Position numbers and translations under genes: made by a program. Below, piece after piece: positions 1 to 50,291 of a stretch of DNA of 50,291 nt; within the stretch, counting starts at the first letter, position 1, and each line of letters starts with the position of its first letter. Origin of the DNA: Limnochordia bacterium (lineage in GTDB: Bacteria > Bacillota > Limnochordia > Darwinibacteriales > DTU012); NCBI GenBank assembly GCA_007116145.1, contig SKJB01000067.1:1-50291 (forward strand). The letters run 5' to 3'. The notes beneath the pieces are model-generated. The model searched no databases. It saw only the letters and a list, made by a program, of their open reading frames with translations, and had not been told where the DNA came from.

Positions 1-453
1 ATGGAGGCTGCGAGAATAGAGGTTAGGGAATCTTTACCTGCAGAACGAATTAGTCGTGTCGCACTAGATGAAAAGGATCACGTGATTGGATGGATCGGTG
101 GCCAATTCATCTATGATGGTAATGTCTGTGAGGTTCATCCTTTAGCTGTGGATCAAAAGCATCGTGGTCAAGGGGTTGGGCGAGCTTTGATCAATGATTT
201 AGAAGAGGTGGCTGGCTCACGGGGTGCAGTAACCCTTTGGCTTGGTACGGATGACGAGAATGCTATGACATCGTTAAGTGGCGTCAATCTTTATGAGAAC
301 TTATTTGAACAGTTAAAGAACATAAAGGATTTTAAGGGACATCCCTTTGCGTTTTATCAAAAAGTAGGATTTCAGATTGTTGGTGTGTTACCTGATGCTA
401 ATGGGGTGGGTAAACCCGACATCTACATGGCAAAACCGATTGGGTGTCGTTAG
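1..453 (+). CDS. GNAT-family N-acetyltransferase, 5' end probably cut off
   Basis: This is an acetyl-CoA-dependent N-acetyltransferase. The acetyl-CoA loop is visible as HRGQGVGRAL at about residues 54-63, after the strand VHPLAVD. The C-terminus NGVGKPDIYMAK resembles GNAT proteins often annotated as aminoglycoside 6'-acetyltransferases, but the true substrate cannot be read from the sequence. The reading frame starts at the first base of the window. Related proteins carry a longer N-terminal alpha-beta segment, so the ATG at base 1 may be internal and the real start may lie upstream. It stops about 50 bases before the dCTP deaminase gene on the same strand. Family call is fairly sure; drug resistance is not claimed. 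Confidence 0.8.
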   Translation: MEAARIEVRESLPAERISRVALDEKDHVIGWIGGQFIYDGNVCEVHPLAVDQKHRGQGVGRALINDLEEVAGSRGAVTLWLGTDDENAMTSLSGVNLYENLFEQLKNIKDFKGHPFAFYQKVGFQIVGVLPDANGVGKPDIYMAKPIGCR

Positions 454-503
454 AGAAGTGGTAGTGGCTACAAGAGAACGGTTTTAGATTGGAGGCGTAA
501 ATT

Positions 504-1025
504 GTGATTCTGTCGGGCAAAGAAATTGAGAGTAGATTAAACAGCGAGATTTGGATTGAACCCTATGCAAACGAGCAGCTAAATCCCAATAGTTATAACC
601 TACGGTTACATAATGAGTTGTTAGTCTATAGTGACGACGTCTTGGACATGAAGAAAGCCAACCAGGTAAAACGGCTTACCATACCGGAAGAGGGGTTAGT
701 TTTAGAGCCGCGGCGACTATACTTAGGACGAACGGTAGAGTACACGCGCACTGAAGGGTGCATCCCCATGTTAGAGGGCCGTTCTTCTGTGGGTCGTTTA
801 GGATTATTTGTGCATGTCACAGCTGGTTTTGGTGATGTCGGTTTTGCTGGGTATTGGACACTTGAAATGTTTTGTGTGAGCCCAATTAGGATCTACCCTG
901 ATGTACAAATTTGTCAGATCTACTATCACACAATTGCGGGCGATTACGATCGTTATGTCAGCGGTAAGTACCAAAACAATCAAGGGATTCAGGCAAGCTT
1001 ATTGTATAAGGATTTCGAAAAATAA
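504..1025 (+). CDS. dcd: dCTP deaminase (DCD/dUTPase fold)
   Basis: dCTP deaminase converts dCTP to dUTP and feeds dTMP synthesis; some family members also hydrolyse dUTP. The core motif RSSVGRLGLFVHVTAG (about residues 93-108) holds the Ser and Arg that bind the triphosphate. WTLEM further on holds the catalytic Glu, and the C-terminal KYQNNQGIQAS matches the family lid. Length is 173 aa, slightly shorter than the E. coli enzyme (193 aa). The start is GTG, preceded by GGAGG at 491-495. The radical SAM gene follows after 18 bases, so the two are probably co-transcribed. I cannot tell whether it is deaminase only or bifunctional. Confidence 0.88.
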   Translation: MILSGKEIESRLNSEIWIEPYANEQLNPNSYNLRLHNELLVYSDDVLDMKKANQVKRLTIPEEGLVLEPRRLYLGRTVEYTRTEGCIPMLEGRSSVGRLGLFVHVTAGFGDVGFAGYWTLEMFCVSPIRIYPDVQICQIYYHTIAGDYDRYVSGKYQNNQGIQASLLYKDFEK

Positions 1026-1043
1026 TCTATGGAGTTGTGAATC

Positions 1044-2030
1044 ATGGCTGATTTGACAATTAATCGTTTGCGTTCTGGGGGGGTTATAACTAATTTATAT
1101 TGCTCCGCTGCGTGTAAACATTGCTTGTATGCTTCATCACCTAAGTGGGATAAGGGTTATATCGATGCGTCGATGGCTAGCAAAGTTATCACAAAAATTA
1201 AGGAACTGGGTTGCCACTCGGTGCATATTGGTGGAGGGGAACCGTTATTAAATATCGATGGGATGCTACAATTTTTGCAAATCGCAAACCAGCAAAATCT
1301 GATGGTGGAATATATTGAAACGAATTCTTCGTGGTATAAAAACGCTGCCCAGGCTGTAGCGATCCTTGACCAGTTACGTGAATTAAGGGTCGATACGTTA
1401 CTTATTTCTATGAGTCCCTTTCACAACGAGTATGTGCCATTTTATAAAGTTAAGGGCTTAATTGCTGCATGTGAGCGTAGTGGTATGGCTGTATTTCCGT
1501 GGATTCGCGACTTTTTTGGAGACATTAACAGCTTCGACGATAAGCAAACCCATAGTTTAACGGCATATTGCGCTAAATTTGGCACCGATTATGTGCAGAA
1601 GATACCCGGACGCTTTCCTCTCAACCTTAGGGGACGGGCGCTGTTAACGTATAAAGATTTTCATGCGCAAATTCCCATAGAACAGGTTCTAGAGGATAAT
1701 TCTACTGGCTGTAGTGGTCTTGCTAATACTTCCCATTTTCATATTGATCTGTTTGGTAACTATATACCAGGTCTGTGTAGTGGGTTGTCAATTTCTGTCG
1801 ATGATTTAGGCAAAGCACTCGATGACCAAGAGTATCTTTTCTTGCATACGTTATATAATAGAGGGGTACCTGGATTACTAGAAATAGCGCAAGAGCAATA
1901 TGCATTTGTACCGGATGCACAATACGTGTCTAAATGCCATCTCTGTTTCGAAATTCGTTCCCACTTAGTATTAGCTCAAAAAGTGGTGGCTAAAGACTTG
2001 AACCCAGTTGAATACTATCAATATGTTTAG
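1044..2030 (+). CDS. Radical SAM protein, unknown substrate
   Basis: The N-terminus carries a CX3CX2C motif (Cys20, Cys24, Cys27, in CSAACKHC), which ligates the [4Fe-4S] cluster that cleaves S-adenosylmethionine. GGGEPLL at about residues 63-69 is the SAM-binding GGE motif. A second Cys group lies near the C-terminus: a GCSGL segment, a GLCSG segment, and CHLC at about residue 300. This suggests a SPASM-like auxiliary cluster. Length is 328 aa. The start ATG follows GGAG at 1031-1034. It lies 18 bases behind dcd. The substrate cannot be inferred; peptide or small-molecule modification are both possible. Confidence 0.82.
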   Translation: MADLTINRLRSGGVITNLYCSAACKHCLYASSPKWDKGYIDASMASKVITKIKELGCHSVHIGGGEPLLNIDGMLQFLQIANQQNLMVEYIETNSSWYKNAAQAVAILDQLRELRVDTLLISMSPFHNEYVPFYKVKGLIAACERSGMAVFPWIRDFFGDINSFDDKQTHSLTAYCAKFGTDYVQKIPGRFPLNLRGRALLTYKDFHAQIPIEQVLEDNSTGCSGLANTSHFHIDLFGNYIPGLCSGLSISVDDLGKALDDQEYLFLHTLYNRGVPGLLEIAQEQYAFVPDAQYVSKCHLCFEIRSHLVLAQKVVAKDLNPVEYYQYV

Positions 2031-2122
2031 GAGCGCAGCTATCCAATGGAAGTGCTAACGTAGGGCAAAGGGACTTTGAATCCATCAGTTTGACTCAAGG
2101 GCTTTTGGCCAAGTGAAGTATT

Positions 2123-2157
2123 AGCTTATCCTAATTTGGGATTGGCTTTGTTTTTTT
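2123..2157 (+). terminator. Probable Rho-independent terminator
   Basis: An imperfect stem (AGC..ATCC at 2123-2131 against GGATTGGCT at 2139-2147, one mismatch) is followed by a T-rich tract. It lies about 90 bases after the radical SAM gene. Confidence 0.4.
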
Positions 2158-2195
2158 GGTAAACATAGTAAAAAAAGTGATGGAGTGGTTAAAAA

Positions 2196-2876
2196 ATGAA
2201 AGGAATTCTCAGATTTATTGGACTAGCCGTTATTGTTGGTGTGGTGGCTCTGGGACTTGGTAGTGAACGGCTCCAAGCACCAACAGAGGAGTTCGAAGAA
2301 CTAGGTAAGCTAATTGATCTACGCGGTTATTTTCCAACGAATGTAGGTTGGGACTATGATTTTGCGGGTGTGGGCAATGAATACGCACCTTTCGTACGCT
2401 TAACAGCTTACGCCGATGGCAACTTGGTACAGGTGTTTAATGATACAAGCGGTGCCCGGGTGGCCGAGGTGTATCGAGTGGGTGAAGGTCAAATAGGTTT
2501 AGTGCAACGCTTTCCTGAAATCGAAGGAGATTCAAACTTCATTCCTGAGGTGGATAACGATGCACAGCCGCAAGAGATAATCATGCAAAGGCCTTTGCTC
2601 GTTGGTAATAGCTGGTCTACTGCGAATCGGCGCCGTGAGATTGTGGCTATCGACAACACCCTCCAGGTTCCAGCGGGTGTATTCTATGATGTAGTTACCA
2701 TTAAAATCGAGTATGACGATGCTCCGAATGCTGTGGGTTATGAACACTATGCCATGAATTTTGGCTTAATTAAGAGCGAATTTGGAACACGTGCAGGAGA
2801 TTGGCAAGTTATTTCTGAATTAGCAGCCATGACAAGATCTAGGGAGGGTATAAACGTAGGTGAAGATCGGGATTGA
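2196..2876 (+). CDS. Exported or membrane-anchored protein of unknown function
   Basis: Residues 4-22 form one hydrophobic segment after two positively charged residues, so this is a signal peptide or N-terminal anchor; there is no lipobox Cys. The remaining ~200 residues look beta-rich and soluble. They start with a YFPTNVGWDYDF motif seen at the head of many Gram-positive exported proteins of unknown role. I do not recognise a catalytic motif. The 3' end overlaps the pantothenate kinase start by 17 bases in another frame, which implies translational coupling. Length is 226 aa. Function is unknown. Confidence 0.7.
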   Translation: MKGILRFIGLAVIVGVVALGLGSERLQAPTEEFEELGKLIDLRGYFPTNVGWDYDFAGVGNEYAPFVRLTAYADGNLVQVFNDTSGARVAEVYRVGEGQIGLVQRFPEIEGDSNFIPEVDNDAQPQEIIMQRPLLVGNSWSTANRRREIVAIDNTLQVPAGVFYDVVTIKIEYDDAPNAVGYEHYAMNFGLIKSEFGTRAGDWQVISELAAMTRSREGINVGEDRD

Positions 2877-3675
2877 CGTTGGAGGAACCTTAGTAAAAGT
2901 TGCCTATTGGCAGCAGGATCAATTAATCAAAAAACAGTTTAGATCAAGCCAGTTAGACCGGGTGGTGGAGTGGCTAGAGACAGATTTTGATCGTCCCCAA
3001 CTGTGTTTAACTGGCGGAAGGGCCGCTCAACTGCAATCGCAGCTTAAGTATGATGTGGGCCAGATCAATGAGTTTACAGCCACTTGTATGGGCGTACAGC
3101 AGCTACTAGCCATGGGAGATCAACAACTAGACGAGTCGTTTCTCCTAACGAATATCGGCACAGGTACATCCATTCATCACATTAAAGATCAGCAGTTTGC
3201 CCGAATTAGCGGAACGGGTTTAGGAGGGGGTGCGTTACTAGGTTTGGCTCACGTCTTAACCGGTATAGTGGAGTATAGCGAAGTGGTTTCGTTAGCAAAA
3301 ACTGGTGATCGCGCTCGAATTGATTTACAGGTTAGGGATATCTATCAGCGGATTGAGTCCCCGATTCAAGCCGATCTAACGGCCGCTAACTTTGGCAAAG
3401 CAGGGTTAAGTCCGGGCAATGAGAATCCAGCCCATTACCTCGCAGCTCTTAGCGGGATGATTAGTGAAAATATCGCGATCATTAGTTGTCAAGCAGCTGA
3501 ATTATCAGAAGTACAAACCATTGTCTATATTGGTTCAACCCTAAGAGACAACCTTTTGTTACAAAATCAACTCGCTACATTCACTAAAATGCTTAGCAAG
3601 CAACCGCTTTTTGTGCCGCATGGTGAGTTTAGCGGGGCAATCGGGGCCTTAGCGTATGTGGACGACGATAGATAA
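2860..3675 (+). CDS. coaW: Type II pantothenate kinase
   Basis: It phosphorylates pantothenate with ATP, the first step of coenzyme A synthesis. The N-terminal IGIDVGGTLVKVAYW is the phosphate-1 motif of the ASKHA kinase fold. TNIGTGTSIHHI and SGTGLGGGALLGLA (about residues 97-108 and 117-130) are the typical type II PanK glycine loops. YIGSTLRDN near residue 225 is the C-terminal nucleotide contact. Length 271 aa is normal for the S. aureus-like type, which is not feedback-inhibited by CoA in the way type I is. The GTG start has AGGGAGGG at 2841-2848 and lies inside the end of the upstream gene. Confidence 0.87.
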   Translation: MKIGIDVGGTLVKVAYWQQDQLIKKQFRSSQLDRVVEWLETDFDRPQLCLTGGRAAQLQSQLKYDVGQINEFTATCMGVQQLLAMGDQQLDESFLLTNIGTGTSIHHIKDQQFARISGTGLGGGALLGLAHVLTGIVEYSEVVSLAKTGDRARIDLQVRDIYQRIESPIQADLTAANFGKAGLSPGNENPAHYLAALSGMISENIAIISCQAAELSEVQTIVYIGSTLRDNLLLQNQLATFTKMLSKQPLFVPHGEFSGAIGALAYVDDDR

Positions 3676-3699
3676 TTTGTTATATTTGAAACATATTGG

Positions 3700-3728
3700 T
3701 TGTATCCTGCTCTACAGTGTAATATAAT
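3700..3728 (+). promoter_or_regulatory. Sigma-A-type promoter for the nfeD-flotillin pair
   Basis: TTGTAT (3700-3705) and TATAAT (3723-3728) are separated by 17 bases, just upstream of the NfeD-like gene. Confidence 0.65.
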
Positions 3729-3763
3729 GTAAATTGAAAAGGTTAAGAAAAAGGGTGGTCTAT

Positions 3764-4420
3764 TTGGCTGATTGGTGGAATAATGTGGCTAAGGGATGGC
3801 TTAATACTATGCATGTTGAGTGGTGGGAGAACGTTCCTGCTTTTGAACGTTTTTTCTGGTATTTAGCTGTTCCTTTTACTGTTGTTTTTCTCGTCCAGTT
3901 ATTAACGACCTTTATTGGGATGTCAGGGGGGGGAGATGATCTCGAGGGTTTTGATTCAGGATCTGGTGATATATTTGGGTTTCGTTTAATGACCTTTCGA
4001 AACTTTGTTGTCTTTTTTACTGTGTTTGGGTGGGCAGGTATTACCCTTGCGAATTCAAGTGAAAGTGAGACGGTGACCATTGTGGTAGCTGTTTTTATTG
4101 GTTTTGTTGTCATGGCAGTTGTCGCTAGCTTGTTTTACTTTACCACACGGTTACAGGAAAACGGAGTGATAAATCTTCACTATGCCAAGGGACGAACTGG
4201 TGAGGTGTATCTACCTATTCCTGCCAAGCGCTTGGGTGTTGGTAAAATTCATATAACCTTTCAAGGGACGATGCGGGAAGTGGAAGCAATGACGGAAGGA
4301 CCTAGCCTAGCCCGGGGTACTTTGGTGAATGTGGTTGAGACAATAAGCGGAAACATCGTATTAGTTGAGAAGATAGTAGTTGAGAAGAGAGTTAGCGAGA
4401 GGAGAGCGCAGCATGTATGA
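3764..4420 (+). CDS. NfeD-like membrane protein (YuaF type)
   Basis: NfeD-like proteins pair with flotillins and stomatins in membrane microdomains. Two or three hydrophobic helices lie in the N-terminal two thirds (WYLAVPFTVVFLVQLL, NFVVFFTVFGWAGITL, VAVFIGFVVMAVVASLF). The C-terminal ~75 residues (GRTGEVYLPIPAKRLG onward) have the pattern of the NfeD OB-fold. I chose the TTG at 3764 because GGGTGG lies about 6-8 bases upstream; an earlier in-frame TTG at 3734 has no such site. The 3' end overlaps the flotillin start by 8 bases, so the two are translationally coupled, as in yuaF-floT of Bacillus. Confidence 0.8.
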   Translation: MADWWNNVAKGWLNTMHVEWWENVPAFERFFWYLAVPFTVVFLVQLLTTFIGMSGGGDDLEGFDSGSGDIFGFRLMTFRNFVVFFTVFGWAGITLANSSESETVTIVVAVFIGFVVMAVVASLFYFTTRLQENGVINLHYAKGRTGEVYLPIPAKRLGVGKIHITFQGTMREVEAMTEGPSLARGTLVNVVETISGNIVLVEKIVVEKRVSERRAQHV

Positions 4421-5819
4421 ATTAATTTTACTGTCTGTAATAGCAATTGTAATATTTGGTACACTAGCAGCGGTTTTAACACGGTACAAGAAGTGTCCAT
4501 CGGATAAAATTCTTGTAATTTATGGTAGGGTGGGTAAAGATTTAGAAGATGGAGGTAATCGATCTGCTAAATGTATTCATGGAGGAGCCTCCTTTATTTG
4601 GCCGATTGTGCAAGATTATCGCTTTTTAGACTTAACACCCATGTCTATTGAGGTTAACCTGAGAAATGCCTTAAGTCGGCAAAACATCCGGGTCGATGTC
4701 CCTTCTCGCTTTACCGTCGGTATTTCAACCGAAGGCGGGATTATGCAAAATGCAGCTGAACGTTTACTTGGCCTAGGGTTAGCGGAGATTCAAGAACTCG
4801 CAAAAGACATCATATTTGGTCAGTTACGGTTAGTGATTGCGACTATGGATATTGAAGAGATTAATACCGACCGAGATAAATTTTTGACAAATGTTACCGC
4901 GAATGTAGAAGCAGAATTAAAGAAAATTGGACTACGCTTAATCAATGTGAACGTTACCGATATCAACGATGAATCCGAATATATTAGCGCATTAGGTAAA
5001 GAAGCAGCAGCGAAGGCTGTCAATGATGCAAAACGGACTGTGGCTGAAGCCGATCGAGATGGATCTATCGGTGCAGCTAATGCAAAACGTGATGAGCGAA
5101 TTCAAGTAGCACAAGCGGATGCATCAGCGGTTGAAGGGGAAAACTTGTCGAAAGCGCAAATTAGTATTTCCGATGCCGATCGTCGTGAGAAGCAAGCGGT
5201 GGCAACCCGTAAAGCCGAAGCAGCAGAAAAAGTGCAAGCAGCTAAGTCTTTAGAAGAAGCATATGCAGCGGAAGAGGAAGCAGAAAAAGCTAGAGGACGT
5301 CGGGAAATGGCCAGTAAAGAAGCCGACGTTATTGTTAATGCTCAAATCGACAAGCAAAGAATGGAAATTGCTGCCGAAGCTGAAGCCGAGCACAACCGCC
5401 GCATTGCTCGTGGAGAAGCCGATGCGATCTTTGCGAAAATGGAAGCTGAATCTCGAGGTATGAAAGAGAAATTAATTAAGCAAGCTGATGGTTTCGAGGA
5501 GTTAGTATCTGCGGCTGGTGGAAACGTGGATAAGGCTGTAATGCTAATGATCGCAGACCGCTTGCCTGAGTTGGTGAAAACCCAAGTAGAAGCCATAAAG
5601 GGCATTAAAATTGATCATGTTACTGTTTGGGATACGAATGGAAACGGGAAAGAAGGGACCTCAACTGCCAATTTCTTAGCAGGAATGATGAAATCGGTAC
5701 CACCGCTTCAGGATTTATTTAAAATGGCAGGAATGGATCTGCCGAACTATTTAGGTTCTAGTTCAAAGGATAATGACATTGGAGCAGCAGACAAAGCAGT
5801 GGATAAAGAAGCGAATTAG
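4413..5819 (+). CDS. floT: Flotillin, FloT/YuaG type
   Basis: It is a scaffold protein of functional membrane microdomains. Residues 4-22 form the membrane hairpin. The SPFH/PHB domain follows to about residue 200 (including IRVDVPSRFTVGIS). Then comes a long Ala/Glu/Lys-rich coiled coil with many EA dipeptides (about 200-370), and a C-terminal oligomerisation region with LPELVKTQVEAIKGIKIDHVTVWD. Length 468 aa is close to B. subtilis FloT (509 aa). The start ATG at 4413 has GAGGAGAG upstream and lies in the last codons of the NfeD-like gene. A terminator follows, so this is a two-gene operon. Confidence 0.9.
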   Translation: MYELILLSVIAIVIFGTLAAVLTRYKKCPSDKILVIYGRVGKDLEDGGNRSAKCIHGGASFIWPIVQDYRFLDLTPMSIEVNLRNALSRQNIRVDVPSRFTVGISTEGGIMQNAAERLLGLGLAEIQELAKDIIFGQLRLVIATMDIEEINTDRDKFLTNVTANVEAELKKIGLRLINVNVTDINDESEYISALGKEAAAKAVNDAKRTVAEADRDGSIGAANAKRDERIQVAQADASAVEGENLSKAQISISDADRREKQAVATRKAEAAEKVQAAKSLEEAYAAEEEAEKARGRREMASKEADVIVNAQIDKQRMEIAAEAEAEHNRRIARGEADAIFAKMEAESRGMKEKLIKQADGFEELVSAAGGNVDKAVMLMIADRLPELVKTQVEAIKGIKIDHVTVWDTNGNGKEGTSTANFLAGMMKSVPPLQDLFKMAGMDLPNYLGSSSKDNDIGAADKAVDKEAN

Positions 5820-5852
5820 AGAGGTTTTTGTCAAACAGATTGAGGACGTATT

Positions 5853-5888
5853 AAGGCAGATGCTGTAATTAGCACCTGCCTTTTTTTT
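5853..5888 (+). terminator. Rho-independent terminator after floT
   Basis: The stem AAGGCAG-A-TGCT pairs with AGCA-C-CTGCCTT around a short GTAATT loop and runs into eight T residues. It also sits at the 3' end of the convergent minus-strand gene. Confidence 0.85.
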
Positions 5889-5895
5889 GATCGCT

Positions 5896-6678
5896 CTATC
5901 CAATTACCCTTGATTTCAAACTGCCGATATCCCCAATTTCTATTTCAATGGTATCACCATTTCTTAAAAATACCTGCGGATTACGGGCAACGCCTACGCC
6001 TTCAGGGGTGCCAGTCATGATAACTGTACCAGGCAAGAGTGTCATGTTTTTGCTGCAGTAACTGATCAGGTAAGGCACAGAAAATATCATATCTGAGGTA
6101 TTAGAGTCCTGCATTACCACACCGTTGACGATGCTCTTAATCGGTTGATCGCCTGGATGAAGTTCAGTTTCAATCCAAGGTCCGATCGGACAGAATGTGT
6201 CAAAGGATTTTCCTCTAGCCCATTGCACATCAAGCTGCATCTGACAATCACGGGCACTTACATCATTGGCGCAGGTGTAGCCGAAGACATAATCTAGGGC
6301 ATCTGCTTCTTCCACATCCTTAGCGGTCTTACCAATGATAATGGCAAGTTCGACTTCGAAATCAACGTGGTCTGGATGGTTTTTTGGCAGAACGATAGCA
6401 TCTTCTGGTCCAATGACGCTACTTGTTGCTTTGAGAAATATTACAGGTTTTGTGGGAATGTCTCGCCCGTTTTCTAACGCATGTTTGGTATAGTTTAAAC
6501 CAATGGCGATTACATTTTTTGGCTCTAAGGGTGCAAGTAAATGGACTGTGGCTAATTGGTGGGTTTGACCTGTTTCTGTTATGCCTGCGAAGATATTGTC
6601 ATCGATTTGTCGGATTAAATCCTCATCGACTATGCCGTAAAAAATCGTATCTTTGTGTTTTGCTCTTACAATCCGCAC
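5896..6678 (-). CDS. Fumarylacetoacetate hydrolase (FAH) family protein
   Basis: FAH-family enzymes hydrolyse or decarboxylate acyl-pyruvates using a divalent metal. The C-terminal FAH domain begins at about residue 54 (NVIAIGLNY). The metal-binding acidic residues are visible in VDFEVELAIIIGK (about 105-117) and ANDVSARD, and the family signature GTPEGVGV sits near residue 225. Length 260 aa fits the bacterial YcgM/YisK group, which often acts on oxaloacetate or acylpyruvates. The GTG start has AGGAGA about 6 bases upstream. The exact substrate is not known. It is head-to-tail with the AcuB-like gene, 58 bases downstream of it. Confidence 0.85.
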   Translation of the reverse strand: MRIVRAKHKDTIFYGIVDEDLIRQIDDNIFAGITETGQTHQLATVHLLAPLEPKNVIAIGLNYTKHALENGRDIPTKPVIFLKATSSVIGPEDAIVLPKNHPDHVDFEVELAIIIGKTAKDVEEADALDYVFGYTCANDVSARDCQMQLDVQWARGKSFDTFCPIGPWIETELHPGDQPIKSIVNGVVMQDSNTSDMIFSVPYLISYCSKNMTLLPGTVIMTGTPEGVGVARNPQVFLRNGDTIEIEIGDIGSLKSRVIG

Positions 6679-6736
6679 GTTATCTCTCCTCTTAGCGATA
6701 TTCTTCTCATTTTCGAGTTTTCACAAATGGGGCTAG

Positions 6737-7381
6737 CTAGTGTAAATTTGTCCAATGCAGTATATTAAAGCCTTGATCTGCGAGTGTGCGAATTACTTTT
6801 TCGTTGTCGTTGGTGGCCAAGCGTAAAATAATGGTCCCTTTTTCCTCGGATGTTGCAAAAGTAGCCAGACTAATAATGGTGATATCTAGGTCTTTAATGG
6901 TTTGAGAGAGCTTAGCAATAACTCCAATCTCTTCTGTTACTTCAATGGTGATGCGTAGTCCTGCCTGGTGTAAGCCTAGTAGTTTTGTTAATGCTTCAAA
7001 GACGTTAGACTCGGTAATAATGCCTACTAGTTTCTTGTTGCTGTCAAGGACAGGAAGGCACCCTACATCATGTTGACGCATGAGCATAACAGCTTCTTCC
7101 GCAGTACTATCTGAGGTAGTCGTAATGAGGTTTCGTGTCATGATTTCACTGATAGTGATTTTTGACGTCAGATAATTAATCTCGTGCTTACTGAGTGCTG
7201 TTGCTTGTGATGGTAGAGCTTTTAATAAATCTGCTTCTGTGACAAGGCCGACTAATTTTGATTTTTCAACTACAGGCAATCGTTTTAAGCCATGAGTCTT
7301 CAACAAATCAACAGCGTAGCTAATCGAAGCTTGCGGAGCAATTACAATTGGGTCATTGGTCATAAAGTTTTTTACAAACAT
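6737..7381 (-). CDS. acuB: CBS-CBS-ACT protein, AcuB-like
   Basis: Two CBS domains (about residues 7-60 and 78-132) form an adenosine-nucleotide-binding Bateman module. A C-terminal ACT-like domain (about 138-210, GLRITIEVTEEIGVIAKLSQ) could bind a small molecule. The length, 214 aa, equals that of B. subtilis AcuB, which lies in the acetoin-utilisation operon. No acuA or acuC is nearby, so the acetoin link is only by family. It probably senses energy or metabolite state. The gene is first of a two-gene minus-strand unit with the FAH enzyme. The start is ATG with a weak GGGCGGGG upstream. Confidence 0.78.
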   Translation of the reverse strand: MFVKNFMTNDPIVIAPQASISYAVDLLKTHGLKRLPVVEKSKLVGLVTEADLLKALPSQATALSKHEINYLTSKITISEIMTRNLITTTSDSTAEEAVMLMRQHDVGCLPVLDSNKKLVGIITESNVFEALTKLLGLHQAGLRITIEVTEEIGVIAKLSQTIKDLDITIISLATFATSEEKGTIILRLATNDNEKVIRTLADQGFNILHWTNLH

Positions 7382-7649
7382 ACAGTCCCCGCCCTATTCA
7401 CCAGGGCAGGATCACCTACCTTTCATTGGATTTTTTTGTTTGGTACGCTATAACTAAGATATTCTGTTTTTTACTCAGCATTACCTCTATAATTGGAAAA
7501 AGATGAGAAATTTGCCTTAGTTTTTGGGAGGTGCAAAGTAGTTATGTGTTTTATTAAATAAAATTTACAGAGGATTTATTGATATTAATCTCGAATTGGT
7601 AGTTACATGGAATTTTACGATGAATTAGAATGTAACTGGAGGGCTCTAT

Positions 7650-8516
7650 GTGGCACAGCTAGTTGGGATAGTGGGAGCTGGTCAAGGTGGGACAGCTTTA
7701 TTGAAGACTTTACTTACAGTGAAGAACGTGAATATCCTCGGGATTGTTGATAGAGACTTAAACTCTCCTGGATGCAAATTAGCGAAAGCCCATGGGGTAT
7801 GCATAACCGATGATTTTCGTAATTTATTAAAGAAGCCTGGAAGAAAGATTCTGATTGATGCGACGGGAGTGGCAAAAGTTGCTGAGCAGTTAGCGACCTG
7901 TCAGGATGATTTAACGACATTTGTTTCTTCTGAGGTTGCACTACTCCTGATGCAAGTTGTCGATGGGCGGGAACAGATAAATAAGCAGTTAGTTGCGGAA
8001 TCGACCAAGCTTGCAGCTTCAATTTCCGATGCTATGGATCAAGTTGAAGACATGAATGATGAGAACGGTGCAATGATCATAAGCACTGTAAGTAAAGTAA
8101 ATGCATTAACCAAATCAAGCCAAGATAGTCAAAAACTTTTGCAGGAAACAGGGAAAATCTTGCAAATGATTCGCCATATTGCAGATCAGACGAAAATGCT
8201 TGGCCTCAATGCTGCAATAGAAGCAGCTAGAGCAGGAGAATACGGTCGGGGGTTTTCTGTTGTTGCCGAGAGTATTCGCCAGTTAGCCGAGAATTCGATT
8301 CAGTCAGCCAGTCAAGTGTCGGGAACACTACAGCAAATCCATAATGCTATTGCGCAGATAGCGGAACAAATTCACCAGGTTGTGGAAGAAATGCAATCAC
8401 TCGAAGGTAATCAAGGTAGATTTACGGAGGAGGTACATAAGTCGTTTCGGATCATGCAAAGTATCGCTGCAGAATTAGAGAAATTGTCGGACGCTGAGAA
8501 AAGAATAACTGGTTAA
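7650..8516 (+). CDS. Soluble chemoreceptor with N-terminal NAD-type Rossmann domain
   Basis: Residues 1-105 read as a Rossmann fold: GIVGAGQGG at 6-14 is the dinucleotide-binding glycine loop, ILGIVDRD at 29-36 gives an acidic residue at the end of strand 2 as in NAD-preferring folds, and ILIDATG at 67-73 is strand 4. From about residue 145 it is a methyl-accepting chemotaxis signalling domain, with the hairpin tip [20 protein letters not shown] at 179-198. There is no membrane segment, so it acts in the cytoplasm. The usual DQTN is DQTK here. The adaptation region is short. It probably couples a nucleotide or metabolite state to CheA/CheW. The GTG start follows GGAGGG. It stands alone and ends in a terminator. 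Confidence 0.83.
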
Positions 8517-8526
8517 TGGATAAATT

Positions 8527-8564
8527 AGAGACTTCAAAGCTGAACGGAGTTTCTTTTTTTTTTT
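8527..8564 (+). terminator. Rho-independent terminator after the Rossmann chemoreceptor
   Basis: AGAGACTTC (8527-8535) pairs with GGAGTTTCT (8546-8554), with two G-U pairs, and runs into about ten T residues. Confidence 0.75.
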
Positions 8565-8635
8565 ACAATTTAGAGAGATACAACAACAGTGGCGATGAAT
8601 ACAGATATCCCTATTGGGTATATCTAAACTAGCGA

Positions 8636-8696
8636 TTATCCACAGAGTCCACAGGGTTACCCACAATATTTTGGGGGAAACAGTTGTTTCCCACTA
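8636..8696 (+). other. Cluster of DnaA-box-like sites
   Basis: A perfect DnaA box TTATCCACA lies at 8636-8644. It is followed by GAGTCCACA (8645-8653), TTACCCACA (8657-8665, one mismatch) and TTTCCCACT (8688-8696). All are in the same orientation, the first three at roughly helical-turn spacing. The stretch lies between a terminator and the rubrerythrin promoter. It could be a DnaA-binding regulatory site or a chance cluster. There is no dnaA or dnaN gene in the window. Confidence 0.45.
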
Positions 8697-8718
8697 TATT
8701 TAGGGGTAGAATCTTTAT

Positions 8719-8753
8719 TTAGTATTGATTACTAATAAAAAGTATGGTATTAT
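8719..8753 (+). promoter_or_regulatory. Rubrerythrin promoter with overlapping PerR/Fur-like operator
   Basis: TTGATT (8725-8730) and TATTAT (8748-8753) are 17 bases apart. The palindrome TTAGTATTGATTACTAA (8719-8735) covers the -35 box, a position suited to repression. Its shape recalls PerR boxes, but it is not a consensus match. Confidence 0.6.
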
Positions 8754-8784
8754 AAGGTAAATAAAGAAGGGAGAATGAGAATTT

Positions 8785-9288
8785 ATGCGCGCAATGACAG
8801 AAAAGAATTTGTTAGATGCATTTGCTGGAGAGAGTCAGGCTCATGTAAAATACTTAGTGTTTAGTGAGATGGCCGAAAAAGAGGGGTTTGCTAATGTCGC
8901 TCGTTTGTTTAAAGCAATTTCACATGCTGAATTCGTGCACGCGAGAAATCATCTCAAGGAGTTAGCGGGAGTTAAAGATTCTAGTCATAATCTCCAAGAA
9001 GCCATTGATGGCGAAAATTTCGAGGTTGGAGAGATGTATGCAGCTTATTTTGCTGTGGCTGCATTACAGGATGAAAAAGGTGCCATGCGATCCACTCGTT
9101 ATGCCTCTGAAGCAGAGAAAATTCACGCAAGCATGTATGAATCCGCGAAGGCAAAAGTAGATGGAGGTCAGGATATTTCCCTTGGTGTTGTGCAAATATG
9201 TGAGATTTGTGGTCATACAGTGGAAGGTGATGCTCCCGATGCATGCCCGGTCTGTGGTGTGCCCTCCTCAAAATTTACTGCCTTTTAG
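8785..9288 (+). CDS. rbr: Rubrerythrin
   Basis: Rubrerythrin reduces hydrogen peroxide in the cytoplasm of anaerobes, using electrons from rubredoxin-type donors. The N-terminal four-helix diiron domain shows the expected Glu and EXXH ligands (GESQAHVKY, ISHAEFVHA, and DEKGA to ASEAEKIHA). The C-terminal ~35 residues form a rubredoxin domain with two CXXC pairs (CEICG and CPVCG). Length 167 aa is slightly short but complete. korA follows 12 bases after the stop, so peroxide defence and the oxygen-sensitive oxidoreductase are probably co-transcribed. The upstream palindrome suggests peroxide or metal control. Confidence 0.93.
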   Translation: MRAMTEKNLLDAFAGESQAHVKYLVFSEMAEKEGFANVARLFKAISHAEFVHARNHLKELAGVKDSSHNLQEAIDGENFEVGEMYAAYFAVAALQDEKGAMRSTRYASEAEKIHASMYESAKAKVDGGQDISLGVVQICEICGHTVEGDAPDACPVCGVPSSKFTAF

Positions 9289-9300
9289 GAGAGGATAGCT

Positions 9301-11016
9301 ATGAAAACTTTTAATATCACGATTGGCGGTGAGGCAGGTCAAGGTCTGGTCTCAGTCGGCAATATACTATTAAAAGCTATCGTTAAAGAAGGATGGTATT
9401 TGTTTGCCAATCAAGATTATGAATCAAGAATCCGCGGTGGTCATAATCTTTTTCAATTTTGCATCTCTGATAAACCAGTCTTCGTTGGGGAGCCGCGCAT
9501 TGATGTACTTGTGGCTTTAGACGAAGTATCCATGGAATTACATCAAGCGGATCTCGCCGATGACGGTGTTGTAATTTATGATCCGACAATTACTGGAGAA
9601 TTAACCGGAAGACCGAATTTGATCAGAATTCCATTTGCAAAAATAACGGAGGAGCAGCATCAGCCTAGGGTAATGGCTAACGTTGTGGCAGCTGGAGCGA
9701 TTTGGGCTCTCTTAAGTGACTCACTAACCGTATTAGACGCAACGTTGACTAAAATGTTTGGGGCAAAAGGTGAGGAAATTGTCAACGGGAATAAGGGGGT
9801 AGCAAAGGCTGGATTTGATTTAGTGGAAAAGGCCTTAGGTAAGCGATTAAAGCCTGCAAAGCCCAATGTTATCGCGCCGCGAATGATACTAAAAGGTAAT
9901 GAAGCACTACCTGCTGGTGCCCTAGCGGCAGGGCTTAAGTTTATGAGCGCCTACCCTATGACACCCTCCACGGGGGTAACGGAGTTTGTTGCAACCCATG
10001 GTGAAAAGTGTTCAGTCATTATGGAACAAACAGAAGATGAGATTTCTGCTGTCAATATGGCAGTGGGGGCTGCATTTGCAGGAGTTCGAGCGATGACAGC
10101 CACATCTGGTGGTGGTTTTGCTTTAATGACTGAAGCTTTAGGGTTAGCGGGATCGGCGGAAATACCGTTAGTTGTTATTAATGCCCAACGGCCTGGACCT
10201 AGTACTGGGTTGCCCACCCGGACTGAGCAGGGCGATTTATTGTATGGTTATGGGATGTCAAGTGGTGACTTTCCCAAGGCGCTGTTAGCGCCTGGTGATG
10301 TGGAGGAAGCGTTTTATCTCATGGGGCATGCCTTTAATCTCGCAGAGCAATACCAAATGCCGGTTGTGGTTTTTAGTGATCAACATCTCGCTGATTCCTA
10401 TCAAACTGTGGCTCCGTTTGATCTTACGCAGATAGAGATAAAGCGCGGAAGTTTTGTTGCCAGAGAGCAAGCTGGATTAGATTATAAACGCTATCGCTAC
10501 ACGGAATCAGGTGTTTCTCCGCGGATGTACCCTGGTTTTGGCGAGGGGTTCGTGGTTTCAGCTGGGGATGAACATGATGAAGAGGGGCATCTGATTGAGG
10601 ATATTGCCACTCGGGTTAAAATGATGGAAAAACGGATGGCTAAAATGCAAGGAGTGCTGCGTGATGCGCTGGCGCCTGTTACGTATGGTGACGATCAGCC
10701 AGATATTGTACTAATCGGCTGGGGATCGACGAAAGGTGCGATTCGAAGCGCTGTAGAGATTTTACAGGAGCAAGGTACCAAAGCGTTAGCCATACATTTG
10801 CCCCAGGTGTATCCGTTGCCAGCAGAGTTAGAACAGTTATTGGCTGGTCCAGGGGAAAAGTATGTGGTCGAAGGAAATTTCAGTGGTCAATTGCAAAAGT
10901 TGCTGGGAATGGAATTTGCATGGAAACCCGCGGGTAGTGTGCGTCGATTTGATGGTCGTCCTCTAAATGCCCACTATATCCTAGAACGGTTAGCGGGGGG
11001 TGCGTATTATGAGTGA
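9301..11016 (+). CDS. korA: 2-oxoacid:ferredoxin oxidoreductase, fused gamma-alpha subunit
   Basis: It catalyses oxidative decarboxylation of a 2-oxoacid (often 2-oxoglutarate) to acyl-CoA with ferredoxin as acceptor, or the reverse carboxylation. The gamma domain spans about residues 1-185, starting GGEAGQGLVSVGN. The alpha pyrimidine-binding domain starts near 195 and includes SAYPMTPSTG and the EQTEDEISA stretch that touches the thiamine diphosphate. The third domain ends near 571. This fusion is typical of two-subunit KorAB enzymes. Substrate cannot be fixed from sequence. It overlaps korB by 8 bases. Confidence 0.9.
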   Translation: MKTFNITIGGEAGQGLVSVGNILLKAIVKEGWYLFANQDYESRIRGGHNLFQFCISDKPVFVGEPRIDVLVALDEVSMELHQADLADDGVVIYDPTITGELTGRPNLIRIPFAKITEEQHQPRVMANVVAAGAIWALLSDSLTVLDATLTKMFGAKGEEIVNGNKGVAKAGFDLVEKALGKRLKPAKPNVIAPRMILKGNEALPAGALAAGLKFMSAYPMTPSTGVTEFVATHGEKCSVIMEQTEDEISAVNMAVGAAFAGVRAMTATSGGGFALMTEALGLAGSAEIPLVVINAQRPGPSTGLPTRTEQGDLLYGYGMSSGDFPKALLAPGDVEEAFYLMGHAFNLAEQYQMPVVVFSDQHLADSYQTVAPFDLTQIEIKRGSFVAREQAGLDYKRYRYTESGVSPRMYPGFGEGFVVSAGDEHDEEGHLIEDIATRVKMMEKRMAKMQGVLRDALAPVTYGDDQPDIVLIGWGSTKGAIRSAVEILQEQGTKALAIHLPQVYPLPAELEQLLAGPGEKYVVEGNFSGQLQKLLGMEFAWKPAGSVRRFDGRPLNAHYILERLAGGAYYE

Positions 11017-11875
11017 AAGAGCTAAAGGGTTTACTATCTCTAAAGAAACAGCTTGGTGTCCTGGGTGTGGTAATTTCGGCATTGTGGGAGCATTAGGGGA
11101 AGCTTTGGATGGATTAGGCTTGGCGCCAAATAAGGTGTTGTTTGTCTCTGGTATTGGGCAGGCTGGTAAAACGCCGCACTATATTCGTGGAAATGTGCTC
11201 AATACATTACACGGACGTAGCTTGCCTACAGCAACAGGGGCGAAGCTTGCCAATTCGCAATTAACTGTAATTGCCATGGGTGGCGATGGCGACGGATATG
11301 CCGAGGGAGCTAATCATTTCCTGCATGCCATTCGTAAAAACGTAAATATTACTTATATCGTCCATGACAATCGCGTGTTTGGGCTCACTAAAGGGCAAGC
11401 ATCACCAGTCTCAGACGGTGGAATGGTAACGGGAACTACACCCAGCGGGAATATGAATGAAGCCTTTAACCCCCTCGCAATGGCGATTACGTTAAATGGT
11501 GGATTTGTTGCTCGTAGTTATTCAGCTTCGAAGGAACATTTAATTCAAACTATTCAAGCTGGGATCAATCATCCAGGTTTTTCGTTTATCGATGTTTTGC
11601 AACCATGTGTCACGTTTAATAAGTTGAATACCTATCAATGGTATCGAGCTCGAGTTTATGATCTGGCTGATGAAAAGGATTATGATCCTACAAACAAAAC
11701 AGCTGCTTGGGAGCGAAGTTTTGAATGGGGAGAGCAAATTCCCATTGGTGTCTTCTATAAGGTAGAGCGCAAAACCTTAGATGACAACATTTCGGTTACT
11801 AAAAACGAATCATTAGTCGATCAGTCCTGTGATAATCTCGCAATTCAACAGGTTATTGATCAATTCTATGTCTAG
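11009..11875 (+). CDS. korB: 2-oxoacid:ferredoxin oxidoreductase, beta subunit
   Basis: The beta subunit binds thiamine diphosphate and one [4Fe-4S] cluster. WCPGCGNFG (about residues 13-21) supplies the first two cluster Cys and LQPCVTFN near 190 another. The ThDP/Mg motif GGDGDGYAEGANHF lies near 91, with DNRVFGLTKGQ after it. I chose the ATG at 11009, which has GCGGGGGG 8 bases upstream, over an in-frame GTG at 11000. Length is 288 aa. There is no separate ferredoxin-like delta subunit, so electrons must pass to a soluble ferredoxin. A strong terminator follows. Confidence 0.92.
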   Translation: MSERAKGFTISKETAWCPGCGNFGIVGALGEALDGLGLAPNKVLFVSGIGQAGKTPHYIRGNVLNTLHGRSLPTATGAKLANSQLTVIAMGGDGDGYAEGANHFLHAIRKNVNITYIVHDNRVFGLTKGQASPVSDGGMVTGTTPSGNMNEAFNPLAMAITLNGGFVARSYSASKEHLIQTIQAGINHPGFSFIDVLQPCVTFNKLNTYQWYRARVYDLADEKDYDPTNKTAAWERSFEWGEQIPIGVFYKVERKTLDDNISVTKNESLVDQSCDNLAIQQVIDQFYV

Positions 11876-11892
11876 AGGAAACCCTTGTTAGA

Positions 11893-11924
11893 AGCACTTC
11901 TATCTGGTAGAGGTGCTTTTTTTT
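11893..11924 (+). terminator. Rho-independent terminator after korB
   Basis: AGCACTTCTA pairs with TAGAGGTGCT around TCTGG and is followed by eight T residues. It ends the rbr-korA-korB unit. Confidence 0.88.
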
Positions 11925-11985
11925 GTCTACATATAACAGAGCTGATTTTCAAAAACTAGGGTGGAAGAAAGGAGAGTGTGTAACG

Positions 11986-12231
11986 ATGGATAAAGGAAAA
12001 CGAAATAAGTCAAAGCCAGATAATCGCTCCGACAATGTAGAAAAATTGCAGGATCAAGTGCAGGAAACCATTATGAATCTAGAGGGTGCTCATGAATCTT
12101 TGCATAATGAGGACTTGCCCTTAGATCAGAAGAAGGCAATTATCGAAAAAAATAAACGACGTGAAGAATCCATTGCCGATAAGCGGGACGAAATACGAGA
12201 TGAACACGAGTTTCAGCAGAGAAAAGACTAA
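11986..12231 (+). CDS. tlp: Small acid-soluble spore protein Tlp
   Basis: Tlp is a minor small acid-soluble protein of the spore core. The diagnostic run DNRSDNVEKLQDQVQETI lies near the N-terminus, followed by a charged helical stretch with EKNKRREESI. Length is 81 aa, like B. subtilis Tlp (83 aa). The ATG at 11986 has AAAGGAGAG about 9 bases upstream. The mature protein is highly charged with no hydrophobic segment. A hairpin follows, so it is likely monocistronic and made in the forespore, although I could not mark a clear sigma-G promoter. Confidence 0.9.
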   Translation: MDKGKRNKSKPDNRSDNVEKLQDQVQETIMNLEGAHESLHNEDLPLDQKKAIIEKNKRREESIADKRDEIRDEHEFQQRKD

Positions 12232-12261
12232 ACGTAGGGCTTGCATAAGAGATTTAGCGTA

Positions 12262-12309
12262 AAGAACTGATCAGGCGGGATGAAATACACCTATGCCTGA
12301 TCAGTTCTT
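12262..12309 (+). terminator. Strong hairpin after tlp, likely terminator
   Basis: A perfect 15-bp inverted repeat (12262-12276 against 12295-12309, AAGAACTGATCAGGC) encloses an 18-base loop. The T tract after it is poor, so termination may be partial. Confidence 0.65.
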
Positions 12310-12456
12310 ATTTCAATAAAAAAATTTTTATTAAATGTTAACCTTTTGCATTAGTATTTTAGCAGTTTTTAGCAGGAGTATTTAAGGGAAACGTAGAAAG
12401 ACAGTAAAGTAGGCGAATCTCGTGCTAGTATATCTAAGTGAGGGGAACCGTTTTCT

Positions 12457-12507
12457 AACACAAAAACTAGTTTTTCATACGTTGTGTTCTAGGCATTTTG
12501 AATGCCT
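12457..12507 (+). promoter_or_regulatory. Nested inverted repeats in the leader of the DUF4914 gene
   Basis: AACACAA (12457-12463) is matched by TTGTGTT (12482-12488). Between them lies the palindrome AAAAACTAGTTTTT. A second hairpin, AGGCATT-TTG-AATGCCT, follows at 12491-12507, about 50 bases before the start codon. No T run follows either, so an operator or leader structure is more likely than a terminator. Confidence 0.4.
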
Positions 12508-12556
12508 GTAGATTGATTGTTTAAATACTTTGTATAGACAGAAAAGGAGAATGTAG

Positions 12557-14434
12557 ATGGTTAATTCATTGTTACAGAAGCTTGTATTGCCACAAGAGAT
12601 CGACAAAGTGATTAAAACTTGCAAGAACGTTATAGTTCCTGCTAGTAGAAACCAATTACTCGAAATGGCCTTAGGTGGTCAACAGAATGGTTTCTTTGAG
12701 GTTGCTTATGATGTGCCTGGGGTAGGACGACATGTTGAGGCTACGGTTGCCGCATGTAAAAATGGGGCAGCAGTAAACTATACTGAGGAATACATGCGTC
12801 GACGAGATCCTAATTGTATGGTGATAGGTGATGATTTACCAACAGATAAACCTCGCTACGAAGACAATTATGGTGCGAAGTTTGATGCCTTACGGCAGTT
12901 AACACTAGATTGGCTTGCTGAGCAAGACTTAATTGTTATGCCATTTATGGCTGGTGGAAAAGAATACGGCTATCAGGCACTCATGATTGGACCTCAAAAT
13001 GCAGCATTCTTTGCTGCTGGTTTATCGGATTTACAGGCCTTTGTGTCTGCAGATGAACTGACTGATGGCTTTAAACCAAGGGCAATTATTTATTTAGCTC
13101 CACCTTTTAGACACACGCACTTTGAAGGTAGGCAAATTGTTGTGCACAATCGATTAGAGGGTCTTCATGAAGTACATTCGTATAACCTCTATCCAGGTCC
13201 GAGTGCAAAAAAAGGTATCTATGGAGTGCTGTTAAATATTGGAGAGCAAGAAAATTGGGTAACACTCCATGCATCTACCGTAAAGATTACCACCCCCTAT
13301 GACAATATTCTCGCTATTATGCATGAAGGTGCAAGTGGGGGCGGTAAAAGTGAGATGATTGAAGAAATCCATCGAGAAAGTGATGGTACTATTTTACTGG
13401 GAACAAACACTGTTAGCGGTGAAGAGACGCGAATGGAGTTAAAGGAAACATGCGGATTAAACCCTGTTACTGATGACATGGCACTTTGTCCTCCTGTGTT
13501 ACAAACAGCCAATAAATTAGTGGTAAAAGATGCCGAAGAAGGATGGTTTTTAAGGATTGACCATATAACCAAGTATGGTACAGATCCTCACTACGAAAAG
13601 CTCACCATTCATCCGCAAGAACCTTTGATCTTCATGAATTTAGATGGTAAACCGGATGCGAGCTGTTTAATTTGGGAACACACCGAGGATGCTCCAGGTA
13701 GGCCTTGTCCAAATCCGCGCGTTATTATGCCACGGCGGTTTGTGCCAGGTGTAGCTATGGAACCAGTTCCGGTCGATATTCGCAGCTTTGGTGTTCGAGC
13801 ACCGGTCTGTACCAAAGAAAATCCAACCTATGGAATTATGGGCTTTTGTCACGTGTTACCTCCAAGTTTAGCATGGTTATGGCGGTTAGTGGCTCCTCGC
13901 GGTCATGCGAACCCAAGTATTACCGATACGGAAGGTATGACGAGTGAAGGTGTGGGTTCGTACTGGCCCTTTGCTACAGGTCGAATGGTGGATCAGGCGA
14001 ATTTACTGTTAGAACAAATTTTGAAGACATCCAGCAGTCGCTATATCCTCATTCCTAACCAACACGTAGGTGCTTATAAAGTTGGTTTTAAAGCCCAATG
14101 GCTAACTAGAGAGTATTTAGCTCGAAGGGGAAGTGCAAAGTTTGATATGGATAGACTCATAGAGTCGCGCTGTTCTGCCTTAGGGTACGCGTTGCAGTCC
14201 ATGAAGATAGATGGAACTCGTATTAACAAAGGTCTATTACAAGTAGAGCATCAACCCGAAGTAGGCGAAGAGGCGTTTGATGCAGGTTCAAAGATTCTTC
14301 TAAACTTCTTCAAGCGAGAAGTAGTAAAGTTTAACACCTCGGAGTTGCATCCTTTAGGGAAGCAAATTATCGAATGCTGCTTAAACGATGGTAAGCTAGA
14401 AGATTATCTAAAATTTATCCCCATGAACTACTAA
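12557..14434 (+). CDS. DUF4914 protein with PEP-carboxykinase-like nucleotide site
   Basis: I recognise this as the DUF4914 family, whose function is not established. GASGGGKSEM (about residues 255-264) is close to the kinase-1 P-loop of phosphoenolpyruvate carboxykinases. VTDDMA near 312 could serve as the acidic metal motif. Length 625 aa is near that of GTP-dependent PEPCK. There is no signal peptide or membrane segment. The ATG has AAAGGAG about 8 bases upstream. It stands alone between the tlp hairpin and tRNA-Arg. A phosphotransferase of central metabolism is plausible, but the substrate is unknown. Confidence 0.75.
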   Translation: MVNSLLQKLVLPQEIDKVIKTCKNVIVPASRNQLLEMALGGQQNGFFEVAYDVPGVGRHVEATVAACKNGAAVNYTEEYMRRRDPNCMVIGDDLPTDKPRYEDNYGAKFDALRQLTLDWLAEQDLIVMPFMAGGKEYGYQALMIGPQNAAFFAAGLSDLQAFVSADELTDGFKPRAIIYLAPPFRHTHFEGRQIVVHNRLEGLHEVHSYNLYPGPSAKKGIYGVLLNIGEQENWVTLHASTVKITTPYDNILAIMHEGASGGGKSEMIEEIHRESDGTILLGTNTVSGEETRMELKETCGLNPVTDDMALCPPVLQTANKLVVKDAEEGWFLRIDHITKYGTDPHYEKLTIHPQEPLIFMNLDGKPDASCLIWEHTEDAPGRPCPNPRVIMPRRFVPGVAMEPVPVDIRSFGVRAPVCTKENPTYGIMGFCHVLPPSLAWLWRLVAPRGHANPSITDTEGMTSEGVGSYWPFATGRMVDQANLLLEQILKTSSSRYILIPNQHVGAYKVGFKAQWLTREYLARRGSAKFDMDRLIESRCSALGYALQSMKIDGTRINKGLLQVEHQPEVGEEAFDAGSKILLNFFKREVVKFNTSELHPLGKQIIECCLNDGKLEDYLKFIPMNY

Positions 14435-14500
14435 AGGGCGAGTTTGCTTAACGGTGAAGTACACCCCTGGATTCGAGGGTTTAGCCAGAGTGGACGAGGA

Positions 14501-14523
14501 GGTTACTCATTAATTGAGTAGCC
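14501..14523 (+). other. Small hairpin downstream of the DUF4914 gene
   Basis: GGTTACTCA and TGAGTAGCC form a 9-bp stem around TTAAT. There is no T tract. Nothing else recognisable lies between 14435 and the tRNA promoter. Confidence 0.35.
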
Positions 14524-14586
14524 GACCTTCTACTCAGCTTTAACATGTAGGACCTGCTGTGAGTTGTTAGAAAGCGATGATTAGTA

Positions 14587-14615
14587 TTGAATTTGCAGCG
14601 GATATATGCTAAAAT
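14587..14615 (+). promoter_or_regulatory. Promoter of tRNA-Arg
   Basis: TTGAAT (14587-14592) and TAAAAT (14610-14615) are 17 bases apart, with the tRNA 14 bases further on. Confidence 0.65.
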
Positions 14616-14629
14616 GAAGTTTGGGTTTC

Positions 14630-14705
14630 GGCCTCGTAGCTCAGGGGATAGAGCACCGGTTTCCTAAACCGGGTGTCGGATGTTCGAATCATCTCGAGGC
14701 CACCA
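14630..14705 (+). tRNA. tRNA-Arg (anticodon CCT)
   Basis: The acceptor stem GGCCTCG pairs with CGAGGCC, and the anticodon stem CCGGT/ACCGG encloses TTCCTAA, giving CCT, which reads AGG. The T arm has GTTCGAATC and the encoded CCA ends at 14705. Confidence 0.96.
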
Positions 14706-14816
14706 TCTTAATGACCATGGATAAAGGGTTTGTGAGTGGTGAAAAATAGAACAGATGCCGTCGAGTTGGATTTTACTGCACTTTTTTTAAAACGGTAAAT
14801 TAAATTACTATATTAA

Positions 14817-14840
14817 GCTCACCAAAGGTGGGCCTTTTTT
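14817..14840 (+). terminator. Rho-independent terminator
   Basis: GCTCACC-AAA-GGTGGGC is followed by seven T residues. It is probably the terminator of the tRNA-Arg transcript. Confidence 0.8.
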
Positions 14841-14944
14841 TGTTAGAGGAACGTTTGAAATCGCATCGATTTTATGCAAGGGTTTTGCATTTTAGTTCAA
14901 AGGATGCTCTCCTTAGGGATTTAAAAATCACTCGGTTTTGACAA

Positions 14945-14983
14945 GGCCTTGTAGCATGTAGTAATGTGCTAAGGTCTTTTTTT
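14945..14983 (+). terminator. Second terminator upstream of nif
   Basis: GGCCTT/AAGGTC and AGCA/TGCT form an interrupted stem followed by seven T residues. With the previous terminator it insulates nif from upstream transcription, unless one of them is a regulated leader. Confidence 0.65.
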
Positions 14984-15048
14984 GTGGAATGACTCGAGTA
15001 CCTAACATGTATTGTGCATGAATACGAGTACTATGTAATATTTAGGAG

Positions 15049-15077
15049 TTGACACACCTATATTTATGCGTTAATCT
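15049..15077 (+). promoter_or_regulatory. Promoter of the nif operon
   Basis: A consensus -35 TTGACA (15049-15054) and TAATCT (15072-15077) are 17 bases apart, which is sigma-A type rather than sigma-54. Confidence 0.7.
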
Positions 15078-15090
15078 TACTTATATTCAA

Positions 15091-16047
<957 letters not shown>

Positions 16048-16069
16048 AACAATCTAGGGAGGTAATATT

Positions 16070-16393
16070 GTGGAAATGATTAGAGCAATTATTAGGCCAG
16101 AAAAGGTAAGTGAGGTCTTAGCAGCGTTAATGGAAGCTGGATTTCCAGCTGTTACAAAAGTATCGGTCTATGGACGTGGCAAACAACGTGGGTTAAAAGT
16201 GGGTGAGATCCACTACGATGAGTTGCCAAAGGAACTAATAATGCTTGTAGTTCCTGATCAAGAACGAGAGTATGTACTTAAAACGATTCTAACAACTGCT
16301 CGCACTGGTGATGGTCATTTTGGTGATGGCAAAATTTTTATCTCACCTGTTGATGAAGCGTATACTATCAGCTCTGGAGTTAAAGAGTCGTAG
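16070..16393 (+). CDS. nifI1: Nitrogenase regulatory PII-like protein NifI1
   Basis: NifI1 forms a complex with NifI2 that switches nitrogenase activity off when nitrogen is sufficient, sensing 2-oxoglutarate and ATP. The PII fold is clear: MIRAIIRPEKVSEVLAAL at the start, the YGRGKQRGLKVGEIHYDELPK T-loop region, and GDGHFGDGKIFISPVDEAY at the end. Length is 107 aa. The GTG start has AGGGAGG 7 bases upstream. Its place between nifH and nifD is diagnostic and matches methanogens and many anaerobic Bacillota. Confidence 0.94.
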   Translation: MEMIRAIIRPEKVSEVLAALMEAGFPAVTKVSVYGRGKQRGLKVGEIHYDELPKELIMLVVPDQEREYVLKTILTTARTGDGHFGDGKIFISPVDEAYTISSGVKES

Positions 16394-16406
16394 GAGGGAT
16401 TGAGAG

Positions 16407-16787
16407 ATGAAGGAAGTAATGGCAGTGATTCGAATAAATATGATTAATGAGACCAAGCGTGCTTTGATTGATGCGGGAATTTCATCATTTACTGCACCTG
16501 GGAAAGTGCTAGGCCGTGGTAGGTGCCAAGTTGATTTCCAGTTTCTAACTGGAGAATTGCAAGAAGTGGCTCATCCTAGCAGCCATTTGACTACAGAAGC
16601 ACCGTTGATCGCTAAACGACTCGTAACCGTTGTGGTTCCAAACCACTTAGTTAAAACTGTAGTTGATACCATAATTACCACAAACCAAACAGGCCGACCG
16701 GGAGATGGGAAGATTTTTGTGTTACCAGTATTAGATTCTGTTAGAATCCGTAATGGTGAATGTGGCGATATGATATTAGATCAGTAA
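16407..16787 (+). CDS. nifI2: Nitrogenase regulatory PII-like protein NifI2
   Basis: This is the second PII paralogue of the nitrogenase switch. It is 126 aa, longer than NifI1 because of an extended T-loop (about residues 36-72, FLTGELQEVAHPSSHLTTEA). KRLVTVVVPNHLVKTVVDTI and GRPGDGKIFVLPVLDSVRIR are the PII C-terminal strands. The gene starts 13 bases after nifI1 with GGAGGG upstream. With NifI1 it binds NifDK directly in the studied methanogen system; that role is inferred here. Confidence 0.94.
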   Translation: MKEVMAVIRINMINETKRALIDAGISSFTAPGKVLGRGRCQVDFQFLTGELQEVAHPSSHLTTEAPLIAKRLVTVVVPNHLVKTVVDTIITTNQTGRPGDGKIFVLPVLDSVRIRNGECGDMILDQ

Positions 16788-16801
16788 GTGGAGGGATGAA
16801 G

Positions 16802-18430
16802 ATGCCAACAAACAGAAGATTAACTCCGGAGGAAATTAAACAAAATTTACTAGCGGCCTATCCTGTAAAAGTGGCTAGAAAGAGAGCGAAACACATTGTT
16901 ATCAATGATCCAACCCCGGAAACTATGCCAGAGATTGGGGCTAATGTGAGAACAATTCCGGGAATCATTACCCAGCGTGGTTGTACGTATGCAGGGTGTA
17001 AGGGTGTAGTGCTTGGTCCAACAAGGGATATAGTGAATATTACTCATGGGCCAATTGGATGTGGGTTTTACAGTTGGTTAACAAGGCGCAATCAGACCAG
17101 ACCGACTAGTGATGACGATGACAATTACATGACCTACTGTTTCTCGACGGACATGTCTGAGGAAAACATCGTATTCGGAGGCGAAAAGCGCCTTAAGCAA
17201 GCAATTCAAGAGGCCTATGATATCTTTAAACCAAAAGCAATTGGAATTTTCTCCACATGTCCCGTTGGTTTAATCGGTGATGATGTACATGCAGTAGCTA
17301 AGGAAATGAAGGAAAAATTAGGTATTAATATATTCGGTTTTAGTTGTGAGGGTTATAAAGGTGTTAGTCAGTCTGCTGGTCATCACATTGCTAACAACCA
17401 ATTATTCAAGCATGTGATCGGAACCGATGATACGCCTAGTGATGGAAAATATAGAATTAATTTGCTCGGTGAATACAATATTGGTGGTGACTCTTTTGAA
17501 ATTGAGAGAATTCTATCTAAGTGTGGGATAGATCTCGTGGCAACGTTTAGTGGTAATTCGAATTATGATGCTTTTGCCAATTCGCACATGGCTGATTTAA
17601 ACGTGATTATGTGTCATCGCTCGATTAACTATGTAGCGGAAATGATGGAGACAAAGTATGGAATTCCGTGGATAAAAGCTAATTTTATTGGAGCAAAAAG
17701 CACAGCAAAATCTCTGCGGAAAATTGCCCAATACTTTGAGGATCAAGAACTCATAGAGCGCGTAGAACAAGTAATTGCCGAAGAGATGCAGGAAGTTGAT
17801 AGAGTGCAAGGCGCTGCAAAAGCGCGCTGTATGGACAAAACTGCGATGTTATTTGTCGGTGGTTCTCGAGCTCATCATTATCAGGATTTGTTTGCAGAAA
17901 TTGGTATGAAGACGGTATGTGCTGGCTATGAATTTGGCCATCGAGATGACTATGAAGGTCGACGGGTGCTGCAAAGTATTAAGGTTGATGCGGATAGTCG
18001 TAGCATAGAAGAGATTCATGTGACACAAGATCCAGACAAACATAACCCACGGAAAACACCAGAGGAACTTGAAAGTCTGCAAGCTAAGGGGGTTTCATTT
18101 AAAGACTATCAAGGGTTAATGATTGATATGGATGAAAACACTTTAATTATTGATGATATTAGTCATTATGAAATGGAAAAGCTGCTTGACACCTATAAAC
18201 CTGCGGTCTTATGTGGCGGTATCAAAGAGAAGTATGCTGTGCAAAAAATGGGCATTCCCTGTAAGCAACTACACAACTATGATTATAGTGGTCCATATGC
18301 TGGATTTAAGGGAGCAATAAACTTCTATACGGATATTGATCAAATGGTAAATACAAGAATATGGAAGTTAATCACAGCACCGTGGCAAGCTCATCCTGAG
18401 TTAATCGCTACCTTTGCAAAGGAGGCATAA
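16802..18430 (+). CDS. nifD: Nitrogenase MoFe protein alpha chain NifD
   Basis: NifD holds the FeMo-cofactor and half of the P-cluster. P-cluster Cys are seen at 61, 87 and 153 (GCTYAGC, GPIGCG, STCPVG). The cofactor ligands are Cys271 (VIMCHRSINY) and His491 (QLHNYDYSGPY). The chain is 542 aa and includes the ~50-residue insertion (about 375-430) characteristic of the Clostridium pasteurianum-type enzyme. No anfG or vnfG is present, which supports a Mo enzyme. I chose the ATG at 16802 because GGAGGG ends 6 bases before it; an in-frame ATG at 16796 is too close. Confidence 0.95.
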   Translation: MPTNRRLTPEEIKQNLLAAYPVKVARKRAKHIVINDPTPETMPEIGANVRTIPGIITQRGCTYAGCKGVVLGPTRDIVNITHGPIGCGFYSWLTRRNQTRPTSDDDDNYMTYCFSTDMSEENIVFGGEKRLKQAIQEAYDIFKPKAIGIFSTCPVGLIGDDVHAVAKEMKEKLGINIFGFSCEGYKGVSQSAGHHIANNQLFKHVIGTDDTPSDGKYRINLLGEYNIGGDSFEIERILSKCGIDLVATFSGNSNYDAFANSHMADLNVIMCHRSINYVAEMMETKYGIPWIKANFIGAKSTAKSLRKIAQYFEDQELIERVEQVIAEEMQEVDRVQGAAKARCMDKTAMLFVGGSRAHHYQDLFAEIGMKTVCAGYEFGHRDDYEGRRVLQSIKVDADSRSIEEIHVTQDPDKHNPRKTPEELESLQAKGVSFKDYQGLMIDMDENTLIIDDISHYEMEKLLDTYKPAVLCGGIKEKYAVQKMGIPCKQLHNYDYSGPYAGFKGAINFYTDIDQMVNTRIWKLITAPWQAHPELIATFAKEA

Positions 18431-18432
18431 GC

Positions 18433-19809
18433 ATGTTATTAAGACATACAACAGATAAAATCCAGGAACGTAAGGCACTTGTTGTTAACCCGGCTAAGAC
18501 CTGTCAACCCATAGGGGCAATGTATGCAGCGTTAGGCATTCATCGCTGTTTGCCCCATAGTCATGGGTCCCAAGGGTGTTGCTCTTATCACCGCAGTACT
18601 TTAACAAGGCACTACAGAGAACCGATAATGGCTGCAACAAGCTCGTTTACGGAGGGGTCGTCAGTATTTGGTGGGCAAGCAAATTTACTAGAATCAATCA
18701 GCAACATTTTTACTGTCTATGATCCAGATATCATAGCTGTTCACACCACATGTTTATCAGAAACAATCGGTGATGATATCGCACAAATAATTGCCAAAGC
18801 GCAAGCCGACGGGAAAATTCCAGAAGGTAAATCGGTCATTCATGCGAACACACCGAGTTATGTTGGTTCCCACGTTACTGGATTTGCAAATATGGTTAAG
18901 AATATGGTTATGTATTTTTCGAAGTCTAGTGATCTGAAAAGAGAGCAGATAAACATTATTCCTGGGTGGGTCGAACCAGCGGATATGCGTGAGATGAAAC
19001 GCTTGACTACTGCTATGGGTATTAAAACTGTACTATTTCCCGATACATCTGATGTGTTGGACGCTCCCCAAACAGGAAGGCATCAGTTCTATCCTAAAGG
19101 TGGAGTAACTATACCGCAATTACAAACATCAGGGGACAGTAAAGCCACCATTTCCTTGGGGGAATTCACTTCCCTGCCAGCTGCGAAGGCATTAGATGCT
19201 AAGTGTAAAGTGCCCTTTCACAGTTTGGATATTCCGATTGGATTGACCGCTACGGATCGTTTTATCCAAACACTACACGACGTAACAGGTGCTGCAGTGC
19301 CAGATGAAATCACTGATGAGCGCGGTAAAATGGTCGATATCATTACTGATATGCAACAGTATTTTTATGGCAAACGAGTTGCTTTAGCGGGAGACCCAGA
19401 TCAGTTAATTCCGCTGACTGAGTTTTTAGTGACATTAGGAATGCAACCTGTCTATATAGTTACTGGTACACCAGGCAAGCGATTTGAGGAGCGGATGAGT
19501 GAGATATTAACAGATGCTGTTCCAGATGCTAAATGTAAGCAAGCGGGAGATATGTTCTTGTTGCACCAATGGATCAAGCAGGAATCTGTTGATTTATTAA
19601 TTGGAAATACCTATGGAAAATATATTGCTCGTGATGAAGATATTCCATTTATTCGTTTTGGTTTCCCGATTTTAGATAGGGTTGGTCACTCGTATCTTCC
19701 AAATGTTGGGTATGCGGGTGGAATACGATTATTGGAGAAATTGTTAAACGCAATCCTAGATCGTCAGGATAGTATGAGTTTAGAAGAGTCATTTGAATTA
19801 GTGATGTAA
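18433..19809 (+). CDS. nifK: Nitrogenase MoFe protein beta chain NifK
   Basis: NifK completes the MoFe tetramer and the P-cluster. Its Cys ligands are at 24 (CQPIGAMYA), 49 (SQGCCSYHR) and 107 (TTCLSETIGDD). At 458 aa it lacks the N-terminal ~50-residue extension of the Azotobacter chain, as in C. pasteurianum, which complements the insertion in NifD. It starts 2 bases after nifD with AAAGGAGG upstream, so translation is probably coupled. No nifE, nifN or nifB follows, so cofactor assembly genes must lie elsewhere. Confidence 0.95.
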   Translation: MLLRHTTDKIQERKALVVNPAKTCQPIGAMYAALGIHRCLPHSHGSQGCCSYHRSTLTRHYREPIMAATSSFTEGSSVFGGQANLLESISNIFTVYDPDIIAVHTTCLSETIGDDIAQIIAKAQADGKIPEGKSVIHANTPSYVGSHVTGFANMVKNMVMYFSKSSDLKREQINIIPGWVEPADMREMKRLTTAMGIKTVLFPDTSDVLDAPQTGRHQFYPKGGVTIPQLQTSGDSKATISLGEFTSLPAAKALDAKCKVPFHSLDIPIGLTATDRFIQTLHDVTGAAVPDEITDERGKMVDIITDMQQYFYGKRVALAGDPDQLIPLTEFLVTLGMQPVYIVTGTPGKRFEERMSEILTDAVPDAKCKQAGDMFLLHQWIKQESVDLLIGNTYGKYIARDEDIPFIRFGFPILDRVGHSYLPNVGYAGGIRLLEKLLNAILDRQDSMSLEESFELVM

Positions 19810-19857
19810 GTTGGAGGGTTAGGATGCGGATAATAGGAGTACGGAAGGATGATTGCT

Positions 19858-20160
19858 GTGGAAAAACCAAAGCACCATATATTTCTTTGTTCTAGTTCAC
19901 GAATGAGTGGGGAACCTAAAGGAGTATGTCATCGGAAAGATGCGAGGGATCTTGTTTTATACCTACAATCCGAACTCGATGACCGAGGAATGACGGACTG
20001 TCTTGTTTCCAATACTGGTTGTTTGAAACTATGCGACCATGGACCAGTTATGATCATTTACCCCGAAGGGTATTGGTATGGAAATATATGTGAAGATGGA
20101 ATTGATCGAATTTTGGACGCGCTTCAAGAAGGTAAACCAGAAGAAACACTATTAATTTAA
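19858..20160 (+). CDS. Thioredoxin-like [2Fe-2S] ferredoxin
   Basis: This matches the C. pasteurianum [2Fe-2S] ferredoxin type, which binds the MoFe protein and is tied to nitrogenase. Starting from the GTG at 19858 the protein begins MEKPKHHIFLC, the same length of N-terminus as the clostridial protein. Its cluster Cys then fall at 11, 24, 55 and 59 (NTGCLKLC), almost the same positions. GGAAGG lies 9 bases upstream. An in-frame ATG at 19849 is an alternative. Length is 100 aa. As the last gene of the nif operon it is probably an electron carrier or partner for NifDK. Confidence 0.88.
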   Translation: MEKPKHHIFLCSSSRMSGEPKGVCHRKDARDLVLYLQSELDDRGMTDCLVSNTGCLKLCDHGPVMIIYPEGYWYGNICEDGIDRILDALQEGKPEETLLI

Positions 20161-20237
20161 GAACGCTAACAAGTCATTATGACTTAGGGTGAGCGATCGC
20201 TAATGCTCTGATTCTAGAATTGTCAGCATAGCTTGTG

Positions 20238-20298
20238 CCAACCGGTTATGGTGGTGATGAGACTTCGTACGAGTCTCATCACCACCATAACCGGTTGG
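20238..20298. repeat. 27-bp perfect inverted repeat between convergent genes
   Basis: Arms at 20238-20264 and 20272-20298 are exact reverse complements, starting CCAACCGGTTATGG, around the 7-base loop TCGTACG. There is no T tract on either side. It lies between the ferredoxin stop and the end of the convergent chemoreceptor gene, so both transcripts could end in it. Confidence 0.9.
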
Positions 20299-20327
20299 GA
20301 AATTGCCCTTAAGGGTAGGCTCTTGTT

Positions 20328-21476
20328 CTAGCCCATACTTTGAATATCGGTGAGTGATTCCGACAAACTCTGAAGTTTCGCGGCAGAAGCAGCGATTTCC
20401 TCTATCACCGCCGATTGTTCTTGGGTAGCTGCTGCAACCGAGCTGCTGCTATCTTGAATTATCGTAGACCGTTCAACAACCACTTGGATATTTCGAGAAA
20501 TTTGGAGAAACTGATCGATGAAACCTTGGATAATCTTGTCTGTGTGCTTGATTACTTGCAAGGTATCTTGGGCTTCTTTTGCTCCCTTAGCGATCTGTTC
20601 TACTGCATTTTTCGTGTTGTCTATGGTATCCTGAATTCTATTCTCAATCTGCTGGGCCGATATGGCTGACTCTTGAGCAAGCTTGCGAACTTCATCGGCA
20701 ACAACCGCGAACCCTTTGCCGTGTTCGCCAGCCCTTGCCGCTTCAATAGCAGCATTTAGGGCCAGAAGATTTGTTTGGTCTGATATCTTCTTTATTGCCA
20801 AATTCACATTCCCTATCTCGTTAGAACTATCGCCTAGTGTATTAATTGTTGTTTCAATTGAGCGTATACGCTGATACAGACTTCCAGCATCTTCGACTGA
20901 CTGTACCAAGCTATCGTGCCCCTCGTTTGCTTGTTGGACAATACTTGAAGCTCCAACCTCTATTTCTTTAATGATTCGGCTAATCTCTTGAATCTCATCA
21001 TCAAAAACTTGTGTATTACTTGCAACTTCCTCTATAGAGGCACTAGATTCCTCTGTTGACGCAGCTAATTGTTCTGAGGTATCGGTTACCGCAGTAATGA
21101 GCTCTTTTTGTTTTGTGTAATTCTTAACAATTTCCACTGCGCCTAATGCACGGCCAGATCTGCTATAGACCCCCGCATTAGAAACTAATGTAGTCAGTTT
21201 GTGCCCATCCTTGTGAAAGACATCGACGATTACATCCTTGAGAAAATTGTGTTCGTTCACACACTTTTGAGTTGGACAATCGGAACAAACATCTGCCTTA
21301 AAGATGTCGCAGCATTTCATCCTCTCAGCTTCTTCTTGTGAATAACCTGTTAATTCTTGAGCGGCCTCAGACCAGAACACAATATTATAGTCCATATCTC
21401 TTACAAAATAGGGATCTGGCATAGCATCTTGGATGGCTTTTAACATGTCTAATTCTCGTATCCTACGTTTTACCAC
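20328..21476 (-). CDS. Soluble PAS chemoreceptor with Cys-rich sensor
   Basis: The protein has no membrane segment. A PAS domain covers about residues 10-115 ([19 protein letters not shown]). It contains a Cys cluster, [20 protein letters not shown], at about 53-72. A methyl-accepting signalling domain follows, with the canonical tip [21 protein letters not shown] place the start at the GTG at 21476, the fourth codon of the open frame, because GGAGGG lies 8 bases before it and abuts the earlier GTG at 21485. The Cys cluster could bind a metal or Fe-S centre or form redox disulfides. The gene converges on the nif operon. Redox or oxygen taxis is an inference. Confidence 0.85.
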
Positions 21477-21619
21477 TGATTTCACCCTCCGGCTGGTAGT
21501 AAGGCTAGTCTAAAGTATGCAGTTAGTACTAAGGATTACCATTACTGATGCTGCATGCTTTGAGAATCTAGTTGCTTCTTAAGTAGTGTTTCTATGTCAA
21601 ATCTGAATATCCTTCATCT

Positions 21620-21646
21620 ATTATAACAGTGGGCTGTATGCCAGCC
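21620..21646 (-). promoter_or_regulatory. Possible promoter and operator of the PAS chemoreceptor
   Basis: On the minus strand TATAAT lies at 21625-21620. The inverted repeat GGCTG-N5-CAGCC (21632-21646) sits in the spacer. No good -35 is seen, so this is tentative. Confidence 0.3.
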
Positions 21647-21672
21647 ATAAACCAAGCCATTATCAAGCAGAG

Positions 21673-22896
21673 TTAATTGATTGCGTTATTTGACGTGATT
21701 ATTTGATTCCATACTCGTTTTATTTCCAGTCTGGTTGAAGCTGGTTCTTTTGAATAGAAGTCAAATTTGATCCGATTGATCACTTGCTGTGCTTGCTCTT
21801 CGCGACTGTCAAAAAAGACAACAATGTATTGGTTGTCGTGCCACTTTGTTAGCAAGTCATTATTTCGGATATTGGCCTCGATTGCAACACGGAGAGCTTC
21901 TTTAGTATTTTCTAGATCGTTAACGTTTGTGGAGCCGATGACGGATATACTTGCGCTCCAATATCCATTGCTACTATCTTCGTGTATGCTATTCTGCCTT
22001 AGTGGAATAGGGTGATTTTCTGGTTCGTAGCTTTGTTCACTTGGGCGAATAAGCCTAAGGTTAGTGCTTAAATTTTTTAGTTTGTTTTTGTCACTAAGCA
22101 GGGCCTGTTCGAGTAAGGTATTTACTGTCTCATCGGGTTGAATACCAATCTCAGGGTATATTTTTGATTCTAAGTACCGCTGATACTTATGTGCTTCTTT
22201 AATCTTGCTTGTCGATATTAAAGACTGAATGTAAAGGTGGTGAAATTGTTCTTCATATGGTTCAACGACTAATGCGGTCTCGCACAGTTTACGGATACTT
22301 TCTGGTTGGTTTAGTTTGCCAAGGTGCTCAGCTAATTCTAATGTGCAGTTTACATACAGTTGTTGATAGTAATTGCGAACTGGTGTTATCCAATTTAACG
22401 AGGTGTGTTCAGGAAGATACATTCCCTGATATAATGCGAGGGCTTGTCGATAGGCTGTTATTGCCTTTGCAGAATCCTTATTTCCAACTTCCTTGGCGTG
22501 TTTTGATAACGCTTCCATTTCATCCGTATCCAACCAAAATTGGGCCGAAGGATGAAATCGGTAAAAGCCTTGGTTCAACGTAATATATTGGTGAGTGCTG
22601 CTTGCCAGATTATTAGTGGTTAATGTTTTACGCAATCGGTAAATCAGGTTTTGTAAAGCGTGTTCTGGATCTACAATATCCTGGTCAGACCAGAGCATAT
22701 CAATTAATGCGGAACTAGGTATCATGCGGTTTCGGTGGGTTAGTAAATATCCGAACAACTCCCATAGTCGGTATGATTTTCGCTTTCCAGCAGTAATTAC
22801 ATGATCTCCTTTTATTATTTCAAATCTTCCCAACGTATATATTTTTAAGAAATCTCCCTTTGTGTTGACTTTAAATGAGGATACTTTATGATACAT
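21673..22896 (-). CDS. SARP/BTAD-type regulator with degenerate GGDEF-like tail
   Basis: Residues ~17-105 read as an OmpR-like winged helix (IYTLGRFEI, then LWELFGYLLTHRNRMIPSSALIDMLW and LIYRLRKTL). Residues ~115-265 are a bacterial transcriptional activator domain of TPR-like helices (YRQALALYQGMYLPE, CETALVVEPYEEQFHHLYIQ). The last ~95 residues resemble a diguanylate-cyclase fold, with WHDNQYIVVFF in the place of the GGDEF strand, so it is catalytically dead if related. There is no membrane segment. It is the last gene of the minus-strand secretin locus and probably controls it. The ATG at 22896 is used, although SARP proteins usually start nearer the IYTLGRF strand. Confidence 0.75.
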   Translation of the reverse strand: MYHKVSSFKVNTKGDFLKIYTLGRFEIIKGDHVITAGKRKSYRLWELFGYLLTHRNRMIPSSALIDMLWSDQDIVDPEHALQNLIYRLRKTLTTNNLASSTHQYITLNQGFYRFHPSAQFWLDTDEMEALSKHAKEVGNKDSAKAITAYRQALALYQGMYLPEHTSLNWITPVRNYYQQLYVNCTLELAEHLGKLNQPESIRKLCETALVVEPYEEQFHHLYIQSLISTSKIKEAHKYQRYLESKIYPEIGIQPDETVNTLLEQALLSDKNKLKNLSTNLRLIRPSEQSYEPENHPIPLRQNSIHEDSSNGYWSASISVIGSTNVNDLENTKEALRVAIEANIRNNDLLTKWHDNQYIVVFFDSREEQAQQVINRIKFDFYSKEPASTRLEIKRVWNQIITSNNAIN

Positions 22897-22947
22897 AGAC
22901 CTATCATCCTCCTCGGTTGTTATAAGAGTATTATCGCCCTGTGGTTG

Positions 22948-24210
22948 TCACCATAGTGATAAACGATATCCAACAAGTAAACGTTTGTTACCATTTTGAT
23001 CTACTTGATATTGGAGAACTACATAGTTATCATCGACAACTTCGTATCCTAAACTAGCCTGTGCTTGTTGTCGTTCTTTATCTTGTTCATAATGAAATGT
23101 AACTAGAAGACGGCTATAGCGCCATTCGGCTTGAGCCCACCAATAATTTTGAAAGCTGTATCCAGTCTTGGTACAATATGCTAATGGATAATACCCAGCT
23201 GATAAAGCGGTGTTAGGTGAAATCTCCACCCGATCACTTACTCCTAGTGCTACACTACTATCAGAGTCAGGGGTGTGAATTATCTGTATACCTACGTTCA
23301 AACCTTGATTGAACAAGGACTTGCTAAGACCAATTAAATACTTAGGCGTATTGATGGGGCGAGCAAGTATTTCGAAGAAAAGATGATCTTGCAGCCACCA
23401 ACGGAGATTAATGTTATCGGGTCCTAAGGGGTCTAGTGAAAGAAGTAATTTTACATGATTTTCTTTAACTAAAGGATCAGGTTCAGGCCACACAATATCT
23501 GATAAACCGGCGAGGCTTCCGATTTTTAGCGTTGATATGGATGGTAATTCAGACATTGTAATAGCCCTAATATATAGTACATAACACCTTTCGTTGCTGG
23601 CGGAAGCGGTCTGGAATGAACGATTCTGCGAAGAGCTGGCTTGCTGGTATAGTAATGCAATAGGTTGAGTAAATTCGCTAGTCAACCATACTTCAGTATT
23701 TACCTGAGTGTTGGTGGAGGTTTCTAGATTAATCTGTGTTAAGACCTGTTTGTTATGTTCTGCTACTTGAATCGGCGATAAAGACAGTTGCATGGATCCT
23801 CCATGTGGAGGTATGATTTGGCGAGTCGAGTATCCTTCTTCAATAAGTGTGATACGCGAAGTTTCTCCAACAGCAACAATAACTCCTGGATGCATAGCAG
23901 TGAGACTAGTGGTCGATTGCTTATTGTTTAGGGTACTAAGCGAAGATAACGGATGCGCTCCGATCATTTTTAGCATGTCTGCCTGATAGATGATCTGTAA
24001 TTCTGGGTTTGTGGGATCAATTAGACGTTCTGTTTTCATTTCGTCTAGACTAATATGCTGGTGTTGCATGGTGACGACCTCAACAATCTGCAGCTCGTAA
24101 ACTACCTGGCGAGTCGTGGAAAAATGCTCAGCGTGGACAGGAAGAGCTACTAGATAAATGAAGCTAAGTGTTAACAGACTGATTATCCTGCACGTATATT
24201 TTGTCATCAT
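22948..24210 (-). CDS. Exported protein with strand-rich, barrel-like C-terminus
   Basis: I do not recognise this family. A classical signal peptide spans residues 1-27, ending LPVHAEH. The middle (about 30-230) is Ser/Thr/Gln-rich and carries several VxxVxT-type strands. The last ~170 residues alternate polar and apolar residues in short strands (RLLVTFHYEQ, AQASLGYEVV, NYVVLQYQVD, RLLVGYRLSLW) and end in Trp, much like the closing strands of an outer-membrane barrel. The alternation register at the very end is not a perfect match to the proteobacterial signature. It starts 13 bases after the secretin gene and is surely co-transcribed. A secretin partner or pilotin-like role is only inference. 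Confidence 0.6.
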   Translation of the reverse strand: MMTKYTCRIISLLTLSFIYLVALPVHAEHFSTTRQVVYELQIVEVVTMQHQHISLDEMKTERLIDPTNPELQIIYQADMLKMIGAHPLSSLSTLNNKQSTTSLTAMHPGVIVAVGETSRITLIEEGYSTRQIIPPHGGSMQLSLSPIQVAEHNKQVLTQINLETSTNTQVNTEVWLTSEFTQPIALLYQQASSSQNRSFQTASASNERCYVLYIRAITMSELPSISTLKIGSLAGLSDIVWPEPDPLVKENHVKLLLSLDPLGPDNINLRWWLQDHLFFEILARPINTPKYLIGLSKSLFNQGLNVGIQIIHTPDSDSSVALGVSDRVEISPNTALSAGYYPLAYCTKTGYSFQNYWWAQAEWRYSRLLVTFHYEQDKERQQAQASLGYEVVDDNYVVLQYQVDQNGNKRLLVGYRLSLW

Positions 24211-24223
24211 TTATAATAACCCC

Positions 24224-25399
24224 CTATAAGATATCAACCGTAATAAAAATAAGAAGTTCCCTCTCTTCTTTCGTTTCAGCTTCATGGCTAAAGAGATAAC
24301 GCAAAATGGGTATGCTTCCGATAAGAGGGACTCTTCTTTGCTGATCACTTTGTTGTTCAAGTGTCATGCCAGCTAAGACTAAAGTTTGTCCATTTTGAGC
24401 ATAGACGGTGGTGGATACTTCGTTCCGTCGCACAGAGAAGCCTGTATTGTCTAAACGATTACCGCTATAATGGCTAACTTCGGGGGTGATTTTCAGTTTT
24501 ATCTCATTGGAGTTGCTAATTCTTGGTGTCGCAAAAAGAGAAACTCCTACATTAACTCGCTCTAGGTGGCTGCCTGCACCTGTTGTGTTAGGCATAATTA
24601 AGTACTGCGTTTCGCCGGAAAAAAGCTTAGCTGTACCTCGATCATCTACTACAACAGAAGGATTAGCAATGATTTCTGCTTTTTGCTGTCCTTCCATAAT
24701 TCGTAGTTTGCTTAGTAATTGACCGAAAATAGTAGAGCTCAAATTGAAGACATCACCATTATACCCAATGGCCGTTGTTGCAGTTGGGTTTAATTGATCA
24801 TCGCTAAATGATAGACTCCACGAGTCCAATCCTAACTCAGAAAGGGCTGACATTGATACTTCGGTTACTATTGCTTGGATCATGAGTTGTTGGGAGCGAC
24901 GATCAATTGCGTTTAGATCATTTGAAAATCGGGTTATGATTTCAGAGGGAGCTGTAATTGTAATTTTGTCCAAGTCGCGATTTGTTCGTAAAAACGCATC
25001 ATAGAAACTAGGGAGTAAATCCCTTGCTTCAGTAGCAGAAATGTATTGTAGAGGAAATGTCTTGGTTTCGGCTAAATGATAAAAACTAGCACTCTTAGGA
25101 TCTGCCATGCCAACTAGGTAGTAGTCGTCTATTTTTCGATAGCTATACCCCCCACCCAATAAGATCATGCTTAATGCTTTTTCCAGTGGTACATTCTCTA
25201 AATCCAGCGTAATAACCCCACGAACAGAATTGTCTACGATAATATTTACTCCTGTTTGCAAGACGATTTCTGTAATAGCTTCTCGAATGTCTGTATAAAA
25301 AAACAGGGTTGAAACTGTAGTTTCGTTTTCTGCTAATATTGGTTGACTCCACAGAATAAAACATAGTATCAAACATGCAAACAACTTTGCTTTCTTCAC
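24224..25399 (-). CDS. Short secretin (GspD/PilQ/HofQ superfamily)
   Basis: Secretins form large gated channels, normally in the outer membrane, for type II secretion, type IV pili or filamentous phage. A signal peptide ends near residue 23. An STN/N0-like domain follows (about 30-95, FFYTDIREAITEIVLQTGVNIIVD), then an N1-type domain (about 110-165, FPLQYISATEARDLLPSF). The secretin domain covers 170-391 and shows the hallmarks IIANPSVVVDDRGTAKLFSG, QTLVLAGM and the closing VPLIGSIPILRYLF plus ELLIFITVDIL. Length 391 aa is near HofQ and phage pIV, with no extra N-domains or S-domain. The GTG start has AGGAGGT 6-7 bases upstream. No secretion ATPase is in the window. Confidence 0.87.
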   Translation of the reverse strand: MKKAKLFACLILCFILWSQPILAENETTVSTLFFYTDIREAITEIVLQTGVNIIVDNSVRGVITLDLENVPLEKALSMILLGGGYSYRKIDDYYLVGMADPKSASFYHLAETKTFPLQYISATEARDLLPSFYDAFLRTNRDLDKITITAPSEIITRFSNDLNAIDRRSQQLMIQAIVTEVSMSALSELGLDSWSLSFSDDQLNPTATTAIGYNGDVFNLSSTIFGQLLSKLRIMEGQQKAEIIANPSVVVDDRGTAKLFSGETQYLIMPNTTGAGSHLERVNVGVSLFATPRISNSNEIKLKITPEVSHYSGNRLDNTGFSVRRNEVSTTVYAQNGQTLVLAGMTLEQQSDQQRRVPLIGSIPILRYLFSHEAETKEERELLIFITVDIL

Positions 25400-25509
25400 G
25401 TTGATGACCTCCTGATATTTGGGTTTGCTCCTTGTCCGTTTTACTGTAGTATATGTTTGTCCGTTCCATTTTATTCAATAACTGGTAAATATTTCTCCCA
25501 TAAGAGATT

Positions 25510-25541
25510 CAGAATCCGAAACGTTGTGGTTCCGGATTCTG
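25510..25541 (-). repeat. Hairpin between the chaperone-like and secretin genes
   Basis: CAGAATCCG (25510-25518) pairs with CGGATTCTG (25533-25541). There is no T tract on the minus strand, so it is more likely an RNA-processing or attenuation element than a full terminator. Confidence 0.55.
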
Positions 25542-25553
25542 AGAAGAGGCTAA

Positions 25554-27086
25554 CTATTTGATTTTCGTCGAATCAATCTCAAATGGCAGCGTTGCAGTAG
25601 CTATATTCTTGCTATCGTGTGTTAAATGTATTTCGGCAACATACTTACCAATATCTAAGGTTCTTGTGTTCCCTGCTAAGTACCCGCTAGTACTCGGTAA
25701 AATAGCGCTCACACCGTCTTGGATATGCAGTGGGACAGTTCGCTTTATAACGCCTTCTAAATCTTTAATATACATTACTCCGCTTGGTGTAATATGTGCG
25801 GGGCTCGTGTTTCGTACGACTAGGCTAAAGAGTAGAGATGAATTATCATCGGCAACATATTTAATGCTCTGAACATCAGCGGTATAAGTCCACCCATCGC
25901 CGACTAATACACGTAGAGGAATCGGATAAGAGTGTACTAACTCTCCATCAGTCGATAAAGCGTATACGATTAAGTTACCGTAATATCCACCTGGTTCAAG
26001 ACTTCGATCAGTCCGGAAGGTTAACACATTTCGCCCGTTGCGCTGTGAGGCTAACTCAAATTGTTGTTCTCCCCTAAATTGAATGTCAATTGCCTTATAG
26101 ACACAGTGAGTATAACCTTCCGATATCTCTTCTCCCCCGATAACAACTTGCATGGTTTTCGTGAAGTGGTTTTCGATCTGTAGTATTTGACTAATAGCTG
26201 CACCTGGCCGTAAAGCAATATTGATTGCTTCTGGTTCAATTTTGAGGATAGAGACTCGATCGCTTTGATCAAATTCATCTCCTGCTAGGGATAGCTTCTT
26301 ACTTTCAATTCGTTGTCTTCCATCAGCGTAACGAACAAATAATCGTAACTCGTAATCACCTGGAGCTAGGTATTTCGTGATCGGTCCGATAAAGTCTACT
26401 TTAGCACCAGGATAAATTGTAGTGCTTTCACGTTTAGCTTGCATGTTTGATGGTGTTCTTAATGTCGATCGCTCTATTAAACGTCTGTTCTGACCTCGAA
26501 TAGTCATCTCCATAGAAACAGGATACCGTAGAAGAGAAGGATTCTTAAAAGTAGCTTTCACTAATGGTTGTCGATTATCGTCTGCAATAATATCCCAGTG
26601 TACTACTTCTGCATATGGCCAAATACCGGGACTTTCAACTGTGATATTCAGTTGTATGGCATATCGCACAAGAAATTGAAGTCCGCTTTCGACACTATCG
26701 ACCTGTGGTTGAACCATTATTACAATTGAGTGTGAGCCTGCAGTATTATAAGGAACTTGGATTGTGCCGTTGACTGTTGTTGATGCATCGGGCGGAACAA
26801 CAACTTGCTTGTTTTCAAGAATAATCCATTCGGCAGGGGATTCTAGATGGCCTTCACTTAAGCTGAAACTGACGTCTCCTGTTGCAGATTGTATAGGTTG
26901 ATACAATTGTAAGTCGACTGTTTTCTGTGTGTCAGTTGTGGTCAAATTGAAAGAAAAAGAGCTAGTTTCTCCTGGGCGCACCTTTACGTTTAAAGACATG
27001 GGTTGTACATTTACTGCATCAACAGGAATACTTGCTGTTAGGAAACACAAATAAAACAGAACTACTAGCTTTAATGTTGTTTTCAT
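25554..27086 (-). CDS. Exported multi-domain beta-sandwich protein, chaperone-like
   Basis: A signal peptide covers residues 1-24 (ending IPVDA). The mature N-terminus (VQPMSLNVKVRPGETSSFSF, then VVPPDASTTVNGTIQVP and SHSIVIMVQPQ) has the strand pattern of DUF916/WxL-interacting and PapD-like pilus-chaperone domains. Two or three more beta-sandwich segments follow to residue 510. Unlike DUF916 proteins of Gram-positives, it has no C-terminal membrane anchor, so it is fully exported. The gene lies 178 bases after the small secreted protein gene. A role as chaperone or surface partner of that protein is inferred from pattern and position. Domain family naming needs a profile search. Confidence 0.65.
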   Translation of the reverse strand: MKTTLKLVVLFYLCFLTASIPVDAVNVQPMSLNVKVRPGETSSFSFNLTTTDTQKTVDLQLYQPIQSATGDVSFSLSEGHLESPAEWIILENKQVVVPPDASTTVNGTIQVPYNTAGSHSIVIMVQPQVDSVESGLQFLVRYAIQLNITVESPGIWPYAEVVHWDIIADDNRQPLVKATFKNPSLLRYPVSMEMTIRGQNRRLIERSTLRTPSNMQAKRESTTIYPGAKVDFIGPITKYLAPGDYELRLFVRYADGRQRIESKKLSLAGDEFDQSDRVSILKIEPEAINIALRPGAAISQILQIENHFTKTMQVVIGGEEISEGYTHCVYKAIDIQFRGEQQFELASQRNGRNVLTFRTDRSLEPGGYYGNLIVYALSTDGELVHSYPIPLRVLVGDGWTYTADVQSIKYVADDNSSLLFSLVVRNTSPAHITPSGVMYIKDLEGVIKRTVPLHIQDGVSAILPSTSGYLAGNTRTLDIGKYVAEIHLTHDSKNIATATLPFEIDSTKIK

Positions 27087-27181
27087 AATTCCACCATCCT
27101 ATATTAGTTTGTACTATGTATATGAAGCATGTACAATTATATGCCAACAATAAATAGTTAGAGGTATACTTTAATGCGAAT

Positions 27182-27217
27182 TAAAGAGCAGATTTCTGTC
27201 AGGAAATCTGCTCTTTA
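27182..27217 (-). terminator. 15-bp perfect hairpin behind the secreted-subunit gene
   Basis: TAAAGAGCAGATTTC (27182-27196) is the exact complement of 27203-27217 around a 6-base loop. On the minus strand the stem ends in CTCTTTAATT, a weak T tract, so read-through is likely. It would leave the first gene more abundant than those downstream. Confidence 0.65.
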
Positions 27218-27264
27218 GCCCTAGGATTTAATTGTATAGCGAGTAGCTTTTCAAATAGTAATGT

Positions 27265-27957
27265 CTATGGCGCTGCAACTACTGTTACAGTAATTGTTGC
27301 GGTGTAAGGCTTGTCAGCTTCAACATTACAGATCTCACTAAGATAAAAGCCGAATGGAATATCGTATTGGGTTGGAGTACAAGCTGCATAATCTTGGAAT
27401 ATGGTTTGTGTATTTGAATAATTCGTAGCGTTTAACCCCATCCATTCTACATATTCTCCGCCTTTATGGCTTGCTGCATACGTCTTGTCATATCCAAGTG
27501 AGCTAGGTAAACCTAGATCGCGGTTCCAAATGCCGAAGACTGTTGGTACTGTATTAGGCATCCAGTTTGAACCGTCGACTGAAAATGTAACATTCACTGG
27601 GGTATTAGCAAAGACTCGTACTGAACTTAAATTGTGTCCAGGATCACCACCAAAAACTTGTGCTTCTGGTCGTTCGCCTTCCTCTAGATCTCCGATTAAT
27701 TCTTCAAGTGCTGTGAGAAGGCTAGGTCCATCATTATAGTAGATGCCCTTTTCTCCGTTTAGGCTACCAAAGTCAAGAGACGCACTATCATTAAAGATAT
27801 CAATTCTTGCACGTTGTGCGAATTGAACCGTTACATCAAGAGTTTTACCCTCGCCATCAAGGTCGTTACCTAGATTAGGATTCCATGCAGCCATTGCCAT
27901 TGAGCCCAAGCTGAGTATTAGCATTAAAACTAATGTGAAACAGGTAAATTTTTTCAT
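27265..27957 (-). CDS. Secreted beta-rich protein, candidate surface subunit
   Basis: A signal peptide ends at about residue 23 (SLGSMAMA|A). The mature ~207 residues are acidic and beta-rich. VRVFANTPVNVTFSVDGSNW near the middle and the closing YTATITVTVVAAP resemble the last strands of WxL or spore-coat-U-like beta-sandwich domains. The only two mature Cys are in AACTPTQ and SEICNV and could form a disulfide. There is no sortase motif or membrane anchor. The start ATG has GGAGGAAT upstream. It is the first gene of the secretin locus and is followed by a hairpin, as expected of an abundant subunit. The exact family is not recognised. Confidence 0.6.
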   Translation of the reverse strand: MKKFTCFTLVLMLILSLGSMAMAAWNPNLGNDLDGEGKTLDVTVQFAQRARIDIFNDSASLDFGSLNGEKGIYYNDGPSLLTALEELIGDLEEGERPEAQVFGGDPGHNLSSVRVFANTPVNVTFSVDGSNWMPNTVPTVFGIWNRDLGLPSSLGYDKTYAASHKGGEYVEWMGLNATNYSNTQTIFQDYAACTPTQYDIPFGFYLSEICNVEADKPYTATITVTVVAAP

Positions 27958-28415
27958 GTGTAATTCCTCCGTTTTTTATGTGTTTTTTGTTGATTTCTTG
28001 CTTCCCGTGTCCGATTAAACAGCTTCCTACTAATTATGTTCCAGTGAGTGTTTATTAATCACCTCCTAATTATAGTAGAGCATTTAGAGTCACCTTGTTA
28101 GGATGTATACCCTCCATCTGGGTACATGCTTTTCGGATAGTTGTTAAGTTGTTGTGGTATGCGAGTGATGGAGTGGCTTTAGGTGACAATGTCCCTTATG
28201 CTTAAGGGAAACTTAAAGTCTAGTTAGAGTATACTTTTTGGTTATCACATAGTAGTCACACTAAAATCTTATATAAATCTCATTTATGGAGAATGGAGAA
28301 ATTGATCAGAGTATCTTGACAACACAGATGCAAAGGAAGTCAGCTTTCATTATCCGCAAAAGCAGCCTTTTTAGGCGATTTTACAAACTATTTACATGAA
28401 TGCCGGGTTCTGCTA

Positions 28416-28445
28416 TTGCATATTAACACCAAAGTTTAGTATAAT
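28416..28445 (+). promoter_or_regulatory. Promoter of the arginine operon
   Basis: TTGCAT (28416-28421) and TATAAT (28440-28445) are 18 bases apart. The small palindrome GTATAAATATAC near 28500-28513 in the leader might be an ArgR half-site pair. Confidence 0.5.
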
Positions 28446-28520
28446 GATACAAAGGATTGCTGGATGTATGGGTTTATTCGCAATGTAGTTGTGCATAGTT
28501 AGTATAAATATACATTTAAT

Positions 28521-28546
28521 CTGCTGAAGCTCAAGGGGGTTAGCAG
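28521..28546 (+). promoter_or_regulatory. Hairpin holding the argJ ribosome-binding site in its loop
   Basis: CTGCT-G-AA (28521-28528) can pair with TT-AGCAG (28540-28546), leaving the AAGGGGG Shine-Dalgarno in the loop. Confidence 0.3.
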
Positions 28547-28547
28547 G

Positions 28548-29789
28548 ATGCAAAAACAAGGAGCTGTATCACAAATGCTAGAGGGATTCAAAATCGTTGA
28601 AGGTGGAATTACGAGCGCTAAAGGCTTTCATGCTAGTGGTTTATACTGTGGGATTAAGAAAAAGCGCTTAGATTTAGCTTGGTGTTACTCAGAAGTGCCA
28701 GCGAATGCTGCTGGTGTTTATACCATGAATCAGTTTCAAGCAGCACCTCTAGTCGTGACCAAAGCGAGTATTGCGGTGGAACAAAAGCTACAAGCCATTC
28801 TCGTTAACTCTGGTGTAGCCAATGCCTGTACTGGAGAACAAGGGTTAAGAGATGCTTATGCGATGCGTCAGCTATTAGCTGGGCACTTTCAGATCAAAGA
28901 TGAATATGTAGCTGTTACATCCACTGGTGTGATTGGTGATTTACTACCAATGGATAAGATTACCCAAGGAATTGCGCAAATCACCGATTGGCAAACCTGC
29001 ACAGAGCCTCACTTGTTTGAGCAAGCGATTATGACTACAGATCTAGTTTCGAAACGAGTAGCTGTAGAGACGATCATTGACGGTAAGGTCATCACCATTG
29101 GCGGTGCTGCAAAAGGTTCGGGAATGATTAAACCTAACATGGCCACCATGCTTGGCTTCGTCACAACCGATGCTGCTGTGGATCCACACAGCTTGCAAGC
29201 TGCATTGCGGCAGGTCACGGATGAATCCTTTAATATGATTGCTGTCGACGGGGATACCAGTACTAATGATATGGTCTTAGTATTAGCCAATGGAATGGCA
29301 GGTAATGACCTCTTAACTGCAGAACATCCAGAGTGGTCGAAGTTTTTAGCGGCTTTGCATCATGTCTGCCAGGAATTAGCCAAAAAAATAGCACGGGATG
29401 GCGAAGGGGCCACAAAGCTGATCGAAGTGCAGGTGAGTGGGGCGCGCAACGTAGAGGTGGCGCGGGGAATCGGCAAAACAATTATTATGTCAAGTTTAGT
29501 AAAAACAGCGATGTTTGGTAAGGATCCTAATTGGGGACGGATCGTTTGTGCTATAGGCTATAGTGGGCAAGAAATGGACCCGAATAAAGTGGAGGTATCC
29601 CTTGGACCGATTAACGTCTTTAAGAAAGGAGTTCCTACCCATTTTGATGAAGCCCAGGCGGTGAAATATCTAGAAGAGGAACATATCCAGATTTTTGTAG
29701 AGTTAGGATTAGGCGAGACCCAGGCCGTTGCTTGGGGATGCGATTTGACCTACGATTATGTGCGGATTAATGCAGCATATCGAACGTAA
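28548..29789 (+). CDS. argJ: Bifunctional ornithine acetyltransferase / N-acetylglutamate synthase
   Basis: ArgJ moves the acetyl group from N-acetylornithine to glutamate, giving the cyclic arginine pathway, and can also acetylate glutamate with acetyl-CoA. The autocleavage motif KPNMATML (about residues 190-197) splits the precursor before Thr, which becomes the nucleophile. GKDPNWGRIVCAIGYSG and the C-terminal YVRINAAYRT are family signatures. Length is 413 aa. It starts after AGGGGGTT at 28533-28540. It heads the run argJ-argD-argF; argC and argB are not in the window. Confidence 0.95.
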   Translation: MQKQGAVSQMLEGFKIVEGGITSAKGFHASGLYCGIKKKRLDLAWCYSEVPANAAGVYTMNQFQAAPLVVTKASIAVEQKLQAILVNSGVANACTGEQGLRDAYAMRQLLAGHFQIKDEYVAVTSTGVIGDLLPMDKITQGIAQITDWQTCTEPHLFEQAIMTTDLVSKRVAVETIIDGKVITIGGAAKGSGMIKPNMATMLGFVTTDAAVDPHSLQAALRQVTDESFNMIAVDGDTSTNDMVLVLANGMAGNDLLTAEHPEWSKFLAALHHVCQELAKKIARDGEGATKLIEVQVSGARNVEVARGIGKTIIMSSLVKTAMFGKDPNWGRIVCAIGYSGQEMDPNKVEVSLGPINVFKKGVPTHFDEAQAVKYLEEEHIQIFVELGLGETQAVAWGCDLTYDYVRINAAYRT

Positions 29790-29801
29790 GGAGGATGCTA
29801 A

Positions 29802-31010
29802 ATGGAAATCACCATGCCAAATCATCAAGCAATTATGGAAACCTATAATCGCTTTCCGGTGACCTTAGTTAAAGGGAAGGGTAGTCACGTCTGGGATGAT
29901 CAAGGCCACCAATATCTTGATTTTACTTCTGGGATTGCAACGTGTAATCTCGGTCATGTCCCCGATTATGTGCATGAGAAGTTAACCGCGCAAGTAGACA
30001 CACTCTGGCACTGTTCGAATTTATATCATATTCCGCCCCAGCAAGCCTTGGCCCAGTTATTAGTGGATCATAGCTGTGCGGACCAAGTCTTTTTCTGTAA
30101 CAGTGGAGCGGAAGCGAATGAAGGTGCGATTAAGCTCGCTCGGAAGTGGGGTAGAGAAACCAAAGGTGAGCAAGCGTATAACATTATTACCTTTAAACAG
30201 TCCTTCCACGGTCGTACCTTAGCCACATTGTCTGCCACTGGTCAAGCAAAGATTCAACAGGGGTTCGCACCCTTAGTCCAAGGATTTCAGTACTTACCTT
30301 ATAATGATAGTGATGCACTTGAGACTATTGATTACGATACAACCTGCGCGATTCTACTCGAAGTGGTGCAAGGTGAAGGCGGAGTGTTGCCAGCAGATCC
30401 CGATTGGTTAACCAAGCTCGCTAGCATTTGTCAGAAAAAAAATATGCTACTAATGATTGATGAAGTCCAAACGGGAATGGGTCGTACCGGAGAGCTCTTT
30501 GGCTATCAACACTTCTCTATCGAACCGGATGTTTTTACCTTAGCCAAAGGATTAGGCTCGGGGTTTCCTATTGGTGCAGTGCTTGCTAAACAACATGTAG
30601 CCAAACAGTTTCAACCAGGAACACATGGAAGCACCTTCGGTGGTAATCCCCTAGCTGTAACAGCTGGTCTTGCTACTTTAGAGTATATGTTAGCTCACAA
30701 TATTGCCAGTCAAGCAAACGAGCTAGGGCTGTACTTAAATTCCAAGCTCGCGCCGCTTGTCGCTAACTATTCGATTGTTGAGGCCATACGGGGCATGGGT
30801 TTGTTAAAGGGATTACTTGTGAGTGAACAGGCAGCTGAGATTGTCGCAGCTGCGCGTGCCCAAAGGTTGCTAATCCTCTTAGCTGGTCCTAATGTGGTGC
30901 GTATTTTGCCTCCACTGACCACGACCAAAATGGAAATAGATCAGGCTGTAGGGATCTTAGAAAGTATTTTTAAGAAAGGATTGATGGCAGATGTTAAATC
31001 CAACATATGA
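29802..31010 (+). CDS. argD: Acetylornithine aminotransferase
   Basis: A class III PLP aminotransferase that makes N-acetylornithine from the semialdehyde. The PLP-contacting NSGAEANEGAIKLARKW stretch is near residue 104. The acidic LMIDEVQTGMGRTG motif precedes the catalytic Lys in TLAKGLGSGFPIGA (about residue 250). GTHGSTFGGNPLA is the phosphate-binding loop. Length 402 aa is typical. AAGGAGG precedes the ATG, 12 bases after argJ. The 3' end overlaps argF by 20 bases. Confidence 0.95.
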   Translation: MEITMPNHQAIMETYNRFPVTLVKGKGSHVWDDQGHQYLDFTSGIATCNLGHVPDYVHEKLTAQVDTLWHCSNLYHIPPQQALAQLLVDHSCADQVFFCNSGAEANEGAIKLARKWGRETKGEQAYNIITFKQSFHGRTLATLSATGQAKIQQGFAPLVQGFQYLPYNDSDALETIDYDTTCAILLEVVQGEGGVLPADPDWLTKLASICQKKNMLLMIDEVQTGMGRTGELFGYQHFSIEPDVFTLAKGLGSGFPIGAVLAKQHVAKQFQPGTHGSTFGGNPLAVTAGLATLEYMLAHNIASQANELGLYLNSKLAPLVANYSIVEAIRGMGLLKGLLVSEQAAEIVAAARAQRLLILLAGPNVVRILPPLTTTKMEIDQAVGILESIFKKGLMADVKSNI

Positions 31011-31938
31011 CTTTAGAGGCCGAGATTTCCTCGCTTTAGGTGATTTTTCATCGGAAGAGATTCAGTTTCTCTTAGAGGAAGCAATTAAGTTAAAGCAAAT
31101 GCAGAAAAAGAGGATTCCCCATCCATATCTACAGGGTAAGGTGCTAGGTATGATATTCGAGAAATCATCCACACGTACTCGGGTATCCTTTGAAGTTGGC
31201 ATGTACCAACTAGGAGGCCAAGCCATATTCCTTAGTTCTAATGATATTCAGTTAGGACGCGGTGAGACCATCAGTGATACCGCACACGTGTTATCTCGTT
31301 ACGTAGATGGCATCATGATCCGGACGTTCGCCCATGCTAAGGTCGAGGAGTTGGCGAGTGTTGCATCGATCCCTGTGATTAATGGACTCACGGATACGCA
31401 TCATCCATGCCAAGTCTTAGCGGATTTATTGACTATTCTTGAACATAAAGGCAAGTTAGCTGGGTTAAAATTATGCTATGTCGGTGATGGTAACAACATG
31501 GCAAATTCGTTGCTAGAAGGCGCTGTTAAGGTAGGGATGGATATTGCCATTGCTACACCGGTAGGTTACGAACCTGACGAGCAGGTAGTGGCTCAGGTGC
31601 TAGCGTTAGCTGCTAAGAACGAAGTCGAGGTAACAATTACTACCGATCCCGTAGTAGCGATGCAAGATGCTGATGTAGTCTACACCGACGTCTGGGCAAG
31701 CATGGGTCAAGAGAGTGAGCAACAAAAGCGCTTAGCAGAATTTGCAGCCTATCAAGTAAATGGCAAACTAACCGCGCATGCGAAGTCTGATTTTATCTTT
31801 TTACATTGCTTGCCTGCCCATCGAGGAGAGGAAGTAAGTGTAGATATCGTCGATGGACCACACTCCGTTGTCTTTGATGAAGCCGAAAATCGCTTGCATG
31901 CACAAAAAGCTATTCTTAAAGCACTGATGGGGGGCTGA
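30991..31938 (+). CDS. argF: Ornithine carbamoyltransferase
   Basis: Joins ornithine and carbamoyl phosphate to citrulline. EKSSTRTRVSFEVGM carries the carbamoyl-phosphate site (STRT). HPCQVLADLLT is the HPxQ motif. VYTDVWASMGQE holds the ornithine-contacting Asp and SMG loop, and HCLPAHRGEEV is the C-terminal ornithine motif. Length 315 aa is normal. The ATG lies inside the end of argD, with AAAGGA about 11 bases upstream, so translation is coupled. Confidence 0.95.
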   Translation: MLNPTYDFRGRDFLALGDFSSEEIQFLLEEAIKLKQMQKKRIPHPYLQGKVLGMIFEKSSTRTRVSFEVGMYQLGGQAIFLSSNDIQLGRGETISDTAHVLSRYVDGIMIRTFAHAKVEELASVASIPVINGLTDTHHPCQVLADLLTILEHKGKLAGLKLCYVGDGNNMANSLLEGAVKVGMDIAIATPVGYEPDEQVVAQVLALAAKNEVEVTITTDPVVAMQDADVVYTDVWASMGQESEQQKRLAEFAAYQVNGKLTAHAKSDFIFLHCLPAHRGEEVSVDIVDGPHSVVFDEAENRLHAQKAILKALMGG

Positions 31939-32001
31939 ATAGAGTACCGGGTTAGGGTCAAGCGATTAGGGAGTAAGGGAGAATAATTTTGATTTTTTGG
32001 G

Positions 32002-32029
32002 TTGTTTTTCTTGTAATATGGTTTATTAT
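32002..32029 (+). promoter_or_regulatory. Possible promoter upstream of argG
   Basis: TTGTTT (32002-32007) and TATTAT (32024-32029) are 16 bases apart in the 142-base gap between argF and argG. Confidence 0.35.
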
Positions 32030-32080
32030 AGTAATTATGGATCTACAAAATTATACACTGAGCATAAGGGAGAGAATAAC

Positions 32081-33280
32081 ATGGCTAAAGAAAAAATTGT
32101 TTTAGCGTATTCAGGTGGATTAGATACATCTGTTGCGATTAAATGGATTCAGGACGAATATGGATATGATGTAATTGCTTGCGGCATCGATCTAGGGGAA
32201 GATAAAGATCCCGAGGCGCTGCGTGTTAAGGCAGAGAAAATTGGGGCAATTAAAGCCATCATGATCAACGGCAAGGAAGAGTTAGCTGAAGAATATGTTT
32301 TGCCAGCGCTGAAAGGCAATGCATTATATGAAGGTAAATACCCACTATCAACAGCTATCGGACGGCCGTTAATTGTTAAGAAGCTAGTAGAAGTAGCCCA
32401 TGCTGAAGGCGCCGTGGGAATTGCCCATGGTTGCACCGGTAAAGGCAACGACCAAGTACGGATCGAAGTTTGCATTCGCGCCCTTGACCCATCATTAAAA
32501 ATCTTAGCTGTCATTCGCGATTGGGGGATGTCACGCGAAGAGGAAATTGCATATGCCGAAACCCATAATATTCCTATTCCGATCAAGAAGGACAATCCAT
32601 TCTCAATCGATTCCAATATTTGGGGGCGAGCTTGTGAGGCTGGCGTTTTGGAGGATGCATGGGTAGAAGCGCCCGAAGCAGCTTACACAATGACCAATCC
32701 GATTGAAAAGACACCGGATCAACCAGAGTATCTAGACATAGAGTTTGTGCAAGGCCGCCCGGTAAGTCTTAACGGTGAAAAAATGGATCTCTTGCCCTTA
32801 ATTGAAACGCTTAATGAAATTGGTGGTAAGCATGGTGTGGGTCGGATTGATCACATTGAAAATCGACTTGTGGGGATTAAATCTCGCGAAGTCTATGAGA
32901 ATCCAGCAGCGTTGATCCTAATTAATGCGCATCGCGAGTTAGAATTTCTCACCCTTCCACGAGTAGTCACAGAGTTTAAAACAATTGTTGAACAGAAGTT
33001 TACCAATTTAATCTATGATGGTTTGTGGTTTTCGCCACTATTTCCGGCCATTGAAGCATTCATTAATGAAACCCAGCAGGTTGTTTCTGGTACGATTCGT
33101 GTTAAGCTCTTTAAGTCTAGCCATGTAGTAGTGGGACGCAAGTCGGAGAATAGCTTATATAGCGAAGCACTAGCTACTTACACAACAGATGATGATTTTG
33201 ATCACAAAGCAGCGGAAGGTTTCATTAAACTATGGGGCTTATCGACAGAAGTGTTTGCGCAAGTACACAAAAAGTCCTAA
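32081..33280 (+). CDS. argG: Argininosuccinate synthase
   Basis: Condenses citrulline and aspartate with ATP. The N-terminal [16 protein letters not shown] holds the PP-loop [20 protein letters not shown] is the citrulline/aspartate contact region and [12 protein letters not shown] is a family signature. Length 399 aa is usual. I chose the ATG at 32081 with AAGGGAGAG 6 bases upstream; the open frame runs back to 31997, but that extension is not family-like. argH follows after 13 bases. Confidence 0.95.
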
Positions 33281-33293
33281 GGGGGAATGAGCC

Positions 33294-34676
33294 ATGTCTA
33301 AGCTGTGGGGTGGACGTTTCACCAAGGAAACCAATAAACTAGTGGAGGAATTTACAGCTTCCATCACATTTGATCAACATTTAGCGGCTGAGGACATTCA
33401 AGGTAGCCTAGCACATGTGCAGATGCTCGTTGAATCTGCGATTATTTCGGCTGAGGACGGTGAGCAGATCAAGGCTGGGCTTACAAAGATCCTCGCACAA
33501 TTACATGCAGGTCTTTTAGAATTCGATGTGGCGCACGAGGATATTCATATGAATGTCGAGAAATTGCTGCTAGCTGAAATTGGACCTGTGGGTGGAAAGC
33601 TCCACACTGGTCGGAGTCGTAATGATCAAGTAGCAACAGATATGCATCTCTATCTCAAAAATAAAATTAGTGGGCTAATTGCTCTTTTAGTTGCAGTGCA
33701 AAACAGTATCGTTACGCAAGCGAAGAATAATTTAGAAACAATTATGCCAGGTTATACCCATCTACAACGAGCACAACCCATATCCTTTGCCCATCATCTT
33801 ATGGCGTATTTTTGGATGTTGCAACGTGATAAGGAACGCTTACACGATAGTTTAGCTCGAGTTGATATACTTCCATTAGGTGCGGGCGCTTTAGCCGGCA
33901 CGACCTTTCCCATCGACCGTCAGCGCACAGCCGAACTATTAGGGTTTTCGCAAGTTTATCCTAATAGTATGGACGCTGTTAGTGATCGGGATTTTATCAT
34001 CGAATTCCTTTCCAATGCGTCGATCTTAATGATGCATGTCTCGCGACTATCGGAAGAATTAATTATTTGGTCTAGTCAAGAATTCCAATTTGTAGAGCTA
34101 GATGATTCTTTTTGTACCGGTTCAAGTATCATGCCGCAGAAGAAAAACCCAGATGTTCCTGAATTATTACGAGCAAAGACGGGTCGCGTCTATGGCAATC
34201 TTATGGGTCTACTAACTGTGCTAAAGGGCTTACCGCTTGCGTATAATAAGGATATGCAGGAGGATAAGGAGGGAATGTTCGACACGGTAAAAACCGTAGA
34301 AGGAACACTCGCTTTGTTAGCACCCTTGCTTGCTACAATGCAGGTTCGAACAGATAAGATGGCGAAAGCAACCAGAGAAGATTACTCCAATGCGACGGAT
34401 ATTGCAGACTATCTCAGTAAGAAAGGACTGCCATTTCGCGATGCGCACGCAGTAATCGGGCAAATTGTGCTTTATGCTATTAAGGAACAGAAGTATCTAC
34501 TAGATTTAAAACTTGATGAGTATCAAAGATTTAGCACACTTTTTTGCGACGATATCTACGAGATTTTACAGCCGTTAGCAACAGTGAAGAGTCGTAATAG
34601 TTACGGCGGTACCGCTCCAGCACAAATCACAGAGCAGATAAAACTAGCTGAGCAAAAGTTGGATGCCAGGCTGTAA
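33294..34676 (+). CDS. argH: Argininosuccinate lyase
   Basis: Splits argininosuccinate to arginine and fumarate, the last step of the pathway. The fumarase/aspartase-superfamily signature [15 protein letters not shown] (about residue 281) is complete. [14 protein letters not shown] and [14 protein letters not shown] supply catalytic His and Thr regions. Length 460 aa is typical. AAGGGGGA lies 7 bases before the ATG. It is last in the arginine run; an unrelated membrane protein gene follows 14 bases later. Confidence 0.95.
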
Positions 34677-34690
34677 TAGGAGGGAATCGT

Positions 34691-35329
34691 ATGCGAATTA
34701 AAGATCCTGTAAGTGGAATTAGCCATTTAATAGGATTGATAGCATCGGTTGCAGGCCTAGTGTTCTTAGTATTTCGCACCCTAGGTGATGCGCCCAAAGT
34801 AATAACGATGATGATCTATGCTACGAGTCTAATTTTACTCTATGGAGCAAGTAGCGTCTACCATCTTCTGAATACATCGCCCCGCACAACTGTGGCTTTA
34901 CGCAAGTTTGATCACACATCGATTTTTTTGCTGATTGCGGGGTGTTATACACCCGTATTCTACCACGGATTACAAAACGGGTGGCGAGTAGGAATGTTGA
35001 TTACCATTTGGACGATTGCTCTGGTAGGCATAGTATTAAAAGTGGGTTGGATTAATTTACCACGTTTTTGGTCTACCTCGCTCTATGTGGCAATGGGTTG
35101 GATAGCAATCGTACCCTTTAGCCAACTGTTACAGAGCATTCCGCTACGAGCGATGATTCTACTATTTATTGGTGGGGGATTCTATACGGTGGGTGCAGCG
35201 ATTTATGCCAGTAAAAAGTTGGATTTTTACCCTGGAGTCTTTGGATTTCATGAGGTGTGGCACTTTTTCGTGTTAGCGGGAAGTGCTACCCATTTTATTT
35301 TGATGTATCAATATATCTCCGTACTCTAA
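34691..35329 (+). CDS. Hemolysin III / PAQR-family membrane protein
   Basis: It has about seven hydrophobic helices over 212 aa. The family signatures are present: SSVYHLL near residue 58, FDHTSIFLLIAGCYTPV near 76, and the C-terminal HEVWHFFVLAGSATHF. The conserved Asp and three His residues form a metal site in PAQR proteins. The biological role in bacteria is unclear; hemolysis should not be assumed. The start ATG has AGGAGGG 6 bases upstream. It probably rides on argGH transcription. A tRNA gene follows. Confidence 0.87.
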   Translation: MRIKDPVSGISHLIGLIASVAGLVFLVFRTLGDAPKVITMMIYATSLILLYGASSVYHLLNTSPRTTVALRKFDHTSIFLLIAGCYTPVFYHGLQNGWRVGMLITIWTIALVGIVLKVGWINLPRFWSTSLYVAMGWIAIVPFSQLLQSIPLRAMILLFIGGGFYTVGAAIYASKKLDFYPGVFGFHEVWHFFVLAGSATHFILMYQYISVL

Positions 35330-35337
35330 AAAAGTGG

Positions 35338-35366
35338 TTGCAGCTATCGAGTCTGTCTGCTATAAT
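35338..35366 (+). promoter_or_regulatory. Promoter of tRNA-Val
   Basis: TTGCAG (35338-35343) and TATAAT (35361-35366), 17 bases apart, lie directly before the tRNA. Confidence 0.7.
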
Positions 35367-35380
35367 GAGTATATTGTATT

Positions 35381-35456
35381 GGGCGAATAGCTCAGCTGGG
35401 AGAGCACCTGCCTTACAAGCAGGGGGTCACAGGTTCGAGCCCTGTTTCGCCCACCA
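35381..35456 (+). tRNA. tRNA-Val (anticodon TAC)
   Basis: Acceptor GGGCGAA pairs with TTCGCCC. The anticodon stem CCTGC/GCAGG encloses CTTACAA, giving TAC. D arm AGCTCAGCTGGGAGAGC and T arm GGTTCGAGCC are canonical; CCA is encoded. Confidence 0.97.
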
Positions 35457-35466
35457 GAAAATAATT

Positions 35467-35497
35467 AACCTCCGGTACTTAGTGCCAGAGGTTTTTT
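35467..35497 (+). terminator. Rho-independent terminator after tRNA-Val
   Basis: AACCTC/GAGGTT with inner GGTAC/GTGCC forms the stem, followed by six T residues. It faces the end of the convergent ytvI gene. Confidence 0.85.
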
Positions 35498-35510
35498 GCT
35501 GTGCTCTTTT

Positions 35511-36578
35511 TTAATTATTGGCCGTCTGAATTTCATCAGCTGTAAAAAGAATCGCTTTGGTAGTGATAACCACTAAGGGTCCAATCACAAAACCAAAGAC
35601 ACCGAAGAGACGAACGCCGACAAATAGCGAAAACAGAGCCAACAAGGGATGAACTCCGATGCGATCTCCAACTAATTTTGGTTCGAGTATCTGTCTGACA
35701 GTAAAAATTAGTGCGTACGTGATCAAGAATCCGATAGCGAGTGAGTAATCTCCATTTGTAAAGGACCAAACCGCCCAAGGTAAGAAAACCAAAGAGGGTC
35801 CAATTGCTGGAATAAAATCAAGAATGAAAATGAGAATGGCTAGAAACCAAACATAAGGAGCTTGTAGGATTAAAAAACCGGTAGTGGCAATTGTTGCTGT
35901 GATTGTCACAATAATGAGTTGTGCACGAATGTAACCCATGGCACCGCTGAGTATACCGTTGCGGACACGGAGCAATCTTTGATGCGCTTCACTTGGAAAC
36001 AAGCCCAGTAAACTCGTTTGAATTCGTTCTTTATCCTTACTCATAAAAAATGTAGCTAAAAATGTGACGATGGTATAAATCAAGATACGTGGAATGTCTT
36101 TTACTAGGTTGACCACGATGCTCAAAAGGTTTTGTCCGGTATCGGCAATGAATTGATTTACATCTTTCACACTGTCTTCGATAACCCGAAATAGATTCGG
36201 TGGAATGTGTTCTTGTAATTTCTGGTAGGATTGCACCCAAGATTCGAATTGTTTAACCTCGAGTAGTGAAAATCCATATCCTGAGGTTGTAAGGGTTTGT
36301 AATTCATTCCACGCATGTAAGAGTACAGTCACACCAGCAATTACGATTATGGAAAACAGGGCAATTAAAACAAAAAAAACGGCGATCGTCCGATTAATTC
36401 GCAGCTTCTCTTGTATATAGGAAACGGCGGGATCAATCATCGCTGCTAATCCAGTTCCAATCACAAAGGGTGCTGTATAGGGCATGATCAGGCGGGTAAA
36501 GGCCACAGCAAAGAGGCCCATCCCTAGGATGTAATACACAATTTTTGGAATCTTAGTTAAAATAGTGTTTGCGGTCAA
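35511..36578 (-). CDS. ytvI: AI-2E-family membrane protein, YtvI type
   Basis: This belongs to the AI-2 exporter/UPF0118 permease superfamily, in the branch annotated as sporulation membrane protein YtvI. Eight or so hydrophobic helices are visible. The typical C-terminal signatures are FIPAIGPSLVFLPWAVW, RQILEPKLVGDRIGVHPLLALFSLFVG and GFVIGPLVV. Length is 355 aa. The start is TTG with AAGGAGAG about 6 bases upstream. Its transported solute and its sporulation role are not shown here. It is divergent from the glucan operon across a short tandem repeat. Confidence 0.82.
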   Translation of the reverse strand: MTANTILTKIPKIVYYILGMGLFAVAFTRLIMPYTAPFVIGTGLAAMIDPAVSYIQEKLRINRTIAVFFVLIALFSIIVIAGVTVLLHAWNELQTLTTSGYGFSLLEVKQFESWVQSYQKLQEHIPPNLFRVIEDSVKDVNQFIADTGQNLLSIVVNLVKDIPRILIYTIVTFLATFFMSKDKERIQTSLLGLFPSEAHQRLLRVRNGILSGAMGYIRAQLIIVTITATIATTGFLILQAPYVWFLAILIFILDFIPAIGPSLVFLPWAVWSFTNGDYSLAIGFLITYALIFTVRQILEPKLVGDRIGVHPLLALFSLFVGVRLFGVFGFVIGPLVVITTKAILFTADEIQTANN

Positions 36579-36615
36579 TCTGCTCTCTCCTTCGATGCAA
36601 CATAAAACTAGCTAT

Positions 36616-36669
36616 GTAACAGTAACAGTAACAGTAACAGTAACAGTAACAGTATCAGTATCAGTATAA
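36616..36669. repeat. Hexanucleotide tandem repeat (GTAACA)6(GTATCA)2GTATAA
   Basis: Six exact GTAACA units run from 36616 to 36651, followed by two GTATCA and one GTATAA. The array lies 40-90 bases upstream of ytvI and about 100-150 bases upstream of the glucan operon, so a change of copy number could alter promoter spacing on either side. Confidence 0.95.
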
Positions 36670-36766
36670 CATAAAGTAGTGTGGAAAGACTAGGCAAAGA
36701 TTACCACATAAAATCATGTAGTTTGGGAAAAGCTGTATCAGTAGATACATATAGGTGGTGAAGTTG

Positions 36767-38071
36767 ATGAAAGTTTTAGAGTTATCGTGGGAATATCCAC
36801 CAAAGGTGATTGGTGGACTAGCGAGAGCTGTTGCTGACTTGTCGGAGACCTTGGCAATCCAGGGGCATGACGTACGTGTGCTCTCTAGTGACTATCCAGA
36901 CGTGGTTAATTATGAGGTCCGAAATGGTGTTCAAGTTTACCGGGTGAATTCCCATTATCCACATCCTTTAAATTTTTTAGACTCGGTTTTATATTTAAAT
37001 TTCCATTTAATTGAAAAAGCAAATCAACTTTGGAATGAAGGTTGGCACTGGGATGTGATTCACGCCCATGACTGGCTTGTTGGGCACGCAGCAAAAGTAC
37101 TAAAACACAGTAGTCAAAAACCAATGATTGCCACTATCCATGCAACAGAGTGGGGGCGTAATAATGGATTGCATAGCGATATGCAAAGACATATTAGTGA
37201 TATCGAATGGTGGTTGACTTATGAAGCGTATGCTGTGATTTGTTGTAGTCATTATATGGTCCGTGAACTACAACGCATTTTTCAGGTTCCTAAAGATAAG
37301 TTGTACATGATTCCCAATGGGGTCAAAGTAGAAATGTTTAGTGAACATCATCCAAACCTTCAGGAATTTCGTGGGAGCCATGCCCATCCCGATGAGCAAA
37401 TTATTTACTATGTGGGGCGCTTGGTTCATGAAAAAGGGGTACAAGTATTACTAGATGCTGTGCCGAAGGTTTTGGCTCGTATGCCTAAAACTAAGTTCGT
37501 GATTTCTGGTAAGGGTCCAGGAGAAAGAGAACTCCACCAGCGAGCGGCCCAATTAGGAGTAGCGAATCGGATCCACTTTACGGGTTTTATTGATGATGTT
37601 ACGCGTAACAGTCTCTATCGCGTGGCTGATGTTGCTGTTTTCCCCAGCCTATACGAACCATTTGGTATTGTTGCTTTAGAGGCTATGGCTGCGCAAGTAT
37701 CTTTGGTCGTTAGTGATATTGGTGGGTTTGCGGAGATCATCGCGCATGGCAAGAATGGAATGACTAGTTATGCTGGAAATAGCCAGTCTCTTGCAGATAA
37801 TATTGTCACACTGCTCCAAGCACCAGAATTTGCCAAGAAACTTCGCTACCAAGCGTACCAGGATATCCTTAATAAGTATCAACTGTCTAAAATAGCGGAA
37901 CAAACAGCCCAGGTTTATCAAGCGATGAGCGGTAGACATGGTGACAATGATTCGCGCGATCTCCTGAGTCGCATGAAAAGTGTAGTCTTGCATGGGCGCT
38001 ACCAAGAAACACAGGACCTTAATGCCGTCACATCCACAGTAACTAAAAGCTCTCGAAAGGAGGAAGAATGA
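36767..38071 (+). CDS. GT4 glycosyltransferase, glycogen-synthase-like
   Basis: A GT-B-fold transferase. The N-terminal KVLELSWEYPPKVIGGLARA is the acceptor/glycine loop, close to starch/glycogen synthase-like GT4 enzymes. The C-terminal nucleotide-sugar half has YYVGRLVHEKGVQVL and the catalytic EPFGIVALEAMA (EX7E). Length is 434 aa. I chose the ATG at 36767 because AGGTGGTG lies 6 bases upstream, over an in-frame GTG at 36755. It heads the run with the nucleotidyltransferase, DUF4912, GH57 and phosphorylase genes, which points to alpha-glucan synthesis. The sugar donor is not known. Confidence 0.85.
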   Translation: MKVLELSWEYPPKVIGGLARAVADLSETLAIQGHDVRVLSSDYPDVVNYEVRNGVQVYRVNSHYPHPLNFLDSVLYLNFHLIEKANQLWNEGWHWDVIHAHDWLVGHAAKVLKHSSQKPMIATIHATEWGRNNGLHSDMQRHISDIEWWLTYEAYAVICCSHYMVRELQRIFQVPKDKLYMIPNGVKVEMFSEHHPNLQEFRGSHAHPDEQIIYYVGRLVHEKGVQVLLDAVPKVLARMPKTKFVISGKGPGERELHQRAAQLGVANRIHFTGFIDDVTRNSLYRVADVAVFPSLYEPFGIVALEAMAAQVSLVVSDIGGFAEIIAHGKNGMTSYAGNSQSLADNIVTLLQAPEFAKKLRYQAYQDILNKYQLSKIAEQTAQVYQAMSGRHGDNDSRDLLSRMKSVVLHGRYQETQDLNAVTSTVTKSSRKEEE

Positions 38072-40470
38072 TGAAAGCGGTAATCATGGCTGGTGGCGAA
38101 GGCACTCGTTTGCGTCCTTTAACATGTAAGATACCAAAACCGATGGTGCCAGTCGTAAACCGGCCGATGATGGAACATATTCTAAATCTATTAAAGCGCC
38201 ATCAGATAACGGAAATTGCTAATACGCTTTGGTATCTTCCAGATCACATTCGTGATTATTTCGGTGATGGCGAACAGTGGAATGTCAATATGGAATACTT
38301 TGTGGAAGAGAAGCCGCTTGGTACAGCGGGAAGTGTAAAGAATGCCCAAGACTTCCTAACAGAACCCTTCGTGGTCGTTAGTGGTGACTCTCTCACGGAT
38401 ATTGATTTATCAGCTGCTATTCGTTTTCATCAGCAAAAAGGATCATTAGCCACAATCGTATTGACAAAGGTTGATAATCCACTGAGTTACGGGGTGGTAA
38501 TCACTGCAGGTGACGGTAAGATCACGAAATTTTTAGAGAAACCTGGCTGGAGTCAAGTCTTTAGTGATACTGTAAATACAGGGATATATATATTAGAGCC
38601 AGAAGTGTTAGCAAAAATTGCGTTTAATGAAAAGTATGATTTTAGTCAGGACCTCTTTCCGCGTTTGCTAGCGGAGCAAGCGCCATTATATGGTTACATT
38701 GCGGAGGGGTATTGGTCTGATGTGGGAAATCTAGATGTGTATCGCAGATCGCAGCAAGATTGTCTTGATGGTAAGCTCTGGATTGAAATGCCAGTTCCTG
38801 TAAGAACTGGTGTTTGGATTGAAGATGGAGCTAGAATTGCCGCCGATGCAGTACTGGAAGGTCCAGTATATATCGGACGAGAAAGCAAGGTGTCTGACGG
38901 GGCCTATGTCGGACCTTATACGATTGTTGGAGATCATGGATATATAGCCGCTGGGGCTAGTCTAAAACGAAGCACTCTCTGGAATGGAGTTAACGTAGGC
39001 AAAGAATCCCAGATTCGCGGTACAATCCTTACTAGTCAAGTATTTTTAGAGGATAAAGTGAAAACGTTTGAGGGTGCAGTCATAGGCGAAAAAACGCGAA
39101 TTGGTCTACAAACAATGATTTCGCCTAATGTAAAGGTTTGGCCTGGTAAACAGGTTATTAGTGGGTCAACACTTAATCAAGCTTTAGTGTGGGGCCATCA
39201 GGAAGATCCAGCCATTTTCACTGAGACAGGTATGCGAGGCGATATTCGTGGCCTGCTAACGCCCGAGATGATTACGAAGATAGGGTTAGCCTATGGGGCT
39301 TGGGTGGGGTGTGGTAAAAACTTATTAGTGACAGCTGATGGTAGTAAAATTGGCAGGATCACAAAACGATCCTTGACAGCAGGATTACTTAGTGCAGGGG
39401 TTCATGTGCTTGACGGGGGGACTGTGTCAGGAAATTTGACTCGCTATGGAGTGGCCTATCTACAGGCTAATGGTGCTCTCCATTGTCACCAGGTAACCGA
39501 TCAAGAGAACCAGATTAACATTCAGGCTTGGGACAAGGACGGGTATTGGCTCGCGAAGGGTGATCAACGAAAAATAGAGAATTTATTCTGGCGTGACGAT
39601 TTCCCGCGACCGTCTTGTGAGGATTTAGGTGAATTATCGTATGTTCCGAGCCTTGTTAAACAATATGTAGCTAGTGTTGTAGAGTTATACAGTAACCGAT
39701 TGACTGGTCTAGCAGTTGGTCTTACATCCGATGCTTCATCCCCGTTGCAGGAAGGCGGACTCGCAGCTTTAGTCCTGGATTTTCTCGAAAAAGCAGGATG
39801 CAGTGTAAGTGAGGATGCTAGCAGTGTTCAGATTCTTATTGACGGTGATCGCTGGTCTATTAAGGATGAACGTGACGAGGAGTTAAATGAAGATCATTGG
39901 TGGGAGCTGTATTCACAAGTACTAGCTCGGCGGCAAACAGGAGATATTGCTGTACCAATAGATGTGTCGCATCATATTTCCCAAAGTGCTAAAGCAAAAA
40001 AACTAGGTGTTCATTGGACGAAAAAAGATCAGCGGGCTTGGATGGAAATCGCTTCAGAGTTAGGAAATACTGTATCTTATGACGGTCACAAAGGAGAGTT
40101 TTTCCCCTATATAGAGCCACTCATTAGTATTGCAGAAATCCTCAGCTTTCTCAAAGAGACAGGGCAACCGTTGCATAGCCTCCGGAGCACTGTTGCGAGT
40201 ACGCGTTTAGATAAAACTGTTTTCTGTCCTTGGAAGGATAAGGGACGGGTGATGCGTACCCTGATGAATTCAGCAGATGTAACAAAGAGTAGTTTTGTGG
40301 ATGGATTAAAGCATCATACGGCAAGTGGTTGGGCATTAGTCATACCTGATGGCGATAATCCTGTATTTAACATTTCAACGGAAGCAGAGACCGTGGAAGA
40401 AGCTAATCATTTGGCAGACTATTATACAAAGACCATTGAGAATATACTTCAAGGGGAGGGAGCTCATTGA
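38071..40470 (+). CDS. Nucleotidyltransferase fused to a degenerate phosphomannomutase
   Basis: Residues 1-235 are a sugar-1-phosphate nucleotidyltransferase (MAGGEGTRLRPLTCKIPKPM, then GDSLTDID and VNTGIYILEP). Residues ~250-370 are left-handed beta-helix hexapeptide repeats. From ~385 it is a phosphohexomutase-like chain, but the active-site TASHNP serine loop reads LQANGALHCHQV, and the C-terminal RPSGTEP phosphate loop reads IPDGDNP, so mutase activity should be lost. IDGDRW keeps part of the metal loop. Length is 799 aa. The ATG overlaps the upstream stop (TGATG), with AAAGGAGG 7 bases before. It probably makes a nucleotide sugar for the neighbouring transferase, with the dead domain as regulator. 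Confidence 0.85.
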   Translation: MKAVIMAGGEGTRLRPLTCKIPKPMVPVVNRPMMEHILNLLKRHQITEIANTLWYLPDHIRDYFGDGEQWNVNMEYFVEEKPLGTAGSVKNAQDFLTEPFVVVSGDSLTDIDLSAAIRFHQQKGSLATIVLTKVDNPLSYGVVITAGDGKITKFLEKPGWSQVFSDTVNTGIYILEPEVLAKIAFNEKYDFSQDLFPRLLAEQAPLYGYIAEGYWSDVGNLDVYRRSQQDCLDGKLWIEMPVPVRTGVWIEDGARIAADAVLEGPVYIGRESKVSDGAYVGPYTIVGDHGYIAAGASLKRSTLWNGVNVGKESQIRGTILTSQVFLEDKVKTFEGAVIGEKTRIGLQTMISPNVKVWPGKQVISGSTLNQALVWGHQEDPAIFTETGMRGDIRGLLTPEMITKIGLAYGAWVGCGKNLLVTADGSKIGRITKRSLTAGLLSAGVHVLDGGTVSGNLTRYGVAYLQANGALHCHQVTDQENQINIQAWDKDGYWLAKGDQRKIENLFWRDDFPRPSCEDLGELSYVPSLVKQYVASVVELYSNRLTGLAVGLTSDASSPLQEGGLAALVLDFLEKAGCSVSEDASSVQILIDGDRWSIKDERDEELNEDHWWELYSQVLARRQTGDIAVPIDVSHHISQSAKAKKLGVHWTKKDQRAWMEIASELGNTVSYDGHKGEFFPYIEPLISIAEILSFLKETGQPLHSLRSTVASTRLDKTVFCPWKDKGRVMRTLMNSADVTKSSFVDGLKHHTASGWALVIPDGDNPVFNISTEAETVEEANHLADYYTKTIENILQGEGAH

Positions 40471-41192
40471 GTGAGCCAATACCATTTGTTCAGAGAATTC
40501 CTGATTTACCAATAGCATATGGCAAATCTCGTTTGATCTGTCTGGTGAAGAACTTGAACTGGGTGTATGTTTTTTGGGAATTGTTACCAGAGCAAGTAGT
40601 TAATGCCTATGCACAACTTGGTCAATTGTCCCAATGTCGTAAGATTCTCCGAGTACACAAGGGTGAAGCCGGAAAGCAAGAAGCTATTGCAGACATCACA
40701 GTTGATCATGATGTGGGATCGCACTATTTATACTTAGCAGATCCAGGCAAGCCCTATTGTATCGAATTTATGGTTACTGATGGTGATCGATTCATAAGTT
40801 TACGAACATCTAATTTTGTCGTTACTCCATTTGGCAAAGAGAGCGATGTACAAGATGAAGAATGGGCAACCATTGACGAACTATATGAGCGTTATAAATA
40901 TTCTCATTCTACACAGTCGTCACCTATGGTGTTCGATGCTGCGCAAAAAATCCAGCGAGAGAAGGATGAATTAGATTTAGAGGTTTACACCGAGTTAATC
41001 ATTCACGGCAAAGCGACTCCAGGAGCGAATGTCTTTATCCAGGGAGAACAAGTAGATACTAAGGATAACGGCTCATTCTCTCTGCGTTATAGTCTAGAGG
41101 AAGGGACATATGTTTATCCGATTAAGGCGGTAGCCGTTCACGAAAAAACTACAAGAACCATTGTCCCAGTGATAATGAGAGAAACTTACTAA
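40467..41192 (+). CDS. DUF4912 domain protein
   Basis: DUF4912 proteins are of unknown function and often sit beside GH57 glucan enzymes, as here. The N-terminal ~125 residues hold the aromatic motif NWVYVFWELLPEQ and the strand run SHYLYLADPGKPYCIEFMV. After a charged linker, a short C-terminal beta domain (about 172-240) looks like a carbohydrate- or Ig-type sandwich (LIIHGKATPGANVFIQGE). There is no signal peptide. The start is TTG with GGGGAGGG 6 bases upstream, overlapping the previous stop by four bases (TTGA). Length is 241 aa. Confidence 0.75.
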   Translation: MSEPIPFVQRIPDLPIAYGKSRLICLVKNLNWVYVFWELLPEQVVNAYAQLGQLSQCRKILRVHKGEAGKQEAIADITVDHDVGSHYLYLADPGKPYCIEFMVTDGDRFISLRTSNFVVTPFGKESDVQDEEWATIDELYERYKYSHSTQSSPMVFDAAQKIQREKDELDLEVYTELIIHGKATPGANVFIQGEQVDTKDNGSFSLRYSLEEGTYVYPIKAVAVHEKTTRTIVPVIMRETY

Positions 41193-41204
41193 GGGGGAAT
41201 GACA

Positions 41205-42815
41205 ATGAAACCAAAAGGGATGTTAGCTCTTGTTTTGCATGCCCACTTGCCGTATGTTCGTCACCCAGAATATCCGAATAGTATTGAGGAGCACTGGCTA
41301 TTTGAAGCCATGACGGAAACGTATATTCCGTTGCTACAAATGTTTGGACGTCTAGATCGCGATGGAGTGCCGGGTAAAATAACTATGTCACTAACGCCCA
41401 CGCTCGGTTCGATGCTACAGGATGAGTTGTTAATGAATCGTTATGATCAGTATTTGGATCGCATGATTGAATTGGCCCAAAAGGAATTAGAGAGAACACG
41501 TTGGCAAGCAGAGATTTTTCCACTAGCTCAAATGTATTATGCTTTATATAAAGATACCAAGCATGCTTTCGCCAACGAGTACCATCGGAATCTCGTCAAA
41601 GCATTTGGATTGTATCAGGCAAAAGGAAAAGTCGAAATTATTGCATCCTGTGCGACCCATGGATTTTTGCCACTTATGGATCAACCGCAAGCGATCGATG
41701 CCCAAATCGGAGTCGGTGTGGAATGGTATCGTCGACAGTTTCGTCAGGACCCTGTTGGATTTTGGTTGCCGGAGTGTGGGTATGCACTTGGGGTGGATAA
41801 AGCTTTGCAAAAGCACGGGGTTAGGTATGTGATTACGGATACGCACGGCGTGTTACATAGTATCCCAAAACCACGTTATTCTGTTTATGCTCCCATCTAT
41901 AGTCCTACGGGTGTAGGGTTCTTTGGGCGTGATATGGAGTCGTCGAAGCAGGTTTGGAGTGCAACAGAAGGCTATCCAGGAGATTTTGAATACCGCGACT
42001 TTTATCGCGATATTGGTTATGACTGTGAGTTTGACTATGTTAAACCATATTTACCTGGCGGGGTTCGGGGCAATACCGGCATTAAATACCACAGAATTAC
42101 CGGAAAAGACATGGAAAAGCAACCATACTCTCCTCATGCAGCCAGGGAAAAGGCAGCGCAGCATGGGGGAAACTTTATGTTTAATCGTGAAAAGCAAATA
42201 GAATTTTTGTGCAATCATATGGATCGTGAGCCGATTATTGTCGCTCCGTATGATGCAGAGTTGCTAGGACATTGGTGGTTCGAGGGTCCGCAATGGTTAG
42301 AATTCTTAATTCGTAAGCTAGCCTATGATCAACAGATAATTACTTTAGGCACTCCTGGGGAATACTTAGACCAATACCCGCAGAATCAGGTGGCACAACC
42401 ATCGATGTCTACCTGGGGAAATAATGGTTACAATGAAGTGTGGCTCGATGACTGTAATGATTGGATTTATCAACATCTCTCGCTAATTGCAGCCGAAATG
42501 GTACAATTAGGTACTATAGAAACTACGAATCAATTAATGCAACGGGCGTTAGCTCAGGCGGTTCGAGAGGTGTTGCTGGCCCAAAGTAGTGACTGGGCTT
42601 TTATTATTAAGGCAGGTACTATGGTCGATTATGCCACTTATCGCACCAAAGTACACGTAGCTAGGTTCTGGCAATTACATGATCAGATCCGAAAGGAAGC
42701 AATTGATGAAAAACAACTTGCAGAGATCGAAAGACAAGACAATATTTTTCCTGATTTAGATTATCGCGTGTATCGACAAGGTATAACTTTGGAGGCGATC
42801 GCACAAATTAGTTAA
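41205..42815 (+). CDS. GH57 (DUF1957) 1,4-alpha-glucan branching enzyme
   Basis: GH57 branching enzymes cut and re-join alpha-1,4 glucans as alpha-1,6 branches. Motif 1 is LVLHAHLPYVRHPE. The nucleophile Glu is in FWLPECGYALG (about residue 190), and the acid/base Asp in VAPYDAELLGHWWFEGPQWL. The C-terminal helical part with WAFIIKAG is typical of the DUF1957 group. Length 536 aa fits. I place the start at the ATG at 41205, 7 bases behind AAGGGGGA; the ATG at 41199 is too close to it. It is fourth in the glucan operon. Confidence 0.9.
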   Translation: MKPKGMLALVLHAHLPYVRHPEYPNSIEEHWLFEAMTETYIPLLQMFGRLDRDGVPGKITMSLTPTLGSMLQDELLMNRYDQYLDRMIELAQKELERTRWQAEIFPLAQMYYALYKDTKHAFANEYHRNLVKAFGLYQAKGKVEIIASCATHGFLPLMDQPQAIDAQIGVGVEWYRRQFRQDPVGFWLPECGYALGVDKALQKHGVRYVITDTHGVLHSIPKPRYSVYAPIYSPTGVGFFGRDMESSKQVWSATEGYPGDFEYRDFYRDIGYDCEFDYVKPYLPGGVRGNTGIKYHRITGKDMEKQPYSPHAAREKAAQHGGNFMFNREKQIEFLCNHMDREPIIVAPYDAELLGHWWFEGPQWLEFLIRKLAYDQQIITLGTPGEYLDQYPQNQVAQPSMSTWGNNGYNEVWLDDCNDWIYQHLSLIAAEMVQLGTIETTNQLMQRALAQAVREVLLAQSSDWAFIIKAGTMVDYATYRTKVHVARFWQLHDQIRKEAIDEKQLAEIERQDNIFPDLDYRVYRQGITLEAIAQIS

Positions 42816-42831
42816 AGAGGAGTGAATCTAA

Positions 42832-44562
42832 GTGGGAACCTATAACTATCGCAAGCCAAGAGTAGCTTACTTTTGTATGGAATTTGGTTTGGACGAGAGT
42901 TTTCCCATATATTCAGGTGGATTAGGTATCTTAGCTGGAGATCTAATCAAAGCAGCCCGTGATTTGGATGTACCCATGGTTGGCGTGGGTATTCTTTGGA
43001 AGGAAGGATACACAAGTCAATTTATTGATGAGAATACGAACCCATACGACTGTGCGCAGGAATATAGTCGAGATCATTTGATCGATACTGGGGTAACTGT
43101 AAATCTTAGTATCCGTGGAGAAGATGTGGTATGCAAGGTCTGGCTTACTGAAAAATATGGGAATGCTCCACTATATCTGTTAGATACTAATTTTCCTGGT
43201 AGTAAACATGGTTGGATGACACGGCAACTCTACCATGGACATGACCAAGATCGCGTGGCTTCAGAAATGATTCTCGGCATTGGTGGGGTTCGAGCACTAC
43301 GAGCTTTGGGTCTTGATATTGATATATATCACTTAAATGAAGGTCATGCAGTGTTTTCTGGTTTTGAGTTAATTCGTGAAAGTATGCAAAATGGCCTGCG
43401 GTTTAATGACGCCTGGGAAGAGACAAGACAACAGATAGTTTTCACCACGCATACCCCAGTGATGGCCGGTAATGAGGAGCATGATCACGGCCTTCTCCGA
43501 TTCATGGGTGCTTATAATGGCTTGCATTACGAGCAAGCTGTTGCCATCGGTGGTAATCCATTTAATATGACGGTAGCTGGTTTACGTTTAAGTAGTATCG
43601 CAAATGGCGTCTCACAGCTTCATGGTATGACGGCTCGATCTATGTGGCGAGGCAATGAGGGTACCTCACCGATTATCGGAATAACCAACGGAGTTCATCA
43701 AGGCACCTGGCAACATAAACAAATTAAGCAGATCCATAGCACCCAAGGAAATCTTTGGAAACCACACATGACGGCTAAAAAACAATTGATAAGTTATATA
43801 GAGGAAAGAACGGGAGTGCGACTCGACACAGAAAACCTTATCATTGGGTTTGCTAGACGGGCTGCCACATATAAGCGAACGGGGTTAGTGTTTAATCAAC
43901 CTGAGATCATCGAGCCACTACTAGAGGATCGAACGGTGCAATTAGTATTTTCTGGAAAGGCGCACCCGCAAGATGAAACGGGCAAACAAGTGATTCGTAA
44001 TCTCATAAAAATGGTGAAGAAGTTCCCTCAGAGCGTAGTTTTTCTTGAAAATTACAATATGGAAGTCGGTCGCTTACTAACCTCTGGTTGTGATGTTTGG
44101 CTAAACAACCCACAACGTCCGCTAGAAGCGTCAGGGACTTCGGGAATGAAGGCGGCATTAAATGGGGTTCTAAATTTCAGTGTCTTAGATGGTTGGTGGC
44201 CAGAAGGCTGTGTTCATGGTGAGAATGGCTGGCAAATCAGCGGGGGCTACGAAGGTCCAGAACAAACACGTGTTGACGCCTCAAATCTATATGAGACGTT
44301 ATTAAATGAAGTGCTTCCTACGTACTATGAGGATCGAAAAAAGTGGGTAGAGATGATGCGATCGAGTATCGACATGGCCCTCCATCGATTTACCTCTGCA
44401 CGGATGTTAACGGAGTATTACAACATCCTTTATCAACCGCCCACAACTTTACGAACAATTAAACATCAAATTATAACGACAAAGTCTGTTCAGGATGCGA
44501 ATTACCTAGGCAATTACCATTCCGCGACACGTCTAGAGTTGGAGGAATTACCGCAAATTTGA
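42832..44562 (+). CDS. glgP: Alpha-glucan phosphorylase (short GT35 type)
   Basis: It releases glucose-1-phosphate from alpha-glucan with PLP as cofactor. YFCMEFGLDESFPIYSGGLGILAGD is the N-terminal signature (given here in part). The PLP Lys lies in EASGTSGMKAALNGVLN (about residue 445), followed by SVLDGWWPEG. Length 576 aa is that of the short Thermus/archaeal type, which lacks the allosteric N-terminal extensions. The GTG start has AGAGGAG about 9 bases upstream. It is the last gene before a terminator, so the operon has both synthesis and breakdown functions. Confidence 0.92.
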   Translation: MGTYNYRKPRVAYFCMEFGLDESFPIYSGGLGILAGDLIKAARDLDVPMVGVGILWKEGYTSQFIDENTNPYDCAQEYSRDHLIDTGVTVNLSIRGEDVVCKVWLTEKYGNAPLYLLDTNFPGSKHGWMTRQLYHGHDQDRVASEMILGIGGVRALRALGLDIDIYHLNEGHAVFSGFELIRESMQNGLRFNDAWEETRQQIVFTTHTPVMAGNEEHDHGLLRFMGAYNGLHYEQAVAIGGNPFNMTVAGLRLSSIANGVSQLHGMTARSMWRGNEGTSPIIGITNGVHQGTWQHKQIKQIHSTQGNLWKPHMTAKKQLISYIEERTGVRLDTENLIIGFARRAATYKRTGLVFNQPEIIEPLLEDRTVQLVFSGKAHPQDETGKQVIRNLIKMVKKFPQSVVFLENYNMEVGRLLTSGCDVWLNNPQRPLEASGTSGMKAALNGVLNFSVLDGWWPEGCVHGENGWQISGGYEGPEQTRVDASNLYETLLNEVLPTYYEDRKKWVEMMRSSIDMALHRFTSARMLTEYYNILYQPPTTLRTIKHQIITTKSVQDANYLGNYHSATRLELEELPQI

Positions 44563-44567
44563 TACTC

Positions 44568-44592
44568 AGGCATCTGGCGACAGGTGCCTTTT
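44568..44592 (+). terminator. Terminator after the glucan operon
   Basis: AGGCATCTG pairs with CAGGTGCCT around a GCGA tetraloop, followed by TTTT. Confidence 0.75.
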
Positions 44593-44640
44593 GGTGTGCA
44601 GGGTTGCATCTCGTTAGGTGATGGTACCCTGAAGTAGAAA

Positions 44641-44665
44641 AACGACCCAGAATTACCGAGTCGTT
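44641..44665 (-). terminator. Terminator of the ppx gene (minus strand)
   Basis: On the minus strand AACGAC pairs with GTCGTT and runs into TTTTTC, just after the stop of the Ppx/GppA gene. Confidence 0.7.
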
Positions 44666-44667
44666 TC

Positions 44668-46179
44668 TTAACGGTGAAGGATTTGTAGCTTGCGCTTAAA
44701 TAGTTCTTCAAAGTTAATCGTTTTCCGTTTTGCATCGTTTATTTCTAATTCGGCACCTGTCTTTGCCAGGATGTTGAGGATACATTCGGAGTCGTTTGTT
44801 GTCGCACGTACCTGGGTTACGATTCCAGTATGACAACGATCCAAACTATGGGCGATTTGTAGGATAGATGCAAGTTTAGCTATGAGAGCTTTATCCTCAA
44901 CATTAAGTGGACCAGTGTGGACATAACTCTCAATCCCAGCCATATAGTTATCATCATGAGATGCAGCGACAAAAGCAGCAATAACTCGCTCTCTGTGGGT
45001 AAGGCCGTGCAATGGAGCATTGAGTAACATATATAACGTGTGCTTATCTCGACCTTCCATGCCAATAACCACACCAATCTCATGCAGTAAGCTTGCAACT
45101 AGTAATAGACGGCGTTCGTAGCTATTGAACTGATGAATCGGCGCTAACTGATCGAATAATGTGACTGCGAAATTAGAAACGCGGCGCAAGTGATCTTCTT
45201 CTAAATGATAGTAGTTAATTAGGTTATCGATGTGGTGAGTAAGAACGCTCAGCACTATAGGATCACCTGTATAACGGTTAAGATACTGGTATAACAAGCC
45301 ATCACGTATACTTGTTGTGCTGACAATTAATTTTGAGCGATTACTCGCTTTAAGCAAACAGCAAATGGCAGCCACTCCAGCAACGATAATGTCGGCTCGA
45401 GGTTGTTCTAACCCAGGCACATTAAACCGTTGCTCTAGCGTCATTCCTGCTAGTGTATTATAGGTCTCGACAACATCCTCTAAACTGATTTCAAATGCAT
45501 CAGTAATATCGGGGAGATACTCTTTTTGTTTGCGAATGATTCTTGCTAGAGAGCGAAATGTGCCACCAACACCGATTATCGGTTGATTGCCTTGAACCCA
45601 AGGAATGGTGCTAAATGATTCTAAGAGAAAGGAATTCATCTTTTTGAGGTTCTCAGCAGATGGCTTATCATGCGTTTGATAAGTGTTTGACAATGTGACC
45701 GCTCCAAAGGGCTGGTGGGATATGCTTTGGGATATTCTGTCAGCATAGGAGACGAGTTTTAATGATCCTCCGCCTAAGTCTGCCATTAACCCTGAGGTCT
45801 GAGGCATAGTGTTAATACATCCTAAGTAGCCGAGGTGGGCTTCATCTTGCCCTGATAAGACTTGGAACTCGATCTTGTTTGTTTTTCTAATACGATCAAT
45901 TAATACCTGTTGATTAGTAGCTCGGCGGGCTGCGGCTGTTGCGACTCCAATAATGTGATCAACCTTGCGAGCTTTACAAAAGTTGATAAATAGCCTGATT
46001 GTCTCCACCGCGTAATCAATGGCTGGTTCAGCTAACACCCCATTTTCATCCATGGTCCCAACTAATCGCACTGTTTCCTTGAGATTCTCTTTTTGGTAGT
46101 AAGCACCGTTGTCCGTGACGTGAATGATAACAAGGCGCACAGAATTTGAACCTAAGTCAATAATACCGATTCTTTCCAT
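44668..46179 (-). CDS. ppx: Ppx/GppA-family phosphatase with C-terminal HD-like domain
   Basis: Family members hydrolyse inorganic polyphosphate or pppGpp. IGIIDLGSNSVRLVI is the N-terminal phosphate-1 motif. GVATAAARRATN and LMADLGGGSLKLV are the catalytic and phosphate-2 motifs, and IIGVGGTFRSLARI the adenosine-type loop. From ~315 the helical C-terminus has HEIGVVIGMEGRDKHTLYML, the HD-like domain of long Ppx proteins. Length is 503 aa. The ATG has AAGGAGGG 8 bases upstream. Whether polyphosphate or pppGpp is the substrate cannot be told. It is convergent with the glucan operon. Confidence 0.88.
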   Translation of the reverse strand: MERIGIIDLGSNSVRLVIIHVTDNGAYYQKENLKETVRLVGTMDENGVLAEPAIDYAVETIRLFINFCKARKVDHIIGVATAAARRATNQQVLIDRIRKTNKIEFQVLSGQDEAHLGYLGCINTMPQTSGLMADLGGGSLKLVSYADRISQSISHQPFGAVTLSNTYQTHDKPSAENLKKMNSFLLESFSTIPWVQGNQPIIGVGGTFRSLARIIRKQKEYLPDITDAFEISLEDVVETYNTLAGMTLEQRFNVPGLEQPRADIIVAGVAAICCLLKASNRSKLIVSTTSIRDGLLYQYLNRYTGDPIVLSVLTHHIDNLINYYHLEEDHLRRVSNFAVTLFDQLAPIHQFNSYERRLLLVASLLHEIGVVIGMEGRDKHTLYMLLNAPLHGLTHRERVIAAFVAASHDDNYMAGIESYVHTGPLNVEDKALIAKLASILQIAHSLDRCHTGIVTQVRATTNDSECILNILAKTGAELEINDAKRKTINFEELFKRKLQILHR

Positions 46180-46262
46180 TATTTTAAGCCCTCCTTTGTG
46201 AGGTTAACCATATTTTAACAATTAAACGGGAAATTAGCAAGGAAAATTTCTGTTAAGAAGGG

Positions 46263-46290
46263 TTGACATAGTACTTAGCATGGTTAATAA
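46263..46290 (+). promoter_or_regulatory. Promoter of the MarR-type gene
   Basis: Consensus TTGACA (46263-46268) and TAATAA (46285-46290) are 16 bases apart. Confidence 0.55.
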
Positions 46291-46333
46291 TTAGGATAGA
46301 ATCAGATTAGTTGCGATAGGTGGTGTGTATTTC

Positions 46334-46855
46334 ATGCAAACTCTTCATGTAGGAAAATTATTCTGCCGATCGTTTAACTTAGCGATTACTGGGCTAGCAA
46401 GAACCCAGGCTAACAAGGAGTTAAGTGATGTGCAGTTACTTGCGCTCCGATTCATTCAGTTACATCCCAAATCGTCTTTACAGCAATTAGCCAAGGGCTT
46501 GATGATTTCCTCGCCAGCAGCCACTAAGCTAGTCCATCGTTTAACAGAGCGAGGATGGGTTAATCGCAGGTCTCATCCGAGCGATCAGCGTAAATGGGTT
46601 TTGGAGCTAACTGATGATGGTGAACAAACAAACTACAACGTGCAAAAGCTTGAAGAGGAGCTTTTTGAGAAGGCTGTCAGTCAGTTAACGGAAGTGGAAA
46701 AGCAGCAGCTTTTTTTGGGCTTAGAGGCGTTTGTCCAGGTTGTTTCCCGGGAACATTCACTAGAGGAATTGTGCCTGCAATGCGGTACCGACCACCAGGT
46801 GCACTGTAGCGTTGCAAAGGAGAGCGAGGATGATGTTTTGCCAACAGTTAAGTAG
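46334..46855 (+). CDS. MarR-family regulator with Cys-rich C-terminus
   Basis: The winged-helix core is clear: LSDVQLLALRFIQLHPKSSL, then SSPAATKLVHRLTERGWVNRR and the wing SDQRKWVLELTDDG. After the dimerisation helix comes a tail with ELCLQCGTDHQVHCSV, giving a CXXC and a third Cys that could bind a metal or sense redox state. I chose the ATG at 46334, 9 bases after AGGTGGT, rather than the GTG at 46325. Length is 173 aa. The 3' end overlaps the truncated methyltransferase by 26 bases. Target genes are unknown. Confidence 0.85.
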   Translation: MQTLHVGKLFCRSFNLAITGLARTQANKELSDVQLLALRFIQLHPKSSLQQLAKGLMISSPAATKLVHRLTERGWVNRRSHPSDQRKWVLELTDDGEQTNYNVQKLEEELFEKAVSQLTEVEKQQLFLGLEAFVQVVSREHSLEELCLQCGTDHQVHCSVAKESEDDVLPTVK

Positions 46856-47087
46856 ATACTACGATCAAGTATTTCCCTATCGCAAGGATGCTCATGAGTT
46901 CTTACTTAAATATTTACCTTTGCACGGAAGGATTCTTGATGCTGCTTGTGGTACAGGAACTTATAGCTTGGCTCTAGCACAACGGGCAGGTCTTGAAATT
47001 GTTGGAGTTGATCTTGCTCCTGCAATGATAGTGCAGGCGCAGAGTAAAGCAGAAGACTGTCCTAATGTAACCTTGATCCGAAAATAA
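46830..47087 (+). pseudogene. Truncated class I SAM-dependent methyltransferase
   Basis: The 85-residue frame starts inside the end of the MarR gene with AAAGGAGAG upstream. It begins FCQQLSRYYDQVFPY and contains the SAM-binding motif I ILDAACGTGTYSLALA, then IVGVDLAPAMIVQA. It stops at LIRK, where intact enzymes have a further 100-150 residues. No continuation is seen in the other frames before the Rrf2 promoter. It is a remnant left by a deletion, or at best a small SAM-binding fragment. Translational coupling with the MarR gene suggests the original pair was an operon. Confidence 0.75.
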
Positions 47088-47108
47088 GTCAATCTTTAAT
47101 CATAGTTG

Positions 47109-47150
47109 CAGTTGGTAACTGTTGACATTAGTTTTTCGAAAAAGTATAAT
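47109..47150 (+). promoter_or_regulatory. Consensus promoter and palindrome upstream of the Rrf2 gene
   Basis: TTGACA (47122-47127) and TATAAT (47145-47150) are both perfect and 17 bases apart. The palindrome CAGTTGGTAACTG (47109-47121) abuts the -35 box and may be an operator. Confidence 0.8.
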
Positions 47151-47190
47151 CTAGATAAGGTAATTTTCGCAAATAGAAAGGGGCTAATTG

Positions 47191-47610
47191 ATGGAAGTTA
47201 CAAAAAAAGCAGAGTATGCGATTAGTGCCCTTGTTGAACTTGCTATCAACTCTGGAGAGTATATTTCCTCAAAAGAAATAGCAATGCGCCAGAGTATTCC
47301 GCCAAATTTCTTGCCCCAGATTATTGCAACATTAGGTGCAAAAGGTTGGGTAGAAGGAGTGAGGGGACCTGGCGGTGGTGTCAAACTACTTTGTGATCCC
47401 CAAAAAATTACTGTGCGAGAAATCGTAGAATTAATTGAAGGTCCAATAGCAATTACACGTTGTTTAACAAGAGGTGGTGGATGTAGTCATCAGGAGAGTT
47501 GCCCTTTACATAATATTTGGGCGAGGGCCCAAGCAGCAATGTTGGATGTTTTAGGTGATACCACTATTGCGGATGTAGTGGTCGCAAAAGAGAGTATGGA
47601 AAATAAGTAA
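47191..47610 (+). CDS. Rrf2-family Fe-S regulator, IscR-like
   Basis: Rrf2 proteins are winged-helix repressors, many sensing Fe-S cluster supply. The helix-turn-helix is in KEIAMRQSIPPNFLPQIIATL, followed by the wing GWVEGVRGPGGGVKL. Cys91, Cys98 and Cys104 (RCLTRGGGCSHQESC) sit almost exactly where IscR has its three cluster Cys (92, 98, 104). Length is 139 aa. The ATG at 47191 follows AAAGGGG. It is the first gene of a run with OmpH-like, rubredoxin and ferredoxin genes and may control them and itself. Confidence 0.88.
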   Translation: MEVTKKAEYAISALVELAINSGEYISSKEIAMRQSIPPNFLPQIIATLGAKGWVEGVRGPGGGVKLLCDPQKITVREIVELIEGPIAITRCLTRGGGCSHQESCPLHNIWARAQAAMLDVLGDTTIADVVVAKESMENK

Positions 47611-47632
47611 ATTTTCAGGGAGGTTTGGTTTT

Positions 47633-48088
47633 GTGCTAAGGAAAAAAGTAGTATTTGCTTTCATTTTTTTCTCTGTTTTGCTACTGGCCCAAGGTGTAGT
47701 AGCCAGTGGAATTGGATATGTGGACTTTGACATTCTTATTAGTGGGCATCCAGAGTATACCAATAAGATATCAGAGATACAAGATATTGCAGAACAACTA
47801 AGAGTCAAGTTTCAAGAAGAAATACTCGATGTTGAGGATGAAGAGGCAATAAAGCAATTAGCACTCGCATATGAAGACTATTTTGATGAGATTTATGATG
47901 AGTTCATGAGGATGATAATTCAATCAATTAGTGCACTAATTCCAGAAGTCGCAAGAACGAATAATGTTAGTGTCGTATTGTCTGATTCAACAGTTATCTA
48001 TGGTGGTGTTAATCTGACAAATAGAGTTATTGAAGCCATGTATGCTGCTTATGGAATTTCTGTTCCTTCCCATTTGCGAGATGAATAG
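47633..48088 (+). CDS. OmpH/Skp-family exported chaperone-like protein
   Basis: A signal peptide spans about residues 1-25 (FIFFSVLLLAQGVVAS). The mature chain opens IGYVDFDILISGHPEY, the typical Skp/OmpH start. A charged helical middle follows, then the closing strands VVLSDSTVIYGGVNLTNRVIEAM, which match the C-terminal strand pattern of the family. Length 151 aa is close to Skp. In diderm bacteria Skp chaperones outer-membrane barrels; the family also occurs in some anaerobic Bacillota with no known role. GTG start with AGGGAGG 9 bases upstream, 22 bases after the Rrf2 gene. Confidence 0.75.
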   Translation: MLRKKVVFAFIFFSVLLLAQGVVASGIGYVDFDILISGHPEYTNKISEIQDIAEQLRVKFQEEILDVEDEEAIKQLALAYEDYFDEIYDEFMRMIIQSISALIPEVARTNNVSVVLSDSTVIYGGVNLTNRVIEAMYAAYGISVPSHLRDE

Positions 48089-48156
48089 CTGTCAGGAATA
48101 ATTAACCAGAAGCAAGAAATACTAGTAGTAGAAAAGTAGAGGGGAGGCTGAAACCG

Positions 48157-48318
48157 ATGGCAAAATATGAGTGTACTGTTTGTGGTTGGATCTATGATCC
48201 AGAGGAAGGCGATTCAACACAGGATGTTGAAGCAGGAACTGCTTTTGGAGATTTGCCCGAAGATTGGGTATGTCCAGAGTGTGGAGTGGGGAAAGATATG
48301 TTTGAAGAGATTAGTTAG
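48157..48318 (+). CDS. Rubredoxin
   Basis: A 53-residue protein starting [19 protein letters not shown], with CXXCG twice (CTVCG and CPECG) binding one Fe(SCys)4 centre. [20 protein letters not shown] is the normal C-terminus. It is an electron carrier, possibly the donor to the rubrerythrin encoded at 8.8 kb. GGGGAGG lies about 10 bases upstream. It lies between the OmpH-like gene and the ferredoxin gene. Confidence 0.97.
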
Positions 48319-48340
48319 GATGTAGATGGGAGGGAATCGT

Positions 48341-48523
48341 ATGGCAAATCCAAAGGTAGATCTGGATCTTTGTATTGGTTGTGGCGTGTGTCCTGAGGTC
48401 TGTCCAGATATTTTCGAAATGCAAGACGATGGTTTAGCCCATGTTAAGCAAGATGCGGATAAAAATGCAGATTGCGCACAAGAAGCAGCAGACTCATGTC
48501 CTGTAGATGCTATTATTGTTTAG
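48341..48523 (+). CDS. Single-cluster [4Fe-4S] ferredoxin
   Basis: The 60-residue protein has CIGCGVCPEVCP near the N-terminus (CX2CX2C plus a fourth Cys) and SCPVDAI near the end, the layout of monocluster ferredoxins such as that of Thermotoga, with Asp/Glu-rich surface between. The Cys in ADCAQEAADSC can form the usual disulfide. It could carry electrons for KorAB or nitrogenase. The ATG at 48341 has GGGAGGG 6 bases upstream. A terminator follows directly. Confidence 0.95.
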   Translation: MANPKVDLDLCIGCGVCPEVCPDIFEMQDDGLAHVKQDADKNADCAQEAADSCPVDAIIV

Positions 48524-48538
48524 ATTTGAATAGTTCTT

Positions 48539-48559
48539 AAGCCCCTTTAGGGGCTTTTT
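48539..48559 (+). terminator. Rho-independent terminator after the ferredoxin gene
   Basis: AAGCCCC-TTTA-GGGGCTT with a following T run. Confidence 0.9.
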
Positions 48560-48613
48560 CGTTAGCCTTTTTTAGGAATTGGATCGGATTGGTTAGAGGA
48601 CCAGAAGTCTACA

Positions 48614-48644
48614 TGCTTATATATCCCCAGTTCAGGGCATTCTA
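48614..48644 (+). promoter_or_regulatory. Sigma-G-like promoter of the first spore protein gene
   Basis: TGCTTA (48614-48619), an 18-base spacer and CATTCTA (48638-48644) fit the forespore sigma-G pattern. Confidence 0.55.
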
Positions 48645-48676
48645 AGCTTGCACCCGGAAATAAGGAGGTGAAACAG

Positions 48677-49009
48677 ATGGCTAAAGGATCAGGTAGTAAT
48701 AATCAAAAAGTAATACCTCAAGCTTCTCAAGCTCTGGATCAATTTAAGTATGAGGTAGCAACTGAATTAGGAATTAACAATGAGTACAAGTCTGGTTACT
48801 GGGGTAACATTTCTTCGCGGGAATGTGGTGCCGTAGGTGGACATATGGTACGTAGAATGATTGCTGCTGCTGAGCAATCATTAGCTGGCCAAGGTTCTCA
48901 ACAAGGCTTCCGCAATGGCGCAAGTAGCTTCCCGTTAGAGCCGGATGCACAACAATCAGGTGGCGTAACTAACGCTCACAATGCAAACGAAACAATGAAA
49001 AACTATTAA
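48677..49009 (+). CDS. Alpha/beta-type small acid-soluble spore protein
   Basis: These proteins coat and protect spore DNA and are degraded at germination by the GPR protease. KYEVATELGI (about residues 26-35) is the GPR cleavage site, and GAVGGHMVRRMIAAAEQSL the second conserved helix. Length 110 aa is longer than the usual 60-75 because of a Gln/Gly/Asn-rich C-terminal tail. Unusually it contains one Cys (SRECGAVGG) and one Trp (GYWGN). The ATG has TAAGGAGGTG 6 bases upstream. A close paralogue follows after a terminator. Confidence 0.93.
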   Translation: MAKGSGSNNQKVIPQASQALDQFKYEVATELGINNEYKSGYWGNISSRECGAVGGHMVRRMIAAAEQSLAGQGSQQGFRNGASSFPLEPDAQQSGGVTNAHNANETMKNY

Positions 49010-49025
49010 CGCTCAGTCTCCATAA

Positions 49026-49058
49026 AGCAGGTAACCTTAGGGTTCCTGCTTTTTTTTG
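49026..49058 (+). terminator. Rho-independent terminator between the two spore protein genes
   Basis: AGCAGG-T-AACC pairs with GGTT-CCTGCT and is followed by eight T residues. Confidence 0.9.
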
Positions 49059-49084
49059 CTAGGTTAATTTTGCGTCTGCGGGGG

Positions 49085-49091
49085 CATTATA
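49085..49091 (+). promoter_or_regulatory. Possible sigma-G -10 element of the second spore protein gene
   Basis: CATTATA fits the sigma-G -10 pattern. The -35 region about 18 bases upstream (AGGTTA) is weak. Confidence 0.4.
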
Positions 49092-49119
49092 TGAGTGTAG
49101 ATTCTGAGGAGGTGGCAAT

Positions 49120-49410
49120 ATGGCGCGTGGCAGTAAGAGTAGAAAGCAGAAGTTAGTTCCCCAAGCTGCTCAGGCAATGGATAGGTTTAAATATGAAGTT
49201 GCTAGTGAGTTAGGTATTAATTCTGAGTATCAATCTGGGTACTGGGGAAATATTTCTTCCCGTGAGTGTGGTGCAGTCGGAGGGCATATGGTCCGACGGA
49301 TGATCGCTGCTGCTGAACAATCTCTAATTAGTCAGCAGGGTGGTTTTGGCTTAGAACCGGATGCTCAGCAAAACGGTGTTACTTCCGCTCACAATCCAAA
49401 CGAACAGTAG
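49120..49410 (+). CDS. Alpha/beta-type small acid-soluble spore protein, second copy
   Basis: A paralogue of the preceding gene: from FKYEVASELGINSEYQSGYW to MIAAAEQSL the two differ at only a few positions, including retention of the odd Cys (SRECGAVGG) and Trp. The tail is shorter (96 aa in all) but ends in a similar LEPDAQQ segment. GAGGAGGTGG lies 5 bases before the ATG. It has its own terminator, so the two copies are separate transcription units from a tandem duplication. Confidence 0.93.
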   Translation: MARGSKSRKQKLVPQAAQAMDRFKYEVASELGINSEYQSGYWGNISSRECGAVGGHMVRRMIAAAEQSLISQQGGFGLEPDAQQNGVTSAHNPNEQ

Positions 49411-49426
49411 TTTTTATTTTTAGCTG

Positions 49427-49450
49427 GTCCCAGGTACTTCCTGGGACTTT
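49427..49450 (+). terminator. Terminator after the second spore protein gene
   Basis: GTCCCAGG-TACTT-CCTGGGAC followed by TTT. Confidence 0.75.
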
Positions 49451-49478
49451 AAGTTTATGTTAACAATAACTATTGCTA

Positions 49479-49508
49479 TTGACTAATATAAGCCTCCTTC
49501 AGTATAAT
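49479..49508 (+). promoter_or_regulatory. Promoter of the Cys-rich small protein and tadA
   Basis: TTGACT (49479-49484) and TATAAT (49503-49508), 18 bases apart. Confidence 0.65.
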
Positions 49509-49540
49509 TATAAAGAAAATGAAGGATGGAGGTGCGTTTG

Positions 49541-49705
49541 ATGACATGCCCACAAAGAAAGTGCGAAATTCGACCTAATCGCTGTTTAACCTGTGAGTAT
49601 TGCGGGGGACTCGTCAATGGCGGGGTTTTATGTTTTAAAGCAAACCGTAAATTGGCGTATGACTTAATTGAGAAGCCGGAGATTTTTAATCGCCGACGTA
49701 CATAA
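49541..49705 (+). CDS. Cys-rich small protein, zinc-ribbon-like
   Basis: The 54-residue frame has GGATGGAGGTG about 8 bases upstream and a promoter at 49479-49508. It contains six Cys: TCPQRKC, RCLTCEYC and VLC, suggesting one zinc site or two. CEYCGGLVNGG looks like a ribbon knuckle. The C-terminus is basic (NRRRT). I do not recognise a named family. It ends 28 bases before tadA and is probably co-transcribed with it. A nucleic-acid or metal-binding role is a guess. Confidence 0.7.
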   Translation: MTCPQRKCEIRPNRCLTCEYCGGLVNGGVLCFKANRKLAYDLIEKPEIFNRRRT

Positions 49706-49733
49706 CTATGACTTAGATTATGGAGCGGTGATC

Positions 49734-50204
49734 ATGGACAGATATTTTATGCAACAAGCACTTTTAGAAGCGAAAAAAGCGCTAGATATAGGAGAAGTGC
49801 CCATCGGTGCTGTCGTAGTCAGAAATGGCGAGATAATTGGTCGTGGCTTTAATCAACGAGAATCACTTTGTGATCCTACAGCCCACGCGGAGCTCGTAGC
49901 GATCCGAGATGCAGCTCGTAACCTAGGTACCTGGAGGTTGACAGGGACTCACCTATATGTTACACTAGAACCCTGTCCTATGTGTGCAGGAGCCATTGTA
50001 AATTCTCGTTTGGACGAGTTAGTATTTGGGGCTTCAGATCCTAAGGCTGGCGCTGTAACATCCCTCATGAATATAGTTCAGGATAAACGCCTAAATCACA
50101 ATGTGCAAGTTATTGCTGGCATTTGTGAGGAAGAATCCAGGAAATTATTACAAGTATTCTTTCAGGCTATGCGCGTTCGAGCGAAGTCCAATAAGGAGAG
50201 GTGA
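49734..50204 (+). CDS. tadA: tRNA-specific adenosine deaminase
   Basis: TadA converts A34 of tRNA-Arg(ACG) to inosine. The zinc and catalytic residues are in HAELVAIRDAARN (His and the proton-shuttle Glu) and LEPCPMCAGAIVNSRL (PCXXC). The C-terminal LLQVFFQAMR is the usual RNA-contacting helix. Length 156 aa is typical. I chose the ATG at 49734 with GGAG 8 bases upstream; the open frame extends further up without a family-like N-terminus. The stop codon lies inside the tRNA-Ser gene. In many Bacillota tadA and tRNA-Ser lie near dnaX close to the origin. Confidence 0.95.
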   Translation: MDRYFMQQALLEAKKALDIGEVPIGAVVVRNGEIIGRGFNQRESLCDPTAHAELVAIRDAARNLGTWRLTGTHLYVTLEPCPMCAGAIVNSRLDELVFGASDPKAGAVTSLMNIVQDKRLNHNVQVIAGICEEESRKLLQVFFQAMRVRAKSNKER

Positions 50205-50286
50205 CAGAGTGGCCGAATGTGGCGGTCTCGAAAACCGTTGGATACCTTTAGGTGTCCCGTGGGTTCAAATCCCACCCTCTCCGCCA
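50195..50286 (+). tRNA. tRNA-Ser (anticodon CGA)
   Basis: GGAGAGG pairs with CCTCTCC. The anticodon loop CTCGAAA gives CGA, which reads UCG. A long variable arm (TTGGATACC...GGTGTCCC) is typical of tRNA-Ser. CCA is encoded at 50284-50286. The 5' end overlaps the last 10 bases of tadA. Confidence 0.95.
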
Positions 50287-50291
50287 AAAAG

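Follow-up and report, generated by a model that had tools for sequence, protein, structure and literature searches.

The stretch of DNA analysed here, hereafter the window, comprises 50,291 nucleotides of contig SKJB01000067.1 from a Limnochordia bacterium (assembly GCA_007116145.1). Five open reading frames in the ORF list of the window, A to E, span 21673-27957. All of them lie on one strand, as the original prediction from this DNA had described, and that strand is the minus strand. The host genome is a 164-contig assembly of 2.76 Mb and 96.6% completeness; it encodes Omp85, and a Spo0A_C match (1.4e-36) supports the view that the host is a spore-former. Limnochordia have been reported to be diderm (PMC11456536). 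As read from the translations, the five genes are flanked, at 16760-20160 and 28548-34676 of the window, by nif-like genes (nitrogenase-like subunits and a ferredoxin) with a PAS-MCP gene, and by an arginine biosynthesis cluster. In the direction of reading, the features of the locus are as follows:

27265-27957, minus strand: A, a small secreted beta-rich protein of 230 aa, the proposed cargo or fibre subunit
27817-27849, minus strand: candidate donor strand in A, residues 37-47 (GKTLDVTVQFA), proposed from its alternating hydrophobics and its position outside the DSSP-assigned strands of the model
27177-27220, minus strand: terminator-like hairpin with a 15-bp stem between A and B (-24.2 kcal/mol for a 95-base stretch)
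25554-27086, minus strand: B, an exported, tandem-duplicated WxLIP-type (DUF916/DUF3324) protein of 510 aa with no anchor
26271-27023, minus strand: B repeat 1, residues 22-272, overlapping a WxLIP_PGBD-like region at residues 19-114, from profile comparison of the halves
25557-26270, minus strand: B repeat 2, residues 273-510, from the same comparison
25509-25542, minus strand: hairpin with a 14-bp stem between B and C
24224-25399, minus strand: C, a minimal secretin of 391 aa, with STN/N0 at 51-96, N1 at 112-171 (weak) and the secretin core at 235-391 with a VPLIGSIPILRYLF motif
22948-24210, minus strand: D, a secretin-barrel hybrid of 420 aa
23557-24114, minus strand: degenerate secretin core of D, residues 33-218, from hhalign of C against D; N0/N1 and the VPxLGxIPxL motif are missing
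22954-23460, minus strand: predicted 12-strand outer-membrane beta-barrel of D, residues 251-419, from an AF2 model and fold match; D ends in Trp
21673-22896, minus strand: E, a SARP/BTAD-type regulator of 407 aa, accessory

On inspection, each of A to D carries a Sec-type signal peptide at its N-terminus, ordinary rather than class III in kind, and no pilin or peptidase Pfam match was found in the five window proteins. The locus encodes neither a T2SSE-family ATPase nor an inner-membrane platform, in keeping with the proposal that it is not a type II secretion, type IV pilus or Tad locus.

The family of C is borne out by matches to the Pfam models Secretin (PF00263; 5e-38, 130.8 bits) and STN (2.3e-8); no pilotin or lipoprotein for it was evident. 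Its best-scoring profile is PilQ, at 152 bits under a cut-off of 284, which would fit an alternative in which C stands in for PilQ in the type IV pilus of the genome and A, B and D are accessories. A pilus locus without PilQ in genome G000, and a divergent relative that adjoins pilus genes (L093), point the same way. Against this, relatives carry both a C-type secretin of about 390-450 aa beside B and a separate pilus-locus PilQ of about 530-560 aa some 7-8 kb from PilB, the Tad secretins being longer again (800-1000 aa). In a tree of secretin cores (one unrooted FastTree run with several weak nodes), pilus, Tad and C43 secretins group together, apart from those linked to B. The ATPases weigh in the same direction: a T2SSE match better than 1e-20 is missing from 13 of the 50 genomes with B in the close set, the single-contig genomes G051 and G057 included, and no T2SSE-type (PilB/GspE/CpaF-type) ATPase scored over the cut-off in B- and C-positive genomes such as G018, G029, G051 and G057. 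The module thus persists without a PilB/GspE/CpaF-type ATPase, in closed genomes as elsewhere, and other energy sources outside the T2SSE family are possible. We consider the substitute-PilQ explanation improbable and reject C as the pilus secretin, since relatives have a separate PilQ and the module occurs without pilus ATPases; on the sequence comparisons, C is a secretin type distinct from those that serve type IV pili and Tad systems in this lineage. A second genomic secretin (C43) was considered as a close paralogue of C and set aside, as it branches away in the tree. Genomes G000, G002 and G004 have pilus genes and no clear pilus secretin, so that C could also serve the pilus there. The pilus locus of G000 (L165, G000:C79, 6300-14146) holds PilB, PilT, PilC, PilM, a PilN-like gene, ComFB and a prepilin peptidase, with PilQ missing, unlike the loci L167, L168 and L170 of relatives.

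D gave no Pfam match. It had been taken for an exported protein ending in barrel-like strands and a Trp, and both the barrel and the Trp stand; the description was incomplete, however, in that a degenerate secretin core is fused ahead of a 12-strand barrel, and the reading of D as an exported protein of unknown kind gives way to that of a secretin-barrel hybrid. Profile comparison by hhalign pairs residues 169-390 of C with residues 33-218 of D (P 94.6, E 7e-8). Long D homologues (560 aa) from L055, L056 and L057 match window C directly, mainly in the N0/N1 region (2.5e-19, 1.6e-12 and 4e-27), the STN domain being kept in three long forms of D. The AF2 model of D (mean pLDDT 77.6, about 90 in the barrel) places 12 strands at residues 251-419, which VIA-align matched to NanC (Z 18.1, rmsd 2.8, 165 aligned), KdgM (Z 17.5) and FapF (Z 14.1) at about 10% sequence identity, these rows covering the barrel only and barely probing the N-terminal half by fold. 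Neither the window proteins nor the D homologues matched the usher family (PF00577). E, with Pfam matches to BTAD (9e-12) and Trans_reg_C (2.8e-6), is the SARP/BTAD regulator it was called at the outset, but it adjoins the module in just 18 of 51 loci and drops out of the proposed core.

The architecture of B departs in part from the DUF916/PapD-like, anchorless protein first proposed: its DUF916-type character and missing anchor hold, whereas the PapD comparison is replaced by a duplicated WxLIP-type unit. By hhalign, one half of B is homologous to the other (P 99.0, E 2e-18). Both are similar to proteins made of a single unit, about 270 aa long (P 99.7); one such protein, the homologue at L156, has a C-terminal membrane helix. 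No hydrophobic segment was seen at the end of window B when its sequence was inspected. The match of window B to WxLIP_PGBD (DUF916), at 19.3 bits, falls under the Pfam cut-off of 27.3; among 24 B homologues, seven match this family (best 2.2e-5) and one matches WxLIP_HBD. PapD Pfam families found no match in the B homologues at E up to 0.1, where other Ig-type domains and WxLIP_PGBD were matched, and a PDB sequence search with B returned no significant match. Published work describes WxLIP as a pair of Ig-like domains with a helix that binds both peptidoglycan and WxL; in its AlphaFold2 models, a hairpin strand of WxLIP fills a gap in WxL (PMC10599100). B is best read, from its sequence, as a doubled, unanchored protein of WxLIP type.

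The expectation that A would be a secreted beta-rich protein with one Cys pair agrees with its signal peptide, identified by inspection, and with the single pair of the mature protein (C193/C210). A belongs to a fast-evolving exported family, and the loci of relatives mostly hold several copies (mean 2.5). Window A had no Pfam match, DUF4402 was the sole Pfam match of the family (4 of 42 members, best 0.0075), and the WxL domain (PF13731) was matched by none of the 42 at E up to 1. As earlier matches had included signal-peptide artefacts, the family profile used for control was stripped of signal peptides; it made 38 matches among 296 ORFs of held-out loci, whereas the 152 ORFs of the control loci (161 kb) gave none, which indicates that the family is not merely a collection of small exported proteins. 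Matches of the A family to antibody light chains were rejected as such artefacts, and those of its sequence profile to CsuE (E 0.003) and Caf1 (E 0.008-0.05) are borderline and mixed with them.

The AF2 model of A (pLDDT 72.6) has as its best VIA-align neighbours cannula subunits, TasA, CsuA/B (Z 6.4), the PapG pilin (Z 6.2) and archaeal threads, at Z of 6-8 with a maximum of 8.2; these values are near the noise level for the tool, and Foldseek gave an E of 8e-3 at best. Donor-strand complementation is the mode of assembly of most of these neighbours. The predicted fold of A is weakly suggestive of a donor-strand fibre subunit, and in the single-chain AF2 model its N-terminal segment falls outside the assigned strands. 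The hairpin between A and B suggests separate or higher-level transcription of A, and a terminator-like hairpin 3' of A would be expected if a subunit were made in excess of its machinery; a promoter scan found sites no more frequently than in shuffled sequence.

A B homologue was found in 55 of 151 genomes, a figure that counts the host's own. The 51 distinct type-1 loci, among them those at contig ends, yielded A in 50 cases, C and D in 43 each and E in 18; where at least 5 kb was available on both sides of B (24 loci), C and an A-type gene were present in all 24, D in 22 and E in eight. All 86 of the C and D genes found lie on the strand of B. These locus counts are lower bounds, as the greedy ORF picker misses genes in high-GC contigs, for example C in L099, where a secretin was nonetheless found. 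Repetition of the A-D block in dozens of genomes puts the association far beyond chance; whether the genes part in related genomes had been named as a check, and A to D stay together where E does not. Hosts include Limnochordia and Halanaerobiales, the module being present also in Halanaerobacter jeridensis and a Halanaerobiaceae MAG.

Variation around this plan is considerable. A divergent type 2, in 20 loci, combines A and C with a B roughly 550 aa long and has a small barrel-like protein where D would be expected; these small proteins (D', 230-300 aa) were rejected as detectable homologues of the D barrel (hhalign P 17-37, no relation). At L157 (697-5525), L163 (2258-7211) and L164 (4402-8712), an A-like gene and a half-length B (about 270-300 aa) accompany a protein of 700-1100 aa with CarboxypepD_reg/SdrD_B domains that looks barrel-like by eye, a set that may represent a third variant whose pore resembles an usher; as usher relatives the large proteins were discarded, having no usher Pfam match. 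L155 (325-6812) has in a row an exported small protein, a half-length B and two proteins with LysM domains, the first of 1052 aa and the second a secretin of 563 aa. Pairs of an A-like gene and a weakly B-like one lie at L158 (5758-7821) and L159 (5816-7841) in genomes G278 and G092, which contain no secretin at all. As A adjoins B, half-B or B-like genes even without a secretin, the A-B pair looks like the core and the pore like a diderm addition.

The distribution of B links the module to the outer membrane. Omp85 was found in 102 of the 398 genomes of a phylum-wide sample, and these take in every one of the 40 genomes with a strong B (E up to 1e-30; p 2e-27, phylogeny ignored); outside the host's own class the figure is 29 of 29, in 12 families (p 2e-21, phylogeny again ignored). 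Strong D matches are confined to genomes with a strong B.

We propose, with a probability of roughly 0.5, that A to D form a module for export across the outer membrane and assembly at the surface, one that follows chaperone-usher logic with a secretin as its pore. The co-localisation of A to D upholds the composition of the chaperone-plus-pore surface system envisaged in the original prediction, with A the likely subunit; export of A through C and its polymerisation are steps that we infer. Judging by its signal peptide, A would be exported by Sec, and in the periplasm the double Ig-like B would bind and cap it, much as WxLIP is predicted to complete the WxL beta-sandwich. C, a secretin by family, would assemble into a small gated ring in the outer membrane, where D may insert by its 12-strand barrel and dock its degenerate secretin core on C as an anchor, assembly factor or gate. 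A would leave through C and assemble outside into fibres or a coat, probably by donor-strand exchange; no PilB/GspE-type ATPase would be required, as the carrier genomes without one indicate, and E probably regulates expression where present. The simplest reading would take A-B as the old core, a subunit and its complementing partner, and C-D as the exit through the outer membrane.

A differing account, which we regard as unlikely, sees the four proteins as a static complex of the envelope that would correspond, in diderms, to the WxL clusters: A would be fastened by B to peptidoglycan or to the outer membrane, and the C-D ring would act like a porin or as a tether, with no export route for A. 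The resemblance of the B halves to WxLIP, described as binding peptidoglycan and WxL, is in its favour, as are the A-B pairs without a secretin (in G092 without Omp85 too) and the joining of half-B with a LysM secretin at L155; yet B has no transmembrane anchor of the WxLIP kind, and the canonical secretin core in 24 of 24 fully sampled type-1 loci suggests that a folded or large substrate passes. Less probable still, and in our view very improbable, is an export route for other cargo (polysaccharide, DNA or enzymes), in which A would serve the pore as an accessory or a plug. In its favour, A is no more than a candidate substrate of C, and the D barrel is structurally closest to the oligosaccharide porins NanC and KdgM; that match may nevertheless reflect a shared 12-strand fold and no more, and several diversified copies of A per locus are what one would expect of subunits exposed at the surface rather than of a conserved component of the pore.

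The proposed module was compared with the closest known systems. Classical and archaic chaperone-usher pili (Fim/Pap, Csu) share its proposed logic of a Sec-exported subunit, an Ig-like periplasmic partner and an outer-membrane pore with no cytoplasmic ATPase, and A has weak fold or sequence similarity to CsuA/B, CsuE, the PapG pilin and Caf1; the module differs in having no usher or PapD-family match, a pore of secretin plus secretin-barrel hybrid, and a duplicated WxLIP-type B. WxL/WxLIP (DUF916-DUF3324) clusters of Gram-positive Bacillota (PMC10599100) likewise set WxLIP-type units beside small exported beta-rich proteins, whereas here B is duplicated and has no transmembrane helix, the A family matches no WxL model at E up to 1, and outer-membrane proteins are part of the set. 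With the type IV filament superfamily (T4P, T2SS, Tad; PMC6668835) the module shares a secretin whose nearest profile is PilQ, but not the ATPase, platform, prepilin or prepilin peptidase, and it is present in genomes without the ATPase. FapF, the functional-amyloid exporter, and the small porins NanC and KdgM have a 12-strand barrel like that of the C-terminal half of D, which differs in its degenerate secretin core before the barrel and its low sequence identity to them. Six pilus-type secretin systems have been counted in diderm Firmicutes (Denise et al., PMC6668835), and secretins of diderm Firmicutes were mentioned solely as PilQ by Antunes et al. (PMC5007114). The literature searched, which took in no preprints and few subscription papers, held no description of an A-B-C-D module, as had been supposed. 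On its sequences, the module lacks at least one tested defining feature of each known system considered; its novelty is one of composition, its function being putative.

More tentatively, at somewhat less than even odds, the module may represent a new class of motor-free outer-membrane export and assembly, driven by subunit folding or donor-strand exchange, in which a secretin-type pore and a secretin-barrel chimera replace the usher, and which would go far back in the diderm Bacillota and share ancestry with the monoderm WxL/WxLIP pair. To our knowledge a secretin without a motor of any kind would be unusual, which counts against the export and assembly module proposed above. As a rule secretins belong to pilus or secretion machines that an ATPase drives, and a widespread motor-free module would change what secretins are presumed to require. 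D, with intermediates that keep N0/N1, is a rare case in which the conversion of a ring protein into another kind of protein can still be traced. A-B with a pore in Omp85-positive Bacillota, and without one in some that are Omp85-negative, gives a handle on surface systems after outer-membrane loss, the fate of which is an open question for Firmicutes (PMC5007114).

Other secretins were met in the same genomes. At L088 (G000:C43, 1-6291) a secretin cut by the contig end precedes an ABC ATPase, a permease like MacB/FtsX and an RHS/YD-repeat protein of 1092 aa, and in G051 two near-identical secretins (L174 and L175) lie beside very large ORFs; these possibly belong to another secretin-linked system.
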